Counted from the stretch's first letter, positions 1 to 64,000 are shown. The stretch: DNA of 64,000 nucleotides from Chloroflexota bacterium (GCA_009692845.1 SHYK01000004.1:124001-188000), one strand, 5' to 3'. A program made the numbers and translations. Notes: generated by a model from the sequence alone, not told the origin.

Positions 1-1
1 T

Positions 2-1195
<1,194 letters not shown>

Positions 1196-1222
1196 CCGGG
1201 CCGCACCTGGAGGCAGACCACA

Positions 1223-2272
1223 ATCTCGACCCCCAGGATCATCTTAGACGCGGTGGGCGGCGACCATGCTCCATCGGTAGTTGTCGCGGGAGCACTGCTG
1301 GCTCTTCACGAATTTGACCTGGAAGTCATCCTGGTCGGTCCGGACGAGCTGGTCCAGGCTGAGTTGACCAAACAATTGGGGCATCAAGCGCTTCCCAGCG
1401 GACTCCGGACCGTGCATGCGTCCCAGGTCATCGGGATGGACGAGCACCCCCTCTCGGCGATTCGCTCCAAACGAAACTCCTCGATTGTGGTCGGGCTCGG
1501 TCTAGTAGCTCGGGGCGAGGCCGAAGCGTTCGTCACCGCCGGAAGCACCGGGGCCGCCATGGCCACCGCGGTGCTGGAGCTTCGGCGCATCGCCGGCATC
1601 AATCGACCCGCCCTGGCAACACCCTTTCCCACCCGGAGCGGGCCATGCTTGCTTCTGGATGTGGGCGCCAGCGCGGAAGCTCGCCCCCAGAACCTGCTCC
1701 AATTCGCCGTAATGGGATCGATCTACGCCGAGCGAGTATTTGGTCTTCCGTCGCCCCGGGTTGGATTACTCAACATCGGCGAAGAGGAGTCCAAGGGCAA
1801 TCCGCTCTACCAGGAAGCAAACCAGCTACTGCGTCAAGCTCCGATCCGATTTATCGGGAATGTCGAGGGGAAGGACATCCCATCGGGCGTGGCTGACGTC
1901 GTCGTGATGGACGGATTCGTTGGAAACGTCCTCATCAAGCTCGCCGAGGGAATGGCCACCAACCTGCTGGATATCGTTCGGACTGAGATTCGATCGAATC
2001 TGCTCACTACACTTTTGGGCGCCGGTCTCTTGCCGGTCTTTCGTCGACTTCGGCGCCGTTTGGACTACGCCGAGTACGGCGGCGCCCCCTTGCTCGGAGT
2101 CAACGGCATCTGCATCGTGGCCCACGGACGCTCCAATGCGTTGGCCATCCGGAGCGCGGTTAGAGTAGCCGCCGATGCAGTCAAACACTCGATGCTGGAT
2201 CGCATTCGGGACGGCCTCTCCGAAACCGCCGCCAACGTAGCGACGGCCCAGAGCACGGAGCCGCCGTCCTAA
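1223..2272 (+). CDS. plsX: phosphate acyltransferase PlsX
   Basis: PlsX makes acyl-phosphate from acyl-ACP and phosphate, the first committed step of the PlsX/PlsY route to phosphatidic acid. The protein carries the family N-terminus LDAVGGDHAP, the segment SIVVGLGLVARGEAEAFVTAGSTGA, LLDVGA and the late motifs DVVVMDGFVGNVLIKLAEG and YGGAPLLGVNG. The ORF track starts at the GTG at 1253, but that would delete the first beta strand (IILDA), which the family always has. No ATG, GTG or TTG occurs in frame between the gyrB stop and 1253. An ATC at 1223 lies 9 nt after a GGAGG (1209-1213) and gives a normal-length protein of about 349 residues. I therefore place the start at 1223, with moderate certainty. 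The identity of the gene itself is secure. Confidence 0.9.
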   Translation: MSTPRIILDAVGGDHAPSVVVAGALLALHEFDLEVILVGPDELVQAELTKQLGHQALPSGLRTVHASQVIGMDEHPLSAIRSKRNSSIVVGLGLVARGEAEAFVTAGSTGAAMATAVLELRRIAGINRPALATPFPTRSGPCLLLDVGASAEARPQNLLQFAVMGSIYAERVFGLPSPRVGLLNIGEEESKGNPLYQEANQLLRQAPIRFIGNVEGKDIPSGVADVVVMDGFVGNVLIKLAEGMATNLLDIVRTEIRSNLLTTLLGAGLLPVFRRLRRRLDYAEYGGAPLLGVNGICIVAHGRSNALAIRSAVRVAADAVKHSMLDRIRDGLSETAANVATAQSTEPPS

Positions 2273-2443
2273 GCGACCGCTCTTCGACCTGCCAGCATCG
2301 CATTTGTCAAGCGGGCTCGGTTCCGAGTGAACGCAGCTGCGGCTCACCTTTTCGGGCAGGCTAAAGACCGCCCTGTTTACGGTGGGAAACCTTACGCGGC
2401 GCAGGTAACCTGTTGGATAGTTGGGGTGAACGGGAGGACGGAG

Positions 2444-3043
2444 ATGACAGCAACGCTGGGGCATTCAGAGCCGGCGACGACGATTGCCAATGACCGAGCG
2501 GCTGAGTTGCCGCCCACGCCACTTTTCGGCGGCCTGAGCCAGGAGGATTGGCCTGAGCTGCTAAAGAACGCAGTTCGCATCGAACTCGATCTCGGCGGCA
2601 TCGTGTTTCTCCAGGGCGAAGAGTCTGATGCCTTTTATGTAGTCGTTGCGGGGTCAGTGGAGGTGCGGGAGAAGGAGGAGGGTCGAGACCAGCAGATCCT
2701 GGCCCACCTGGGGGCAGGTGCGGTCCTCGGAGAAAGCAGCTTGTTCCTCGGCGGCCTGCACTCGGCGTCTGTTTACGCGAGCGAGCCCACGACGCTCCTG
2801 CGGTTTCCCCGCGAAGCGTTCACGAATCTGCTCTGGCAGCGGGAGCCAGGCGCCATCCGGGTTGCCTACAACATGGGCTTCGCGCTGGCGGTTCGTCTGC
2901 GAGCGGCGGACGCCCAGATCGCTGACCTGTCCCGCGGCCGTGCCCAAACAGGTGCAGGACAAATTCTGGGCGTAGACCACCATGGCAAGGTGGGGTTCGT
3001 CCCCGAGGGAGCTCGCCCGTTTGCGGCTCCCACCCACAACTGA
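2444..3043 (+). CDS. stand-alone cyclic nucleotide-binding domain protein
   Basis: This 199-residue protein consists almost entirely of one cNMP-binding (CAP_ED) beta-roll: LFGGLSQEDWPEL, IVFLQGEESDAFYVVVAGSVEV and GAVLGESSLFLGG, followed by a helix with LLRFPREAFTNLL. There is no C-terminal helix-turn-helix, so it is not a Crp/Fnr transcription factor as it stands. I chose the ATG at 2444 because GGGAGGACGGAG lies just upstream. The longer GTG ORF at 2327 adds about 39 residues unlike the family. The phosphate-binding cassette normally carries a conserved Arg after GE; here the sequence is GESSLFLGGLHSASV without it, so cAMP binding is doubtful. A role as a regulatory or scaffolding module is inference. 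It is convergent with the VOC gene across a hairpin. Confidence 0.75.
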   Translation: MTATLGHSEPATTIANDRAAELPPTPLFGGLSQEDWPELLKNAVRIELDLGGIVFLQGEESDAFYVVVAGSVEVREKEEGRDQQILAHLGAGAVLGESSLFLGGLHSASVYASEPTTLLRFPREAFTNLLWQREPGAIRVAYNMGFALAVRLRAADAQIADLSRGRAQTGAGQILGVDHHGKVGFVPEGARPFAAPTHN

Positions 3044-3063
3044 AAGGACGGTGGCGCGAACCT

Positions 3064-3086
3064 TGTCCTCGGAACGAACGAGGACA
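3064..3086. terminator. hairpin between convergent genes
   Basis: A perfect 8-bp inverted repeat (TGTCCTCG / CGAGGACA) with a 7-nt loop lies between the 3' ends of the cNMP-binding gene (+) and the VOC gene (-). It is probably a bidirectional terminator. There is no strong T-run on either side, so efficiency is uncertain. Confidence 0.5.
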
Positions 3087-3132
3087 CTCTCTTAACGTGA
3101 AATCGGTTCGCGTTCTCGGCAGATCGAGTCCG

Positions 3133-3495
3133 CTAACTCATCGGGTTGGACTTCAATAGTCCCATCGTGTTGCCGGCCGGATCGGAGAACATACCGATGG
3201 TGACGCCGTCCATGACGGTGGTTATCGGCATGAGCATCGTGCCGCCCGCCTTCGTCACCTTGTCCATATAGGCCTGCGGATCGTCGACCTCGATGTAGAT
3301 CGTCACCCGGGCGTTGCCATCCATCGCGTCTCCGATGCCCCCGCCAATGCCTTTGCCCTCATGATCGATCGTGCTGTAATTGCCCATCTCAGGAGCTGGC
3401 TGGCTGAGCTTCCAGCTGAAGATATCGGCATAGAACTTCTGCAGCGTGGCGGAATCCTTACCCACGATCTCGAACCAGGTAACCGGGTTAGCCAT
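3133..3495 (-). CDS. VOC (glyoxalase/bleomycin-resistance fold) family protein
   Basis: The 120-residue protein is a single VOC module of two beta-alpha-beta-beta-beta units. It begins VTWFEIVGKDSATLQKFYADIFSW, typical of the CFP-30B/27-kDa-antigen-like group, and ends FSDPAGNTMGLLKS. Potential metal ligands in this family are scattered His and Glu residues. Here the final Glu of the common DPDGN.(F/I)EL pattern is replaced (DPAGNTMGLL), as is common in this subgroup, so catalytic activity cannot be assumed. The ATG at 3495 has a GAAGG 9 nt upstream. The substrate is unknown. The M16 peptidase gene lies upstream on the same strand with a 33-nt gap, so the two may be cotranscribed. Confidence 0.85.
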   Translation of the reverse strand: MANPVTWFEIVGKDSATLQKFYADIFSWKLSQPAPEMGNYSTIDHEGKGIGGGIGDAMDGNARVTIYIEVDDPQAYMDKVTKAGGTMLMPITTVMDGVTIGMFSDPAGNTMGLLKSNPMS

Positions 3496-3528
3496 TTGGT
3501 TACGCCTTCACTTATTTCTTGGGGTTCA

Positions 3529-4791
3529 CTAAGCCAGTAATTTCGCGAAGCGTTTCTCGCTGCGGTAGGGACCGACCACCGACAGATGGGCTCGATCGTC
3601 TCGGATTACATCCTGAGCGACCCGTAGAACCTCTTCAGAGCTGACTGCGTCGATCTGGCGCACGACATCATCGATGGACTCAATGCTGCCTTGGAGGAGC
3701 TCCTGGCTCCCGATGAAGGAGGCCATGGCTCGAGAGTCCTCCATGCGCAGCAAGAAACGGCCCTTCAAATAGCGCTTTACCTTCTCCATCTCGGACTGGG
3801 GCACCGGTTTCGAACGGATGTCATCGAGCACCCCCCGAATCGCCCGGATAGTCTCATCAGTCTTACTCGGATCGACGGCCGCACCGACCGCGAAGGCGCC
3901 AGTATCGAGATAGCGGACCACGCTCGAATGCACGCCGTAGGCGAGGCCGCGATTCTCGCGGATCTCCACGAATAGACGGCAACTCATCCCATCCCCGAGG
4001 ATGGTGTTCATGATGTCTAGCGCATACCGATCGGGATGAAATGCAGAATACGACGGATAGGCGAGTCCGATCTGGGCTTGCTCGGTTCGTTTGCTCCTCA
4101 GCCCCACCCGAGGGGTGACGTGTCCATCAGTCGCTGGCTCCCAGGTCTTGAATGGCGCCGCTGCCCATCCGCCAACCCGGGCCTCCACTTCAGCGACGAC
4201 CTGGTCGTGGGGAAGATCGCCGGCCACTGAGATCACCACATTCTCCGGCACATACTGGGAAGCCATGTAGCCGAGCAGCGACTCGCGGGACAGCCCTTCC
4301 ACCGATTCCTCGCTGCCGGCAATGTCGCGTCCCAATGCCTGGTCCGGCCACAAGAGCTCGTCCAGGAGCAAGGCCGCGATCTCGCCCGGGCTATCCTCCA
4401 CCATGGCCAGCTCTTCGATGACCACTTTCCGCTCGCGTTCCAGCTCTACCGAGTCCAATTTGGAGTGGAGGAGCTGATCGAGGAGGCAGTCCAGGGCGTC
4501 AGTGAAATGATCGATCGGCACTTTCGCCCAGTACACCGTGAGCTCCTTGTCCGTCGCGGCGTTCATTACGCCGCCCACGCCCTCGATCGCCTCCGCGACG
4601 TCCCGCGGGGCCTTGCGGCGCTCGGTTCCTTTGAAGAGCATGTGCTCGACGAAATGGGAAACGCCGGCCAGGCTCGGCTCTTCGTAGCGCGAGCCCGCCC
4701 CCACGAACAGGGCCACGCTCACCGCGCGGGTGTGCGGCGTTCGGCTGCTCAGAACGCGAAGGCCTCCACCCAGGACCGATTTTTCGTACAT
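3529..4791 (-). CDS. M16 family zinc peptidase (processing-peptidase-like)
   Basis: This is a 420-residue insulinase/M16B-type metallopeptidase. The inverted zinc motif HFVEHMLFKG (HxxEH) lies near residue 50, and the third zinc ligand is in the downstream helix ERKVVIEELAMVEDSPGE. The later half shows the second M16 lobe, with GLAYGVHSSVVRY as the usual substrate-binding Arg/Tyr region. The ORF track begins at 5046, but the 85 extra N-terminal residues have no family counterpart. The ATG at 4791 follows GAAAGG at good spacing and gives the classic start MYEKSVLGGGLRV. Family members degrade or process small proteins and leader peptides; the substrate here is unknown. The first zinc lobe is active-type, so it may work alone as a homodimer. 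Confidence 0.9.
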   Translation of the reverse strand: MYEKSVLGGGLRVLSSRTPHTRAVSVALFVGAGSRYEEPSLAGVSHFVEHMLFKGTERRKAPRDVAEAIEGVGGVMNAATDKELTVYWAKVPIDHFTDALDCLLDQLLHSKLDSVELERERKVVIEELAMVEDSPGEIAALLLDELLWPDQALGRDIAGSEESVEGLSRESLLGYMASQYVPENVVISVAGDLPHDQVVAEVEARVGGWAAAPFKTWEPATDGHVTPRVGLRSKRTEQAQIGLAYPSYSAFHPDRYALDIMNTILGDGMSCRLFVEIRENRGLAYGVHSSVVRYLDTGAFAVGAAVDPSKTDETIRAIRGVLDDIRSKPVPQSEMEKVKRYLKGRFLLRMEDSRAMASFIGSQELLQGSIESIDDVVRQIDAVSSEEVLRVAQDVIRDDRAHLSVVGPYRSEKRFAKLLA

Positions 4792-5423
4792 GCAAAGCCT
4801 TTCATATACCTTGGTTTCCCAAATTATAGGGGTGGGAAAGGGGGCGATTTCGTGGAGCTTAGGGCAGCGTGGCTGCCTGGATACTGGGGATAGCCCTAGT
4901 CTTTCTGAAGTGGCTTGCAAAAAGGCCAACACCCTGACATCGCGTGTGGGCTGACTAACATCGTAACTGGAGCGACGATTTGCCCGTTCTTTTCGTAAGA
5001 GGGCTTGCAATTGCCGCCGGAGCGCTAATTGGTCTGTGGGTTCCATTCCCAGATGGTGCTGAGGCTTGCCTCAGCGGCGCATCCATACCCCCCCGCAGCC
5101 GGATGACAAAGAAAGTCCCGACTTAGTGCAGCGCCCCAGTCGCTATTACCTGCACGTCTTCGTCATGCCGCTAGCGCAGACGGAGCAGCTGGTAGTCGAC
5201 CGGTTCGGGATCCGGAAGACGTCGGTGGAGCTGTTTTGCCCGAGACCTTTGGAACCCTGCCCCAGCAACTCGCGCGCCTCGACCTACCTCCTCCACGAGA
5301 ACGCCGCTCACTGGTGCCGTCCTGGCCGTGACGCCGTCTGTGGCGTCAACGACGTCTCCTGGCAAGCACTGTCCTCCGGGCCACACCGCCGACCGCTACA
5401 GCATCGCCTTCTTCCATCTCGCG
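4792..5423. other. 632-bp stretch with no convincing gene
   Basis: This gap lies upstream of the M16 gene and downstream of rarA. The plus ORF 5066..5530 and the minus ORF 5171..5386 resemble no family I know, and the plus ORF overlaps the rarA 3' end. The composition is less biased than in flanking genes. It must hold the M16 promoter. I see no RNA gene, repeat or clear terminator; it may contain remains of a lost gene. Confidence 0.5.
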
Positions 5424-6818
5424 CTAGAACTGGCCATCTCCATGGACCAGCGCTCGCAGGCGCTCGAGGCGATCTCGTAGCGCGGCCTCGGCGCCCTGGT
5501 CAGACGGCTCAAAGAACTGTTCCGTGTTGACTCCTTCGGGGAGGTGACGCTGCTCGGCGACGTGCCCTTCGAAGGAGTGCGCGTAGCGGTAACCCTTGCC
5601 GTAGCCCATGCCGCGCATCAGTCCAGTCACCGCGTTTCTCAGGTGGAGCGGAACGGGAAGGTCGCCGGTCGTCTGGACCTCGTCCGCGGCTCGATGGTAG
5701 GCGGTCCCAACCGAATTGCTCTTGGGCGCACAAGCCAAATAGAGGGTTGCCTCACTCAGCGGGTAGAACCCTTCCGGCATCCCAATAAAGTGCGCCGCCT
5801 GTTGGGCTGCCACCGCCACCGAAAGCGCCATCGGATCGGCCAGGCCGACGTCCTCAGAGGCCAGGATCACCAGGCGCCGCGCCACGAAGAGCGGATCTTC
5901 ACCTGCCTCCAGCATTCGGGCCAACCAGTACACGGCGGCATCCGGGTCGGACCCCCGAATCGACTTGATGAAGGCCGAAATCACATCGTAATGCTGGTCG
6001 CCGGCCCGGTCGTAGAGCAGCGCTCGTCTCTGGACCGCCTCCTCGACCTGTTCCTGGGAAATTTGACGTTGGCCGGTGGCGGAGGGTTCCGCGAGCGCGA
6101 CCGCCAGCTCTAGAGCATTGAGGGCAACCCGGGCATCGCCACCGGATAGGGCGATCAGTGAGGCGCGCGCGTCGTCATCGAGGACCACCCCGACGGTTCC
6201 TAGCCCTCGTTCCTGGTCGCTCAGTGCGCGATCCACCAGCCTGCCTACCTCGTCGTCGGTCAGCGCCTCCATCCGATACACCCGACTCCGGGACAGGAGT
6301 GCGCTGTTGACTTCGAAGGATGGGTTCTCGGTAGTCGCGCCGATCAGCAAAATCAGCCCGCTCTCGACAAATGGCAAGGCGGCGTCCTGCTGCGCCTTGT
6401 TGAAGCGATGGATCTCGTCGATGAACAGGATCGTTCGCTCGCCCGCACTCTGCCGGCGGCGAGCTTCCTCGGCCGCCTTGCGCAGATCGGCCACGCCCGC
6501 CGAGACCCCGGTTACCGCGATGAAATGCGCTTTGGTATGGGCCGCGATGACCTGAGCCAGGCTGGTCTTCCCGCTGCCGGGCGGCCCCCACAGGATCATG
6601 GAGGTGACCTGGTCCGACTCGATCGCCCGCCGCAATACCTTGCCGGGCCCGAGCAAGTGCTCCTGGCCCACGAAGTCTTTGAGTGAACGAGGCCGCATCC
6701 GAGTGGCCAGTGGGGCATCAATGACCGCTTCGTCGACCGAGGAGAAGCGGGCCGCCGGCTCGTTCACAAGCGGCTGCTGGATCACCCGACTCCCCAGGGG
6801 ACGGCGGGTGCCCGCCAT
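5424..6818 (-). CDS. rarA: replication-associated recombination protein A (RarA/MgsA) AAA+ ATPase
   Basis: RarA is a clamp-loader-like AAA+ ATPase that acts at stalled replication forks. The 464-residue protein has MRPRSLKDFVGQEHLLGPG, Walker A WGPPGSGKTSLAQ (about residues 75-87), Walker B ILFIDEIHRFNKAQQDA, sensor 1 GATTENPSFEVN and the Arg finger region LLSRSRVY. The C-terminal tetramerisation domain is present (SAFIKSIRGSDPDAAVYW; RNAVTGLMRGMGYGKGY). The ATG overlaps the polA stop (TGATG), indicating translational coupling. It is the last gene of the thiL-tsaE-tsaB-rimI-polA-rarA operon, so polymerase I and a fork-repair factor are made together. Confidence 0.95.
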   Translation of the reverse strand: MAGTRRPLGSRVIQQPLVNEPAARFSSVDEAVIDAPLATRMRPRSLKDFVGQEHLLGPGKVLRRAIESDQVTSMILWGPPGSGKTSLAQVIAAHTKAHFIAVTGVSAGVADLRKAAEEARRRQSAGERTILFIDEIHRFNKAQQDAALPFVESGLILLIGATTENPSFEVNSALLSRSRVYRMEALTDDEVGRLVDRALSDQERGLGTVGVVLDDDARASLIALSGGDARVALNALELAVALAEPSATGQRQISQEQVEEAVQRRALLYDRAGDQHYDVISAFIKSIRGSDPDAAVYWLARMLEAGEDPLFVARRLVILASEDVGLADPMALSVAVAAQQAAHFIGMPEGFYPLSEATLYLACAPKSNSVGTAYHRAADEVQTTGDLPVPLHLRNAVTGLMRGMGYGKGYRYAHSFEGHVAEQRHLPEGVNTEQFFEPSDQGAEAALRDRLERLRALVHGDGQF

Positions 6819-9562
6819 CAGTACATCGCGCCCCAGTTTTCGGCGACCTTCAGATCGACGATGAGGGGAACGGCCAACTCGGTGGCGCCTTCCATGATCT
6901 CTTTCACGGACGCCTTCAACTCATCGAGCTCGTCGTCGGGGACTTCGAATAGGAGCTCGTCGTGCACCTGGAGGAGCATGCGGGAGCGGAGATGGTGGTC
7001 CCGTAGGTAGTCGTAAACCCGGGTCATGGCAATTTTCATGATGTCGGCGGCGGTGCCCTGCACCGGTGCGTTGATGGCCATCCGTTCCCCGGCCGAACGA
7101 ACCGCGTAGATCGGAGACTTCAGCTCAGGAATGGTTCGGCGGCGGCCCAGCACGGTGGTCACCGTGCCAGTTTCGCGCGCCTCCTGTATGAGCCATTTCT
7201 GGAACCCCTGGACGCCCGGAAAGCGCTCGAAGTACCGCTTGATAAAGGCCGCCGCGTCTTGCTGGGAGAGCCCGGTTTGCTCGGCAAATCCGAATGGACT
7301 CACTCCATAAATGATGGCGAAATTCGCCGTCTTGGCGAGCGAGCGCATCTCGCGGGTGACCTGGTCGAGCGGGACCCCATGGAGCTCGGCCGCGGTCGCG
7401 GCATGGATATCCTCGCCAGCCTGGAATGCCTCGACCAGCTTCGGATCGCCGGTCATGTGGGCTTCGACGCGGAGCTCGATCTGGCTGTAGTCGGCGGACA
7501 GGAGCTTCCAGCCAGGCTCGCCCGCGATGAAAGCGCGGCGTACCCGGAGGCCCAGCTCGCTGCGGATCGGGATGTTTTGCAAGTTGGGGTCCGAGGAGGA
7601 GAGCCGCCCAGTCGCCGCGACGGTCTGGTGAAAGGTGGTGTGGATGCGGCCGGTTTTGGGATTGACCTGGAGGGGCAGCGCATCGATGTAGGTGGACTTG
7701 AGCTTGATCAGCTCGCGATGCTCGAGGATCAAGTCGATGCACGGATGCGCGCCTTTAAGGCCCCCCAGCACGTCGGCGGCAGTGGATTGGCGGCCAGTTG
7801 AGGTCTTCTTGGCGCCAGGCAGATGCAGCTCATCGAACAGGATCGACGCGAGCTGCTGGGGCGAGCCGATGTTGAACTCGTGACCGACCGCTTCATAGAT
7901 GCCCGTTTCCAGGGCGCTGATGCGTTCGTACAGCTCCCGACTCAGGGCTTTGAGGCACGTGACATCGACCGCGATCCCGGTGCGCTCCATCGATGCCAGC
8001 ACAGGCACCAGCGGAAGATCGACCTCCCGGTACAGCTCTTCCAGGCCCTGCTCAGCCAGCTCCCGCTCGAGCACCGGCCATAGGGTCGTGAGCGCCGCCG
8101 CTTCGGCGCCAAAATGCTCGGCGGCCTCGGAGATCGGCACTTTCGGCAGGGTCAACGCCGACCGTCCCGCACCAAGGAGGGTCTTGAGGGGAGGAAGCTC
8201 GCGGGTCAGTCGGCTGTAGGTCAGATCCCGGAGCGATGGGCTGCGTTGGCCCGATTCCAGCAAATAGCCAGCGATGCCGGCGTCCAGGTCCAGGCCGTTC
8301 AGCTCGATCTCATACTCGCCGAGGGCAACCATGAGCCGCTTGGTATCGATGCTCACCTTGGGTCGATCGCCGTTTTCGAGCAAGCCGCGGATGATCTCGA
8401 GCGCCGATTCCCGCGGGAGCGGCGCTAACCCGGCTTCCGGCGCGCCAGCCAGGGGAACGTACACGCTGCCGCTGGATCGGGTGCTCAGAGCGAAGCCGAC
8501 GACGTCAGCTCGCGCGCCCTCCGGGGGGTCCAGCGGCACCACCAGGGCAATCGGCTCCTGACTCGCCGAAAACTCGGCGACGATCTCGGTTAGCTGTTCA
8601 AGCGAGCGAACGATTCGGACCGTCGACGGCGCCAGCTCCGTGGCTTCCAGCGGGGCCTCGAACAGCCCCAGCTGGGGAGTGGCCCGCCGGGCGGCCCGTT
8701 CGGGCGATGGCAGCCGATCGATGAGGCTTCGGAAACCGAGCTCGTGGAACAAGGCCACTGCGCGCTCGCGATCCGGTGGACGCGCGGCTGCCGCATCCAG
8801 GTCGAGCGCCAACGGCACGTCGCACACAATGCGGGCAAGCTCCCGAGCCATACGTAGCTGGTCTACAAAGGGACGCAGCTGCGCTTGCTGGCGGGCCGGC
8901 ACCTTATCGAGCTGGTCGAGGATCTCGGCTACGCCGCCGAAATCAGCAATGAGCTTGGCGGCGGTCTTATCGCCGATGCCCGGCACGCCCGGGATGTTGT
9001 CTGAGACATCGCCCCGAAGCGCCTTGAAGTCGACCAGCTGGGCCGGCTCGAAGCCGTAGCGCTCTCGAACCGCCGCTTCATCGTAGAGGACAGCGTCGGT
9101 CAGCCCGCGGCGGGGAGCCAGCACGCGTACGTGAGGGGCCACCAGCTGGAGCGCATCGCTGTCGCCGGTGATGATCACGACGTCCAGCCCCCTCGCGACC
9201 GCCTGGGCAGCAAAGGTGCCTAGCAGATCGTCGGCTTCAACCCCGTCCAGGTGATAGGACGGGATACCGAAGACCTCCAAGACTTCCTGGACTCGCCCGA
9301 ATTGATGACCCAGTCCTTCCGGGGTTGCCGCTCGGGTCGCCTTGTAGCTCGCATACTGCTGATGTCGGAAGGTGGGGCGCGGCGTGTCGAAGGCCGCCGC
9401 CAGGTGGGTGGGTTTCAGGTCGTCGATGCCCTTCATCAGCATCATGGTGAAGCCGTACACAGCGTTGACCAGCTCGCCAGTGGGACTCGTGAGATCAGGC
9501 AATGCGTGGAAAGCCCGGTGCACTAGCGCATTGCCGTCGATAATGGCCAGGGTATCAGCCAT
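6818..9562 (-). CDS. polA: DNA polymerase I, proofreading site degenerate
   Basis: The 914-residue family A polymerase fills gaps and removes RNA primers. The N-terminal 5'-3' exonuclease is intact (DGNALVHRAFHAL; EADDLLGT; GDSDALQLV; GDVSDNIPGVPGIGDKTA). The C-terminal polymerase has motif A (DYSQIELRV), motif B (AKTANFAIIYG, with Phe at the nucleotide-selectivity position) and motif C (QVHDELLFEVP). The central 3'-5' exonuclease-like domain lacks its metal ligands: where active enzymes have DxE the sequence reads LVVPLD, and the second acidic motif reads DTKRLMV. Like Taq polymerase it should have no proofreading (inference). It overlaps rimI by 8 nt and rarA by 1 nt. Confidence 0.97.
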   Translation of the reverse strand: MADTLAIIDGNALVHRAFHALPDLTSPTGELVNAVYGFTMMLMKGIDDLKPTHLAAAFDTPRPTFRHQQYASYKATRAATPEGLGHQFGRVQEVLEVFGIPSYHLDGVEADDLLGTFAAQAVARGLDVVIITGDSDALQLVAPHVRVLAPRRGLTDAVLYDEAAVRERYGFEPAQLVDFKALRGDVSDNIPGVPGIGDKTAAKLIADFGGVAEILDQLDKVPARQQAQLRPFVDQLRMARELARIVCDVPLALDLDAAAARPPDRERAVALFHELGFRSLIDRLPSPERAARRATPQLGLFEAPLEATELAPSTVRIVRSLEQLTEIVAEFSASQEPIALVVPLDPPEGARADVVGFALSTRSSGSVYVPLAGAPEAGLAPLPRESALEIIRGLLENGDRPKVSIDTKRLMVALGEYEIELNGLDLDAGIAGYLLESGQRSPSLRDLTYSRLTRELPPLKTLLGAGRSALTLPKVPISEAAEHFGAEAAALTTLWPVLERELAEQGLEELYREVDLPLVPVLASMERTGIAVDVTCLKALSRELYERISALETGIYEAVGHEFNIGSPQQLASILFDELHLPGAKKTSTGRQSTAADVLGGLKGAHPCIDLILEHRELIKLKSTYIDALPLQVNPKTGRIHTTFHQTVAATGRLSSSDPNLQNIPIRSELGLRVRRAFIAGEPGWKLLSADYSQIELRVEAHMTGDPKLVEAFQAGEDIHAATAAELHGVPLDQVTREMRSLAKTANFAIIYGVSPFGFAEQTGLSQQDAAAFIKRYFERFPGVQGFQKWLIQEARETGTVTTVLGRRRTIPELKSPIYAVRSAGERMAINAPVQGTAADIMKIAMTRVYDYLRDHHLRSRMLLQVHDELLFEVPDDELDELKASVKEIMEGATELAVPLIVDLKVAENWGAMY

Positions 9563-10268
9563 CGGCTTCCATCTTCTTCGTGAGGAGTCGGCGGTTTTCC
9601 ATCATCATCAGCCGGAACACCGGCGACCGAAGCGTCTCGGTGGTCATGATCAAGGCATCTTCACCATCGTCGCTATAGTAGCGCTTGCGTAGGCCGCTGT
9701 TCCGGAACATGTATTTCCGGTAGAGGGCCTGGGCCACGTAGTTCGAGACGCGGACCTCCAGGGTCACCTCAACGGCGTCAAGCTGCATGGCGCGCTCCAC
9801 GAGCGCGAGCAGCAGCAGTTCCCCCACCCCTTCACCGCGATAAGGGGGGTCCACGGCGATCGTCGTGATGTGCCCAGAATCGACCATGAGCCAGAGGCCC
9901 GCGTAGCCGACGATTCGCTCCAGCTCCTCGGCCGTATCGATCTCGAATCGAGGTGGAACGCCCCGCAGCCGCTTGGTCAGCCGGGCCAGCATCCCGCTGT
10001 CTAGCGGCTCAGGCTCAACAGTTTGAAAACAGCCCTCGCGTCGCGGGGGGCCGGCCGCTTCCGTTCGCAAAGCCACCGCATAAAACCCCATGTCGTTACG
10101 CTCGATTTCTCGCTTGTAGGCCGATGCTGGCCATGCAGTGGTGAACGAAAGCTTTTCAATTGCCGACACCGCCGGGACATCCGTCACCTGCATCGGCCGC
10201 ACGAAGTATTTGACCCCCTGACGCTGAAGCGGCTTCTGGTCCGGTGAAGTCGACCGAGAATCAGTCAA
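9555..10268 (-). CDS. rimI: GNAT N-acetyltransferase, RimI-like
   Basis: This 237-residue GNAT protein resembles the ribosomal-protein-S18 alanine acetyltransferase RimI. It has VRPMQVTDVPAVSAIEKLSFTTAWPASAY at the N-terminus and the acetyl-CoA loop VDPPYRGEGVGELLLLALVERAM, then LEVRVSNYVAQALYRKYMF. It is longer than RimI (about 150 residues) because of an N-terminal extension, a Pro/Gly-rich insertion between the first strand and the core, and a C-terminal tail. It sits between tsaB (4-nt overlap) and polA (8-nt overlap), the usual neighbourhood of rimI. Whether it acetylates S18 or another protein is not shown by the sequence. Confidence 0.85.
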   Translation of the reverse strand: MTDSRSTSPDQKPLQRQGVKYFVRPMQVTDVPAVSAIEKLSFTTAWPASAYKREIERNDMGFYAVALRTEAAGPPRREGCFQTVEPEPLDSGMLARLTKRLRGVPPRFEIDTAEELERIVGYAGLWLMVDSGHITTIAVDPPYRGEGVGELLLLALVERAMQLDAVEVTLEVRVSNYVAQALYRKYMFRNSGLRKRYYSDDGEDALIMTTETLRSPVFRLMMMENRRLLTKKMEADG

Positions 10269-10921
10269 CTTGGAAGGTAGATGAGCTGGCCGGCGTCCTC
10301 CGCGACTGCGCCGCTGCTCAATTTGGTCTGGGCTAGCTCCGCCAGGAAACCGGCCCGACGGGGGCCAGCCGCAATCGGCGCCAGATGGGCTCGAACCAGA
10401 GTGTCCGAACCGACCGCCTCCTGCGCCGCCGGGTCCACGTCAGCAACCAACAGGGAGCATTCGCCGGCTGCCAGAGTGAGCAGCGCTGGCAAGTCTGTGC
10501 TGATGAGCTCGGACTGCTGCGCAAATCCGGTCGGCGCGGGGCCAAACAGCGCGCTCGCGTAGCGTCCCCGTCCCACTTCAATTGCCGCTCGAACGGACGT
10601 ATTTGTTGCTCCAGCGGCGAGGGCCAGGATGTCCAGGGTGGGCACGTGCGCGACCTCGATCCCGAGGGACAAACCGAGTCCGATCGCTACGCTGGCCCCC
10701 ACTCGCAGGCCCGAATACGAACCGGGACCGCTGGCCAGCGCGATCGCTTCCAGGTCGGTGCGCTCAACTCCAGCCAGCTTGAGAACCGAGTCGATAACCC
10801 CGAGCAGTGTCTTGGAATGATGGCGTCCGGCCCGCCAGCTCGTCTCGGCCAGAACTTGACCGTGGTAGACAGCGACACTGGCGACGCCGCTCGACGTATC
10901 CAGGGCGAGAATGGTGGTCAT
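10265..10921 (-). CDS. tsaB: tRNA t6A biosynthesis protein TsaB
   Basis: TsaB is the non-catalytic partner of TsaD in making N6-threonylcarbamoyladenosine at position 37 of ANN-decoding tRNAs. The 218-residue protein has the ASKHA-fold start ILALDTSSGVASVAVY, the HHSKTLLGVIDSVL segment and the family signature ASGPGSYSGLRVGASVAIGLG. It lies downstream of tsaE (18-nt gap) and overlaps the RimI-like gene by 4 nt, the standard bacterial arrangement. tsaD is not in this window. Confidence 0.95.
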   Translation of the reverse strand: MTTILALDTSSGVASVAVYHGQVLAETSWRAGRHHSKTLLGVIDSVLKLAGVERTDLEAIALASGPGSYSGLRVGASVAIGLGLSLGIEVAHVPTLDILALAAGATNTSVRAAIEVGRGRYASALFGPAPTGFAQQSELISTDLPALLTLAAGECSLLVADVDPAAQEAVGSDTLVRAHLAPIAAGPRRAGFLAELAQTKLSSGAVAEDAGQLIYLPS

Positions 10922-10939
10922 GGCAATGTGCTCACCGCC

Positions 10940-11422
10940 CTAACGTGGGGTCGCCGCCCGCAGTGCGAACACTTTGCACAATCGATCGGCTGTGGTATCG
11001 ATCGTGAACCGGCGGCGACCTTCATCGAGCACCATCAGCTCGATCCGGGTCGCGCCCTCGATCAGCTCACCCGGGAGCGCGTCGGGCCATTCGACGGCGC
11101 AGAGGCCATCGCTTCCAAAATATTCGGCCAGCGCCTCGAGGGTCGCCGAATCCATCTGCTCCACCCGATAGAGGTCGACGTGGTAAAGCGGAATCCGTCC
11201 CAGATGCTCGTTGGCAATCACAAATGAAGGACTGGTGACTGGGCCCTCGATGCCCAGCCCGCGAGCAATTCCCTGGACCAGCGTCGTCTTGCCAGCGCCA
11301 AAGGGCCCTTGGAGCAGCAGGACATCGCCAGGGATGGCCACCTTCCCTAGATCAAAGCCGAGCTGCTGGGTTTCCGACGCGCTGGCGGTTTCGATTTCCG
11401 CGCGCTCAGCATGGCTAACCAA
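10940..11422 (-). CDS. tsaE: tRNA t6A biosynthesis ATPase TsaE
   Basis: TsaE is the P-loop ATPase that cycles the TsaB-TsaD complex. The 160-residue protein has Walker A LQGPFGAGKTTLVQGIARGLG, the switch segment VTSPSFVIANEH, and YHVDLYRVEQ with the conserved Asp. The DGLCAVEWPD motif matches the family's xxVEW(P/A)E. It overlaps the 3' end of thiL by 8 nt and precedes tsaB in the same operon. Confidence 0.95.
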   Translation of the reverse strand: MVSHAERAEIETASASETQQLGFDLGKVAIPGDVLLLQGPFGAGKTTLVQGIARGLGIEGPVTSPSFVIANEHLGRIPLYHVDLYRVEQMDSATLEALAEYFGSDGLCAVEWPDALPGELIEGATRIELMVLDEGRRRFTIDTTADRLCKVFALRAATPR

Positions 11423-12428
11423 AATGCTGATAGCCTCCCGACGCGACCACTACCAGCTCGCCACTCGCTTCCCGCAGGCGAACCTCGGGATGCTCGCCGG
11501 CCTGGCGGACGATCGCGCCAATCACCGTGACTGGGGCCTCTCCGAGGATTTGCAGGCGGGAGTTGGCCTGGTCCAGGGCGCCCCGGGAGCCGGTGCAAAC
11601 CAGCTCATAGTCCTCTCCGCCCGTAAGCGCCAGGTCCAGCGCCGCGGATCCGAACGCCCTGGCAGCGTCCGGATCGACCGGGACCAGATCCGAGTCGATT
11701 TCCGCGTCGACTTTGCTCCGCTCGCAGATATGGCCGACGTCGGCGAGCAAGCCATCGCTTATGTCAATCGCACACCGGACGCCCGCCTCGACCAGCACCT
11801 GGCCAGCCGCCACCCGCGGACTCGGGCGGAGATGGGCAGCGATGATTCTCGCGGATCCGCTGCTGCGATCGTTCTGCTGGAGCATGCGAAGGCCAGCGGC
11901 GGATGCGCCCAGGGGACCAGTCACCGCGATAAGATCCCCCGGCTCGGCGGCGGATCGAGTCAGAATTGGCGGAGACCCTGCTCGAACCGGTAGCGATTCA
12001 CCGATTACCGTGATGTGCAACCAGACGACCGGGCTGCGAACGGTGTCCCCACCCACAATGTGACAGTCGAAAGCGGCTGCGCACTCCCGCATCCCGGCAT
12101 ACAGGGCCTCGGCCTCCTCGGCAGTGCGGTGCGCGGGCAAACCCAGCCCAACCAACGCATAGCGCGGGGCACCGCCCATGGCAGCAATGTCACTGAGATT
12201 CTCGGCCAAAGCCTTCCAGCCCAAATCCTCCCAGCTCGTGGTGCCGAGGTCGAAGTGGACGCCCTCGACCAGCGAATCCACCGTCGCCAGAGTAAGACAG
12301 TCGGGGGTTCCTCGCCAGACCGCGGCGTCATCGCCGATTCCAAGCACGAGCTGGGCGGGCGAGCCGCTGCCCAGTACCGTCGAGAGGCGCTGGATGAGTC
12401 CGAATTCGCCCAGGCTCGATAGCTTCAA
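11415..12428 (-). CDS. thiL: thiamine-monophosphate kinase
   Basis: ThiL phosphorylates thiamine monophosphate to the active cofactor thiamine diphosphate. The protein shows GEFGLIQRL at the start, the ATP/metal segment VLGIGDDAAVW, ATVDSLVEGVHFD, NLSDIAAMGGAPRYALVGLGLP, and later GPLGASAAGLRML and AIDISDGLLADVGHICE. The ORF track starts at 12536, which would overlap the divergent phosphoesterase gene and its promoter. The TTG at 12428 follows GAGGG at 7-nt spacing and yields LKLSSLGEFG, the normal N-terminus, about 337 residues. This is the first gene of the operon down to rarA. A TATAAT box lies about 30 nt upstream. Confidence 0.92.
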   Translation of the reverse strand: MKLSSLGEFGLIQRLSTVLGSGSPAQLVLGIGDDAAVWRGTPDCLTLATVDSLVEGVHFDLGTTSWEDLGWKALAENLSDIAAMGGAPRYALVGLGLPAHRTAEEAEALYAGMRECAAAFDCHIVGGDTVRSPVVWLHITVIGESLPVRAGSPPILTRSAAEPGDLIAVTGPLGASAAGLRMLQQNDRSSGSARIIAAHLRPSPRVAAGQVLVEAGVRCAIDISDGLLADVGHICERSKVDAEIDSDLVPVDPDAARAFGSAALDLALTGGEDYELVCTGSRGALDQANSRLQILGEAPVTVIGAIVRQAGEHPEVRLREASGELVVVASGGYQHFG

Positions 12429-12458
12429 ATATTGACCCTCACGTGCCCAGGTGCGGAA

Positions 12459-12464
12459 ATTATA
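12459..12464 (-). promoter_or_regulatory. -10 box (TATAAT) for the thiL operon
   Basis: A perfect TATAAT on the minus strand lies 30 nt upstream of the TTG start of thiL. No good -35 hexamer is visible at 16-18 bp. It faces the opposite way to a second perfect TATAAT at 12476-12481. Confidence 0.5.
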
Positions 12465-12475
12465 CGAGGCCCCCC

Positions 12476-12481
12476 TATAAT
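12476..12481 (+). promoter_or_regulatory. -10 box (TATAAT) for the phosphoesterase gene
   Basis: A perfect TATAAT on the plus strand lies 29 nt before the GTG start at 12511. No clear -35 is seen. The two divergent -10 boxes are only 11 bp apart, so polymerase occupancy at one should exclude the other. Confidence 0.5.
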
Positions 12482-12510
12482 TCCCCGGCCTTAACCATTG
12501 GGGAGTGATA

Positions 12511-13248
12511 GTGCGAATCGGCGTTGTGACTGACATTCACAGTAATCTGGTCGCCCTGGAGACGGTGCTGGGGGACATGGGCCCAGTGGATGCGCTGTGG
12601 TGCCTGGGCGATATCGTCGGCTACGGCCCATGGCCGAACGAATGCATATCGATCATCCGGGAGCGTGCCGATGTGGTGATCGCCGGCAACCACGATCTGG
12701 TGACCGTGGGGAGCCCGCTGGTCTCGGCGGACGACTTCAACCCGGACGCAGCCGCCGCGACCCAGTGGACCCAGGCCCAGCTTACCGCGGAATCTTCGGA
12801 CTTTCTCGAAGAGCTCGAGCCGCGACTTCAAGCAGCCGAGGTGACTTTTGCCCACGGGAGCCCGCGCCAGCCCGCCTGGGAATACTTGCTGAGCTCAGCA
12901 GGGGCGGCGGCAAGCTTCAAACTTTTTGACACGCAGCTCTGCCTGGTCGGCCACACCCACATTCCTTCCCTGTTCGTGGACCAGATTGATGGCAACGTGG
13001 GGGTGAAATACATGGAGGCGGACACCCGCTTCGAGGCTGGGGAGCAACGCTGCATCGCGAACCCGGGAAGTGTCGGCCAGTCCCGAGATCATGATTCGCG
13101 AGCAGCCTACCTCATGCTCGAAATGAATGGCACTGGTCCGGTGCTCGAATGGAAACGTATTCCCTACGACATCGGCACAGTGCAAGAAGAGATGCGCCGG
13201 GTCGGGCTCCCCCAGTTCTTCATCGAGCGCCTCGAACATGGCGTATAG
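12511..13248 (+). CDS. YfcE/MJ0936-type metallophosphoesterase
   Basis: This is a 245-residue calcineurin-fold phosphodiesterase/phosphatase. The metal-binding motifs occur in order: DIHSNLVAL (DxH), LGDIVGYGP (GDxxGYGP), GNHD, and the late VGHTH. The NPGSVGQSRD segment is typical of the small stand-alone group. I chose the GTG at 12511 over the one at 12505 because GGGGAG precedes it by 5 nt and the product then begins MRIGVVTDIHSN, the usual start. Substrates of this family range from cyclic nucleotides to phosphodiesters, so none is assigned. It is divergent from thiL. Confidence 0.9.
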   Translation: MRIGVVTDIHSNLVALETVLGDMGPVDALWCLGDIVGYGPWPNECISIIRERADVVIAGNHDLVTVGSPLVSADDFNPDAAAATQWTQAQLTAESSDFLEELEPRLQAAEVTFAHGSPRQPAWEYLLSSAGAAASFKLFDTQLCLVGHTHIPSLFVDQIDGNVGVKYMEADTRFEAGEQRCIANPGSVGQSRDHDSRAAYLMLEMNGTGPVLEWKRIPYDIGTVQEEMRRVGLPQFFIERLEHGV

Positions 13249-13324
13249 AGGCCCCACGGGCGACAGATCAAACAAGTTATGAGGGGGCGGGTCCCCAATA
13301 AGACATCAACCCTGCAGGTCCAAC

Positions 13325-14314
13325 CTACCCCTTCATGCGGTTGGGGCCTCCTAGAACCTTGGGGTTGAGGACCCGAACCGGGTCGCCGGCCAGGAAAGTC
13401 TGGGTGTTCTCGATGGACTGGCCGTAAATCGCTCGGTAAGCATCCTCGGTCACATACCCCAGGTGAGGCGTCACCACTGTGTTCTCGAACCGTCGAAACG
13501 GGTGGTCGGCCGGGAGTGGCTCAACGTCGAACACGTCCAAGCCGGCACCGGCGATCGATCGACGCTGAAGGGTGTCAATCAAAGCGGCTTCGTCAACGAT
13601 GGGGCCACGCGACGTGTTGATGAGATAGGCGCTCGGCTTCATCAGGGCGAGCTCCCGGGCCCCGATCATGCCCTGGCTGCGCTCGCTGAGCACGTAATGA
13701 AGCGAAACGAAGTCCGAGCTGGCCAGCAGCTCGTCCTTGGTCGCGTAGGTTGCGCCAACTTCAGCGGCTCTTTCCGTGGTGAGATTCTGGCTCCAGGCCA
13801 GGACCTTCATGTCGAAGGCCAGGCCCACCTTGGCCACCGCGGTCCCCAGGCGGCCCAGGCCAATTACGCCTAGCGTTTTGTCGGTGAGCCCTTCCCCCAC
13901 CGTGTTCTGCCAGGTGCCCGCCCGAACCGACGCGTCCTCTTGTGGAATGTGACGGATAAGGGCGAGGATCAACCCCCAGGTCAGCTCGGCCGCGACCGGA
14001 CCCAAGCCCATGGACGTGCCCGAGCAGACGATCCCCAGTTCGGTCGCCGCCTCCAGGTCAAAGACCGCATTGCGCGCACCAGCCGTGATGAGCAGCTTCA
14101 AGTTTGGCAATCTTTCCAGGAGCGAGCGCGGCATTGGCGTTCGCTCCCGCATCCCGATCACCACGTCGTAGTCGCTCAGGCGCGCCGCGACGGCAGCTTC
14201 ATCGAAGAGATGATCCGGAAACGCGTCGACTTTGGCCTCCGCGGCAAGGGCACCCCAATCAGCCATTTTGAGCGCGATCTGCTGGTAATCGTCCAGAATC
14301 GCTATGCGCAGCAT
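13325..14314 (-). CDS. D-2-hydroxyacid dehydrogenase (NAD-binding)
   Basis: This 329-residue enzyme of the phosphoglycerate/formate dehydrogenase superfamily has the Rossmann motif GVIGLGRLGTAVAKVG, followed by LHYVLSERSQGMIG. The catalytic triad is visible: Arg in INTSRGPIVDEAAL, Glu in DVFDVEPLP and His in VTPHLGYVTEDAY. Members interconvert 2-ketoacids and D-2-hydroxyacids. The lack of an ACT domain argues against SerA. The substrate cannot be read from sequence. It stands alone, divergent from dcd. Confidence 0.92.
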   Translation of the reverse strand: MLRIAILDDYQQIALKMADWGALAAEAKVDAFPDHLFDEAAVAARLSDYDVVIGMRERTPMPRSLLERLPNLKLLITAGARNAVFDLEAATELGIVCSGTSMGLGPVAAELTWGLILALIRHIPQEDASVRAGTWQNTVGEGLTDKTLGVIGLGRLGTAVAKVGLAFDMKVLAWSQNLTTERAAEVGATYATKDELLASSDFVSLHYVLSERSQGMIGARELALMKPSAYLINTSRGPIVDEAALIDTLQRRSIAGAGLDVFDVEPLPADHPFRRFENTVVTPHLGYVTEDAYRAIYGQSIENTQTFLAGDPVRVLNPKVLGGPNRMKG

Positions 14315-14519
14315 GACAACCCTCCAGTCAATCGCTCTAACGAAGCGGGCCCCTCTGCTCGAATACCTCCCAGTGCATGTGGGAGCCGGGGCGATAATGC
14401 TGTCATGCTGTGAACCCGTTGTCCAGAAGCAGGTGGCGGAACGAACCTAAATTGAAGGGACCGACCGCCGCTCTGGTCACTATCGCAATCACATTTGACA
14501 CTGACCCTTAGGAGCACGA

Positions 14520-15716
14520 TTGATCTCTCCCCGTGGGAGCTCCCCCCAGGAAGCCCTGCTGCCGGACCTCGTCGAATCCACCCAGCACATCGCTCTGGAT
14601 AAGGCGGGCGCTTCCCCGGGTATATTCCCTTCCCAGCTACTGGAGGAGGCGGCCCGCGCCGAATGGATCTGCTCTGACGAGCCGATCAGGCCCGACCAGG
14701 TCCAGCCAGCCAGCCTCGACCTGCGCCTGGGGCCAGTAGCCTATCGGGTGCGGGCGAGCTTCCTGCCCGGCAAGCACCCAGTGGTCGAGCGCCTGGACAG
14801 CTTGAAGACCCACCAGCTCGATCTTTCGGTCCCCACCGTGCTCGAACGAGGCTGCATCTACATCGTGCCGCTGGTCGAACGGCTCCAGCTTCCGGAGAGC
14901 ATCTCGGCGCGAGCGAACCCCAAGAGCTCCACCGGGCGACTCGACGTTTTCACTCGCCTCATCACGGACTTCAGCCGCGAGTTCGACCAGGTCCGCCCGG
15001 GCTACAAAGGCGGCCTCTATCTGGAGATCGTCCCCCAGACCTTCAGCATCCTGGTCCGGGCCGGTACTCGGCTGACCCAGCTCCGGCTGATGCGGGGCTC
15101 GCCCGCCGATTCCGACGCGCTCTTGAACGCCTTGCACGAGGAGCAGACCCTGGTTTTTGGCGACGAGGAGGCAACCCCGGAGCCGTTCATCTCCCGGGGG
15201 CTCTGGCTCTCGGTGGACATGCGGGGGGGCGACCTCAGCGAGATCATCGGCTACCGCGCCAAACCCCACACGCCCCTGGTAGACGTCGATCAAGTGGGCG
15301 CCTACGACCCGCGAGATTTCTGGGATCCGATCGAGCGGCCCCGAGATGGGCAATTGCTGCTCAACCCGGAGGCCTTCTACATCCTCTGCTCGAAGGAGCG
15401 AATCCGGGTGCCCATGACCGCGGCGGCCGAGATGGTGAGCTATGAGCCATCCGTGGGGGAATTCCGGAACCACTACGCCGGATTTTTCGATCCCGGTTTC
15501 GGCTTCCGTACTGACGATGTGCGGGGCACTCACGCAGTGCTGGAGGTGCGTTCGCACGAAGTGCCGTTCATCCTCGAGGACGGCCAGCACGTGAGCCGCC
15601 TGGTGTACCAGACGCTGATCGAGCCGGCGAATAAAGCTTATGGGGCCGACTTGGGCTCGTCGTACCAGCATCAGCGGGTTTCTCTAAGCAAGCACTTCAA
15701 GCCGTGGGAACAGTAA
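14520..15716 (+). CDS. dcd: 2'-deoxycytidine 5'-triphosphate deaminase, long two-domain form
   Basis: Dcd deaminates dCTP to dUTP for dTMP synthesis. This 398-residue protein is about twice the usual 190 residues and belongs to the long DCD family in which two dUTPase-like beta-barrels are fused. The first half has IRPDQVQPASLDLRLG and ARANPKSSTGRLDVFTRL, matching the dUTPase-fold motifs. The second half repeats the pattern with YEPSVGEFRNHYAGFFDPGFGF and VRSHEVPFILEDGQ. The TTG at 14520 follows TAGGAG at 5-nt spacing. It is divergent from the D-2-hydroxyacid dehydrogenase gene across about 205 bp. Confidence 0.88.
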   Translation: MISPRGSSPQEALLPDLVESTQHIALDKAGASPGIFPSQLLEEAARAEWICSDEPIRPDQVQPASLDLRLGPVAYRVRASFLPGKHPVVERLDSLKTHQLDLSVPTVLERGCIYIVPLVERLQLPESISARANPKSSTGRLDVFTRLITDFSREFDQVRPGYKGGLYLEIVPQTFSILVRAGTRLTQLRLMRGSPADSDALLNALHEEQTLVFGDEEATPEPFISRGLWLSVDMRGGDLSEIIGYRAKPHTPLVDVDQVGAYDPRDFWDPIERPRDGQLLLNPEAFYILCSKERIRVPMTAAAEMVSYEPSVGEFRNHYAGFFDPGFGFRTDDVRGTHAVLEVRSHEVPFILEDGQHVSRLVYQTLIEPANKAYGADLGSSYQHQRVSLSKHFKPWEQ

Positions 15717-15754
15717 TTGCGTTCGAGCGCATCCTTTCGGCGGGCTCAAGACGA

Positions 15755-15780
15755 GTCCTTCGAGTGCCTCAGGACGGGCG
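15755..15780. repeat. REP-like dispersed repeat, copy A
   Basis: The segment TCCTTCGAGTGCCTCAGGAC is a degenerate, reverse-oriented copy of the genome repeat of the form CGTTCGCCCTGAG..CTCGAAGGGC seen elsewhere in this window (18165-18270, 40839-40870, 57961-57988). Here it lies in the gap between dcd and the nuclease/helicase gene. Confidence 0.6.
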
Positions 15781-15799
15781 GGCATGGATTGCGAGCTGA

Positions 15800-18700
15800 A
15801 TGCAGCTGATTGATGGGCGGCCCGTGTATTCCGCATCTGACCTGGTCGGGCACCTGGAATGCTCCTATCTCACCGAGCTCGAACGGGCGGCGCTCGACGG
15901 GCTGACGGCGCGTCCCCACCGCCGGGATGCCGAGCTTGACGTTCTCCAGCGACGCGGGGTGGAGCACGAGCTCCGCTACCTCCGCGAGCTCCAGGCGCTG
16001 GGGAAGACAGTAGTCACCATTGGGACCGGCGCCGGGGGGCAAGTCCCTGCCCTCCCGGACCAGAGCCAGGTCGAGAGACACTACGGCACCCGACTACGAA
16101 ACGACGCCGAGGCAACTCGACTCGCGATGGCGGCGGGAGCCGACATTATCTACCAGGCGACATTCTTTGATGGGGGATGGGTCGGGCACGCGGACTTCCT
16201 GCTGCGAGTCGATGATCCAGAGCGTCCGAGCAGTCTCGGCGCTTATCACTACGAGATCGCCGACACCAAGCTCGCCCACCACGTGAAGGCCAGCGCGCTC
16301 CTGCAGATCTGCAGTTACATCGATCAACTGGAGCCAATCCAGGGAATCCGCCCTCGCGTGATGCACGTCGTGCTGGGCGGCAATCCCCGCCACACCGAAA
16401 GTTTCCGGGTGGACGATTTCATGGCCTATTACCGAAGGGCCAAGCGCAATTTCGAGGCCGCCGTCGGGCCGGGCGCTCCGCAGCCCGTTTTCCCCTTACC
16501 TCTTGCACCGGATCCGGTCGAGCATTGCGACGTCTGCCGCTGGGTCGTCGAGTGTAATGAGCGACGGCGCGCGGACGACCATCTCAGCCTGGTGGCGGGC
16601 ATCAGCCGCCGCCAGCGCCAGGACCTCACCGAGCGCGGTGTGGACACTCTCGCCGCCCTGGCGGAGCTCGCTCTCCCAGTCGACCCGCCGCCCCAACGCA
16701 CCAGCCGCGCGGCCCTCGAGCGAGTCCGCGAACAAGCCCGCATCCAGGCCGAAGGGCGAACTCTGGGACGCACCCTCCACGAGCTATTACTTCCAGTGGA
16801 AGAGGACAACGGCCTGGCAATGCTTCCGCCGCCCTCGGCCGGCGATCTCTTCCTCGACCTGGAGGGGGACCCGTTCGCCTTTGACGATGGGCTGGACTAT
16901 TTGTTCGGGATCCTGGAGCCGGCCCTGGGTGGAACCGACGGCGAGCCGTATTTTCACAGCTTCTGGTCGCGTGATTCGGTCGGAGAATTCTCTTTCGAGG
17001 GCGAGCGGCTCGCTTTCGAGCAGACGGTCGACCTGATCATGAATCGACTTGCGGCCGACCCGTCGCTCCACGTTTATCACTATGCCCCCTACGAGCCGAC
17101 CGCCTTCAAACGGCTGATGGCGCGGCACGCTACCCGCGAGGCGGAGATCGACTTTCTGCTCAGGGCAGGCATTTTTGTGGATCTGTATCGGACGGTGCGC
17201 CAGGGGCTCCGGGCCTCGGTGGAGAGCTATTCGATCAAGAAGCTGGAGCCCCTTTACGGCTTCAATCGGACGGTCGATCTACGCGACGCCGGATCGAGCA
17301 TCGCGGCCTTCGAAGAGTGGCTGCAGGCAGCAGGGTCGCCAGCCAGGGAGGAACCTCGGCTGGCGCTTGCCCTCGACATCCCTTCCCAGCAAGAAGCAGG
17401 GAAAGAATGGCCCGTTCCGAATGCTGATCAGCTAGAGCGCATCCTCCTCTACAACCGAGATGACGTGCTCAGTACCTGGCGCCTCCGCGATTGGCTGGAG
17501 GAACAGCGCGCCCAGCTCCAATCGGCGGGCACGGTGGTGCCGCGGCCCACTTTTGACGATGGAGATCCCTCCCCTGAGTTGGCCGAGAATCTGAAGGCCA
17601 CGGCGGAAATCGCCGAGCGGCTCACCGATAGTGTGCCGGCCAGCCCCGAAGCCCGAGATCCGGGCCAGCAGCCAGCGGGCTTGCTGGCCCAGCTCCTGAG
17701 CTGGCATCGTCGGGAGGAGAAATCGTTCTGGTGGCTGTACTACCACTTGATGGACGACCTGACCGACGACGAGCGGATCGAGGCGAAGGAGCCGATTGGG
17801 GGCCTGGAGTTCGTCTCGGTCGTCGCAGAAAACCGGTCCAACCGCACCTATCGGTACCGCTTTCCCGCCCAGGAGCACTCGATCGACCTTCATTCGACCG
17901 TCCGCGATCCCCTGACTGCGAGGTCGGCGGGCAAGGTAGTAGCCCTCGACGAGATGGAGCGGACGATCGATCTGCGCCGGCTCAAGGCCAGGGAATCCGA
18001 GGGTCACCCGACCGCGCTCATTCCGTTCGAGCGAATACCAACCGAAATTTTGCGAGCAAGCCTGCTCCAGCTCGGAACCTGGGTCGCCGAAAATGGGGTG
18101 GACCCTCCGGGCCGCTTCCGCGCCGCGCGGGACCTCTTGCTCCGTACCCCACCCCGACACGCATCCGTTCGCGCCGGCTCGCTCGAAGGGCCGCCATCTT
18201 TGTCCGTTCGCGCTGAGGCCCTCGCAGCGCCCGAACCACTTCCCGTTCGCCCTGAGGCTCTCGAAGGGCCACCACTCCAAAGGCCCGGCGAGGACGTCTT
18301 GGATGCCGCTTGCCGATTAGCTCTGGAGTTGAACGAAGGAGTGCTCGCCATCCAGGGTCCGCCCGGTTCGGGAAAGACCTTCACCGCCGCCCGCATGATC
18401 GCCACCCTCCTGGCAGCGGGGAGAAAAGTGGGTATCACCGCCAACAGCCACAAGGTGATCAGCAATCTGCTGAGCGCCACCTGTCGCGCTTGCGCGGATC
18501 TCAGTGTTGAGATCGCTGCCGTCCAGAAGGCGGACGAAGGTGCTGTTTGTGATGATCCCCACGTGACGCCGGTTAGCAGCAACGCCGCCGTGCTCGATGA
18601 TCTCCAGCATGGCTTCGCCAACGTCGCGGCCGGCACGGCCTGGATCTGGGCGCGGCCGGAGATGGAGGCCGCCGTCGACGTCCTCTTCATCGATGAGGCG

Positions 18701-19525
18701 GGCCAGTTTTCCCTGGCGAATGCGCTGGCCGTAGCGCCCGCGGCGCGCTCCCTGGTGTTGCTAGGCGATCCCCAACAGCTCGATCAGCCGCTTCAGGGGA
18801 CCCACCCCCCCGGTGCGGAGGCATCCGCGCTTGGCCACTTCCTGGGTGCCGAAACCACCATGTCGGCCGACCGCGGGCTTTTCCTCGAGCACACCTGGCG
18901 GATGCACCCGGACATTTGCGCCTTCACCTCAGCGGCCTTTTACGAAGGGCGTCTGGAGTCGCGAGCCAACCTGACCGGCCAGCGGTTGGATGCGCCGTCG
19001 TTGGACGGCTCAGGACTCCGACTGCTCACCATCACCCATCAGGGAAATGACAACTGCTCGGATGAAGAAGCAGCCATCGTGGCCCAGATCGCCCGCGACT
19101 TGGTCGAAGGGCTTGGCGACTGGACCAACCAGCTGGGACGCCGCAGGAAATTGACCTGGGCGGACATCTTGATCGTCGCGCCCTATAACGCGCAGGTGGC
19201 CGCCATCCAGCAGCTGCTGCCCAGCGAGGCGCGGGTGGGCACCGTGGACAAGTTCCAGGGCCAGGAGGCGGCGATCAGCATCTACTCGATGGCCAGCTCG
19301 TCGGCCGATGACGCGCCCCGCGGCATGAGCTTTCTCTACAGCCGCAATCGACTCAACGTCGCCACCTCCCGGGCCCGCTGCCTCACGTTGCTGGTCTGTT
19401 CGCCCAAGCTGCTTCAGGTCCGCGCGCGCACTCCTGAGCAAATCCGGCTCGCCAATGCACTCTGTCAGTTTGCGGAGTATGCAACGATAGTCTCGGCTGT
19501 CTTGTCATCGGAAGCTGACCGCTAG
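15800..19525 (+). CDS. TM0106-family RecB-like nuclease fused to superfamily 1 helicase
   Basis: This is a 1241-residue multidomain protein. Residues about 1-300 hold a PD-(D/E)XK RecB-like nuclease (YEIADTKLAHHVKASALLQICSY near 149-170). Cysteines around 240-250 (HCDVCRW..ECNERR) may bind an FeS cluster as in Cas4/AddB-like nucleases. An RNase H-like exonuclease domain follows (FLDLEGDPFAFDDG near 350; YNRDDVLSTWRLRDWL near 550). A Dna2/Upf1-like helicase comes next, with Walker A QGPPGSGKTFTAARM near 851, Walker B VLFIDEAGQFSLANAL near 962, and VDKFQGQEA plus LNVATSRARCLTLLVCS near 1150-1200. The role is probably DNA or RNA end processing; the substrate is unknown. Three 39-bp repeat units are built into the coding region between the nuclease and helicase parts. 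Confidence 0.9.
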   Translation: MQLIDGRPVYSASDLVGHLECSYLTELERAALDGLTARPHRRDAELDVLQRRGVEHELRYLRELQALGKTVVTIGTGAGGQVPALPDQSQVERHYGTRLRNDAEATRLAMAAGADIIYQATFFDGGWVGHADFLLRVDDPERPSSLGAYHYEIADTKLAHHVKASALLQICSYIDQLEPIQGIRPRVMHVVLGGNPRHTESFRVDDFMAYYRRAKRNFEAAVGPGAPQPVFPLPLAPDPVEHCDVCRWVVECNERRRADDHLSLVAGISRRQRQDLTERGVDTLAALAELALPVDPPPQRTSRAALERVREQARIQAEGRTLGRTLHELLLPVEEDNGLAMLPPPSAGDLFLDLEGDPFAFDDGLDYLFGILEPALGGTDGEPYFHSFWSRDSVGEFSFEGERLAFEQTVDLIMNRLAADPSLHVYHYAPYEPTAFKRLMARHATREAEIDFLLRAGIFVDLYRTVRQGLRASVESYSIKKLEPLYGFNRTVDLRDAGSSIAAFEEWLQAAGSPAREEPRLALALDIPSQQEAGKEWPVPNADQLERILLYNRDDVLSTWRLRDWLEEQRAQLQSAGTVVPRPTFDDGDPSPELAENLKATAEIAERLTDSVPASPEARDPGQQPAGLLAQLLSWHRREEKSFWWLYYHLMDDLTDDERIEAKEPIGGLEFVSVVAENRSNRTYRYRFPAQEHSIDLHSTVRDPLTARSAGKVVALDEMERTIDLRRLKARESEGHPTALIPFERIPTEILRASLLQLGTWVAENGVDPPGRFRAARDLLLRTPPRHASVRAGSLEGPPSLSVRAEALAAPEPLPVRPEALEGPPLQRPGEDVLDAACRLALELNEGVLAIQGPPGSGKTFTAARMIATLLAAGRKVGITANSHKVISNLLSATCRACADLSVEIAAVQKADEGAVCDDPHVTPVSSNAAVLDDLQHGFANVAAGTAWIWARPEMEAAVDVLFIDEAGQFSLANALAVAPAARSLVLLGDPQQLDQPLQGTHPPGAEASALGHFLGAETTMSADRGLFLEHTWRMHPDICAFTSAAFYEGRLESRANLTGQRLDAPSLDGSGLRLLTITHQGNDNCSDEEAAIVAQIARDLVEGLGDWTNQLGRRRKLTWADILIVAPYNAQVAAIQQLLPSEARVGTVDKFQGQEAAISIYSMASSSADDAPRGMSFLYSRNRLNVATSRARCLTLLVCSPKLLQVRARTPEQIRLANALCQFAEYATIVSAVLSSEADR
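18165..18270 (+). repeat. three in-frame REP-like units inside the nuclease/helicase gene
   Basis: Three 28-nt cores start at 18165, 18204 and 18243, an exact 39-nt period. They encode SVRAGSLEGPPSL, SVRAEALAAPEPL and PVRPEALEGPPL. The third core differs by one base from the reverse complement of the intergenic copy at 57961-57988. The units form a Pro/Glu/Ala linker just before the helicase domain. Confidence 0.8.
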
Positions 19526-19637
19526 GCAGACCGACGGCGGGCTCAGCAGCCGGGCCCGAGACCTGGCTCCGGTAGGCCTGGAATTGAAAACAGCGACAAT
19601 CGAGCCGATACTCAGCCCAGATTGAGCCGGGGGTTGC

Positions 19638-20732
19638 ATGACCGAAGCGCGCGCCCACACCTATGACGCCGCTGGCGTGGACACCGAAAGCGCCGAACAC
19701 GGCCTCCAGCGGATCCTGGCCAGGCTTCGCCATACTTGGCCAATCAGCGGGGCGCCCGGCCAGGTGCAGCTTGATTTCGGCTACTTCGCAAACGTCATCG
19801 ACATCGGGGGCATAGGGCTGGCGATCTCTACGGATGGCGTGGGCAGCAAGGTCCTAATCGCCCAAATGATGGACAAGTACGACACCATCGGCATCGACTG
19901 TGTCGCGATGAACGTGAATGACATTCTCTGCGTGGGCGCCACCCCGATCTCTCTGGTGGATTACATTGCCGTCGAAAAGGCCAACCCGGAGCTCCTGGAT
20001 GAGATCTCGAAGGGGCTGGCTGTAGGCGCCGAAACAGCGAGCATTTCCATTACCGGTGGAGAAATTGCCCAGATGGGTGATGTCATCCAGGGTATTCGGC
20101 CCGGATACGCCTTCGATTTGGCCGGCACCGCGGTGGGAAGGGTCGCCCTCGACCGAATCATCGTCGGACGAGACCTCGAGCCAGGCGACGCCATCATTGG
20201 GATCGAGAGCAACGGCATCCACAGCAACGGGCTCAGCCTGGCTCGCAAGGTTCTGTTCGAGGACAACCCATTCGGCGTCCAATCGCGCCTTCCCGAGCTG
20301 TCCCGTCCATTGGGCGAAGAGCTACTCCGCCCAACCCACATCTACGTAAGCGAGATCGTTGACCTGCTCGCGCAGCAGATCCCGGTGAAGGCCATGGCTC
20401 ACATCACTAGCGACGGCCTCTTGAATCTGACCCGAGTGGCTGCCCAGGTGGGCTTCTCAATCGATGAGCTGCCCGAATGCCCGGGAATCTTCGCCGCGAT
20501 TCAGGAATATGGCCACGTGCCGATCGAGGAGATGTTCCAAGTTTACAACATGGGGATTGGCTTCTGCGTGATCGTCCCGGAGGCCAGCGCCGCCCCAACG
20601 ATCGCGACGATCTCCCAGCACGGGAAGCGAGCATTTCGGCTGGGATCGGTGATCCACGACCCCGAGCGGCAGGTCCACCTCCGGCAGCTCGGGCTCATCG
20701 GCCAGGGCAAACACTTCGCGCCTCTCCGCTAA
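19638..20732 (+). CDS. purM: phosphoribosylformylglycinamidine cyclo-ligase (AIR synthetase)
   Basis: PurM closes the imidazole ring of AIR in purine synthesis using ATP. The 364-residue protein contains LAISTDGVGSKVLIAQ, DTIGIDCVAMNVNDILCVGATPISLVDYIA, GLAVGAETASISITGGEIAQMG and VGRVALDRI. Later come GIESNGIHSNGLSLARK, HITSDGLLNLTRV and VYNMGIGFCVIVP. The N-terminal Gly-rich segment is shorter than in E. coli PurM (DFGYFANVIDIGG), a variant seen in several non-proteobacterial lineages. The first Rieske gene begins 26 nt downstream with a good ribosome site, so the two may share a transcript although their functions differ. Confidence 0.92.
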   Translation: MTEARAHTYDAAGVDTESAEHGLQRILARLRHTWPISGAPGQVQLDFGYFANVIDIGGIGLAISTDGVGSKVLIAQMMDKYDTIGIDCVAMNVNDILCVGATPISLVDYIAVEKANPELLDEISKGLAVGAETASISITGGEIAQMGDVIQGIRPGYAFDLAGTAVGRVALDRIIVGRDLEPGDAIIGIESNGIHSNGLSLARKVLFEDNPFGVQSRLPELSRPLGEELLRPTHIYVSEIVDLLAQQIPVKAMAHITSDGLLNLTRVAAQVGFSIDELPECPGIFAAIQEYGHVPIEEMFQVYNMGIGFCVIVPEASAAPTIATISQHGKRAFRLGSVIHDPERQVHLRQLGLIGQGKHFAPLR

Positions 20733-20758
20733 AATTGGCGCGCTGAGGAGGGGCCGGC

Positions 20759-21802
20759 TTGGACGAAGCACAAAACCAGGTACTCCGCCAGGTCGGACCC
20801 GGTACTCCGATGGGGGAATTGCTCCGCCGTTACTGGCACCCGGTCGCCGTGGCCCAGGACCTCGACGAAAAACACCCGGTTCGGCTGGTACGCCTGCTCT
20901 CGGAGAGCCTCGTGCTGTTCCGCGACAAGCTGGGCGGGGTCGGCCTCATGCAGGATAAGTGCCCCCATCAGGGCACCTCGATGCTCTACGGCTTCCCCAC
21001 CAAACGAGGCTTGGCCTGTCCATCTCATGGATGGCTCTTCGAGACCGGTGGGTTCTGCCTCGGGGCAGTCATGGAGCACATCGAGGTTCGCGCCTATACG
21101 GTCCGTGAGCAGGCCGGCCTTTACTGGGCGTATCTGGGACCCAAGCCTGCGCCAGCCCTTCCATTGGATGACGTGCTCGGGGATGACGTGTTGGGGCGCA
21201 CCGACCGGCGGCGGCGCATCACCGTCTATCCCCAGATTTCAACCAATTGGTTCGCGGAGAGCCGCTATGCCCTGGACCCGTGGCGGCTCAGGGGGCACCA
21301 GGTTCCTGAGCTGCTCGGCGATCCTGGCCGCGCGGTGAAGCACGTCTCCTTCAGCCCCGCCGAGTACGGGATCAGCAAAGAAATCGTCCATACGGACGGA
21401 AGCGTGAAGCGGGAGCCGCTCCTGTTCCCCACCCACCTGCGGGCGGGTCCCCTCTGGCTGCTCACTCCGGTCGACGCGACTCAAACCCAGGTCATAACGA
21501 TCGATACGGTCCCCATTGAGGATCGAGGCATTTCGGAAGGGCCAGCGGCCGGATCGGCCGAGCCACCGGAGGTCGTTTATCTGCAATCGCAGGAGCGCGG
21601 CGACGACTGGGACCCCAATGCGCGGTGCAGCTTTTACTCGCCGTGGGGCCGCGCTCTGGGTGCCGACGCGGATCAGCATGAGACTCCCGGCCTCTCCCTA
21701 CTCCAGGATCTCCTCCTTCGCGAGCTCGACCGAGTCGCCCGAGGTGAGGATCCTATCGGCGTCATCCGGGACGTCGATCACCCGCTCGTCCCGACCGAAT
21801 AG
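20759..21802 (+). CDS. Rieske [2Fe-2S] protein with degenerate oxygenase domain (paralogue 1)
   Basis: The N-terminal Rieske domain follows the family opening VGPGTPMGELLRRYWHPV. The cluster ligands C68-P-H70 and C87-P-S-H90 are intact. The overall plan matches phthalate/vanillate-type oxygenases (about 350 residues). In the C-terminal domain, however, the iron-binding helix reads NWFAESRYALDPWRLRGHQ: the Asp remains, but the first His of the D-x2-H-x4-H pattern is Arg and the next His is out of register. Reduction to an electron-transfer or structural role is inference. The tail RELDRVARGEDPIGVIRD is shared with the other three Rieske proteins. TTG start with GAGGAGG upstream. Confidence 0.85.
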   Translation: MDEAQNQVLRQVGPGTPMGELLRRYWHPVAVAQDLDEKHPVRLVRLLSESLVLFRDKLGGVGLMQDKCPHQGTSMLYGFPTKRGLACPSHGWLFETGGFCLGAVMEHIEVRAYTVREQAGLYWAYLGPKPAPALPLDDVLGDDVLGRTDRRRRITVYPQISTNWFAESRYALDPWRLRGHQVPELLGDPGRAVKHVSFSPAEYGISKEIVHTDGSVKREPLLFPTHLRAGPLWLLTPVDATQTQVITIDTVPIEDRGISEGPAAGSAEPPEVVYLQSQERGDDWDPNARCSFYSPWGRALGADADQHETPGLSLLQDLLLRELDRVARGEDPIGVIRDVDHPLVPTE

Positions 21803-21876
21803 TCTTGACGAAGGGCCGGCCGCGCTTCGCCGCCGCGTGCTAGCGAGTCGGCCGACCACGCCGATCCCTTAGCGCG

Positions 21877-22110
21877 TTAAGGCTCTTCCTCAGCATCCTC
21901 CTCGTCGTCGAGGTCATCAGGGATGCCGCCGGCCAGACCGAACAGCAGCCACTGTTCGAGCTCTGCTTGGAGCGATTCCTGGCATTCTTCCAGGGTGTCC
22001 GCTTCAACCGCTGCCACTTCCATGCCGGGCACCTCGCCGACATAGGTGCCGTCGCTCCGCTGCTCGAAGTGCGCCTGCTCCATAAGCTGCTGCACGAAGT
22101 CGCTGATCAT
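21877..22110 (-). CDS. HicB-like small protein
   Basis: This 77-residue protein has the HicB-type partial RNase H-like fold: AHFEQRSDGTYVGEVPGMEVAAVEADTLEECQESLQAELEQWLLFGL, then a very acidic tail DDLDDEEDAEEEP. There is no DNA-binding domain and no adjacent HicA toxin, so it is either an orphan antitoxin or one of the many HicB-like proteins of unknown role. I prefer the ATG at 22110 over the ORF-track start at 22140, because GGTAGGG precedes it. It lies antisense between two Rieske genes and interrupts an otherwise co-directional block. Confidence 0.7.
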   Translation of the reverse strand: MISDFVQQLMEQAHFEQRSDGTYVGEVPGMEVAAVEADTLEECQESLQAELEQWLLFGLAGGIPDDLDDEEDAEEEP

Positions 22111-22229
22111 TGTCCCTACCGCCAATCGCTCGCCAAGCATAGCAATAATCGCTACCCATAGAATGGATGGTTCTGGTATGCTTCACACCGTTAGGCGACC
22201 TAATTAAAAGCGTTGGCATGGAGATAAGA

Positions 22230-23378
22230 GTGGTCCTGGCTTCCCAGCAGGACTTGACCCGGGTCGGGCCCGGAACCCCAGCGGGTGAGCTTCTGCGCCG
22301 GTATTGGCTGCCGATCGCCCCCGCCAGCGAGATGACCGAAGAAAACCCGATCAAGGCCCTCCACGTGTTGGGTGAAGGTCTGGCGATGTTCCGGGACAAA
22401 TCCGGGCGCATCGGCTTGATGCAAGAACGCTGCACCCATCACGCAGTCATGATGTACAACGGCCACGTCGAGTCGGACAGCCTCGCTTGTCCGCTTCACG
22501 CCTGGCGGTTTGATCTCGAAGGTAATTGTTTCGTCATCGCCTACCGCGAAAAAGTCTACCCCATCGCCTGGGCCAACGCGGTCGCCTACCCGGTGAAGCG
22601 CTACGCGGGAATGCTATGGGCCTACATGGGTCCTCGCCCGGCCCCGGAGTTCCCCCGCTACGAGGTGCTCGACCGCACCGACGGTCGACGCCGGATTACC
22701 GTCCACCCCAGCCGGAAACGGAATTGGCTGGACTTGGTGGAGGATGCTCTGCAATCGGAAGCTGGCGAATCGGACGGCGCTTCGACTAACTTTTCGCTCG
22801 CCTCGGATGGAATCGTAAGGGAGGGCAACCTCGAGAACGACCCCGCTTCGGGTCAAAAGCTGATCTTCCCCGTCGCCTTCGAGACCGACCGTTCGCTTTG
22901 CTTGCGGACCCCCATAGATGACGCGCACACCTGGGAGGTGATCGTAGAGTTCATTCCCGACTCGGAGCCCATGTCGGTTGATCCAGCCAACGAAGAGCCG
23001 GAGGTCGTTTACGGCCAGCCCGACGCGGCCGAAGACCCGAACGCGGCATTGCGGGGATTCTTCTTCGGGACGGCGGAAATGAAGCCCCCCGAAGTAATAA
23101 AGATGTCGGATGAGATCAAAAAGGTTGCGATGGGCGGGTTCTTTTTCGATAGTCCCGCCGAGAAGCCGGGCGGATTTTTCTTCGATACGCCCGCGTCAGC
23201 CCTTCCCGTGGAGCCAGAGCGCTACGCGCCGCCTCAGCAGCATTCAGAAGATGGGGTGGCCCTGTTCGAGGCACTGCTCCACCACGAGATTCAGCAGATG
23301 CAGGAGGGCGCAAATCCAATGGGAATCGTCCGCGAGGAGCAAGAAACCCCGGTTGAAGCCGGTTCGGCGCAAAGCTGA
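22230..23378 (+). CDS. Rieske [2Fe-2S] protein with degenerate oxygenase domain (paralogue 2)
   Basis: This 382-residue paralogue has an intact cluster site, C68-T-H70 and C87-P-L-H90. The iron-site helix is replaced by NWLDLVEDALQSEAGESDG, with no His at all. I place the start at GTG 22230 (GGAG 6 nt upstream), because the ligand positions then match paralogue 1 exactly; the upstream ATG at 22218 is the alternative. Near the C-terminus is a unique stretch with three GFFF(G/D) units (RGFFFGTAEMK, GGFFFDSPAEK, GGFFFDTPASA). It ends with the shared NPMGIVREEQE-type tail. Its stop overlaps the next start (TGATG), so paralogues 2 and 3 are translationally coupled. Confidence 0.85.
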   Translation: MVLASQQDLTRVGPGTPAGELLRRYWLPIAPASEMTEENPIKALHVLGEGLAMFRDKSGRIGLMQERCTHHAVMMYNGHVESDSLACPLHAWRFDLEGNCFVIAYREKVYPIAWANAVAYPVKRYAGMLWAYMGPRPAPEFPRYEVLDRTDGRRRITVHPSRKRNWLDLVEDALQSEAGESDGASTNFSLASDGIVREGNLENDPASGQKLIFPVAFETDRSLCLRTPIDDAHTWEVIVEFIPDSEPMSVDPANEEPEVVYGQPDAAEDPNAALRGFFFGTAEMKPPEVIKMSDEIKKVAMGGFFFDSPAEKPGGFFFDTPASALPVEPERYAPPQQHSEDGVALFEALLHHEIQQMQEGANPMGIVREEQETPVEAGSAQS

Positions 23379-24463
23379 TGACTGCCGCCGATCCGGAAGC
23401 CGCCCTCCGTCACGCCATTGCCGAACAGATGGGCGTCACTGATGGTGAGGTTACCCTCACCTCGGAAGCCACCGAAGCAACCGCGCACGACATCGTGCTG
23501 GGACGCACTGGCCCGGGGACTCCGTGTGGCGACCTGCTCCGTCGCTACTGGTACCCGATCGCCCTGGTGCGTGATCTCACCGAAGAGCGCCCAATCAAAG
23601 CCGTTCGCATCCTGTCTGAGACCCTTGTCCTCTTCAAAGATGGGACAGGTAAGGTCGGGCTCATGCAGGACCGCTGCACCCACGTGGGCGGCCCCATGAT
23701 CTACGGCTGGATCGACCCCAAAGGGCTCGGCTGCGGATTCCACGATTGGGTCTTCGATACCGAGGGCAATTGCTTCTTCAAGTTTTACAACCGCTACATT
23801 CCTCGGCCATGGGCGAAAGCCAAAGCCTACCCGGTTCAGCAGTACGCCGGGATTTACTGGACCTACGTCGGCCCCGAGCCGATTCCCGCCCTGCCCAGGT
23901 ACGATATTCTGGCGCGCACCGACGGCACCCGAAGAATCACCGCCTACCCCGAAATCCAGGCCAACTGGCTCGCGGACGGGATCGGCGACGCTTCCGTCCC
24001 GCCAATTTCGGCTGACCAGACCGAATCGACCCAATTTGCATTGACCACCTACGGAATCACGAAGCGTACGGTCAGCCGGACCGGTGAGATCGACGAGCAG
24101 GCGCTGATCCTGCCGACCCATCTCCGCACCGACGCCCTCTGGCTGCGAACTCCGATGGACGATGGCCACATCTGGCAGGTTCGCGTCGATTTCGTCCCGG
24201 GCCCGGAGAGTGGAATCGACCCCGCCGAGGAGACACCCGAAGTCGCCGACGACGAGTCGCACCACGCCGATGCGGCAACGATCCCGCCCTTTGTGAGCCT
24301 GGACTCGTGGGGAAGCGGGGGAGGCCCGAATGCCGACCGCGGGCAGGTCCTATTGCGCGCCTTGCTCTTGCAGGACCTACATCGGGTCCATCAGGGTCTC
24401 GATCCCCTGGGCACCGTCCGTAATCCCGAGCACGCGATTATCAACACCAAGCTAAATAGCTAA
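23378..24463 (+). CDS. Rieske [2Fe-2S] protein with degenerate oxygenase domain (paralogue 3)
   Basis: This 361-residue paralogue has a 40-residue N-terminal extension before the family opening TGPGTPCGDLLRRYWYPIAL. The cluster ligands C100-T-H102 and C119-G-F-H122 are intact. The iron-site helix is replaced by NWLADGIGDASVPPISADQ, which has no His. The beta-sheet core (PTHLRTDALWLRTPMDDGHIWQV) and the tail LLLQDLHRVHQGLDPLGTVRN are kept. The fold is therefore preserved while the catalytic iron site is gone. Coupling by TGATG to paralogue 2 suggests a fixed stoichiometry, perhaps a heteromer (inference). The MFS gene follows after 51 nt. Confidence 0.85.
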   Translation: MTAADPEAALRHAIAEQMGVTDGEVTLTSEATEATAHDIVLGRTGPGTPCGDLLRRYWYPIALVRDLTEERPIKAVRILSETLVLFKDGTGKVGLMQDRCTHVGGPMIYGWIDPKGLGCGFHDWVFDTEGNCFFKFYNRYIPRPWAKAKAYPVQQYAGIYWTYVGPEPIPALPRYDILARTDGTRRITAYPEIQANWLADGIGDASVPPISADQTESTQFALTTYGITKRTVSRTGEIDEQALILPTHLRTDALWLRTPMDDGHIWQVRVDFVPGPESGIDPAEETPEVADDESHHADAATIPPFVSLDSWGSGGGPNADRGQVLLRALLLQDLHRVHQGLDPLGTVRNPEHAIINTKLNS

Positions 24464-24514
24464 CCAAGCTATTTCAGTGTCGTCAGCCAGCCCGTATGGT
24501 GGACGACGAAGCTA

Positions 24515-25780
24515 GTGGACGAGCCCAGCCGGGGGCTGCGACGTGCTTTCGTCGCCCTCCAGTATCGCGACTTTCGGCTGCTTTTCATCTCCCAGGTGGT
24601 CACCGGGATCGGCGGCGATTTCCTGAATTTCTCCAACGCCTGGCAGATCTACGCCATGACCGGCTCGGCCCTGGCGCTTGGCCTAACCGGGGTAGCACGC
24701 GCGGTGCCGGTCATCCTGTTTTCGCTCGTGGGCGGCGTGATTGCCGACCGCTTCGACCGACGCAAGATCATCATCGTTTCGGAGGTGGCCGCAGGAGCAT
24801 TGGCCCTCGCCCTGTCATTCCTGACGCTTTTCGCGTTCATCCAGGTCTGGCACATCTACCTGGCGGTCTTCCTCAACAACACTTTGAGCGCGGCAGCTAC
24901 CCCTGCTCGGCGGGCGGTGGTGGCCACGATCGTGCCGCGCCATCACCTGATGAATGCGATGTCGCTGACCACCTTCGCCAGTCAAACCGAGCGCATTGGC
25001 GCACCGGCGCTGGCCGGACTCCTGGTCGCCCTTGTCGGCACGCCGCTCACGTACGCACTAGAAGGACTCGCGCAGCTGATCAACGCCGCCACTCTGCTTC
25101 GGGTCTCCGCAAATCTGGCGCCCGCCCGCCGCCAGGGCTCGCCGGTTCGGGACCTCATCGAGGGCCTCGCCTTCGTCCGCGTCCACTCGATCATACTGGT
25201 GATGATGCTCATGGACACCGCGGCGAACCTGGTGGGCAATTACGTGGTGGTACTACCGTTGCTAGCCGACCATTTTGAGGTGGGCGCGGTCGGTTTCGGA
25301 CTGTTCGGCTCAGCCAGCGCGGTGGGGAGGGTGGTGGGATCGACAACCCTGCTTTCCCTGGGAAATTTCCGCTACAAGGGCCTGCTCATCGGCGGCGCCT
25401 TCCTCGGCTATGCCGTCTTTCTCGCGCTGCTCGGCCTGGCCCCCTGGTTCGCCCTGGCGCTCATCGCGGTAGGCGGCCTCGGGATGTGCGACACCGTGCA
25501 GGCGCAAACCCGCAACGTGCTGATCCAGCTTCTCACACCCGACGACCTACGCGGACGGGTTTCGTCATTCCAGTCCATGCTGCAACAAGGAGGGCCGGCC
25601 CTGGGCCAGGGAGTCCTGGGCGCCGGCGCCATGATCATCGGAGTGCCGATGGTCCTGGTCGGAGGCGCCATTATCTGTGGCACGATCAATCTCGGGATTC
25701 TCCTGGGCCGCAAGGACCTCCGGTCGCCGTACCTGGGAGCGGAGCGAGCCTCAACCGAAACGGCCGGCGCCGCGCGTTGA
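24515..25780 (+). CDS. MFS transporter, EntS-like exporter group
   Basis: This is a 421-residue, 12-helix membrane protein of the MFS_3/EntS-type group. It begins YRDFRLLFISQVVTGIGGDFLNF and has the motif A-like loop GGVIADRFDRRKIII between helices 2 and 3. A second copy of the loop falls in the C-half. NTLSAAATPARRAVVATIVP is the typical helix 4 segment of this group. Related proteins export siderophores, drugs or small metabolites; the cargo is unknown. The GTG start has only a weak ribosome site. The Nudix gene overlaps its stop by 4 nt (TTGA). Confidence 0.85.
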   Translation: MDEPSRGLRRAFVALQYRDFRLLFISQVVTGIGGDFLNFSNAWQIYAMTGSALALGLTGVARAVPVILFSLVGGVIADRFDRRKIIIVSEVAAGALALALSFLTLFAFIQVWHIYLAVFLNNTLSAAATPARRAVVATIVPRHHLMNAMSLTTFASQTERIGAPALAGLLVALVGTPLTYALEGLAQLINAATLLRVSANLAPARRQGSPVRDLIEGLAFVRVHSIILVMMLMDTAANLVGNYVVVLPLLADHFEVGAVGFGLFGSASAVGRVVGSTTLLSLGNFRYKGLLIGGAFLGYAVFLALLGLAPWFALALIAVGGLGMCDTVQAQTRNVLIQLLTPDDLRGRVSSFQSMLQQGGPALGQGVLGAGAMIIGVPMVLVGGAIICGTINLGILLGRKDLRSPYLGAERASTETAGAAR

Positions 25781-26244
25781 ACACACCAGCCGCCTCGGAG
25801 CCTGAGCCAATCCGAATTCCGACCCATTACACGGATGGGGAATTTCGGGGGAAGAAGCGCGCTCTGTTCGCGGCGGCCGCGCTCCTATTCATCGTTGATC
25901 AGAATGAACGGTTGTTGCTGCTTTCAAGTGACCGCCAGTCCGGAAGCTGGCGCGTGCCCTCTGGTTCAGTCGAGGCCGTCGAGACGGTCCTCGGGGCTGC
26001 CCGTCGAGAGGTAGCCGAAGAGCTAGGCTCGGCCGTAGTTGTCCGTCCTCTGGGAACGGTTCACTCTTTCACGTACCTAATCCCGAGCATCGGGTACATG
26101 GTGGATGTCTGCTATCTCCTAGCCTATGAGGGCGGCGAAATCGAGCCAGGCGATGATGAAGCAGGCAGCGCCTTCCGTTGGTGGACGCTCGATGAGCTGA
26201 GCCACAATGACGTGCTGATCGGCGTGCCGACCGACCAGAAATGA
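25777..26244 (+). CDS. Nudix hydrolase
   Basis: This 155-residue protein contains a perfect Nudix box, GSVEAVETVLGAARREVAEELG (Gx5Ex7REVxEExG), which binds the catalytic metal. The core begins RALFAAAALLFIVDQNERLLLLSSDRQSGSWRVPSG. Nudix enzymes cleave nucleoside diphosphates linked to another group; the substrate here is unknown. The ORF-track ORF starts at 25486 inside the MFS gene. I chose the TTG at 25777, which overlaps the MFS stop as TTGA and gives a normal-length protein. Confidence 0.88.
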   Translation: MNTPAASEPEPIRIPTHYTDGEFRGKKRALFAAAALLFIVDQNERLLLLSSDRQSGSWRVPSGSVEAVETVLGAARREVAEELGSAVVVRPLGTVHSFTYLIPSIGYMVDVCYLLAYEGGEIEPGDDEAGSAFRWWTLDELSHNDVLIGVPTDQK

Positions 26245-26247
26245 CTA

Positions 26248-26340
26248 ATGACCCGCGCCGTCGAGCTCTTCCGCATCTGGAAGGATCAGAATATCGAGCT
26301 GCAACCTGGCCCAGGCTCGCCAAGCTTCTCCTCACGCTGA
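26248..26340 (+). CDS. short ORF of unknown function (30 residues)
   Basis: A 30-codon ORF starts 4 nt after the Nudix stop and encodes AVELFRIWKDQNIELQPGPG. This is reminiscent of the first helix of SMI1/KNR4-like immunity-type domains, but it is far too short for the domain. It may be a truncated gene or chance. No ribosome site is evident. Confidence 0.2.
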   Translation: MTRAVELFRIWKDQNIELQPGPGSPSFSSR

Positions 26341-26367
26341 TCCCAAGGCCGATCCAGAAAGGAACCC

Positions 26368-28383
26368 ATGCAGCAGGATGATCGGACCCAACCAGGGACG
26401 AATTCGCCCGTACCCGCGGAGGGGACGATCATGTGGGAGCCCTCGGCCGAGCAGGTCGAGCGGGCGAATGTGACCCGATACATGCATTGGCTTCGAGAAA
26501 AGAAGGGGCTCAACTTCGATTCTTACGACCGGCTCTGGGACTGGTCCGTCGACGATATCGCGGCATTCTGGGAGTCCATCTGGGAATTCTTCGAGATTCA
26601 GGCCCGCCGGCCCTACACCACGCCGCTGGCCGATCGCTCGATGCCCGGGGCTCAGTGGTTTCCAGGCGCGGAGCTCAACTACACTGAGCACGCGCTCCGC
26701 AGGCGCGACGATCACCCCGCCCTGATTTTCCGCTCCGAGTTCGGGGCAGCTCAAACCATGACCTACTCCGAGCTTGCGGATCGGGTGGCCGCCGCGGCAG
26801 CTGGATTACGTCGGCTCGGAGTCGTTCGGGGCGACCGGGTGGCCGGCTTTCTCCCGAACGTCCCGGAGACCTTGATCGCCTTCCTGGCTACCGCTAGCCT
26901 CGGAGCAATCTGGTCTTGTTGTTCGCCCGAATTCGGCGTCCGGAGCGTCGTGGAGCGCCTCCAGCAGATCGAACCGAAGGTCTTGCTCACCGTGGATGGC
27001 TATCGCTACAACGGCAAGCCCTTCGATCGACGCGACGCGGTCAGAGAAATTCTGAGACAGCTGCCATCAGTTGAGACCGTGGTGATTCTGCCCGCGCTAG
27101 AGCCATTCGGCTGGACGCCCGGGTCGGCCGCTTCGATGAGCTGGGCGGAACTGGTTCGCGACTCGGAACCGCTCCAGTTCGAAGCGGTCCCCTTCGACCA
27201 CCCCCTGTGGGTGCTGTACTCATCGGGCACCACCGGCCTGCCGAAGCCGATCGTGCACGGCCACGGCGGGATCCTGCTAGAGCATCTCCGCTGCCTGTCG
27301 CTCCAGACCGGCCTGGGTCCCGACGACCGCTTCTTCTGGTTCACCAGCACCGGCTGGATGATGTGGAACAAGCTCATCTCCGGCCTGCTGCTGGGCGCAA
27401 CCATCGTCCTCTACGACGGCAGTCCGAACTACCCGGATCTGGGCGCACTCTGGCAGCTTGCGGCCGAAACCGGAATCACCTGCCTGGGAACCAGCGCTCC
27501 CTACCTGCTCGCCTGCCGCAAGGCAGGTCTGGAGCCCGGTCAAAGCTACGATCTCAGCCATCTGAAATCGATTGGCTCCACCGGCGCACCGTTGCCACCC
27601 GAGGGATTTCAGTGGGTGTACAAAACGGTGAAGGCGGACGTACTTCTCGGTTCGACTAGCGGCGGGACCGACGTCTGCACCTCCTTCGTCGGGCCCTGCC
27701 CCATCCTGCCCGTGCGGGCCGGAGAGATTCAGTGCCGTTTTCTGGGTGCGAAGGTCGAGGCCTTTGATGAGCAGGGCAATTCGGTGCTCAACCAGGTCGG
27801 GGAGTTGGTCATCACCGAACCGATGCCATCCATGCCATTGTTTTTGTGGAATGACCCCGACCGCCAGCGGTACCGGGAGAGCTACTTCGACATGTTCCCC
27901 GGCGTTTGGCGGCACGGCGATTGGATCAAGATCACCGCCGAGGGGGGGTGCGTGATCTACGGACGTTCGGATTCAACCCTCAATCGGGGCGGCGTGCGGA
28001 TGGGGACCAGCGAGTTCTACCGAGTGGTCGAGGACATCGAACAGGTGGCAGACAGCTTGGTCGTGGATACGAGCGGGCTGGGCTCCGAAGGTCAGCTATT
28101 GCTCTTCATCGTTCCGCGCGAAGGAACTAGGTTGGACGACCAGCTCGAGCATTTGATCCGCGAGCGACTCTCCCGCGAGCTATCCCCTCGCCACGTGCCG
28201 AATGCCATCTACGCGGTCGATGCCATACCAAGGACGCTGAACAACAAGAAGCTCGAAGTGCCGGTCAAGCGCATTCTGGCCGGCGTCGCGCTCGGCCAGG
28301 CCGCAAGCCTGGACGCTATGAGCAATCCGGAGTCGTTGCAATTCTTCGCCGATCTGGCCAAGACTCGCGCCGTCAGCACGTAA
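26368..28383 (+). CDS. acetoacetyl-CoA synthetase (acetoacetate-CoA ligase)
   Basis: This 671-residue adenylate-forming enzyme activates acetoacetate with ATP and CoA. The N-terminus (WEPSAEQVERANVTRYMHWL; WSVDDIAAFWESIWEFF) and MPGAQWFPGAELNYTEHAL are typical of AacS. The AMP-binding motif is LYSSGTTGLPKPIVHGHGG. Other landmarks are WFTSTGWMMWNKL, LLGSTSGGTDVCTSFVG and WRHGDWIKITAEGGCVIYGRSDSTLNRGGVRMGTSEFY. The C-terminal catalytic Lys region is LNNKKLEVPVKRIL, as in AacS rather than acetyl-CoA synthetase. Acetoacetate could come from aromatic or branched-chain breakdown, which fits the oxygenase-rich neighbourhood (inference). Confidence 0.9.
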   Translation: MQQDDRTQPGTNSPVPAEGTIMWEPSAEQVERANVTRYMHWLREKKGLNFDSYDRLWDWSVDDIAAFWESIWEFFEIQARRPYTTPLADRSMPGAQWFPGAELNYTEHALRRRDDHPALIFRSEFGAAQTMTYSELADRVAAAAAGLRRLGVVRGDRVAGFLPNVPETLIAFLATASLGAIWSCCSPEFGVRSVVERLQQIEPKVLLTVDGYRYNGKPFDRRDAVREILRQLPSVETVVILPALEPFGWTPGSAASMSWAELVRDSEPLQFEAVPFDHPLWVLYSSGTTGLPKPIVHGHGGILLEHLRCLSLQTGLGPDDRFFWFTSTGWMMWNKLISGLLLGATIVLYDGSPNYPDLGALWQLAAETGITCLGTSAPYLLACRKAGLEPGQSYDLSHLKSIGSTGAPLPPEGFQWVYKTVKADVLLGSTSGGTDVCTSFVGPCPILPVRAGEIQCRFLGAKVEAFDEQGNSVLNQVGELVITEPMPSMPLFLWNDPDRQRYRESYFDMFPGVWRHGDWIKITAEGGCVIYGRSDSTLNRGGVRMGTSEFYRVVEDIEQVADSLVVDTSGLGSEGQLLLFIVPREGTRLDDQLEHLIRERLSRELSPRHVPNAIYAVDAIPRTLNNKKLEVPVKRILAGVALGQAASLDAMSNPESLQFFADLAKTRAVST

Positions 28384-28510
28384 CCGGCCTTACGTCCGGA
28401 GACCGAAGACTCCAAGACAGACGCGGTGTCGTCAATAAGCCATGATCGCCGCGGTGCTATCCGTGAGCCCATGCTTATGGTGTTAGATCGTGATGGTAAA
28501 GGATCGCACC

Positions 28511-28737
28511 ATGACAAGATTCTCGGTCACAGTTGACGAAAAGCTGGTCCAAGAAAGTCGGCGCTTGACCAACTCCCGCACCAAGCGCGAGGCTATTGAG
28601 ACTGCGCTCAAGGAATTGGTGCAACGAAAACGAACGCGAAGCTCATCGCAGCCGCCGGCTCAAACACTGTCGACATAAGCCCCGAGCAGCTCCGGACCTG
28701 GAGAGACGCAGGGATCCCGAAGCTCAATGCCGAGTGA
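28511..28737 (+). pseudogene. vapB-type antitoxin gene, one frameshift
   Basis: The first 38 codons give a ribbon-helix-helix antitoxin: RFSVTVDEKLVQESRRLTNSRTKREAIETALKELV. The frame then runs to a premature stop at 28678. Adding one base to the A-run at 28627-28630 restores TNAKLIAAAGSNTVDISPEQLRTWRDAGIPKLNAE, the normal C-terminal half of this VapB group. Full length would be 75 residues. The restored stop overlaps the vapC start by 11 nt. The C-terminal part wraps the toxin in this family, so the truncated product should not neutralise VapC. Confidence 0.75.
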
Positions 28738-29141
28738 GCTCGCCCTAGCCGACTCTCCGATCTGATCCGCTGTCTCAGGCAAGGTGGACCGGCGGACTTA
28801 ACGGTTGAAGTGCAAGCGTCTCTTGCCGATGGCCAGGTCGCGACTTGCGCCGTGGTGCGCGGGGAGCTTCTGGTTGGGGCGCGAGACGAGGGCTGACTTC
28901 GAAGCCCTTCGTGACATGTTGATGGGTCTCGATGACGTGCCGATCAGTGCCGACCTCTCGGATGAGGCCACGAGACTCGGCTGTCGCCTGCGCCGGGTTG
29001 GCGTGCCGATCACCCTACCTGACCTGCTCATCGCCCAGTGCGCGATGACGAGACGGACGCAGACTCTGGCACGCGGATGCCGTGTTCGAACGCGTCAAGC
29101 AACACGCGGACCTTCCGACCCGCAGCTGGCTGCCGCTGTAA
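28727..29141 (+). pseudogene. vapC PIN-domain toxin gene with three frameshifts
   Basis: Joining frames gives a recognisable VapC: MPSELALADSP, LIRCLRQGG, VATCAVVRGELLVGARDE, ADFEALRDMLMGLDDVPIS, GVPITLPDLLIAQCAM, and LWHADAVFERVKQHADLPTRSWLPL. Shifts fall near 28740-28750, in the G-run at 28890-28892 (one extra G), and near 29044-29050. The net length corrects to a multiple of three (138 codons). The ORF-track ORF 28805..29200 is a composite that covers only the middle segment. The gene is dead as sequenced. Confidence 0.75.
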
Positions 29142-29245
29142 GCCAGCTGACCGGTGACGATCCCCGCTATTGGGCGCTCCAAGAGGGCCCGACCGAATAA
29201 CCGGCGCCTTTTGGAAGTCTGACCAGATTGGTCGAAAGTCGGCGA

Positions 29246-29251
29246 TATAAT
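29246..29251 (+). promoter_or_regulatory. -10 box (TATAAT) before a hicB remnant
   Basis: A perfect TATAAT lies 8 nt before the ATG at 29260. Spacing is short for a leadered message, and no clear -35 is visible. Confidence 0.3.
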
Positions 29252-29259
29252 CCTCGCAG

Positions 29260-29406
29260 ATGGCCCCTTTGATGACCCTCGACGAGTATCTGGCGATTCC
29301 CTACATTCTGGTGGTGGAGTCCGTCCAGAGTTGTAGGTCAAGCAAGGGCCTGCCTGTTCTAGTATTTTTGACCCGGATTTGGAGTTTTGGGCCGGGCCTC
29401 CTATAA
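29260..29406 (+). pseudogene. hicB antitoxin N-terminal remnant
   Basis: A 48-codon ORF begins MAPLMTLDEYLAIPYILVVESV, which matches the N-terminus of HicB antitoxins (MTLEEYLALPYxLVVE). After about 20 residues the similarity ends and the frame runs into unrelated sequence to a stop. It appears to be the 5' stub of a lost gene. It lies between the dead vapBC pair and a Rieske oxygenase. Confidence 0.55.
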
Positions 29407-29510
29407 ATGCCAAGGTCAGGACGAGCCTTCGTCGAACACGGGGAGCTGGACACCTCTGGGATCGGGCGCTGAAGGAAACAGAGCCAGTCTGAATCAGAAA
29501 GGAGTGGCCC

Positions 29511-30827
29511 ATGGCCATTCGCAATGCACAGCAGGAACTCCTATTCCGAGTCGGACCTGGCACGCCTTCGGGTGAAGTCCTGCGACGCTATTGGCTGCCC
29601 GTTGAAACCTCCGCCAACCTGAGTGGCGGCCGCGGGCCGGTGCAGCCCAGCGCCAAGAACCCGGTTTCGGTCAAAGTGCTCGGAGAGAATCTCGTGCTAT
29701 TCCGAGACGGGTCGGGGAAGCCCGGCCTGCTCGCCGAGCACTGCTCCCATCGGGGCACGTCCCTTTGCTACGGTCGCGTCGAAGAGGATGGCCTCCGCTG
29801 CATGTATCACGGCTGGAAATACGATCGGGAGGGCAACTGCATCGAGACCCCCGCCGAGCCGCCGGACAGCAACTTCCGGCTCACGGTCAAGCACCCCGCT
29901 TATCCATGCGTCGAAATCGGGGGCCTGATCTTTGCCTACCTGGGCCCACCCGAGAAGCAGCCGCCGTTTCCGAAGTATCCGTACCTCTACCGCGATGACG
30001 GAATCATCGTGGCCGGCAAGGGTAATCGGATCCAGCATTCCAACGTATTTCTCCAGACCTTGGACAACGTGCTGGATGTCTGGCATCGCGAGATCGCGCA
30101 TGGCTGGTTCAAGGGGGGACCCGCCCCGGGAGCTATTCACCATGCCCGAGGTGATGAGCCCACCACGCCAATCAAATTCGAGAAGACCCCCTGGGGGGCC
30201 TGCTATGTGACCCTGCAGAACACTCGCCAGCCCGGCATTTACGAGTACCACGAGACCCACGCGGTGCTGCCGGTCCAACGGGGGCGCAGGACGAGCAGCG
30301 TATGGGCCGTGCCCACGGACGATTACACCACGCGCTGGTTCGGCACCTCCTTCCACGCCTATGACGAGCATGGCAAGATTCCCGAATCCGCGATTCGCCA
30401 GATGCAGCAGAACACGCCCTCCGACGGAGGCGGCCCTTTCTACGACGGCTGGTTCGAGGACGTCGGACACTGGTGGAACCTGGGCCACCCGCTGCGCCAG
30501 GGGCCGATCTGGGAAGACGAGGCGATCATGAGCACTCAGGGTCCCGAGGAGCGCGGACGCCTTCCGGACTGGGACAAGTGGCGGCTGGGCACCTCGGACC
30601 GGGGCGTTGTAATGATGCACGAGCTATGGGAAGAACAGGTCGAGCGGGTACAGGACGGCCTTGATCCGATCGGGATCATCCGGGGACCCGAGGCCGAGCA
30701 GATCATGCCGATGCCCGGCGACGTCCTGAACCTGAGCTGGGAAGAGGGCAAGCGGCGCTTCGACTTGTCGATCGAAGAGCGCATGGAAATGTCGCTCAAG
30801 GAGCTCCAGGAGCGCGGCCAGCGCTAG
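29511..30827 (+). CDS. Rieske non-haem iron ring-hydroxylating oxygenase (paralogue 4, catalytically complete)
   Basis: This 438-residue oxygenase has the opening VGPGTPSGEVLRRYWLPVE, Rieske ligands C78-S-H80 and C97-M-Y-H100, and a canonical mononuclear-iron site in LDVWHREIAH (D-x2-H-x4-H, near residue 190). EDEAIMSTQGP is the usual site of the third acidic ligand. It resembles phthalate 4,5-dioxygenase-type alpha subunits, which use a separate reductase; none is in this window. The tail VERVQDGLDPIGIIRG is shared with the three degenerate paralogues 5-9 kb upstream. ATG follows GAAAGGAG. It is convergent with the solute-binding protein gene across a strong hairpin. Confidence 0.92.
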   Translation: MAIRNAQQELLFRVGPGTPSGEVLRRYWLPVETSANLSGGRGPVQPSAKNPVSVKVLGENLVLFRDGSGKPGLLAEHCSHRGTSLCYGRVEEDGLRCMYHGWKYDREGNCIETPAEPPDSNFRLTVKHPAYPCVEIGGLIFAYLGPPEKQPPFPKYPYLYRDDGIIVAGKGNRIQHSNVFLQTLDNVLDVWHREIAHGWFKGGPAPGAIHHARGDEPTTPIKFEKTPWGACYVTLQNTRQPGIYEYHETHAVLPVQRGRRTSSVWAVPTDDYTTRWFGTSFHAYDEHGKIPESAIRQMQQNTPSDGGGPFYDGWFEDVGHWWNLGHPLRQGPIWEDEAIMSTQGPEERGRLPDWDKWRLGTSDRGVVMMHELWEEQVERVQDGLDPIGIIRGPEAEQIMPMPGDVLNLSWEEGKRRFDLSIEERMEMSLKELQERGQR

Positions 30828-30888
30828 AGGCGGCTGGAAGTCGCGGAGCATCCACTTTGGATGCTAGCGGCTCAAATGTTCCAGTAAC

Positions 30889-30927
30889 CGAAATCGGCCC
30901 CGGGGCAGTGCTCCGGGGCCGATTTCG
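30889..30927. terminator. strong bidirectional hairpin terminator
   Basis: A perfect 15-bp stem (30889-30903 with 30913-30927, core AAATCGGCCCCGG) and 9-nt loop lie between the convergent Rieske and solute-binding-protein genes. No U-tract follows, so it may act with Rho or mainly as an mRNA 3' stabiliser. Confidence 0.75.
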
Positions 30928-30938
30928 TGTCTGGCGGG

Positions 30939-32708
30939 TCACGTGATGTCCCACTCGTGCATGTTCCAGCCACTCGATGCCTGGTTTCCGGGCAGTGGGC
31001 CGGGGCCCGTCACGCCCTTCCGCACGGCTTGAGAGATAGTCTGAAACGCATAGAAGAGGGGAATGAACGGTACGTCGTCGGAGACGATTTTCAGGACGTC
31101 TGCTCGGGCTTCCATGCGCTGATTGGGGTCGAGGGCCTGATAGTACTTATCGAAAGCCCGATCGAAGACCGGGTTGGAGTAGCGGTAGGAGTTCCGCCCA
31201 ATCGCGATCCCGTTGTTGTCGACCCTGATCTGAGAGGTCTGCATCTCGTCCATGGCAGTGGCCTTGTTGTAGACGCTGACATTGGACCAGACGCCATGGA
31301 GCTCGGACCTGGCGCGGCGACCGACTTCAGCCGGCGCCGTGCTGGGAACCGAATCGCTGGTGGCGTTCAGGCCGGCCGCTTTCCACATCCCCGACACGAT
31401 GAGCGTCGCGCGCACACTGTCGTCGCTGACTGCAGACGTAGATGCCACGATGTCGAAGGTCTGGCCGGAGGCGTTGCGGTAGAGGCCGTCGGCCCCTCGG
31501 GTCCAGCCGCCTTCGCCCATCAGCCGCTGCGCCTGAGCCAGGTCATAAGGGTAGCGGCTTAGCCCTCGCTGCTCCACCAGCTTGTAGAGCGGATCGGCGG
31601 GAATAGGTAGCGTATCGGCCACCTTGGTCTGCCCGAACTGCTGCTCCTCCACGTAAGCTTGGCGATCCATCATGTGCACGAGCGCCCGCCGCAGGCGCAC
31701 GTCCTTGACCCAGGGCAACTCGGGGATCCCGAAGTTGAACGGGTTGTAGCTCAATCCGATCGGGTACTGAGTAATGGTGCCCCCACCCTGGGATTGCCAC
31801 TGCTGCCTCAAAGTCTGCGCGTGGGCGCTCGAGAATGCACCTGCGTGGACGAAGTCAAGGTCCCCGGAAATGACCGGGGCGATCATGACGTTGACGTCGG
31901 AGAAGAACCGGATGACGATCCGGTCGATCTTCGGCCGACCCAGGAAATACTCGTCGAAGGCGATCCCCTCCAGGTGGCTGCCCGGGACCCTTTCTCCAAT
32001 CCGGTAGGGACCCAATCCGACCCACTCTCGGCCCCAATAGGGGCTGTTTCGGTAGGCGACCTTGTCTCCCGACGCATACAGCTGCCCCACGACGTGAGAG
32101 GCGATGGCTGGTACGTCCCGCGGTCCAATTTCGTTAGCCAGGATATAGATCTGATTCCAGGTCATGACAAAGGTCTGGGGATCTGGAGCCGCGAAGCCGG
32201 ACACCGAGGACAAGAAAGCGCCCCGGGGCACGTAATCAAGCTCCGGATCTTTGAGTGTCTGCGCGCCGAGCAGGAGGTCCGCCGACGTGAATGGCTGCCC
32301 ATCGTGCCATTTCACATTCGGGCGAAGCTTCCACGTGACTTCCATTCCTCCTTCGGGGAGCACTTTCCAGTCACCATCCTGAACCGAGGGAATCTTCGCC
32401 GCGAGGCGCGGAGTGGCTTTCCCCTCCGCGTCGTAAACGGTCAGACCGGAATGGAAATAGAGCGCGGGCCAGAGGCCGCCCGTGTCGCCGGTGCTCCCCT
32501 GGAACAGTGCAATGTCGGTGTCAGGCTCGCGCAGACTGCCGATCCGGAGTGTCTTGGGTCCGGTCACAGTCCCGGCCTTTCCCTCGCCTCCCGGACCAGC
32601 GCCTTGGGGGGCAGGCGCACAACTCAGGAGCAGAATTGCCCACGCACAGGTTGCCGATAGTCCCCAAAAGGCTCTCCCGGGCCGTTTCTTTGCGTCAATG
32701 TCGCTCAT
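30939..32708 (-). CDS. ABC transporter solute-binding lipoprotein (SBP_bac_5, oligopeptide type)
   Basis: This 589-residue extracytoplasmic binding protein begins with a signal peptide and lipobox (AILLLSC, Cys near residue 30), so it is membrane-anchored. Family landmarks are VTWKLRPNVKWHDGQPFTSADLLLGAQ, IDRIVIRFFSDVNVMIAPVISGDLDF, LRRALVHMMDRQAY and YSNPVFDRAFDKYYQALDPNQRM. The C-terminus is GWNMHEWDI. No permease or ATPase gene is adjacent, so it must use a transporter encoded elsewhere. Ligands of this family include peptides, nickel and plant-derived compounds. ATG follows GGAGGACGAG. Two fragments of similar proteins occur at 46.4-46.95 kb. Confidence 0.9.
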   Translation of the reverse strand: MSDIDAKKRPGRAFWGLSATCAWAILLLSCAPAPQGAGPGGEGKAGTVTGPKTLRIGSLREPDTDIALFQGSTGDTGGLWPALYFHSGLTVYDAEGKATPRLAAKIPSVQDGDWKVLPEGGMEVTWKLRPNVKWHDGQPFTSADLLLGAQTLKDPELDYVPRGAFLSSVSGFAAPDPQTFVMTWNQIYILANEIGPRDVPAIASHVVGQLYASGDKVAYRNSPYWGREWVGLGPYRIGERVPGSHLEGIAFDEYFLGRPKIDRIVIRFFSDVNVMIAPVISGDLDFVHAGAFSSAHAQTLRQQWQSQGGGTITQYPIGLSYNPFNFGIPELPWVKDVRLRRALVHMMDRQAYVEEQQFGQTKVADTLPIPADPLYKLVEQRGLSRYPYDLAQAQRLMGEGGWTRGADGLYRNASGQTFDIVASTSAVSDDSVRATLIVSGMWKAAGLNATSDSVPSTAPAEVGRRARSELHGVWSNVSVYNKATAMDEMQTSQIRVDNNGIAIGRNSYRYSNPVFDRAFDKYYQALDPNQRMEARADVLKIVSDDVPFIPLFYAFQTISQAVRKGVTGPGPLPGNQASSGWNMHEWDIT

Positions 32709-32791
32709 CTCGTCCTCCTTCCGTTGCGTCTGCGTCGATTCTCACCGGTCCCCTCCCTTGCCCTCGGTGACTTCTGGATGCTGCACTGGCG

Positions 32792-33405
32792 ATGTTTTCG
32801 CCGATTTCGATGGGATCATATTACCGGTCGGGCTCGGTCGAGCACTGGTTGCGGAACGCCTACTACCGACTCAAGAGGAGTTCGTCTACGCGATCGCCGA
32901 TGCACTCCACGATGAGTACCAGACCATCGTGGACGCCGGGTTCGTGCTACAGCTCGACGATCCCGACCTGGCTGATGCCTGGCAAATCTATCCGGACTCT
33001 ACCGTCGGCGAGTACCGGAAGTTCGCCGAGCGGCGGCTCGATGCGCTCAACCAGGCGCTGCGGGGCCTCCCGGTCGACCGGGTTCGCTTCCACATGTGCT
33101 GGGGCAGCTATCACGGGCCCACAAGTACGACATCCCGCTCCGCGACATCGTGGACCTGATCCTCAAAGTGAATGCCCAGTGCTACTCGACTGAAGCGTCC
33201 AACCCGGTTCATGAGCCCGATCGGCGGGTCTGGGAGAATGTCAAAGTGACGGAGGGCAACCCCCCCTGATTCCCGGTGTGGTCGGCCACTACAGCTACTT
33301 CATCGAGAATCCGCAGCTGGTGGCCGATCGGCTTACCCGCTACGCGGGGACCAACCGGGCTCGCGGGGCCCGAGCTGGACGCTCGCCGGACGACCATTCC
33401 GATGC
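32792..33405 (+). pseudogene. MetE/epoxyalkane-CoM-transferase-like methyltransferase, decayed
   Basis: Across three frames the sequence gives WLRNAYYR, QEEFVYAIADALHDEYQTIVDAGFVLQLDDPDLADAW, VDRVRFHMCWGSYHGP, HKYDIPLRDIVDLILKVNAQCYSTEASNP and IPGVVGHYSYFIENPQLVADRL. This is the order found in the MetE C-terminal-like (UROD/MetE) family. Frameshifts fall near 32870, 33120 and 33265. Both ends are missing: there is no N-terminal barrel start and no final zinc-Cys region. It probably once encoded a stand-alone methyltransferase of about 370 residues. It lies next to a vapBC module. Confidence 0.75.
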
Positions 33406-33439
33406 CTAACCTAACCGTTGGCCGGGTCGGTGGGACCGT

Positions 33440-33832
33440 CTACCAGAGGGCAAGCGGGCGCGGGTGGCGATGGGCTCGCAGGCGTTCATCCTTGGTCACC
33501 AACCGCCAACCGGTCTCGACAGCGGTCGCGTAAATCAGCCGATCCGCTGGGTCACCGGGAAATGCGGCTGGCAAGGATACTGCCGTGTCGGCGATCGCGG
33601 GCGTGATCGAGATCGTGCGGACATGTGCTGCGAGCCCTTCGAGCCACGACCGGACCGGAATCCTCAGGATGATCCGCTCATGTCTTGCTAGCCACCCGAG
33701 CTCGAACCACGAGATTGCCGCAACGGCGAGTTCATCGGCGTCGCTCAACGCCCTCGCGGCGGCTCGGCTAAGCCGATCGGGTTCGGCGGACCACCAGTGA
33801 ATGACGTGGCTATCCATCAGGAGGGTGGTCAA
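33440..33832 (-). CDS. PIN-domain ribonuclease toxin (VapC-like)
   Basis: The 130-residue PIN protein has the acidic residues of the nuclease site: LLMDSHVIHWW (D7), ISWFELGWLARH (Glu near 43) and FPGDPADRLIYATA (two Asp near 93-97). VapC toxins cleave tRNA or rRNA. The TTG start overlaps the antitoxin stop as TTGA, so translation is coupled. With the Phd-type antitoxin gene it forms an intact type II module. Confidence 0.88.
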   Translation of the reverse strand: MTTLLMDSHVIHWWSAEPDRLSRAAARALSDADELAVAAISWFELGWLARHERIILRIPVRSWLEGLAAHVRTISITPAIADTAVSLPAAFPGDPADRLIYATAVETGWRLVTKDERLRAHRHPRPLALW

Positions 33833-34056
33833 GGGAGATCCCAGGCCGCTCCCGTGCTAAAGAGCTTCTCATCCTCAACCGCGGTCAACGCGATGCCGGC
33901 GAACGAGCCCTTCAGCGAGTTGGGCCCCTGGGCAGGAACGAGGCGCGCAACCGTGCGGCCGTGCTTGCTGATCTCCACCTCGGCACCCTCCGCCACTTCA
34001 TCCAGCAGAGCAAGGATTTTCGCCTTTGCCTCAGTTGCGGTCACTTTTTTGATCAT
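33829..34056 (-). CDS. Phd/YefM-type antitoxin
   Basis: This 75-residue protein has the Phd/YefM N-terminal DNA-binding fold (VTATEAKAKILALLDEVAEGAEVEISKHGRTVARLVP) and a C-terminal toxin-binding tail (FAGIALTAVEDEKLF). It should neutralise the downstream PIN toxin and repress its own promoter. Its start codon lies inside a 14-bp palindrome (34050-34063). Confidence 0.88.
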   Translation of the reverse strand: MIKKVTATEAKAKILALLDEVAEGAEVEISKHGRTVARLVPAQGPNSLKGSFAGIALTAVEDEKLFSTGAAWDLP

Positions 34057-34070
34057 ATGATCAGTATACT
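34050..34070. promoter_or_regulatory. autoregulatory operator and -10 region of the vapBC module
   Basis: A perfect 14-bp palindrome TGATCATATGATCA (34050-34063) covers the antitoxin start codon. It abuts an 8-bp palindrome AGTATACT (34063-34070), which reads TATACT on the minus strand and could be the -10 box. Binding of the Phd-type dimer here would block both transcription and initiation (inference). Confidence 0.6.
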
Positions 34071-34190
34071 AGACAGCATCCGCCAAGAATCTCTTGAGTT
34101 CCACCCTGGCGCACCCGCTGAGGACGGGGGCGCCAGGGTGGCAGGATTCGGCGAACGCCGGAGCCAGCTTCTGGTGCACAATGAACACTC

Positions 34191-35213
34191 ATGAATTTTG
34201 CTCGCGGGTTATTCCTTGTTCTGATTCTGGCCGGCTCTGCTTGCGGTGGTGCCTCCGATAGTGCCAACCCAGGCATCGGCCAGGGCGGAACCTCCGCCGG
34301 CGTAGCTCAAGGTGCAGGGCTCCTCCCCGAAGCTTCCGGGCAAGTCCTCCCCGCAAATCAGGCCGCCAACCCGACCCCAGGCTTTCAGCCCAGCGGAGCG
34401 GTGGTCAGCGGCGGGCTCAGTCCCGAAACCCTTGCCTACTCGACCGCTCCTGCGCCAGCCCGCGTCTCCGAGGGAGACCCACCTCCGGTTACCGCCCCCT
34501 TCGTGGCCATCGTCGACGAGGACTCCGGCGCAATGCTCTACAGCCAGCAGCCTGAGGTCCGGGTGCCGATTGCCAGCACCACGAAGATAGCGACCACCCT
34601 GGTCGCACTCGAACGGGAACCGGACCTGCAGCGAGTGATTCCCATCACCATCGATGGCGGGGCAATGGCAGCGGCAGATGGCTCCCAGGTGATGGGCCTA
34701 GAGCCGGGCGAGCAACTCCATCTCGAAACGCTGCTCTACGGGATGATGCTCTGGAGCGGGAACGACGCAGCTGAACAGGTGGCGGTCGGCCTCGCCGACG
34801 GGTCGCGAGACCGCTATGTCGGGTGGATGAACCAACTGGCCGCCTCCCTTGGCTTGAGAAACACCCATTTCGCGAATCCCAGTGGAATGGATGCGGACGG
34901 CCACTATTCGAGCGCCTCCGACATGGCGTACCTCGCCCGTTTTGCGATGCGAGACGCCAACTTCCGACGGCTGGCCGGGTCGCGTTTGTTTGAGGGCGAG
35001 GGCTATATCCTGCCCAACATCAACCGACTGCTCGCTGCTTACCCAGGGGCCGACGGCGTCAAGATCGGATACACCGATGACGCTCAGCGCACCATGATCG
35101 CGTCAGCGACCCGCGACGGCCATCGCGTCTTCGTGAGCTTCATGCGTAGCGCCGACCTGGTTGGCGACGCCACGACCCTGCTCGATTGGGTCTGGCGAAC
35201 CTTCCGCTGGTAG
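34191..35213 (+). CDS. D-alanyl-D-alanine carboxypeptidase (S11 family, PBP5-like)
   Basis: This 340-residue secreted penicillin-binding protein trims the terminal D-Ala of peptidoglycan stem peptides. It has a signal sequence ending GSACGG (a possible lipoprotein Cys), then a Pro/Gly/Ala-rich linker of about 80 residues. The catalytic motifs are SxxK in IASTTKIATT, SxN in LWSGNDAAEQ, and KIG in GVKIGYTDDAQRT in place of the usual KTG. The PBP5 C-terminal beta domain is absent, so this is a minimal S11 enzyme. It is convergent with the permease gene, 7 nt away. Confidence 0.9.
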   Translation: MNFARGLFLVLILAGSACGGASDSANPGIGQGGTSAGVAQGAGLLPEASGQVLPANQAANPTPGFQPSGAVVSGGLSPETLAYSTAPAPARVSEGDPPPVTAPFVAIVDEDSGAMLYSQQPEVRVPIASTTKIATTLVALEREPDLQRVIPITIDGGAMAAADGSQVMGLEPGEQLHLETLLYGMMLWSGNDAAEQVAVGLADGSRDRYVGWMNQLAASLGLRNTHFANPSGMDADGHYSSASDMAYLARFAMRDANFRRLAGSRLFEGEGYILPNINRLLAAYPGADGVKIGYTDDAQRTMIASATRDGHRVFVSFMRSADLVGDATTLLDWVWRTFRW

Positions 35214-35220
35214 GCGCGTC

Positions 35221-36111
35221 TTAGACCGCGGCCAGCTCCGAGGTGGATTCGTTCTCTCGAATCGCCGAGATCTGGATCCTCTTGCTGAAGAATTGGTAGA
35301 GCAGGATCGCGTCGATCACGACGGCGCTGCCCAGCACCACGTAGGCATTGGGGCTGGTCAGGAAGCCCACCTCGATGAGCGTGCGCGAAAGCCCGAAGCC
35401 CACGACCCAGGCATCAAAGCTCATACAGACTCTGCGGAACGTCTCCGCTTCGATGCGCCTGATCAGGAAGGCTCCTACCGGGATCCCGATTAGGACGCTC
35501 GGCACGATGAGTGGCAGCATACGTGCAACTTCGAGGGAATAGAGGCCCAAGAAATAGTAAGCCGCCGCCGTGCCGGTAGACTCGACGACTCGGACGAGCG
35601 CGAGACCCGCCCGAAACTCCTGCCGCACCAGGCCCTGATTGTTGAAAAGCAGGGCCAGAGGAGGACCCGAGATCGTCGTCAGCGAGTAGAGCAGGCCGAT
35701 TCCTGAGCCGAATGGGACCCCCACCGCTCTTTCGGCATGCACGTACCGGCGGAATCCGGAGGCTTGGAGCAAGATCAGTGGCAATAGGATCGTGTAGGTG
35801 ACCACCTTGACCAGGCCCGGGTTGATGTAGGAAAGCGCCAGGCTACCCAGCACGATCCCTGGGATCAATCCGATAATGATCGGTATGACGCGTCGCCAAA
35901 CTGCCGATAGGCCAGCTCGATTGATGTAGAGCACATAGGCATTGACCGCCACCTCGATGACCACCAGGGCGGGATTGAGCACCTTGTTGGTGTAAAAGAG
36001 CAAGGCAACCGGCACGGTGAGCGACGAAAATCCGTAGCCGAGCGCCCCGTTAACGGTGGCGGCCACCAGCGTAATAATGATCAAGGCAACGGAGGCGAGC
36101 TCCAGATCCAC
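35221..36111 (-). CDS. TauE/SafE (TSUP) family permease
   Basis: This 296-residue protein with about eight membrane helices has the family's duplicated plan: an N-terminal NGALGYGFSSLTVPVALLF motif and a C-terminal half with SGPPLALLFNNQGL. TSUP proteins transport sulfoacetate, taurine-derived sulfite, and other organic acids or sulfur anions; the cargo cannot be told here. It is divergent from the small membrane protein at 36229. Confidence 0.87.
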   Translation of the reverse strand: MDLELASVALIIITLVAATVNGALGYGFSSLTVPVALLFYTNKVLNPALVVIEVAVNAYVLYINRAGLSAVWRRVIPIIIGLIPGIVLGSLALSYINPGLVKVVTYTILLPLILLQASGFRRYVHAERAVGVPFGSGIGLLYSLTTISGPPLALLFNNQGLVRQEFRAGLALVRVVESTGTAAAYYFLGLYSLEVARMLPLIVPSVLIGIPVGAFLIRRIEAETFRRVCMSFDAWVVGFGLSRTLIEVGFLTSPNAYVVLGSAVVIDAILLYQFFSKRIQISAIRENESTSELAAV

Positions 36112-36228
36112 GGCCGAAAACCTCGACTCAGAGCTATTCTTGACAATCTCGCACGACTAAGTCGACATTCTACTAGGGTCCGAGTCGGAGCGGCAAATCC
36201 GGCGCCTAAATCCGAAAGGGCAACCGCC

Positions 36229-36612
36229 ATGGCTAGCGGCCTCGCATCCTCGTGCATCCCCAACATCGGTCCCCAACAACGGCGGATCCGCCTCAGGCTA
36301 GGCATCTCAGTGCTGGGGATTGGAGCGGGTGTGGCGGGGCTCTTGATCGCCACCGGAACATCGCCCCCCTTTCGGCTAGCCCTATTCCCGATCTTCCTGG
36401 CCGGCTTGATCTCAGTGTTCCAAGCCACGAACCAGACCTGAGTACTGCTCAGCTCGCGCGGTCAGCGCGACCTGGACGCCGGCCCCGAGCCGATCGAGGA
36501 CGTGGTGGAGCTGGCGCGAGTCCGCCGCCAAGCCCGCACCGTGTACCTGAAGTCGATCGCGGCCTCGGTCGTCCTGACCGCGCTAGTCGCGGCGGTGGGC
36601 TGGCCCCATTGA
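36229..36612 (+). CDS. small two-region membrane protein with in-frame TGA (Sec or nonsense)
   Basis: Codons 1-70 encode MASGLASSCIPNIGPQQRRIRL, two hydrophobic segments and FQATNQT, then TGA at 36439-36441. The same frame continues VLLSSRGQRDLDAGPEPIEDVVELARVRRQAR, a third hydrophobic segment and a stop at 36612. From memory, related small proteins in Chloroflexota-like genomes run on without a break and have Cys at this point (KTCV followed by ARG..NLD). The TGA would then replace that Cys. Eighteen nt after it is a 6-bp hairpin with a GGTCA loop. Either it is a selenoprotein or the gene has a nonsense mutation. The first 70 codons alone match the ORF-track entry. GAAAGGG lies 8 nt before the ATG. 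Confidence 0.5.
36454..36470 (+). promoter_or_regulatory. SECIS-like hairpin after an in-frame TGA
   Basis: TCGCGC-GGTCA-GCGCGA forms a perfect 6-bp stem with a five-base loop. It starts so that the loop begins exactly 18 nt after the TGA, the same distance as the GGUCU loop in the E. coli fdhF element as I recall it. In such GC-rich DNA a chance hairpin is possible. Confidence 0.35.
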
Positions 36613-36667
36613 CCTGTCCGGGTCCCATTTGACCTCGCCGGGCCCCACTAGCTTAGCCTGGTCCCCT
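36604..36667 (+). repeat. degenerate ~20-bp tandem repeat
   Basis: About three imperfect units of the form CCCATTTGACCTCGCCGGGC occupy the gap between the small membrane gene and the molybdenum-hydroxylase operon. The units begin near 36604, 36624 and 36644. They may be a slippage product or a multi-site operator. Confidence 0.5.
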
Positions 36668-36671
36668 TAAA

Positions 36672-37568
36672 ATGGGGCCGATGCCATTTGCCTATCTGCG
36701 CCCTACCTCTCTGCCCGAAGCGATTGCCCTGCTCGCCCAAGACGGCGGGCGGGCTCGACCGCTGGCCGGCGGCACCGATCTCCTGGTCCAGCTCCGCGCC
36801 GAGCGCTATCAGCTCGACCGAGTGGTCGACATCAAGGCAATCCCCGAACTGGCCGAGCTCCGCTACGACCCGGTGGATGGCTTGACCCTGGGCGCCGCCG
36901 TTCCCTGCTATCGGATCTACGAAGACCCAGCCATCCTCGCCCATTACCCAGGCCTCGTGGACGCGGTCTCCATCCTGGGTGGCGTAGCGATCCAAGGACG
37001 CGCCACGGTGGGCGGAAACCTCTGCAATGCTTCGCCGAGCGCCGACGTCACGCCGGTGCTAGCGGTGATGGGTGCCATCTGCATGATCTCGGGCCCCCTC
37101 GGCAGTCGGACCGTGGCAGTAGCCGAGTTCTGCACGGCGCCCGGACAGACGAGCCTGGACAACGGTGAGCTCCTGGTGTCGATTCAGGTTCCCGCTCCCG
37201 CTCCCAATTCCGGTGCCGCCTACCTGCGCTTTACCCCCCGCCGCGAAATGGATATCGCCGTCGCCGGAGCGGCGGCCTGGGTCGCGCTGGCCGACGACCA
37301 GCGCACCATCGCCGAAGCTCGGCTCGCCCTGGCTGCCGTCGGGCCCACCATGATCCTGGTCGACCATCTGAGTGAAGCGCTGGTCGGGACGGATGGCGGG
37401 GAGGCAGCGCTCGAAGCGGCGGCCCGGCGGGCCCGGGATTCCGCCCGACCCATTACTGACATGCGGGGCAGCGCATCCCAACGACGGCACCTGGCCGGAG
37501 TCCTGGCGAAACGCGTCCTTCAAGTGGCCATCGAGCGCGCGCGCCAGGCGTTTCCACCGAATGATTGA
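36672..37568 (+). CDS. xanthine dehydrogenase/CoxM-family FAD-binding subunit
   Basis: This is the medium (FAD) subunit of a three-subunit molybdenum hydroxylase, 298 residues. It has the FAD motifs PLAGGTDLLVQL and TVGGNLCNASPSADVTPVL (from the AGGT and TVGGN signatures). The C-terminal CO-dehydrogenase-flavoprotein-like domain is also present (YLRFTPRREMDIAVAGAAAWV). Electrons would pass from the Mo site through the 2Fe-2S subunit to this FAD and on to an acceptor. A second in-frame ATG at 36681 is a possible start. The next subunit overlaps by 8 nt (ATGATTGA). Confidence 0.9.
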   Translation: MGPMPFAYLRPTSLPEAIALLAQDGGRARPLAGGTDLLVQLRAERYQLDRVVDIKAIPELAELRYDPVDGLTLGAAVPCYRIYEDPAILAHYPGLVDAVSILGGVAIQGRATVGGNLCNASPSADVTPVLAVMGAICMISGPLGSRTVAVAEFCTAPGQTSLDNGELLVSIQVPAPAPNSGAAYLRFTPRREMDIAVAGAAAWVALADDQRTIAEARLALAAVGPTMILVDHLSEALVGTDGGEAALEAAARRARDSARPITDMRGSASQRRHLAGVLAKRVLQVAIERARQAFPPND

Positions 37569-38082
37569 AAGAGCCACGACCCGGCTGCACGTCGAGACAC
37601 AAATCAACGGCGAGAATACCGACTACTTGTGCGGCCCGGAGCAGAGCTTGCTCGAAGTCCTCCGGGATGTCCTTGGGCTCACCGGCACCAAAGAAGGGTG
37701 TAACGATGGGAACTGCGGCGCGTGCAGCGTTCTCATGGGCAGCCGGCTGGTGAATGCCTGCCTGGTCCTGGGCGCCGAGGCGGAGGGGCAGGAGATTCGT
37801 ACCATCGAAGGGTTGGCCGGCCCGGACGGCCTCCATCCCCTTCAGCAGGCCTTTCTCGAGACCGCCGCCCTCCAGTGCGGAATCTGCACCCCCGGTTTTC
37901 TGATAGCCGCGGAGGCGTTGCTCGACCGGGAATCTGAACCCTCGGAGGAGCGCATCCGCTTCTGGCTAGCCGGGAATCTTTGCCGCTGTACTGGTTATGA
38001 CAAGATCGTGAGAGCGGTGCAGCTGGCTGCCGAGCGGCTGCGTCAGGCCGGCCAGCTGCGCGAGATGGAGGTGCCGACCTGA
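37561..38082 (+). CDS. molybdenum hydroxylase [2Fe-2S] small subunit (CoxS-like)
   Basis: This 173-residue iron-sulfur subunit has two clusters. The plant-ferredoxin-type cluster is GCNDGNCGACSVL with a later Cys in VNAC. The helical-domain cluster is QCGICTPGF with NLCRCTGY. The ORF track starts inside the upstream gene at 37372; the ATG at 37561 gives the usual length and overlaps the FAD subunit stop. The large subunit start (CTG 38079) overlaps this stop. Gene order M-S-L is that of CO dehydrogenase-like operons. Confidence 0.9.
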   Translation: MIERATTRLHVETQINGENTDYLCGPEQSLLEVLRDVLGLTGTKEGCNDGNCGACSVLMGSRLVNACLVLGAEAEGQEIRTIEGLAGPDGLHPLQQAFLETAALQCGICTPGFLIAAEALLDRESEPSEERIRFWLAGNLCRCTGYDKIVRAVQLAAERLRQAGQLREMEVPT

Positions 38083-40529
38083 CCGCGACCAAAGACACGG
38101 CTCGCCCCGGGGAGTCCGGCGAATCCAACATCGTCCTCTCGACCAGCGAATTCCAGGTGGTCGGGACTCGCCCGATCCGGCCCGACGGCGTCGACAAGGT
38201 GACCGGCCGCGCTCTTTACGGCTCGGACATACGCCTAACCGGCACCCTGACTGGCAAGGTGCTGCGGAGCCCGCACGCGCATGCGCGCATCCGGAGCATC
38301 GACGTCAGCCGTGCACTGGCACTTTCCGGTGTCAAGGCGGTCGTCACCGGGAAGGATTTGCCCCAAGCCGCCCCCGATGAAGTGATCGATCTGGGTGAGG
38401 GCGCGGGCAAGGTCAAGTACTTACGCGACAATATCCTGGCCACGGACAAAGTGCTTTATGAGGGGCACGCGGTCGCCGCGGTGGCGGCGACCAGCGCCGC
38501 GGTGGCTGACGCGGCACTCAAGCTCATCGCGGTCGATTATGAGCCGCTTCCCGCGGTCACCGACGTGCGTAAAGCGATGCAACCCGAGGCTCCGTCGCTC
38601 CACGGGACCTTGACCCCCGACGCGGCCCCCAATATTTCCGGCCAGGTACATCATCGGCTGGGCGACCCCGAGGCCGGATTCGCCGCCGCGGATGTGATTG
38701 TCGAAAACGAATTTACAACTGAGACCGTCCACCAGGGGTACGTCGAGCCCCACGTCGCCACCGCGATGTGGAATGCCGACGGCCAGCTCACGATTTGGGA
38801 TACCACTCAAGGGGCGTTCAGCGTACGCGAGCAGTGCGCCGAGATCTTGAGCCACCCGGTCTCCCAGATTCGGGTCGTACCGACCGAGATCGGTGGGGGC
38901 TTTGGCGGGAAGATCAACGTCTACCTCGAACCGGTCGCCGCGCTCCTCTCCCGCCAAAGTGGCCAACCGGTCAAGATCGCAATGACCCGCGCGGAAGTGT
39001 TTCGAAGCTCGGGACCAGCCCCCGCCTCCTGGGTTCGGATCAAGATTGGCGCGACTCGAGCGGGTCGGATCACAGCCGCCGAAGCGGAATTCGCTTTCGA
39101 GGCCGGCGCTTATCCAGGTGATCCGTGCTGGGTGGCTGCAATCTGCGTTTTCGCGGCCTACGAAATACCGAATGGACGCATCGACGGCTTCGGGGTGGTG
39201 CTGAACAAGCCCAGCTCGGCCGCCTATCGGGCACCCGGCGCCCCGCAAGTCGCCTTTGCCGCCGAGCAGATGGTGGACGAGCTGGCTGAGCGGCTCAACC
39301 TGGACCCGATTGATTTCCGGTTACTCAATAGCGCGCGAGAGGGCACAGTTCGCATCGACGGGGGCGCCCACGGTGGGATCGGGTCCATCGAGTGCCTGGA
39401 GGCGGCCCGGGCCCATCCCCATTACCACGCCCCATTAGGAAGGCGCGAAAACCCGGACGTTTCCCCCCAGCCGCACCCCACCACCGCGCAACCTCCTCCG
39501 CAAGGGGGGAGGGAAGTAGACCCCTCCCCCTCGACGGGGGAGGGCGACGCGGTGGCTGGGGGTGTCGTCCCCAGCGCTGAGGCAAGCTCTAGCCTGAGAC
39601 GCGGTCGGGGTGTGGCCAACGGCTTCTGGGTGAACGCCGGCATGCAGTCGAGCTGCACCATCAGTGTGTCTGCCGACGGCTCGGTCCACCTGGTCGAGGG
39701 GTCCACCGATATCGGGGGAACCCGAGCCGCGATCGCCATGCAAGCAGCCGAAATCCTCGGGCTGGAAGCTCATGAGGTAAAGCCAGTTGTGGCGGACACC
39801 GACTCGATCGGCTTCACCAGCCTTACTGGCGGCAGCCGCACCGCCTTCGCGACCGGGATCGCGGCGATCGAGGCGGCCCGGGAAGTGGTCCGCCAGATGA
39901 AAGAGCGGGCCGCCCAGCGCTGGGAACTGGACCCTGAGGAAGTCGACTTCGCGAAGGGCGTGTTCACCGCCGCCACCAACCCCACCCGCCGGCTGACCTT
40001 CAAAGAGCTGGCCACTCAGCTTGAAAAAACGGGCGGGCCGATCACCGGCAGCGCCAACGTCGATCCCCAAGGCCGGGGCGTCGCTTTTGCGACCTGTATC
40101 GCCGATGTCGAAGTCGACATCGAGACCGGAAAGGTCGGCGTCTTGCGGTTCACCGTCGTGCAGGACGCCGGTAAGGCGGTCCATCCCAGCTACGTCGAGG
40201 GCCAGATGCAAGGCGGAGCGGTGCAAGGCATCGGTTGGGCGCTTAGCGAGGAATATGTCATGGACGAAAAGGGCCACATGCTTAATCCGTCCTTCCTGGA
40301 TTACCGGATGCCCACTGCCCTGGACGTCCCCATGATCGACACGGTCATCGTGGAGGTACCCAATCCGGGCCACCCATTTGGCGTCCGCGGAGTGGGAGAG
40401 GTCCCCATCGTGGCGCCCGCCGCCGCCATCGCCAACGCTCTGCATCGCGCCCTCGGTGGCGTGCGACTCACTCGGCTCCCGATGAACCCGCGAACTGTCC
40501 TCGAAGCAACCGGACTGATAGACCGGTAG
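38079..40529 (+). CDS. molybdopterin-binding large subunit of a xanthine-dehydrogenase-family hydroxylase
   Basis: This is the catalytic Mo-MCD subunit, about 816 residues. It shows IRPDGVDKVTGRALYGSDI, the substrate-loop region GGGFGGKI and AYRAPGAPQ where CO dehydrogenases have AYRCSFR, so it is not a form I CO dehydrogenase. The catalytic Glu is in GVRGVGEVPIVAP. Substrate is probably an N-heterocycle, aldehyde or acyl-CoA (inference). The ORF-track GTG at 38157 lacks a ribosome site. CTG at 38079 has GGAGG 7 nt upstream, overlaps the previous stop as CTGA, and adds sensible N-terminal sequence. Residues about 455-505 are a Pro/Gly/Ser-rich insertion encoded by a palindromic repeat. Confidence 0.88.
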   Translation: MTATKDTARPGESGESNIVLSTSEFQVVGTRPIRPDGVDKVTGRALYGSDIRLTGTLTGKVLRSPHAHARIRSIDVSRALALSGVKAVVTGKDLPQAAPDEVIDLGEGAGKVKYLRDNILATDKVLYEGHAVAAVAATSAAVADAALKLIAVDYEPLPAVTDVRKAMQPEAPSLHGTLTPDAAPNISGQVHHRLGDPEAGFAAADVIVENEFTTETVHQGYVEPHVATAMWNADGQLTIWDTTQGAFSVREQCAEILSHPVSQIRVVPTEIGGGFGGKINVYLEPVAALLSRQSGQPVKIAMTRAEVFRSSGPAPASWVRIKIGATRAGRITAAEAEFAFEAGAYPGDPCWVAAICVFAAYEIPNGRIDGFGVVLNKPSSAAYRAPGAPQVAFAAEQMVDELAERLNLDPIDFRLLNSAREGTVRIDGGAHGGIGSIECLEAARAHPHYHAPLGRRENPDVSPQPHPTTAQPPPQGGREVDPSPSTGEGDAVAGGVVPSAEASSSLRRGRGVANGFWVNAGMQSSCTISVSADGSVHLVEGSTDIGGTRAAIAMQAAEILGLEAHEVKPVVADTDSIGFTSLTGGSRTAFATGIAAIEAAREVVRQMKERAAQRWELDPEEVDFAKGVFTAATNPTRRLTFKELATQLEKTGGPITGSANVDPQGRGVAFATCIADVEVDIETGKVGVLRFTVVQDAGKAVHPSYVEGQMQGGAVQGIGWALSEEYVMDEKGHMLNPSFLDYRMPTALDVPMIDTVIVEVPNPGHPFGVRGVGEVPIVAPAAAIANALHRALGGVRLTRLPMNPRTVLEATGLIDR
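39476..39561. repeat. 86-bp nested palindromic repeat inside the hydroxylase large-subunit gene
   Basis: Outer arms CCCCACCACCGCG (39476-39488) and CGCGGTGGCTGGGG (39548-39561) enclose a perfect 9-bp hairpin, CCCTCCCCC/GGGGGAGGG (39522-39544). Composition is like the G/C-rich intergenic palindromes of many GC-rich bacteria. It is translated in frame as HPTTAQPPPQGGREVDPSPS followed by TGEGDAVAGG. Confidence 0.85.
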
Positions 40530-40562
40530 TATTCACCTAAGCGTATTAAGCAGGAGGATCAT

Positions 40563-40814
40563 TTGGCGACACAGGACCTACAGGCAGAGCTCGACCGGCT
40601 CCGCGCGGAAAACGAAACGCTCAAGGCCAGTGCATCAGCGCGGCGCCCGGTCTTTCTCAAGGTTTCCGACAAGGGCGGGGTAAGTCTCTACGGGCTCGGC
40701 CGATTCCCCACCACCCTGTATGTGGAGCAGTGGGAATCCATCCTCAGCATGGCCGATGAGATCCGGGCATTCCTTCGAGACAACACGAGCAAGCTGAAAC
40801 GTAAGGAAGACTGA
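40563..40814 (+). CDS. conserved small protein with coiled-coil N-terminus
   Basis: This 83-residue protein has an N-terminal heptad-like helix (LQAELDRLRAENETLKAS). A compact domain with KVSDKGGVSLYGLGRFPTTLYVEQWESIL follows. Similar small proteins of unknown function occur in several phyla, from memory. The TTG start follows AGGAGG. It lies 33 nt after the molybdenum-hydroxylase large subunit and is probably cotranscribed, but nothing ties it to that enzyme. Confidence 0.7.
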   Translation: MATQDLQAELDRLRAENETLKASASARRPVFLKVSDKGGVSLYGLGRFPTTLYVEQWESILSMADEIRAFLRDNTSKLKRKED

Positions 40815-40838
40815 CCCCGGGGTCGGGCGCCCGTGTCT

Positions 40839-40870
40839 CCGCTCGCCCTGAGCCGGTCGAGGAACGCCGG
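40839..40870 (+). repeat. REP-like dispersed repeat, copy C
   Basis: GCTCGCCCTGAGCCGGTCGA is the same repeat type as in the nuclease/helicase gene and at 57961. It is intergenic here, between convergent genes. Confidence 0.6.
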
Positions 40871-40881
40871 GCGCCGACTCG

Positions 40882-41316
40882 TCAGTCGCAGAGGAGAGGA
40901 ACGACGGGGAGGCCGTCTATGGTCGCCGGCAGCGCTGGCTGGTAGTCCCGCTCATAGTGGACGAGCACAGCCGGCCGGCCATCGTCGGTGCGCCCAGCCG
41001 ATAACCCGAGGATATTCGGAAGCCTGGTCATCTCAGCGCGGTGGCGCTCGACCGCTTCATAAGCGGGCGTCATATCAGGTGCGTTTAGTGATGCCATGAT
41101 CGAAACCAGCTTCTCCTGTGCCGCGGTCAGACGTTGAGCGTCCAAGTTGGCCAGACTCTGGGAACGATCGACGGCCACGAGACCCAGGCCGAGAATCAAC
41201 AAGATCGCCCCGGCCAAGAACGCGCTCGCGCCCCGAGCCCGCAGCCGGACTGACCCGAGAGTCCAGCCCTCGCGAAGGTTCATCCCGGATAACACCGCCG
41301 CCTCCGAAGCATCCAC
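40882..41316 (-). CDS. membrane-anchored hypothetical protein
   Basis: This 144-residue protein has one membrane helix near residues 33-53 (AFLAGAILLILGLGLVAV) and an extracytoplasmic domain. I recognise no family. The C-terminal part (RLPNILGLSAGRTDDGRPAVLVHYERDYQ) has a strand-turn-strand look with a closing LPVVPLL. A second copy of just this C-terminal part lies 1.8 kb away (42849-42992), on the other side of the MFS gene. Confidence 0.65.
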   Translation of the reverse strand: MDASEAAVLSGMNLREGWTLGSVRLRARGASAFLAGAILLILGLGLVAVDRSQSLANLDAQRLTAAQEKLVSIMASLNAPDMTPAYEAVERHRAEMTRLPNILGLSAGRTDDGRPAVLVHYERDYQPALPATIDGLPVVPLLCD

Positions 41317-41430
41317 GTGTCAAATGATATCCTTTCCATCTCCCGGCGGCTTCGCTTTCAGCGCGGCGGCCTTCGTAAGGGAAAATCTTCGCCCCTAACC
41401 TCGTGAAGCGAGCTTTGCCGTGACAACCGC

Positions 41431-42720
41431 ATGAGCCAGGCACCGGCTGCTGCCGAAAAGTCAACCATCCTTTCCAAGGAGACCTTTCTCTCCTTGTACC
41501 TGCCCAACCTGGCCATCTCCATGGGCCAGGGGATCGCCACGCCGGTCATTCCGGCCCTCGCCCAATCCTTTGGGGTCAGCTTCGAGCTAGCCACGCTGGT
41601 GCTGATTCTGAATGGCCTGGGCGGCCTCGTCTTCACCTTTCCAATTGGCTACATGATGGACCGCATGGGACGAAGGCCGGTGCTCTTGATCGGACCGTTC
41701 CTCACCGCCATCACTTCCATACTCACCGCATTCGCACCCACCTTCGAGCTCCTGCTGCTCTGCCGATTCCTCAATGGTGGGGCACAGCAGATGTGGCAGC
41801 TGTCCCGGCTCACGATGATCACGGATACCGGTAAGGACCGTGAGCGCGGCCGCCTGATCACCTGGATGCAAGAGGTGATGGCCTTCGGCGGCCTATTCAG
41901 CCCTGCCATCGGTGGTTTTGTCGCCACTTTCTGGGGCATTCAAATGCCGTTCCTCCTCTACGGCGTGCTCTGCATCGTCGCCATACTGCCCAGCTTCAAG
42001 CTCGTCAAGGAGACGGATCCCGAGCGGCAGGCGGGCTTCGTAGGTGTTCGGGAGTCCGTGCCCTGGCGAGAGGTTGTGGCCGCTTGCTGGAGCGCCCAGA
42101 TGATGGCCTTCTTCGCGTCCCAGTTCATGGCGAACTTCACCCGCGGGATCAACATGGGCGGAATGCTGAACCTCTACGCTGCTTACAAATATGAAGTGGG
42201 CCCGGACTTCATCGGACTCCTCGCCTCGGCAAATAGCTTCATTCGACTACCCCTCGGGCTCATGACGGGCTATGTGATGGACCGCTGGGGCCGGAAGAAA
42301 ACCGTCGTGCCAGGCTTCTCTCTGCTGACGGTGGCCATGATGTTCATGACCTCCACGGCGCTCTACGAGTTGCCGCTCGAGTTCTATGTCGCCGCCTACC
42401 TATGCGTAACCTTTGCCCAGGGCATCACGTCGGGCAATATGATGGTCATCGGTTCGGACATGGCTCCGACGCGTGGCCGGGCCCAGTGGATGTCTTTGTG
42501 GCGCTTCATCGCGGCCACCGGATCGCAGCTCAGCCCGGTCGTGTTCACGATCGTCGGCGGGCTGTTCGGCTACGTAGGTGCATTCGGCATCGTCGGGTTC
42601 TCGTCGTTGTCCGTCGCGCTACTGGTCGGCCTACTGATGCAGGAGACGGTTGGGCGCAACCGGGATCAGGGGCCAATAGCGCCAGCGACCGTCCCGGAGC
42701 CGACGAGACCAGGCGGGTAA
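41431..42720 (+). CDS. MFS transporter
   Basis: This is a 429-residue, 12-helix major facilitator. The motif-A loop GYMMDRMGRRPVLLIG between helices 2 and 3 is repeated as GYVMDRWGRKKTVVPG in the second half. Many helices are rich in Met and Phe. It resembles sugar/drug:H+ antiporter-type members but is not assignable to a substrate. It lies just beyond the molybdenum-hydroxylase cluster and is flanked on both sides by copies of the same hypothetical-protein C-terminus. Confidence 0.85.
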   Translation: MSQAPAAAEKSTILSKETFLSLYLPNLAISMGQGIATPVIPALAQSFGVSFELATLVLILNGLGGLVFTFPIGYMMDRMGRRPVLLIGPFLTAITSILTAFAPTFELLLLCRFLNGGAQQMWQLSRLTMITDTGKDRERGRLITWMQEVMAFGGLFSPAIGGFVATFWGIQMPFLLYGVLCIVAILPSFKLVKETDPERQAGFVGVRESVPWREVVAACWSAQMMAFFASQFMANFTRGINMGGMLNLYAAYKYEVGPDFIGLLASANSFIRLPLGLMTGYVMDRWGRKKTVVPGFSLLTVAMMFMTSTALYELPLEFYVAAYLCVTFAQGITSGNMMVIGSDMAPTRGRAQWMSLWRFIAATGSQLSPVVFTIVGGLFGYVGAFGIVGFSSLSVALLVGLLMQETVGRNRDQGPIAPATVPEPTRPGG

Positions 42721-42848
42721 CCAGACCCAGCCGCTCAAAACACAATTCGCAGGCCACAGTTTTGCTGCTGTAGCAGTTTTGTTCTGGGCTGTGCGGGGCC
42801 TTCTCGTTTGAGAGTGCCTCGGCTATTCCGTTGTCTCGGTCGATTCGT

Positions 42849-42992
42849 TCAGTCGCGGAGCATTGGAACCACCGGTAATCCGTCGATCGTATCGGGCAGG
42901 GCGGGCTGGTAGTCCCTTTCGTAATAGATAAAGACGGCCGGACGACCGTCGTCGGTGCGTCCGGCCGATAACCCAAGGATATTCGGAAGCCT
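42849..42992 (-). pseudogene. duplicated C-terminal fragment of the 40882-41316 protein
   Basis: On the minus strand this encodes RLPNILGLSAGRTDDGRPAV, then FIYYERDYQPALPDTIDGLP and VVPMLRD with a stop. It is nearly identical to the last 46 residues of the protein at 40882-41316. Nothing upstream matches its N-terminal half. Same strand and similar distance from the MFS gene on both sides point to a direct duplication. Confidence 0.8.
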
Positions 42993-43114
42993 CGCCGGGG
43001 CGAGCTTTGAAGCGCGGGGCGGTCGTGCCCTTCGTCACCACTTCAGGCTTCGCTCATTGGGTATAACCAAGCACCTATTCTTTGATCACCTAGCCACGGG
43101 CATCCGGAGGTACC

Positions 43115-43282
43115 ATGGGCGAAGGACTGTTTCAGCCGGCCCACCTGATCTTGATCATGCTCATTGCATTGATCCTGTTCGGAGCGGGCAAGCTCTCAAC
43201 TGTCGGGGGCGCACTCGGCAAGAGCGTCCGCGATTTCCGGCAGGGGGTCGGGACCCTGACCCCCCGAAGGATGAGGCCGTGA
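43115..43282 (+). CDS. tatA: twin-arginine translocase TatA/E-type subunit
   Basis: This 55-residue protein has a single membrane helix and the family hinge: PAHLILIMLIALILFGAGKLSTVGGALGKSVRDFRQG. TatA oligomerises to form the pore for folded proteins. The amphipathic helix is present but the charged tail is very short. GGAGG is 4 nt before the ATG. TatC is not in the window. The stop overlaps the next ORF as GTGA. Molybdenum hydroxylases and Rieske proteins are sometimes Tat cargo, but no Tat signal is seen on those here. Confidence 0.85.
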   Translation: MGEGLFQPAHLILIMLIALILFGAGKLSTVGGALGKSVRDFRQGVGTLTPRRMRP

Positions 43283-43395
43283 AGGGCTGTCCGGCCTGCG
43301 GCCACGCCATCGAAGCCGTCGATAAATTCTGCGCAGCGTGCGGAGCACCCCTGGCCCGACTGCTTCCAGAGCGGCAGCCGCGCGAGATTACCTAA
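43279..43395 (+). CDS. 38-residue double-CxxC zinc-ribbon peptide
   Basis: Starting from GTG at 43279 (GTGA overlap with the tatA stop), the ORF encodes KGCPACGHAIEAVDKFCAAC with the two CxxC pairs of a zinc ribbon, then GAPLARLLPERQPREIT. Because it is in another frame from tatA, it could also be the original tail of a TatA-zinc-ribbon fusion split by a frameshift. The sequence just upstream in the same frame (DPDPPKDEAV) reads like such a linker. Confidence 0.6.
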   Translation: MKGCPACGHAIEAVDKFCAACGAPLARLLPERQPREIT

Positions 43396-43442
43396 CCTGA
43401 CCTCACACCCAACGTGCCACTCTTTCTGATCCGCTATACATC

Positions 43443-44492
43443 GTGAAGGGCTTGCTGATCCGAGCCCTGATCGGGCTCGTCTTTGCCGCCTATGTCCTTG
43501 GTGGCATGCTCTTCGGCGGAGGGGTCATCGCCACCGCCACGGCGCAAACCTGGCCGCTGCTCAGCCGTACCGGGCTCCAGCTCACCAGCGTTGGAGACTT
43601 CGTCGCGGCTTTACCCAACCCATCTACCTTCATGGTCCAGGCGCCGCTTCGTTTGATTCCGGATTGGCAGGGAACCGAGCGGGTAAACGTGCTGCTCCTC
43701 GGAACCGACCAGCGAGAAGATGAGCGGAAGGGCGGGATCCCCACCCGGACCGACGTGATGCTCGTAGTCTCAATCGATCCGGTCGCCAAAACTGCGCTGA
43801 TGGTGTCCTTCCCACGAGATATGTGGGTAGCCATTCCCGGTTTTGGCGAGCAACGGATCAATGTCGCTTACGCGTATGGAGAGAACCGAAAGGTGCCCGG
43901 AGGAGGTGCGGCAACCGCCGCCCACACCGTCGAACTGAACTTCGGCCTATCCAGCTCTTACTATGCATTGGTCAACTTTGAGGGATTCGAGCAGATCATC
44001 GACACCCTCGGTGGGGTGGTCATCGACGTGCCGCGCCCGCTCAAGGACGATGAGTATCCGACCCCGGACTACCGAATCGAGCGTATCTTCTTCCAGGCCG
44101 GGCCGCAGATCATGACCGGTTCCAACGCCTTGAAGTATGCCCGCTCACGCCACTCAGACAGTGATTTCGCCCGCAACAGCCGCCAGCGAGCGGTGCTATT
44201 GGCTATCCGGGATCGCGCACTACGCATTAACGTATTGGCCAACCTGCCCGCCTTGCTGGATCGCGGTATGAGCGCCGTTCAAACGAACTTCAGCACAACC
44301 GAGCTCCTGAGTCTGGCCAAGCTCGCCGGGCAAATAGATACGGTCAATATTCGCACCCTGGGTGTGGAGCCGCCGCTCGTGAGGGGATTCACGGGCGAGG
44401 ATGGCGCCTCACTTCAGCTGCCGGATCGAGCGGCCATCAAGCGCGCTATTCAGCAGCTACAAGACATGCCCGCCGCCGCCAAATCCCCCTGA
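43443..44492 (+). CDS. LytR-CpsA-Psr (LCP) family cell-wall glycopolymer ligase
   Basis: LCP enzymes attach teichoic-acid-like or other glycopolymers to peptidoglycan from a polyprenyl-phosphate carrier. The 349-residue protein has an N-terminal membrane helix. It shows VLLLGTDQRE, RTDVMLVVSIDPVAKTALMVSFPRDMWV and INVAYAYGE, the Arg/Asp residues that bind pyrophosphate. GGVVIDVPRPLKDD and LKYARSRHSDSDFARNSRQRAVL follow. The GTG start has no strong ribosome site. Confidence 0.92.
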   Translation: MKGLLIRALIGLVFAAYVLGGMLFGGGVIATATAQTWPLLSRTGLQLTSVGDFVAALPNPSTFMVQAPLRLIPDWQGTERVNVLLLGTDQREDERKGGIPTRTDVMLVVSIDPVAKTALMVSFPRDMWVAIPGFGEQRINVAYAYGENRKVPGGGAATAAHTVELNFGLSSSYYALVNFEGFEQIIDTLGGVVIDVPRPLKDDEYPTPDYRIERIFFQAGPQIMTGSNALKYARSRHSDSDFARNSRQRAVLLAIRDRALRINVLANLPALLDRGMSAVQTNFSTTELLSLAKLAGQIDTVNIRTLGVEPPLVRGFTGEDGASLQLPDRAAIKRAIQQLQDMPAAAKSP

Positions 44493-44551
44493 TCACGCTG
44501 CCTCAGCCCACCCCACTCGGCCAAGACTGCCTACCCAAGCCCTCCAGCCGA

Positions 44552-46396
44552 GTGGGCGGGGCGAGCCGAGCCGCGTCGTCGGCCGCGCTCCTCCCCTTCA
44601 TCATTGGGATTGCGCTCGCTCTGTCGGGTCCCCCGGCACATGTCCAGGCTCAAGCCACCAATGTCAGCGGGCCCGCGCTTTCCCGCAACCTGGATGAGCT
44701 GACCCGGGCCTATCGAGGGGCGGACGGAATCGTGCCGCTTGTCAACCATGAGGCGCCGAGCTATTCAGTCGGCCGAATCGACCGGTTCTGGATCGCGCAG
44801 GAGCGGCCGCCTGGGCATTTCGAGATCGAAGCTCGGCTTCGGGCGATCAGCCGCCATGCCTATTGGTACGTGGAGATTGGGGCCAACGTGTCTGATGGCG
44901 CGCTCGGGAGGAGCTCGGCGGCCTTCGAGGACACCATTTACCCGGCCGTCCGCCGACTGGTTGGCTCCGAGCCCTTCCCTGGGATTGACAACGATCCCCG
45001 GATAACGATTCTCAACGGGAACGTGCCGGGAGTCGCGGGCTACGTCTCTTCCGATGACGAGTACGCGCGGGCCAGCTCCCCGTTTTCGAACCAGCGGGAG
45101 ATGGTTTACATCAACACTCGATCTCTCGAGCCGGGCTCCACTACCTACCTGGGGGTCCTGGCCCACGAGTTCACTCACCTGGTCAGCAAGGGGCTCGGCA
45201 GCTCTGAGCCGAGCTGGCTAAACGAGGGGCTCGCTGAAGCAGTGTCGATCCGGGTGGTGCCCGAGCGACCGGATTCTCATGCCGCTTTCTTCGCCCATCC
45301 CGAGATCCCGCTGCTGCTATGGACGGCAGGCCCGGCCGGCGGTGAATACTACGAATCCGCCTCCCTTTTCGTCCGCTATTTCCTGGATCGGCTCGGCGAC
45401 GCTGCGCTTCACCCATTCCTCGCTCGTCAAGAACGGGGGGTGGCCGGCCTGGATCGGTTTCTATCACGATCCGGCGGTCCAGCCACCTTCGCTGCGCTGT
45501 TCAGAGAATGGACGGTCGCGAATATCGTGGGGTCGAGCTCCAGCCCGGCAGTTCCCCACTACAGGTCCCCACTTCCCGTCGCCCCCCGCATCCAGGCACT
45601 CAAGGCCGGCGCTCACGTCAGCGACTCGGTGGGTCAGTTCGGCACTCAGTACTACGAGCTGCCTGCTCTGGCGAGCCTGCACTTCAGTGGCCGTGCGTCC
45701 CTGCTCCGGCTGGAGGCCAATCCGGAGAGTCCCCGCGCGTTCTGGTATAGCGGCCACGAAGATGCGTCGGTCGCCTCGATGACCCGTCGCGTGGATCTGT
45801 CCAGCTTGGACCGGCCGGTGCTTAGCTATCGCGCCTGGTTTGACGTCGAGGATGGCTACGATTTCGCCTACCTCTCCATTTCTGAGGACAGCGGCCGCTC
45901 GTGGGCCCTGATCCGGACCGACGCCATGTCCGACGGAAATCTGAGCGGAAACAATCTCGGATCCGGTTACACCGGTCGCAGTGGCGGCGGTCCCGCCGCA
46001 ACGTGGATTGCGGAATCCGTGGACCTGGGGCCTTACGCCCAGCGGTCGATCCTGCTTCGCTTCAGCTACGTCACCGATGACGCCATCAGCCGAGAAGGCA
46101 TCGCCCTGGACCAGATTCGGATCGGCGGATCGGGTGCCGCCGGTGGCACTGACATGAGCAGCGGTTGGACGCTCCAAGGCTGGGATCGGGTTGAGGCGGA
46201 GCTTCCTCAACAATGGTCGATCCAGATGGTGCTCTTCGACGGCCAGGACGTGCAGGTCGAAGATGTCCCCGTCGGTGCCTCAGGTTCGGCAACCTGGGAC
46301 CCCCGGGGCCGCCGCCCGGATCGGACCGTAGCTGTCATCTCCGCAACCACCCCCGACGTTTTCCCCGCCGGCACCTACACCCTCGACGTAAGCTAG
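44552..46396 (+). CDS. secreted zinc metalloprotease (HExxH) with C-terminal beta-sandwich
   Basis: This 614-residue protein starts with a signal peptide (LLPFIIGIALALSGPPAHVQA). A gluzincin-type zinc site follows: LAHEFTHLV, with the downstream Glu in WLNEGLAEAV. Residues about 400-530 look like the MAM/lectin-like module of M6 (immune inhibitor A-like) peptidases: VEDGYDFAYLSISEDSGRSW, LRFSYVTDDAISREGIALDQI. It probably degrades extracellular protein. It may be cotranscribed with the LCP gene, 59 nt upstream. Confidence 0.85.
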   Translation: MGGASRAASSAALLPFIIGIALALSGPPAHVQAQATNVSGPALSRNLDELTRAYRGADGIVPLVNHEAPSYSVGRIDRFWIAQERPPGHFEIEARLRAISRHAYWYVEIGANVSDGALGRSSAAFEDTIYPAVRRLVGSEPFPGIDNDPRITILNGNVPGVAGYVSSDDEYARASSPFSNQREMVYINTRSLEPGSTTYLGVLAHEFTHLVSKGLGSSEPSWLNEGLAEAVSIRVVPERPDSHAAFFAHPEIPLLLWTAGPAGGEYYESASLFVRYFLDRLGDAALHPFLARQERGVAGLDRFLSRSGGPATFAALFREWTVANIVGSSSSPAVPHYRSPLPVAPRIQALKAGAHVSDSVGQFGTQYYELPALASLHFSGRASLLRLEANPESPRAFWYSGHEDASVASMTRRVDLSSLDRPVLSYRAWFDVEDGYDFAYLSISEDSGRSWALIRTDAMSDGNLSGNNLGSGYTGRSGGGPAATWIAESVDLGPYAQRSILLRFSYVTDDAISREGIALDQIRIGGSGAAGGTDMSSGWTLQGWDRVEAELPQQWSIQMVLFDGQDVQVEDVPVGASGSATWDPRGRRPDRTVAVISATTPDVFPAGTYTLDVS

Positions 46397-46441
46397 CTCA
46401 CGTCAATTGCGATTCAAGGGGTCCTCGGAAACAGACTTGCC

Positions 46442-46745
46442 TCACCCTGCCAGATCCCAACCCACCGCGGCCCAGGCTTCGTAGTTCTGGGGAACCTTGA
46501 AGTTCTACCATGTCGGCCTCCACGTCGTAGAAGAGGCCGATATAGAGCTGCTGGTCGGTCATGAAGCGGAGCAAGTCTCCGAAAATCTCCAGCCGTTCGT
46601 TGAGCGGGATGGTTGTCTGGTATCGATTGATCATCGCATCGAAATCGGGATTGGTGTAGCGGGTCCGGTTGTTTCCGCGCCAGTTGTTTCCGGCAGCGGC
46701 GTGTTGTTGGCGCTGATCCAGGTCCAACCCGACTTTCGATCGGCT
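46442..46745 (-). pseudogene. C-terminal fragment of an SBP_bac_5 solute-binding protein
   Basis: On the minus strand the reading RTRYTNPDFDAMINRYQTTI, then LRFMTDQQLYIGLFYDVEADM is the C-terminal part of an oligopeptide-type binding protein. A frameshift near 46495 gives VPQNYEAWAAVGWDLAG and a stop, the normal family ending. The N-terminal three quarters are missing. Confidence 0.7.
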
Positions 46746-46751
46746 TTCACC

Positions 46752-46952
46752 TCAATGGACGACGACCCTGGAAGAGTCCGAGCGCATCCGAATCATGGTG
46801 CAAATGGCACAGATCTACTGGGCGGAGCTCCCGCGGATACCCCTGAGCTGGACCCCGAAGCTGGAGTCGTTTGTTCCGGCGGTAAGGGTCCGGTGCCCTT
46901 CGTTGCGAAGGGCGTCTCGGGCTGGGTTATCCACAACTGGGAGCTACGCTAG
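46752..46952 (+). pseudogene. C-terminal fragment of a second solute-binding protein
   Basis: On the plus strand ESERIRIMVQMAQIYWAELP and RIPLSWTPKLESFVPAV, then after a frameshift near 46880 GPVPFVAKGVSGWVIHNWEL, match the last 65 residues of SBP_bac_5 proteins. Its 5' side abuts the minus-strand fragment, so the two remnants are head to head. Confidence 0.65.
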
Positions 46953-47023
46953 CGAGAAACGGGAGGCCTGAGTCGCGCCTCTCACGATCTGAGATCGCCT
47001 CGGGCCGGACCACAGATGTAGAA

Positions 47024-47055
47024 TTGATACGTACGTATAGACATTTAGTACGTAC
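47024..47055 (+). promoter_or_regulatory. operator/promoter of the vapBC-type pair
   Basis: A 12-bp perfect palindrome ATACGTACGTAT (47027-47038) and an 8-bp palindrome GTACGTAC (47048-47055) share the core TACGTAC, 19 bp centre to centre. TTGATA (47024-47029) could be the -35, with the -10 near 47046. Two-site binding by the antitoxin is likely (inference). Confidence 0.65.
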
Positions 47056-47067
47056 GAAAGATGGACC

Positions 47068-47292
47068 ATGGCAATTACTGCATCCGAGCTCCGTCAGAAT
47101 GTCTATCGGCTGCTGGATCAAGTTCTCGAGAGCGGCGTTCCGCTGGAGATCGAGCGAAACGGTCGCATCCTGCGAATCGTCCCTGCTGAGGGTCCATCCA
47201 AGCTAGACCGGCTCGTCCCGCATCCCGGTTCCATCGTCGGAGACCCTGAGGATTTAGTCCATGTCGACTGGTCCCATGAGTGGCACCCCTGA
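47068..47292 (+). CDS. Phd-like antitoxin
   Basis: This 74-residue antitoxin of the Phd/YefM-like group has ITASELRQNVYRLLDQVLESGVPLEIERNGRILRIVP, then a toxin-binding tail ending HVDWSHEWHP. The overlap with the toxin gene is 13 nt. Twin palindromes upstream suggest autoregulation. Confidence 0.87.
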   Translation: MAITASELRQNVYRLLDQVLESGVPLEIERNGRILRIVPAEGPSKLDRLVPHPGSIVGDPEDLVHVDWSHEWHP

Positions 47293-47669
47293 TCCTGCTC
47301 GACACGCATGTGATCATCTGGCTGTACGAAGGCGATCTAGCGCGAATCCCCGCTGCGGTTCAGCAGCGACTCAGAATTGAGCAGCTAGGTCTGTCGCCAT
47401 TTGTCCAGCTGGAGCTTGGCTACCTCAAGGAGGTAGGGCGAATCCGTCCTACGCCAGACGAGATCGTCCGAGACCTGAGCGCTCGGCTCGAGCTTGTCAT
47501 AGCCGACGTAACCGCCGCCGCCGTCTGCAACATCGCGCTTGGGCTCTCTTGGACCCGCGACCCCTTCGACCGGCTACTTGCCGCGCATGCCACCTTGGCC
47601 GGCCTTCCGCTAATCACCAAGGACGAAACCCTCCGCCGCCACCTTCCCCTAGCGTGGTGGTCGGACTAG
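47280..47669 (+). CDS. PIN-domain ribonuclease toxin (VapC-like)
   Basis: This 129-residue PIN toxin has the acidic site residues in LILLDTHVIIWL, FVQLELGYLKE and TRDPFDRLLAAHA. The GTG start lies within the antitoxin gene. The pair is intact, unlike the dead pair at 28.5-29.1 kb. It shares the group, but not the sequence, of the pair at 33.4-34.1 kb. Confidence 0.88.
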   Translation: MAPLILLDTHVIIWLYEGDLARIPAAVQQRLRIEQLGLSPFVQLELGYLKEVGRIRPTPDEIVRDLSARLELVIADVTAAAVCNIALGLSWTRDPFDRLLAAHATLAGLPLITKDETLRRHLPLAWWSD

Positions 47670-47713
47670 GACAGCTGTCACCGGGTTTCTCCTCCGGGAA
47701 GGCATGGGAGCGA

Positions 47714-50596
47714 CTACCCGGCGAGAGCATCCCGCAGAGCGTCCTCGATGATTTCGAGCCCCGACTGAAAATCACCGCGGATGTGAACGCGGAGGGCCCG
47801 GCGGCCACGATCCGCGAGCACCTGGAAGTCGCCTCGGGCCTGGGCGGCCTTGACCACGCCGAAGGTGTAGCGATGCCCCGGAATCTCCAGATCCTCCGCG
47901 TCGTCCGCCGTGATCTGGAGAAACACCCCACTGTTCGGGCCTCCCTTGTAGGCCTGCCCGGTCGAATGAAGGAACCGAGGCCCGAAGCCCAGCACGGTCG
48001 CCACCCGTTTGCTGTCCCGGACCGGCTGGCGGATGCGCTGCAGGGCCGCCTCGTTGACTTCGTCCCTGGCCAGGTAGGCCAGGACCCCCCAGTAGTCTCC
48101 GACTCGCAATCGGTCCAAATGTGCCTTCAAGTAGGCGGTCAGGGAAGGACTGCTTCCAGCCGCTGCCATCAGCTCGGCGGAATTGCGGGGATCGGCATAG
48201 AGCGCGACCTCTCCATCGGTGAAAAAGGGCGTCTCCGGGGGAAGTGTGCCGGTCTGCTCGTAGGTTATCGCCAGTTCCCGGGTAACGTCCTTGCTCGCCT
48301 CTACGTCGGGCTGATCGAAAGCGTCGATGCCGATAATGGATCCCGCCACCGCGGTTGCGAGCTCCCAGCGGAAGAATTCCTGGCCCAACTGGTAGATTTC
48401 GGCGACGTCGATACGGATCACCGGATGGCCAGCTTGCTCCAGGGCGGCGATCGCTGCCTCTTGAGTTGGGTCCGACGACGACTCAAGACGCATATATACG
48501 AAAAGCCGATCGTCTCCGTAAACGTTCGGCGGCCCGACTGCTTCTCCATCCACCGGGATCAGACCTTTGCCGATCTTGCCAGTTGATTCAGCTAAGAGCT
48601 GCTCCAGCCAGGCGCCCATGCTCGCGATCTCAGGTGAGGCGAAAATGGTGACCTTGTCGCGGCCCTGATTGGCGGCAACGCCCAGGATTGCTCCTAGCAC
48701 CACCCCCGGGTTTTCGGCCGGCGGGACGCTGGGTGCGCACGAGTGCACCATGGTCTCGGCATTGTCGAGAAAACGAGTCACGTCGATGCCGGTAATCGCA
48801 GCCGGGACCATCCCGAAATCCGAGAGAGCGGAGTAGCGACCACCAATGGTCGGCAATCCGAAGAATACCTGGCGGTAGCCGTCGTGCTCGGCGACTTCCT
48901 GGAGCTTCGACCCCGGATCGGTGATCGCGATGAAATGGGAGCCTACCTGCTCCGGGCCAACCACTTGCTTCATGCGCTCGAAAAAGTAGTCCCTCAGGAT
49001 ATTCGGCTCGAGCGTCGTTCCCGATTTGCTGGATACGATGAACAGGGTTTCGGCGAGCGACGCGTGGCTCGCGACGTGCTCCTCGACTTGCCTGATCTGG
49101 GCGGGGTCGGTGGAGTCAAGAATGTGGAGCTCCGCAAAGCCGTACCGCGATCCGAAAGTCGAAGCCAGTACATCAGGACAGAGGCTCGATCCGCCCATCC
49201 CAAGCAGAACGGCTTCGGTCAGTCCCGCCACTCGAATATCCCGAGCCAGCTTCTGAAAGCGATCCCGGTGGGCTCGCTGGTCGTCCGTAATGCTGAGCCA
49301 GCCGAGCCAGCTGCCTTCGTCTGCCCCGGTCCAAAGCGTCGGATCGCAGCGCCACAGACGGCGGATCTTGCCTTCGGCCCGCCAGGTTTCCAGCTCTTTT
49401 TCAACCCCCTCCGCCAGGGCCTTCGGTAGCACCGCCGACTGGCGATCGATGCAGCGGCCCAACAGATTCTGGCGGCGCTCTTCGACCGCGCCGAGCAGCT
49501 TGTCGAAGGCTTCGGCGAAGAGTTTCACGCCCTCATCGAGCAGCTTGTCAGTCAGGTCGCTGAGGACGATGCCGGACTGTTGGAGCTCTTCGAGGGTCGC
49601 ATGAGCGCTGGCCAGGTCTTCCTGGAGGGTTGCGCTGGCTTCGCCATGATCGCGAAACGCGTCGAGCGTCGCCGGAGGAACGGTATTGACGGTATCCGCG
49701 CCGATCAGCTCCTCGATGTACATGACATCCCGATAATTAGGATTCTTGGTGCCGGTGCTCGCCCAGAGCAGTCTTTGCGTCCGCGCGCCTTTTGCGGCCA
49801 ATGCGTCCCAGCGAGACCCCTGGAATCGCGCCTGGTAACGTTCGTAGGCGACCTTGGCATTCGCGATCGCGACCTTGCCGAGCAAGGAACGCAGCTGCGA
49901 TTGTTCGGCCTCATCGACCGTCTTGAGCCGTTCGGCGATCGCGGAATCCACCGACGTGTCGACCCGGCTGACGAAGAAGCTGGCCACACTCGCTATTTTG
50001 CTGAGATCCCCTCCGCTGGCCTGCCGCTGTTCCAGCCCAGCCAAATACGCCTCGACGACGTTTTCGTAGGGATCAAGATCGAAAAGGAGGGTGATGTTTA
50101 CGTTGATGCCTTCGCCAATCAGCTGGGTGATGGCGGGCATCCCCTCCGGAGTGGCGGGCACCTTGATCATGACGTTGTCCCGATTGATCTCTCCCCACAG
50201 GCGCCGAGCTTCCGCAATCGTGCCGTGAGTGTCACGGGCCAGATAGGGAGAAACTTCCATGCTCACGTAGCCGTCTCGGCCAGCGGTGGCCTGGTAGACC
50301 GGGCGGAGCACGTCGGCCGCCGCTTGGATGTCCTCGATGGCCAGGTGCTCGTAGATGGACATGGCGTCGTGATCGCCGGTCTGTTCGAGGGACTCTAGCC
50401 CGCTGGTGTAGTCGGTGCTCCCGGCGATCGCTTTTTCGAAGATGGCCGGGTTGGAGGTGACTCCGCGCAAACCGTCCTCGTCGATCATGCGGCCAAGGGC
50501 GCCTTCCGCGACAAAGTTTCGGCGGAGGTAATCGAGCCAGATCGATTGCCCGAAATCCTGCAGGTGTCGAATCGAGTTCGTACTGCCGGCCTTCAT
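47714..50596 (-). CDS. bifunctional transaldolase / glucose-6-phosphate isomerase
   Basis: This is a 960-residue fusion. Residues 1-370 are transaldolase (QSIWLDYLRRNFV; GVTSNPAIFEKAI; Schiff-base Lys in NVMIKVPAT; INVNITLLFDLDPYENVVEAYL). Residues 400-950 are a phosphoglucose isomerase (LGMGGSSLCPDVLASTFG; FIVSSKSGTTLEPNILRDYFFER; GRYSALSDFG). The fusion links the non-oxidative pentose-phosphate pathway with glycolysis and is known from several bacterial phyla. It is the last gene of the zwf-tkt cluster, 10 nt after tkt. Confidence 0.96.
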   Translation of the reverse strand: MKAGSTNSIRHLQDFGQSIWLDYLRRNFVAEGALGRMIDEDGLRGVTSNPAIFEKAIAGSTDYTSGLESLEQTGDHDAMSIYEHLAIEDIQAAADVLRPVYQATAGRDGYVSMEVSPYLARDTHGTIAEARRLWGEINRDNVMIKVPATPEGMPAITQLIGEGINVNITLLFDLDPYENVVEAYLAGLEQRQASGGDLSKIASVASFFVSRVDTSVDSAIAERLKTVDEAEQSQLRSLLGKVAIANAKVAYERYQARFQGSRWDALAAKGARTQRLLWASTGTKNPNYRDVMYIEELIGADTVNTVPPATLDAFRDHGEASATLQEDLASAHATLEELQQSGIVLSDLTDKLLDEGVKLFAEAFDKLLGAVEERRQNLLGRCIDRQSAVLPKALAEGVEKELETWRAEGKIRRLWRCDPTLWTGADEGSWLGWLSITDDQRAHRDRFQKLARDIRVAGLTEAVLLGMGGSSLCPDVLASTFGSRYGFAELHILDSTDPAQIRQVEEHVASHASLAETLFIVSSKSGTTLEPNILRDYFFERMKQVVGPEQVGSHFIAITDPGSKLQEVAEHDGYRQVFFGLPTIGGRYSALSDFGMVPAAITGIDVTRFLDNAETMVHSCAPSVPPAENPGVVLGAILGVAANQGRDKVTIFASPEIASMGAWLEQLLAESTGKIGKGLIPVDGEAVGPPNVYGDDRLFVYMRLESSSDPTQEAAIAALEQAGHPVIRIDVAEIYQLGQEFFRWELATAVAGSIIGIDAFDQPDVEASKDVTRELAITYEQTGTLPPETPFFTDGEVALYADPRNSAELMAAAGSSPSLTAYLKAHLDRLRVGDYWGVLAYLARDEVNEAALQRIRQPVRDSKRVATVLGFGPRFLHSTGQAYKGGPNSGVFLQITADDAEDLEIPGHRYTFGVVKAAQARGDFQVLADRGRRALRVHIRGDFQSGLEIIEDALRDALAG

Positions 50597-50606
50597 CGTG
50601 CCTCCG

Positions 50607-52697
50607 CTATTGCCCCGCTGGGCGTGAATTAGCCACCATCGTCTTCACCGTAGACACGATGTGCTCGGGCGTGAAGCCAAACTTCTTCTGCACGTCTTTG
50701 ATAGGAGCCGAAGCGCCAAAGCTGTGCATGCCAATAGTCTGGCCGAGGAGCCCGACGTAGCGATCCCAGCCCAGCGTCGTGGCCTGTTCCACCGATAGCC
50801 GCGCGGTCACGGCGGCGGGTAGGACCTGTTCGCGGTACTCCGGGCCCTGCTCCTCGAACAGCTCCCAGGAGGGCATGCTGACCACCCGGGCCCTAATGCC
50901 TTCCGTCTTGAGCTGCTCATAGGCTTCCAGACACAGCGAGACCTCGCTGCCACTGGCCAGAAGCAGGGCGTCAGGTTTGCCGCCTTCCGCCTCGGCGAGG
51001 ACGTAAGCGCCGTGGGCCAGCCCGGCGGCTGAAGCGTACGTCGAGCGATCAATCGTCGGAACCGCCTGGCGAGTCAGCACCAGGGCCGCAGGTTGATGAT
51101 GACGTTCCATGATAAAACGCCAGGCTTCAGCCACTTCATTTGCATCGGCCGGGCGCAGGGTAATCAGCCCCGGTATAGCCCGGAGCGCGGTCAACTGCTC
51201 GACCGGCTGATGGGTGGGGCCATCCTCGCCCAATCCAATCGAGTCGTGGGAGAAGACCAGAATTACCGGAATTTCCATCAACGCGCTCAGTCGAATCGCG
51301 GGCTTGGCATAGTCGCTGAAGATCAAAAAGGTCGAAGCGAAGGGCCGAATCTTCGAAAGCGACAGTCCATTGGAAATGGCGACCATGGCATGCTCACGGA
51401 CCCCGAAATTGATGTTGCGCCCGCCTGGCGCGTCGGCTTGCAAGACTCCGGCCTCGGGAAAGTTGAGCCGAGTCTTGGTGGAGGTTGCCAGATCGGCGGC
51501 CCCGCCAATCAGCCAGGGCACCTGCTGGGCGAGGGCATTGAGCACCGTCTCTGATGAGTCGCGGGTGGCCATTCCCTTCGGATCGGCTGGGAAAGCGGGC
51601 AGAGTCTGGTCCCATTGCTCGGGCAGCTCCCGCCGCTGCATCCGGCGCAGTTGGTCGGCCAGCTCGGGATATTGCTCGGTATAGGCGCCCAGCTGCGATT
51701 CCCACTCCGCCCGCAGCAGCGCGCCCCGGGCACCAATTCCCTCCTGGAAATGCTCGTACACGCCATCCGGGACCAGGAACTTCGCGTCTTCTGGCCAGCC
51801 GTATCTTTTCTTGGTCGCCCGAACCTCGTCCTCACCCAGCGGCTCACCGTGGGCGGCGCTGGTGTCCTGCTTATTGGGCGATCCGTAGGCGATGTGGCTA
51901 TCGACGATGACGAGGGTGGGCCGGTCGTTGGTATTCTGGGCGGTCCTGAGCGCGCCTTCCAGCATCTCGAGATCGTTGGCGTCCCCTACTCGGGTGACGT
52001 CCCATCCGTAGCCGATAAATCGAGCGGCCACGTCTTCAGTGAAGGCGAGCTTGGTGGGCCCGGTGAGCATGATACGGTTGTTGTCGTAGATCCAGCACAG
52101 GTTCGACAGCCGCCAGTGGGCAGCGAGCGAAGCGGCTTCACTGGAGACGCCCTCCATCATGTCGCCGTCGCCGCAGAAGGCATAGACCCGGTAGTTGAAC
52201 AAATCGAAGTCGGGCCGATTGAAATAGGCCGCCAGCCAGCGCTGGGCGAGCGCCATGCCGACGCTAGTCGCCACGCCCTGCCCCAACGGTCCGGTTGTGG
52301 TTTCTACTCCGGAGGTGAGGTGGTACTCAGGATGGCCGGGCGTCTTGCTGTCGAGCTGGCGGAACTGCTTGATATCTTCGAGGGTGACCGCGGGCTCGCC
52401 GAGCCGCTCGTAATCCGGGTCGACCGCGCGCACACCGGTGAGGTGGAGGAGGGAATAAAGGAGCATCGAGGCGTGACCATTCGAGAGCACGAAGCGGTCC
52501 CGGTTGGGCCAGATCGGGTCCGCTGGATCAAAGCGTAGAAGCCGTTGCCACAAGGCGTAGGCCACCGGTGCCAGCGCCATCGGGGCGCCGGGATGCCCCG
52601 AGTTCGCCGCCTGGACGGCATCCATCGAAAGAGTCCGGATTGTATTGATGCAAAGCTGGTCGATGTCCGTAGCGATCGTGACGGCGCCCTCCTTCAT
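50607..52697 (-). CDS. tkt: transketolase
   Basis: Transketolase moves two-carbon units between sugar phosphates with thiamine diphosphate. The 696-residue protein has [24 protein letters not shown], the ThDP motif [29 protein letters not shown], and the pyrimidine-domain segment [36 protein letters not shown] and the C-terminal domain follow. Its ATG overlaps the zwf stop (4 nt). Confidence 0.97.
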
Positions 52698-54139
52698 AGC
52701 TGCTCACCTGGGTTGTGCCAACCACCGTGGTTCTGAGTGAGTGGTTCGGCCTCCGGGGGACCCCAGGAGCCCGGTTCATAAAGGTGGACCGGGCCGGGAT
52801 CTTCGAGCAATGGTTGGACGATCCGCCAGGTTTGCTCGACGCTGTCCTCGCGGGCGAACAATGCCGCGTGACCCTGGATCGCATCGGCCAGCAAGCGCTC
52901 ATAGGCTTCCATTCGATCGGTCCCAAACACCTCGTCATAAGTAAAGGAGAGATCCACTGGACGAGTGACAACTTCCTCGCCCGGCACCTTGGCCTGCAAT
53001 GACACGGTGATACCCTCTTCCTTGCCCCCCAGCCGGAAGCGGAGGTGATTCGGGTGGGGGGAGGGGACGTGGGGCTCCGCAAAAAGGATCCGAGGAGGCT
53101 GGTGAAACTCGACCGTCGCTTCCAGGGCGGTCGTGGTCATCGATTTTCCCGACCGAAGGTAGAACGGGACGCCGGCCCACCGCCAGGTGTCGATTTCTAG
53201 CTGCAGCGCCACGAAGGTCTCCACCTGGGAATCGGCGGCCACCCCTTTTTCGTTTCGGTACCCACGGTACTGACCTCGGACCGTTCGGGCGGGATCGATC
53301 ACCTTCATGCCCTTGAAGACCTTGACCTTTTCATCGCGCTGATCTTCGGCATCCACCCCGATTGGTGGCTCCATCGCCAACAAAGCGACGACCTGGAGCA
53401 GGTGATTTTGGACCACGTCCCGCAAAGCGCCCACTTCTTCATAGAAGCCGCCCCGACCCTGGACGTCGAAACTCTCAGCCATCGTGATCTGGACGTTGTC
53501 GATGTAGCCTCGATTCCAGATCGGCTCCAGGGGCCCGTTCGCAAAGCGAAAGACCAGCAGATTCTGGACGGTCTCCTTCCCGAGAAAATGATCGATTCGA
53601 TAGATGGCCTCTTCCGGAAACGCGGCTCGTAAATGGGAGTTCAGCTCTCTGGCCGATGCCAGGTCCCGCCCGAAGGGCTTCTCGACCATGACCCGAGCGC
53701 CCTGGCTGAGCCCACTCGCGGCCAGACAGCCGACCACTGACTCGAACACGCTCGGTGGAATCGCCAGGTAAAAGAGCGGATGGCGAGCCCCTCCAAGGTG
53801 CTCCCTGATTCGGTCAAAGGTGTCCGGAGTCTGATAATCGCCCTGAACAAAAGTGAGCTCGCGAGCGAGGGTCGCGAAAGCGTCCTCATCCACCGGGTCG
53901 AACACCGCAGCGACCGCCTCATGCGCATGCATTCTGAGGCTCTCATCGGTCCAGTCCGAGCGGGCCACCCCGACCACCGGAATATCGAGACGCCCCGCCT
54001 GGGCCAGGCCGTATAAGGCGGGAAAGAGCTTCTTGCGAGCCAGATCGCCGGTCGCACCGAACAGCACGATGGCGTCTGAGCGACTGCCCGCGACGTCGCG
54101 CTGGCTGGCAACGAGATCCACCGCGAGCCCGGTGTTCAT
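52694..54139 (-). CDS. zwf: glucose-6-phosphate 1-dehydrogenase
   Basis: Zwf oxidises glucose 6-phosphate to 6-phosphogluconolactone and yields NADPH. The 481-residue enzyme has the nucleotide motif [21 protein letters not shown] and the active-site motif [21 protein letters not shown]. Family landmarks [18 protein letters not shown] and [11 protein letters not shown] are also present. Overlaps of 4 nt join it to gnd upstream and tkt downstream. No gene for 6-phosphogluconolactonase is seen in the window. Confidence 0.97.
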
Positions 54140-55055
54140 GGCTGAGGGTTCTCCGCGACTACTGCATGCCCACCGAACTCATTCCGCATCATGGCCAGCA
54201 TCTTATCCGCGAAGGTGTCCTCCTCCCGACTGCGAAAACGGGCAAAGAGCGACGCGGCGATCACCGGGGTGGGCACCGCCTCTTCGATGGCGGCCTCAAC
54301 CGTCCATCTTCCCTCGCCGGTGTCCTCCACAAAGCCTTTGATGCGGGCGAGCTGGGGATCACTATGCAATCCGTCCGCAATCAAGTCCAGCAGCCAGGAG
54401 CGCACCACGCTGCCGCTCCGCCAGGCCTCCGCGATGGCGTGGAGGTCCATGCCCGGGAAAAGGGCGGAGCGTTGCATGACCTCGAAACCCTCGGCATAGG
54501 CTTGCATCAGCCCGTATTCGACTCCGTTGTGCACCATCTTGACGAAATGGCCCGAGCCCTCTGGACCCGTGTGGACCAGGCCGCCGTCCTCGGGAGCCAG
54601 CGCCTCGAACAAGGGACGACAGTGCTGAAAAATATCCGGCTCGCCGCCGACCATCAGACTGTAGCCATTGTCCAGGCCCCAGATTCCGCCCGAGGTTCCG
54701 GCGTCCAGGTAGTGCATCCCGGCCGCTTTGACGTCCGCGGCATCCTGGAGGGCGGTCTTCCAGTTGGTATTACCGCCATCGATGATGATGTCGCCGGGCG
54801 ATCCGGCCGCGCTGAGCCGGCGATCATGTCGGAGGTGGGCTGCCCGGCCGGAACCATGACCCACATGATGCGGGGCGTGTCTAGAAACTTTCCCGCGAAC
54901 TCTTCGTCGGAATACGCGCCGACTGCCCCTTCGGCCTCTTTTCCCTTGACCGGTCCGGGCGAGCGATTAGCGGCAATCACTCGGTGGCCCTTGCGCAGGA
55001 GGCGGGTCACCATGTTGCCGCCCATCCGACCCATTCCCACGATTCCGATTTCCAT
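54136..55055 (-). pseudogene. gnd: 6-phosphogluconate dehydrogenase (short Gnd-like form), single frameshift
   Basis: The N-terminal frame reads MEIGIVGMGRMGGNMVTRLL through MWVMVPAGQPTSDMIAG. The C-terminal frame reads [68 protein letters not shown] and onward. Joining them needs one extra base near 54814-54821, after which the length (307 codons) is normal for the 300-residue Gnd-like family. Everything else looks conserved, so this is either a very recent mutation or an assembly error. ATG at 55055 follows AGGAGG at 6 nt. The stop overlaps zwf (ATGA). Confidence 0.88.
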
Positions 55056-55103
55056 GGCCAACCTCCTCGCGAGTGGATCGGTGACGCCAGCTTTGGCGCG
55101 GAG

Positions 55104-55817
55104 CTAAGACAGAGAGCCGAGTATACGCACGGAATCAGCATCGGCGACGATACAAGCATCTGCGATATCGATGAAGAGCCCGTGCTCGACCACGCCGACC
55201 GCTTCGTTCAGCTGGACGTCGAGAACCTCCGGATCCTCGATGCCATTGGGGAAAAGGAGATCGAGGATCAGGTTGCCATTATCGGTGACAAAGGGCTCCG
55301 AGGGCGTCCCGCGCAGCGCATATTCCGCGCCGAGGGCGGCGAGTCGTTCCGCGGTCCGCTGCCAGAGGAATGGGATGACCTCCACCGGCAACACCCCCCG
55401 GCCCAGCTGCTCGACCAGCTTCGAGCCATCCGCAATGATGATGAATTTCTGAGCCGCACAGGCGACCAGCTTCTCTCGGGTCAACGCTCCCCCCGCGCCC
55501 TTGATGATCCGGAGCTGGGGATCGATCTCATCGGCCCCATCCACGGCCAGGTGGATCGTTCCTGTGAAGTCGTCGAGGACCGGGATACGGAGCGAGACGG
55601 CCAGGGCCTCCGTGGCGGCGGACGTCGGCACTACCTTCACGTCGAGTCCCTGCTTGACCAGCTTGCCCAGGCCCTCGATGAAATAGCGGGCGGTCGAGCC
55701 GGTTCCGATGCCGATAACTTGACCCGCCTCGACCAGCTCCAGAGCCTTCGCCGCTGCGGCCGCCTTCTGCGCTTCTAAGTCCGGCACAGAGCTCCTCTGA
55801 CTGAAAATCCGGGCCAT
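55104..55817 (-). CDS. rpiA: ribose-5-phosphate isomerase A
   Basis: RpiA interconverts ribose 5-phosphate and ribulose 5-phosphate. The 237-residue protein has VIGIGTGSTARYFIEGLG, VVPTSAATEALA, VDGADEIDPQLRIIKGAGGALTREKLVA (with the catalytic Glu) and FIIIADGSKLVEQLG. It lies 48 nt upstream of gnd and downstream of the truncated GH15 gene, on the same strand. Confidence 0.95.
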   Translation of the reverse strand: MARIFSQRSSVPDLEAQKAAAAAKALELVEAGQVIGIGTGSTARYFIEGLGKLVKQGLDVKVVPTSAATEALAVSLRIPVLDDFTGTIHLAVDGADEIDPQLRIIKGAGGALTREKLVACAAQKFIIIADGSKLVEQLGRGVLPVEVIPFLWQRTAERLAALGAEYALRGTPSEPFVTDNGNLILDLLFPNGIEDPEVLDVQLNEAVGVVEHGLFIDIADACIVADADSVRILGSLS

Positions 55818-55852
55818 TCTCGCTCTTTCCGCCGCCGGATGTAGGGTTCAGG

Positions 55853-55922
55853 CAAGGCGCCGGACGCCGCCTCGTCCACAAAACGGTTCGCTCGAGTTCA
55901 TGAACGGTTAGGCGGCGCCTTG
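55853..55922. repeat. inverted repeat at the broken end of the GH15 gene
   Basis: CAAGGCGCC (55853-55861) pairs with GGCGCCTTG (55914-55922), and two AACGGTT direct repeats lie between. The structure is located where the GH15 coding similarity stops. It may be a terminator or a deletion scar. Confidence 0.45.
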
Positions 55923-55949
55923 GGCAGTCGGACGGATCAGCACCGCCAT

Positions 55950-57735
55950 CCACCCCCTGTCCGTAGCCATCATGGTTGTAGCGATGCCAGCAAGGGCCGG
56001 CCGGCGTATCGACTTTCAACAGCGCGTCCATCACTCGAACTGAGCTGACGATCGTCGGGTCGTCGGCGCGGCGAATGCCGTAGCGGACGAGCTCGAGAAA
56101 CCCCCCATCCACAATCTCCCTGGCCGGATATTGGAAGCGGCGGCCAGGTTCCTGGTTACGCAGCGTGAGCAAGGAGCCGTCGGGGCTTTCATCCGCCTGG
56201 ATATCGCCGATCTCGACCGGAAGCACCCTGATGAAGTGGCGGGGCAGCCCGGGCACCAGGGTGCTTGCGGTGGTAACCGTCCAGCCCTCCAGGTGGGATT
56301 CCAAGAAATCGGCGTGCTCCTCGAGAAATTGGGCGGTCGCGAGGTCCCCACGATCGCGAGCGAAGCAGGCTGCGCAGATCAGGGCCGCGATATTGGAGGC
56401 GAGCGTAGAGGGCGAATAGCCACTGGCCTCCTCCCACCGCTCTTGCTGAGTCACCGGGCCCTGATTGATGAGGTATCCGGCTCCTCTCAACACCATCGCG
56501 TAGGGATCGAAGGCCTGGAGGGCGCCCAGCCGCTGGAGCTTGCGAGCCAGCATGATCGGGAATGCCGCCTCATCGAGCTGGATGCCCCCCCAATACGGCT
56601 GTCCATCGATCCAAAAGTTCTGGGCAAAGCCCCCGTCCGGGTCCTGGCTGGCGGCGAGATAAATCAGCGCGCGGAGCGGAGTATCCAGGTTCCCGGCCGC
56701 GAGCAGTCCGGTGGCGCTATTGACCATGTCGCGGGTCCAGACCAGGTGGTAGCCGCCCCGGTCCTCGTCGCCCTTGGCTTCACCCCACGGGATCGACAGC
56801 GAAGCGATCAGCGCGCCGGGATAGGTTTTGTCCTCATGGGCGAGCAGGAGGCTGTAGCTTCCGTGGTAGAGATGGCCGCCATCCGAGGCCGCCTCGTGCA
56901 GCGGGAGCATGTGCTGGGCAGTGCGGTTCCACTGTTCTTCGTAGCGCTCGAGCTGCTCGTCGAAGGGGACGCCGAGCGTCTGCAGCAAGGTGGAGACGGC
57001 GTTGTTACGGCTGTTCCCAAATGCGAGCGCGATCGTGAAGTCCTGCCCGGGCTGCCAATCGAGCTGCCCGGTGAGCGCGATATTTCCATTCAAGGCTCGG
57101 TCGTATTCCCAGTCCATGCGAAGATCGTCGGCCAGGTCGGTCCAACCGTCGCTGGCTCCTACGAAGCCGCAGGATAGGCGCGAAAATGGGACCGTCGCGG
57201 CCAGGGCGAGCCAGCAGCCGTTCTTCTCAGCGGCCAGGATCCAGTGGCCGGCCGCCTCGATGACGTATCCGTTGTTGCCGGCGCCACCGACGTCGAGATG
57301 GGGTGCGCAGAGCACGTAAAGATTGAGCTTGGACAGGAATTGGGGCAGCCCATCGACTCGAATCCGCTGAACCAGGCTCGAGAGATGAGGCGCGGCGATC
57401 ACTTCTTTGGTGATGGCGTAACGACCGCCGGGGTCGGAATTCTTGATCCGGTAGGCCAGTGCATGCTCGGTGCACCGCTCGACGGTTGAGACGAGGTGGC
57501 GCCGTTCCTCGTGAAAGAAGCTCGTGCCATCGGTGATCAGCAGCTCGAGGTCGCGCAGCTGCGGCCGATCGATGGTCGGGTAATAGACTTCGGTGACCGC
57601 ACCGTTCCAGAGGGTGAACCAGACCCGGCTGTCCGCCGAATACGCCGTCCCGACGCCGGTCTTGTCGCCGTGCGTCCAGCGAGGCTCGATCCCGGGAGCG
57701 CCCGGTGCATCCCGGTCGCCGCGGACACTCGTCAC
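55950..57735 (-). pseudogene. GH15 glucoamylase/trehalase-like glycosidase, 3'-truncated
   Basis: About 595 codons match the glucoamylase-type GH15 family. An N-terminal beta-sandwich comes first (RVWFTLWNGAVTEVYYPTIDRPQLRDLELLITDG). The (alpha/alpha)6 barrel has YHLVWTRDMVNSATGLLAAG, YWGGIQLDEAAFPIMLA and the general-acid region RWEEASGYSPSTLA. Similarity ends at CWHRYNHDGYGQG, where about 150 further residues, including the second catalytic Glu, should follow. The ORF track continues to 55528 only by running into rpiA in a wrong frame. The product should be inactive. It would have hydrolysed alpha-glucans to feed glucokinase next door. Confidence 0.8.
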
Positions 57736-57960
57736 CGACTACTCCAATCGCCCAACAAACGAAGGGCGGACTTCCTGAGATCCGCCAGGCGGCTACTGTC
57801 CCCCAAGTTTAGGCTGCGTGCAAATCAGCGGACGGCGGCGATTTTAGAAGATACTCATCCCCAGGAACCGATTCGGGTCGTCGCTACTGCCTGAACTTCG
57901 ATCAGCAAGCGCGGGGCCGGCTACGGGAAGCCGCTCAGGCTAGGAGTGGCGCCAACGAAT

Positions 57961-57988
57961 GGCCCTTCGAGCGCCTCAGGGCGAACGG
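57961..57988. repeat. REP-like dispersed repeat, copy D
   Basis: GGCCCTTCGAGCGCCTCAGG and the following GCGAACGG form an intergenic copy. Its reverse complement differs at one base from the third coding copy at 18243-18270. It lies just after the glk stop. Confidence 0.8.
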
Positions 57989-57999
57989 AGTCACCTGCT

Positions 58000-58992
58000 T
58001 TATTGGGCCGCGGATTGGGCAAATCCCCAGCTGGCCGCGCCGATGAGGGCGGCTGGCTGGAGGATCACCGAGACCGGCAGGTGGGCGAGCAACCCCCCGA
58101 GTCGGCCCTTGCGCTCGAAAGCTTGCATGAAGCGGCCCTGTTGGAGGGACGGCAGGATGCGGGGCGGGATTCCGCCCCCGAGATAGACCCCGCCGGTGGC
58201 CAGCACCTTCAGAGCGAGGTTTGCCGCCTCCGCGCCAAGAATTGAGACGAAGAGGTCTACCGTTCCCCCACACAGAGGACAGGCGATCAGCGGATCCACC
58301 GCCGCTTCGATTATGAAGGGCGTCCGGTCCTTAACCCCGACTAGGCGGCCGGCTACTTCGGGAGATTCGGGCGCGTAGCCGCTATCCCGCAAGTACTCAT
58401 AGATAGAGGGAATAGCGAGCCCGGAACAGACGCGCTCGACGCTTACGTGATCGAAACGGTCCATCAAGTAGCGAAGGAGGCCCACCTGAGCAGTGTCGGT
58501 CGGCGCGAAATCGGCATGGCCCCCTTCGGAAGGGTGCTCCCGGTACCTGGCGCCATCCCAGGTCAAGAAGGCTTCCCCGAGACCGGTCCCAGGAGCGATG
58601 ACCGCTAACGCCCCGCCCGGCTGTGCGTGACCAACGTTCAATACCTCAAATGCTTCGGCCGGGAGCAGCGGCACCGCCCGAGCGGTCGCTTCCAGATCAT
58701 TGAGCAAGTACACCGCTTCGAGCCCCAGGTCCGAGCCAAGCCGCTCGGCCTCCACGACCCAGGGCAAATTGGTTGCGCGAGCCCGGCCTTCGATCACCGG
58801 GCCAGCCACGGCGAAAGACGCCCGGTCCACCGGTAGGTCGACCTGAGCCAGGAAGGTCCGCACGATGGCTTCGAGGCCGGGGAAGTCCGCGCTGCGGAAT
58901 TCCGCCCGGGCGATCGGGGCGGTCAGACCGGCGTCAGGACCGTACACGGCCAGGGCGGTCTTCGTCCCTCCGATGTCACCTGCGAGCAGCAT
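58000..58992 (-). CDS. glk: glucokinase
   Basis: Glk phosphorylates glucose to glucose 6-phosphate, the entry point for zwf and the isomerase downstream. The 330-residue protein has LLAGDIGGTKTALAVY (phosphate-1 loop), FAVAGPVIEGRARATNLPWVV, LLNDLEATARAVPLL and IAPGTGLGEAFL. Its EGGHADFAP matches the sugar-binding site of the E. coli-type Glk family. I place the start at the ATG at 58992; the ORF track's GTG at 59037 lies in a palindrome upstream. First gene of the sugar-phosphate cluster. Confidence 0.93.
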   Translation of the reverse strand: MLLAGDIGGTKTALAVYGPDAGLTAPIARAEFRSADFPGLEAIVRTFLAQVDLPVDRASFAVAGPVIEGRARATNLPWVVEAERLGSDLGLEAVYLLNDLEATARAVPLLPAEAFEVLNVGHAQPGGALAVIAPGTGLGEAFLTWDGARYREHPSEGGHADFAPTDTAQVGLLRYLMDRFDHVSVERVCSGLAIPSIYEYLRDSGYAPESPEVAGRLVGVKDRTPFIIEAAVDPLIACPLCGGTVDLFVSILGAEAANLALKVLATGGVYLGGGIPPRILPSLQQGRFMQAFERKGRLGGLLAHLPVSVILQPAALIGAASWGFAQSAAQ

Positions 58993-59022
58993 AGCCGTAT
59001 TCTCAGCCCCGAAACATTCGAT

Positions 59023-59037
59023 GTGAACGCGGTTCAC
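59023..59037. promoter_or_regulatory. palindromic operator candidate upstream of glk
   Basis: GTGAAC-GCG-GTTCAC is a perfect inverted repeat of 6-bp arms with a 3-bp centre, 31 nt before the glk ATG. The shape suits a GntR/LacI/TetR-type regulator. No regulator gene is nearby. Confidence 0.55.
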
Positions 59038-59181
59038 GCGCCGCCGTCAGCCCAAAGGTCGATTGTAGCGCTCACCCCAGCCGGTTCTGGCTGCAGCCAT
59101 CGCTATACTCTGCCCGCGCCGGCTGGTCGCCCTAGTCCCATCAGATCATCTGGCGCCCTAGTCCAATCAAGGAGGAATGCG

Positions 59182-60135
59182 ATGGCAACGATCCAGGCCG
59201 TAGTCGTGGATCCAGCCGCGACTGGGCGGCTTTCCCTGCGTGAAGTGGAGGCGCCGTCGGGGCGCTCGAACGAGGCCCTGATCCGAGTCCGGGCGACCTC
59301 GCTCAACCGAGGCGAGATCCGAGGCGCGGGAACCGCGCCAGATGGCCAGCGGATCGGCTGGGACGTGGCGGGAACCATCGAGCAGCCAGCGGCCAACGGC
59401 AGCGGCCCGACGGCGGGGGCGCGGGTGGTGGCGCTCAGCTTCACTCCGCCGATGGGTTGGGCGGAGCTGGTTGCCCTTCCTACCGACTTCATCGCCGAGC
59501 TACCCCCTAAGGTGACCTTCGCCGAGGCCGCCACCCTGCCGGTGGCCGGTTTGACGGCCCTGTTGACCCTCGAGAAACGGGGGAGCCTGCTCGGCCGTCG
59601 AGCACTCATCACCGGCGCTTCGGGGGGAGTTGGCCACCTGGCGGTGCAGATCGCTCGGGCGGGCGGGGCGCACGTGGTGGCAGTCGTACGCCGACAGAAT
59701 GCGGTCCAGATGGTCCACGATGCCGGCGCCCATGAAGTCGTCGTCAGTGAAGATGCATCGGGCGCCGCTGCTCACGGGCCGTACGACATCATTGTGGACG
59801 CGGTCGGCGGACCGGTGCTGTCGAACGTCCTGACCATGGTGGCGCCCCGTGGCGTAGTCGTGACTTATGGCGCAACCGCCGCCGCCGAGACCACTTTCGA
59901 CGTCGCGCGCTTCTACCGAGCCGGCGTGCCGACGCTGGCGGCTTTTCAGGTCTTTCCGGAGGTGAGCGTCGAGGCGGCCGGAGTTGGCCTCCGACGCCTG
60001 GCCGAGATGGTGGCCGACGGCCGATTGCGTCCGCTCATCCAGGTGGAAGGACCCTGGACGGATATCGGCAAGCTGGCGGTGGATCTCACCGAGCGACGGT
60101 TCGACGGCAAGGCCGTCATCCACATCGGCTCCTAG
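59182..60135 (+). CDS. zinc-less alcohol dehydrogenase / quinone oxidoreductase-like MDR protein
   Basis: This 317-residue medium-chain dehydrogenase/reductase has the GroES-like N-terminal domain (LIRVRATSLNRGEIRG; GWDVAGTIEQP). The NAD(P)H-binding domain has ALITGASGGVGHLAVQIARAGGAHVVAVVR. The catalytic- and structural-zinc Cys residues are absent, so it belongs to the quinone-oxidoreductase/enoyl-reductase-like branch. The ATG at 59182 has AAGGAGG upstream; the ORF track's 59023 start is too early. Substrate is unknown. Confidence 0.88.
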   Translation: MATIQAVVVDPAATGRLSLREVEAPSGRSNEALIRVRATSLNRGEIRGAGTAPDGQRIGWDVAGTIEQPAANGSGPTAGARVVALSFTPPMGWAELVALPTDFIAELPPKVTFAEAATLPVAGLTALLTLEKRGSLLGRRALITGASGGVGHLAVQIARAGGAHVVAVVRRQNAVQMVHDAGAHEVVVSEDASGAAAHGPYDIIVDAVGGPVLSNVLTMVAPRGVVVTYGATAAAETTFDVARFYRAGVPTLAAFQVFPEVSVEAAGVGLRRLAEMVADGRLRPLIQVEGPWTDIGKLAVDLTERRFDGKAVIHIGS

Positions 60136-60184
60136 TAGAGCACGCTGTTCAGAGCCTTGCGACATCTTAGTGGGAGGATTTGCT

Positions 60185-60460
60185 ATGCAGCAGCCCGAAG
60201 GACCGTTCTGTCAGAGCTGCGGAATGCCGCTCGCCCGCGATGAAAAGGGAGGCGGAAGCAACGTCGATGGCTCGACGTCGACCCAATACTGCAGCCACTG
60301 CTATGAGCAAGGGCACTTCACGCTGCCCGATCTCACCCTGGCCCAAATGATGGAAGCGGTGCGCGGCCGGCTCCAGGGTGTCCAGGCACACGCAGAGGCC
60401 ATCGACGGAATGGTGGCGGGAATTGTTCAACTGGAGAGGTGGCGGGACAGCTCGATCTGA
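60185..60460 (+). CDS. zinc-ribbon protein (zf-ribbon_2 type)
   Basis: This 91-residue protein starts FCQSCGMPLARDEKGGG and continues YCSHCYEQGHFTLPDLTLAQMM, the four-Cys pattern of the 'putative zinc ribbon' family. A helical tail follows. It lies 49 nt after the dehydrogenase gene, with GGGAGGATTTGCT before the ATG. Its function is unknown. Confidence 0.85.
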   Translation: MQQPEGPFCQSCGMPLARDEKGGGSNVDGSTSTQYCSHCYEQGHFTLPDLTLAQMMEAVRGRLQGVQAHAEAIDGMVAGIVQLERWRDSSI

Positions 60461-60494
60461 GCTGGGGTCTTACCTGTTCGAGGCGCCCGTCTCA

Positions 60495-61361
60495 TCAGAG
60501 TTGGCGGCGGTTGAAGCTGAAGACGGCCAGGCCTAAGATAGCGACCACCCAGGCGGCTGCCCACGCTAGGTATTCCGGCGGCGGTGGGCCGATAGCGAAG
60601 AATGGATTCGCGGCGAATCCTCGGCCGCTGCCAGCGCCCTGGAGCAGCAGGCTCGGCTCCAGGCTGAACAGAGCGCCTCGCCAGAGGCCGTCGGTCGGCA
60701 GAATGAGCGTGGTCACCTGGCCGATGGTTCTCACCGTATCGGCCCCCAATGCCTCTCCCACCGCCCGGGCAATCCCACCAATCCAGGCCAGTCCGAAAAG
60801 TATGAGCGCCACGACGCCTCCGGTCATTGGCGGCAGGCGGGTGCTGCACAGCAGCGCCAGGGTCAGCATGACCAGGCTTTCGGCAAACAAGAATGTGCTC
60901 GCCATGATGGGGTGGGGCGGGGTGTAGCCGACGAAAACGCTGACCGCCGCGAATTCGATCGAAGTCGTGACCAGGGTGTAGCCAGCCAGGATCGTCGCAA
61001 GTCCCAGCCATTTCCCGATGACCACGTCGCTGCGTCGGATCGGTCGCGCGAGCATCGCCAGCGCCACCCCGGACTCGACCTCGCTAACCACGGCCGGCGC
61101 GGTGATGAACACTGCTCCGAGGGTCAGAATGAAGCTGAACATGAATGCCACCAGGATCAGCAGGGTCGCCGCCAGGATCTTGCTCTCGATCGGCGAGCAG
61201 GGTTCGCCGTTGCGGCAGGGCAGCGAGGTGAGGATCGCGAATCCCCAGGTCGTGGCGCCAATGAGCACCAAAGTGAGGATCACAACCGCGAGCAGCAGGC
61301 GCCGGCGCGATGCCTCGCGAATGGTCAGCCGCGCGATCACGAAAATCGGTGCCCCGATCAT
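60495..61361 (-). CDS. ABC-2 type transporter permease
   Basis: This 288-residue membrane protein has about six helices (LLLAVVILTLVLIGATTWGFAIL; LLILVAFMFSFILTLGAVF; GGVVALILFGLAWIGG). An extracytoplasmic loop carries two Cys (CRNGEPC). SEVESGVALAMLARPIRRSDVVIGKWLG is typical of ABC-2 exporters. The ATG at 61361 overlaps the ATPase stop (ATGA). The ORF track starts 50 codons too early, inside the ATPase gene. Confidence 0.87.
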   Translation of the reverse strand: MIGAPIFVIARLTIREASRRRLLLAVVILTLVLIGATTWGFAILTSLPCRNGEPCSPIESKILAATLLILVAFMFSFILTLGAVFITAPAVVSEVESGVALAMLARPIRRSDVVIGKWLGLATILAGYTLVTTSIEFAAVSVFVGYTPPHPIMASTFLFAESLVMLTLALLCSTRLPPMTGGVVALILFGLAWIGGIARAVGEALGADTVRTIGQVTTLILPTDGLWRGALFSLEPSLLLQGAGSGRGFAANPFFAIGPPPPEYLAWAAAWVVAILGLAVFSFNRRQL

Positions 61362-62287
61362 GAGTGCCCGGTCGCTTCCATAAGCTCCAGGAACCGGCTC
61401 TCCAAGCTCCCGGTCTGCCTTTCGACCGCATGAACCTGGCCGCCCAGCCGAACCAGATTCGCGACCAGGGCCGGGACTTCTTCGTCGGACACCGCTTGGA
61501 ACGTGTACCAATCTTGCTCGACCGTGAACCCTCCATGGGTGCGGAGCTGCTCTTCGGCCACGGTCGTTAACCCGTTCACCCGAACCCGCACGCCGCTTGC
61601 GCTGCCTACGACCTCATCCAGGGCGCCAATGGCAATAACTCGGCCCCGGTCGATAACCGCGACCCGATCGCAGACCTGCTCGACCTCAGTGAGAAGGTGC
61701 GAATTCAAGAAAACCGTAGTTCCGCGCTGTTTTAGGCTCCGGATCACCTCGCGTACGTCGTGGCGCCCCACCGGATCCAGCGCCGAAGTCGGCTCGTCCA
61801 GGAAGACCAGCTCCGGCTGGCCCAGCAACGCAACTGCCAGCCCCAACCGTTGCTGCATCCCTTTGGAGTAGGTCCCGACTCGGTCGTCCGCCCGCCGGAC
61901 CAGCCCCACCGTGTCGAGCGCCGAGTCACTCTCGCGGGCCCGCATGACGGAAGGGATGCCAGCCAGCTCCGAGTGGAGCACCAGCACCTCTCGGGCGGTG
62001 AGCCATTCCTGGTAGCGGAACAGCTCGGGGAGGTAACCGATCCGTCGGCGCGTCTCGCGATCCCCGAGCGGTTCCCCCAAGAGGGTGCCCTGGCCGGCGC
62101 TGGGGCGGATCAGGCCGACCAGGAGCTTGATCGCCGTCGTTTTTCCGGCACCATTGGGGCCCAAGAAGCCGAACACCTCACCTCGGGGAACCGACATCGT
62201 GAGCCCCGCGAGTGCGGTCTGGTTTCCGTACCGCTTGGCGAGCTCAGTGGTCTCGATGGCGGGGCCGAGGTTCTGTGGCGGCCTCAA
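61358..62287 (-). CDS. ABC transporter ATP-binding protein
   Basis: This 309-residue ATPase of the ABC-2/CcmA-like export group has Walker A FLGPNGAGKTTAIKLLVG. The signature is YSKGMQQRLGLAVALLG, followed by Walker B ELVFLDEPTSALDPVGR and switch His LNSHLL. A C-terminal domain of about 80 residues follows. It is coupled by 4-nt overlaps to the anti-sigma gene upstream and the permease gene downstream. Cargo is unknown. Confidence 0.93.
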   Translation of the reverse strand: MRPPQNLGPAIETTELAKRYGNQTALAGLTMSVPRGEVFGFLGPNGAGKTTAIKLLVGLIRPSAGQGTLLGEPLGDRETRRRIGYLPELFRYQEWLTAREVLVLHSELAGIPSVMRARESDSALDTVGLVRRADDRVGTYSKGMQQRLGLAVALLGQPELVFLDEPTSALDPVGRHDVREVIRSLKQRGTTVFLNSHLLTEVEQVCDRVAVIDRGRVIAIGALDEVVGSASGVRVRVNGLTTVAEEQLRTHGGFTVEQDWYTFQAVSDEEVPALVANLVRLGGQVHAVERQTGSLESRFLELMEATGHS

Positions 62288-63495
62288 CGGAGCGAGTTGG
62301 CCACGGCTAGCACGTCTCCCTCTCCGAAGGACGAGGCGACCCCGTAAACTGTGCCGTCCTTTACCCAGATCACCCCGGTAATGAAGCCGCTGGTGTCCGA
62401 GAACACCGTGCCCCGGGTACCCTGGACGGAGACCGAATGCGTGTTCACCTCGCCGACGGGGACTGGGATTGGCCAGATCACGGTGGGATCGCCGACTGCT
62501 TGAATCATATTGGCCAGGTTCTTCGAGATGCCGGGCTGGCTCAACAAGTACTGTTCCACGTCCTTCGGCGACGCTCCGCGGGAGGTCGCTACTGGCGCTT
62601 GAGCCTGCCCCACGATCAACTGCGGCACCATTTGGGCGAAATTCTCAGCGCTCCGCGAATCGGGGGGCGTGGGACGCAGGTCTCTCGGCAATAGACCCGG
62701 GCGCTTCGTCCCGTCAAGGGCGCCGAGGTCCAGGTCTCCGCCATAGATCGCGATTACCGCCGCGCCGGTGGTGATCTGAATCGAAGAGCCGTCAATCCCG
62801 CCTGGCATTGGCGGCAAGTCTCTCCCTTTGGCTTGAGCCGCCGCGCGGGTTTTCCCTGCGCTGAACGTGTAGGTGGCCGACATGCTCGGAACCACCAGAT
62901 AGGTAGGCGCGGCGGTTACTTTAGAAGGAAGGCTGCCCACCGTGACGACTTTCAGCCCGCTGGCCGTTCCGGCCTCTGCAGGACCCGAGACCGTCTGGGG
63001 CTTACCTCGGGAGACCGAAGTCAACTCGCCATAGTCATTGAGCGAAGGCAGGGCCTGCAGATCGGCCAGCGTGACCGGCACGATGGCGAACTGCTGGGGC
63101 TGGAACCGATCGAGCAACCCCTGCGCGTATGACCCAATTGGGGTGGAGGTCAGGATCAGAACCAGGGCACAGGCTCCGAGCATTCCCAGGGCGGAGCGTA
63201 CCACCACGGGGCGCCCGGACATCCCCACCCGCCAGCGCTCATACCAGGGCACCCTTCGGTCGGCTGCATCAATCTTTTCGAAGATTCGATCCAGCGTGCC
63301 GCGCGAAGGCATTCCGCCGGCGTCGCCAGTCGCCTGGGTGGCGGCGCCGATCGTCTCCCAGTCGTCCAGCTCGGCCCGACAGATCGCACATTCGTCGAGG
63401 TGAGCCTGCACTCCCTCGGCCGCCTCGGGGGGAAGAGTCCGGCTGGCATACTCCGGCAAGAAGTCAATCACGTGGTTCGCTAGCTCTTGAGTCAT
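62284..63495 (-). CDS. membrane-anchored anti-sigma factor with zinc-finger N-terminus
   Basis: This 403-residue protein has an anti-sigma (zf-HC2) N-terminus: VQAHLDECAICRAELDDW (HxxxCxxC), with an upstream His. A single membrane helix follows near residue 110 (SALGMLGACALVLILTSTPI). The outer part of about 280 residues may sense an envelope signal. It lies just downstream of the ECF sigma gene, the classic pairing, and overlaps the ABC ATPase gene by 4 nt. Release of the sigma factor would then raise expression of the whole operon (inference). Confidence 0.88.
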   Translation of the reverse strand: MTQELANHVIDFLPEYASRTLPPEAAEGVQAHLDECAICRAELDDWETIGAATQATGDAGGMPSRGTLDRIFEKIDAADRRVPWYERWRVGMSGRPVVVRSALGMLGACALVLILTSTPIGSYAQGLLDRFQPQQFAIVPVTLADLQALPSLNDYGELTSVSRGKPQTVSGPAEAGTASGLKVVTVGSLPSKVTAAPTYLVVPSMSATYTFSAGKTRAAAQAKGRDLPPMPGGIDGSSIQITTGAAVIAIYGGDLDLGALDGTKRPGLLPRDLRPTPPDSRSAENFAQMVPQLIVGQAQAPVATSRGASPKDVEQYLLSQPGISKNLANMIQAVGDPTVIWPIPVPVGEVNTHSVSVQGTRGTVFSDTSGFITGVIWVKDGTVYGVASSFGEGDVLAVANSLR

Positions 63496-63526
63496 GGTTT
63501 ACTCCTGACGGGATCGGATTTGTGGC

Positions 63527-64000
63527 TCACCCCGGTCCGTCCTCGCTGAGAATCTGCCGCAACGCTCGTCGCGCGGCATTCAGGCGACTCTTGACGGTTC
63601 CTTCCGGCACTCCGGTGATCAGCGCCATCTCCTGATAGCCGAGTCCGCTGACAAACTTGAGAGCGAGCACCTCGCGATGCGCCACGCTCAGTCGAGCGAT
63701 ACCCAGCCGGACCATTGCGACATCCGCCTGGGCAAGGACCCGATCCTCCGGCTCCGGACCCGGATCGGCCACCTCGGAAGCATCATCGACATCCTGGAGC
63801 TTTACCCCGGGCCGACGCATCACATTGTGGGCCTGGCGGCGGGCAATCCCGAACAGCCAGGTTCGCAACATCGAGCGACTCTGGAAGGTACCTGCGCTAC
63901 GCCAGACAGCCACAAAAGTGTCCTGCAGAATTTCTTCGGCGAGGCCCGCGTCCGAGGTCAGCTGGAATAGGTAGCGGAAGATCGGCCGCTGGAATTCCGC
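63527..64000 (-). CDS. ECF-type RNA polymerase sigma factor, 5' end outside window
   Basis: The frame is open to the window edge; the ATG in the ORF track at 63913 is internal. Visible are the end of region 2 (RPIFRYLFQLTSDAGLAEEILQDTFVAVWRSAGTF; RTWLFGIARRQAHNVMRR) and region 4 (LSVAHREVLALKFVSGLGYQEMALITGVPEGTVKSRLNAARRAL). It is thus an extracytoplasmic-function sigma factor of about 185 residues. Its cognate anti-sigma is downstream. Confidence 0.93.
   Translation of the reverse strand, partial: AEFQRPIFRYLFQLTSDAGLAEEILQDTFVAVWRSAGTFQSRSMLRTWLFGIARRQAHNVMRRPGVKLQDVDDASEVADPGPEPEDRVLAQADVAMVRLGIARLSVAHREVLALKFVSGLGYQEMALITGVPEGTVKSRLNAARRALRQILSEDGPG

Follow-up and report, generated by a model that had tools for sequence, protein, structure and literature searches.

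Rieske oxygenases are threefold oligomers whose Rieske cluster transfers or senses a single electron. Kinases and proteases include well-known pseudoenzymes, while maintained ones derived from Rieske oxygenases were not found in the literature, of which few subscription papers were covered. There is, however, a precedent for a chain that has the Rieske cluster but no iron site: Kunugi et al. reportedly described in 2013 that in Micromonas the chlorophyllide a oxygenase is divided between two chains, one with only the Rieske centre and one with only the iron. The Micromonas enzyme consists of two chains (PMC9615114). Rieske ferredoxins such as HcaC and AndAb are also [2Fe-2S] carriers without an iron site. 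In Rieske oxygenases electrons pass between neighbouring subunits; an insertion in the Rieske domain touches the adjacent subunit at its catalytic domain, and the cluster of one subunit is linked by an Asp to the iron of the next (review, PMC12445004). Two subunit types can also be combined, as in the alpha3-alpha'3 hexamers of NdmA/NdmB (PMC12445004).

Here, we describe three Rieske-oxygenase-like proteins, P1, P2 and P3, that are blind, i.e., they keep the cluster ligands but not the iron site. They are encoded by a Chloroflexota bacterium (GCA_009692845.1 SHYK01000004.1:124001-188000) with a genome of 1.88 Mb that is 89% complete. The window, i.e., the whole stretch of DNA that was analysed, is 64,000 nt long and all coordinates are counted from its first letter. 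In sequence and in fold, P1 is matched best by the phthalate dioxygenase-type enzymes (PDB 7fhr, 7fjl/7v25, 9ina; COG4638), which share with it the N-terminal arm (GPGTPxGELLRRYWxP), the Rieske domain and the domain order. Unlike these enzymes, the trio has no His/His/Asp iron site, no PxE/Arg face and a shorter C-terminal tail. Both subunit types of the NdmA/NdmB heterohexamer are catalytic, while P1-P3 have no iron site. The ferredoxins are single domains of about 100 aa, whereas P1-P3 have 347-403 aa with a whole second domain, and NCBIfam ferredoxin models match them far below the cut-off. The split chlorophyllide a oxygenase resembles the trio in having a Rieske chain without iron site, so the original prediction that no described family has this composition was too strong. 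The split enzyme needs its iron-site partner chain, and no canonical copy here is a matching partner. All four canonical copies of this 89% complete genome keep both centres; a chain with an iron site but without a Rieske cluster would escape the PF00355 search by which they were found.

The trio is located next to purM on the plus strand, in the coordinates originally given, and all three frames are open. P1 (347 aa, 20759..21802) starts with TTG, preceded by GAGGAGG. P2 (22167..23378) has 403 aa as called, but the ATG at 22218 may be the true start. P3 (361 aa, 23378..24463) begins within the stop of P2, and the overlap, TGATG, is as predicted. P2 and P3 look translationally coupled; the claim that all three copies are coupled does not extend to P1, because a small UPF0150-like gene (77 aa, 21877..22110; PF21748, E 3.7e-16) lies on the minus strand in the gap between P1 and P2. 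A promoter scan found no consensus site. Genes for an MFS transporter and an acetoacetyl-CoA synthetase come after the trio.

A PF00355 search of the genome gives nine Rieske matches: P1-P3, four canonical oxygenases and two small ferredoxin-like proteins. The canonical copies are P4 (29511..30827, plus strand), with the iron motif DVWHREIAH at 30075-30101, and three copies on contig 3. A complete fourth paralogue is indeed present 5 kb downstream of the trio, but it is not a close one. P4 is 31% identical to P1, all four canonical copies lie in the range 25-33%, and P4 is no closer to P1-P3 than the others are. There are three other genes between P3 and P4.

The Rieske domain (PF00355) is found in all three proteins above the Pfam cut-off (E 2e-12 to 5e-16), and the Pfam scan of P1-P3 detects no further domain. 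All 12 of the 12 [2Fe-2S] ligands, arranged as CxH...CxxH, are kept, as had been predicted; in P1 they are C68-P-H70 and C87-P-S-H90 (20960..21028, plus strand), all in invariant columns. The helix that should carry D-x2-H-x4-H is replaced by exactly the strings first noted. In P1 the remnant is ALDPWRLRGHQ (21269..21301, plus strand), aligned with xVDPWHLQILHQ of its closest canonical relatives, L011 and L012. Alignment with relatives places the replacements at 22734..22772 in P2 (LVEDALQSEAGES) and at 23978..24016 in P3 (GIGDASVPPISAD), both on the plus strand. Both iron His are the rule in Rieske-oxygenase proteins: of 169 counted in this genome and its relatives, 163 carry the first one and 165 the second. 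The absence in P1-P3 is thus not due to chance.

The loss goes further than the two histidines. The segment of the third ligand, QDxxxWETQGPIxDR...ERLxxSDRG, is deleted or scrambled beyond recognition in P1-P3, a region where the automatic alignment is ambiguous; in P1 the QDxxxW..QG..R part is gone at 21590..21679 (plus strand) and residues 278-307 are disordered in the model. In P2 and P3 the deletions take out both segments that bear ligands. The CLETPAEP stretch that follows the second cluster loop is replaced in all three, neither the Arg of CxHRG nor the Pro of PxE remains, and the C-terminal tail is shorter than in the closest relatives, so the statement that everything else is intact does not hold. 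As read from the alignments, P1-P3 have no 2-His/1-carboxylate iron site, and the loss is wider than originally described.

The Arg of CxHR is found in 156 of 158 canonical copies (the other two are gapped); in its place P1 has Q, P2 has H and P3 has V. The Pro of PxE, which is beside the cluster and present in 154 of the 158, has become V, A and F. All four face positions are kept in 151/158 canonical copies, while P1 has lost two of them and P2 and P3 all four; the bridging Asp is absent from P2 and P3. We infer that the Arg and the Pro would be located on the face of the cluster that contacts the neighbouring subunit. At the sequence level the loss of the three iron ligands and of face residues is established, as is the retention of the cluster ligands, the N-terminal arm and the core.

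Structure models were built from 7 sequences. In the AlphaFold2 model of P1 (pLDDT 71, pTM 0.74) the arm and the Rieske domain are confident, while the helix-grip domain is weaker, with disorder at the former iron site and the helix-grip sheet retained. The catalytic domain is reduced in this model; it consists of one strand, some short helices, a beta-sheet and a helix at the C-terminus. Searched with Foldseek, this model, which has low confidence at the iron site, matches phthalate and isophthalate dioxygenases best in the PDB, with TM 0.6-0.7. The P3 model is weak (pLDDT 62).

The tree of Rieske-oxygenase proteins, made with the iron-site columns removed, places P1-P3 in one clade (98/96) that is the sister of canonical L011 and L012 (99/91). 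Trees pairing single blind copies with these canonical proteins are disfavoured (AU p 0.009-0.04), although long branches can attract each other in such a tree. The common origin of the trio is established by these sequence comparisons, and the case for one iron-site loss followed by triplication is good but not final. L011 (G003:C140) and L012 (G002:C44), from two related genera, are 37-50% identical to the trio and share with it the segments LWLRTPxDDxHTW and RTDGxRRITxxP. Unlike the trio, they are single copies on slow branches with DPWHLQILH and the third ligand intact.

No orthologue of P1-P3 was found in any other genome searched. With a profile of the trio, the strongest matches outside the species among 400 genomes of the phylum were canonical where inspected. 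Viral contigs searched with P1-P3 and canonical queries contained one canonical relative and no blind one, and a scan of genome contigs with P1 gave two distant relatives, from Roseomonas and Mesorhizobium, neither of which is the trio. At E <= 0.001, the trio profile has at least 150 (G001), at least 116 (G002) and at least 142 (G003) matches, partial genes included, in three relatives within the same family as the source genome. Such oxygenases are expanded in SAR202 group VII, with up to 62 per genome (PMC6946804). In the nearest relative by PurM (75%), G004, purM is present but is not followed by the trio, and the search of this 76% complete genome gave no Rieske oxygenase match.

Are the three genes decaying or maintained? 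The branches of P1-P3 are 0.7-1.4 substitutions per site compared with 0.14-0.20 for those of the canonical sisters; at similar dS, dN is about 0.6 in the trio and 0.16 in the sisters. The PurM of the genome is not fast, so the acceleration is not genome-wide. These rates indicate that the constraint on P1-P3 is clearly relaxed. Among the three copies pS is 0.65-0.72, i.e., silent sites are near saturation, where pairwise dN/dS is rough, and pN is 0.41-0.45. No stops or frameshifts were found in P1, P2 or P3, and open frames at this divergence mean that the copies have persisted for long. The GC3 of 0.73-0.76 is as in the neighbouring genes and the codon bias is normal.

Outside the iron segments, P1, P2 and P3 keep 36, 35 and 36 of 40 family-invariant positions, 107/120 in total, while 36-46% of the remaining positions are identical in the canonical sister (Fisher p 1.8e-7 to 1.1e-9). 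This includes all invariant positions of the N-terminal arm (8/8 in each copy, 24/24 in total) and of the strands preceding the iron helix (6/6 in each, 18/18 in total). P2 also has an insert (23055..23200, plus strand) with three GFFF(D/G)(S/T) motifs in different synonymous codons, which we count for maintenance. GFFF as a genome-wide tag was considered and rejected; there is one other GFFFD site in the genome and scattered sites in relatives. These patterns establish continuing constraint as far as sequences can, and we conclude that P1-P3 appear to be maintained under relaxed constraint, with a selective loss. The original argument that three blind copies are not explained by simple decay is borne out by the open frames, the near-saturated silent sites and the invariant positions that are kept.

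We suggest that the trio goes back to a single Rieske oxygenase of the phthalate dioxygenase type, from which the mononuclear iron site was lost, and that this blind ancestor could then have been triplicated next to purM to give P1, P2 and P3. The copies would have been retained for a function that relies on the [2Fe-2S] cluster and the main part of the fold, while oxygen chemistry is not required. As a whole, we give this explanation an even chance; that P1-P3 are maintained non-oxygenases is very probable. Their cluster ligands are kept three times while the hand-over face and the iron site are lost, which would point to a redox role with a different partner. The three proteins would bind their Rieske cluster and serve as subunits that transfer electrons or respond to the redox state, their partner presumably being something other than the iron of a neighbouring oxygenase. 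We hold such a role with slightly less than even confidence. As Rieske oxygenases are threefold, a P1-P2-P3 heterotrimer is plausible. It can even be speculated, though it is rather improbable, that a homotrimeric oxygenase has become a heterotrimeric complex for electron transfer or redox sensing in which the GFFF repeats of P2 dock. An extra electron carrier is not obviously needed because the genome has two small Rieske-ferredoxin-like proteins. A PF00175 reductase was not detected in the source genome, nor in G003 with its at least 142 trio-profile matches. The pattern suggests a new use of the Rieske-oxygenase fold, one that does not involve oxygenation. If confirmed, the trio splits the electron-carrying half of an oxygenase from its chemistry and marks residues, the Arg of CxHR and PxE, that the family retains solely to hand over electrons. 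Where genomes are rich in "ring-hydroxylating dioxygenases", the numbers counted would then include proteins unable to oxygenate.

Alternatively, the blind proteins could form mixed oligomers with a canonical oxygenase, P4 or a contig-3 copy, and feed its iron or only stabilise it. Electron transfer between neighbouring subunits, the NdmA/NdmB precedent, the proximity of P4 and a second blind lineage adjoining canonical copies in two genera speak for this. The near-invariant Arg and Pro are, however, lost in all three proteins and the bridging Asp in two, no canonical copy is close to P1 and three genes lie between P3 and P4, which makes mixed oligomers unlikely. Of the earlier idea of electron carriers or structural partners in a hetero-oligomeric oxygenase, the co-occurrence of blind and canonical proteins is supported, while electron supply from P1-P3 to a P4-type oxygenase is weakened. 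It is also unlikely, to a similar degree, that the trio is the relic of an oxygenase array lost in a reduced genome and not yet broken. The genome is small compared with the 3.5-4.4 Mb of most relatives, the branches are fast with several in-frame deletions, a single species carries the trio and the nearest relative has purM but no Rieske oxygenase match. Against decay, three genes without a stop at near-saturated silent sites retain normal codon bias and most invariant positions, and the losses cluster in the iron site and the cluster face rather than being spread.

The emptied helix-grip (SRPBCC) domain might instead bind a small molecule, the proteins being ligand-binding or regulatory pseudoenzymes with a structural or redox-sensing cluster. 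In the P1 model the reduced catalytic domain appears to have the general SRPBCC layout, and the transporter and synthetase genes downstream would fit. The model has low confidence at the pocket itself, no conserved pocket residues were identified in it and the two genes are known as neighbours by position alone; we regard this as quite improbable. A different metal or cofactor site in place of the iron, another original suggestion, is highly improbable. Several His follow the cluster in each protein, but apart from the cluster ligands P1-P3 have no His or Cys in common, which leaves no shared replacement site of the His/Cys type, and P2 and P3 lack both ligand-bearing segments.

Homologues without the iron motif were also checked for canonical company, and blind and canonical proteins do co-occur. 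L139 (G003:C112) and L167 (G001:C223), 57% identical to each other, form an independent second blind lineage, and each adjoins a canonical copy in one of two related genera. Their iron His is replaced (VDPVQLIALR and VDPLQVMVLH) and the third ligand has changed from D to T or S. Unlike the trio, they are full length and have lost neither the bridging Asp nor any cluster-face residue; mixed oligomers fit this lineage better than P1-P3. One candidate for a further motif-less copy, L112, was rejected since both His are kept and the Asp is shifted. L067 and L020 are distant proteins. L167 also lacks one cluster His, C-x2-H having become C-x2-A.

P2, one of the neighbouring Rieske-oxygenase-like genes that have lost the mononuclear iron site, carries an insert (window 23055-23200) with three GFFF(D/G)(S/T) motifs, in which the peptide is conserved while the codons differ; possibly these serve as docking motifs. 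Between P1 and P2, a small gene on the minus strand (window 21877-22110) encodes a UPF0150-like protein that we read as HicB-like, with no obvious toxin partner in the adjoining position.

Rieske-oxygenase-like matches are abundant in three related genomes from the family to which the window belongs (3.5-4.4 Mb), with at least 150 in G001, 116 in G002 and 142 in G003, lower bounds that include some partial genes. All three counts lie above the figure that PMC6946804 gives for SAR202 group VII, 62 per genome. However, no FNR-type reductase (PF00175) was detected at E 0.001 in the whole genome of G003, with its at least 142 matches, nor in that of G000, the genome of the window.

A separate, independent lineage of Rieske oxygenases without the iron site consists of L139 (G003:C112, 4750-6246, plus strand) and L167 (G001:C223, 1294-2439, minus strand), each with an adjoining canonical copy; L167 has additionally lost one cluster histidine. 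In the canonical-looking oxygenase L112 (G003:C143, 2029-3333, minus strand), the helix Asp is displaced by one residue (VSDAHNSALH versus VDSAH).
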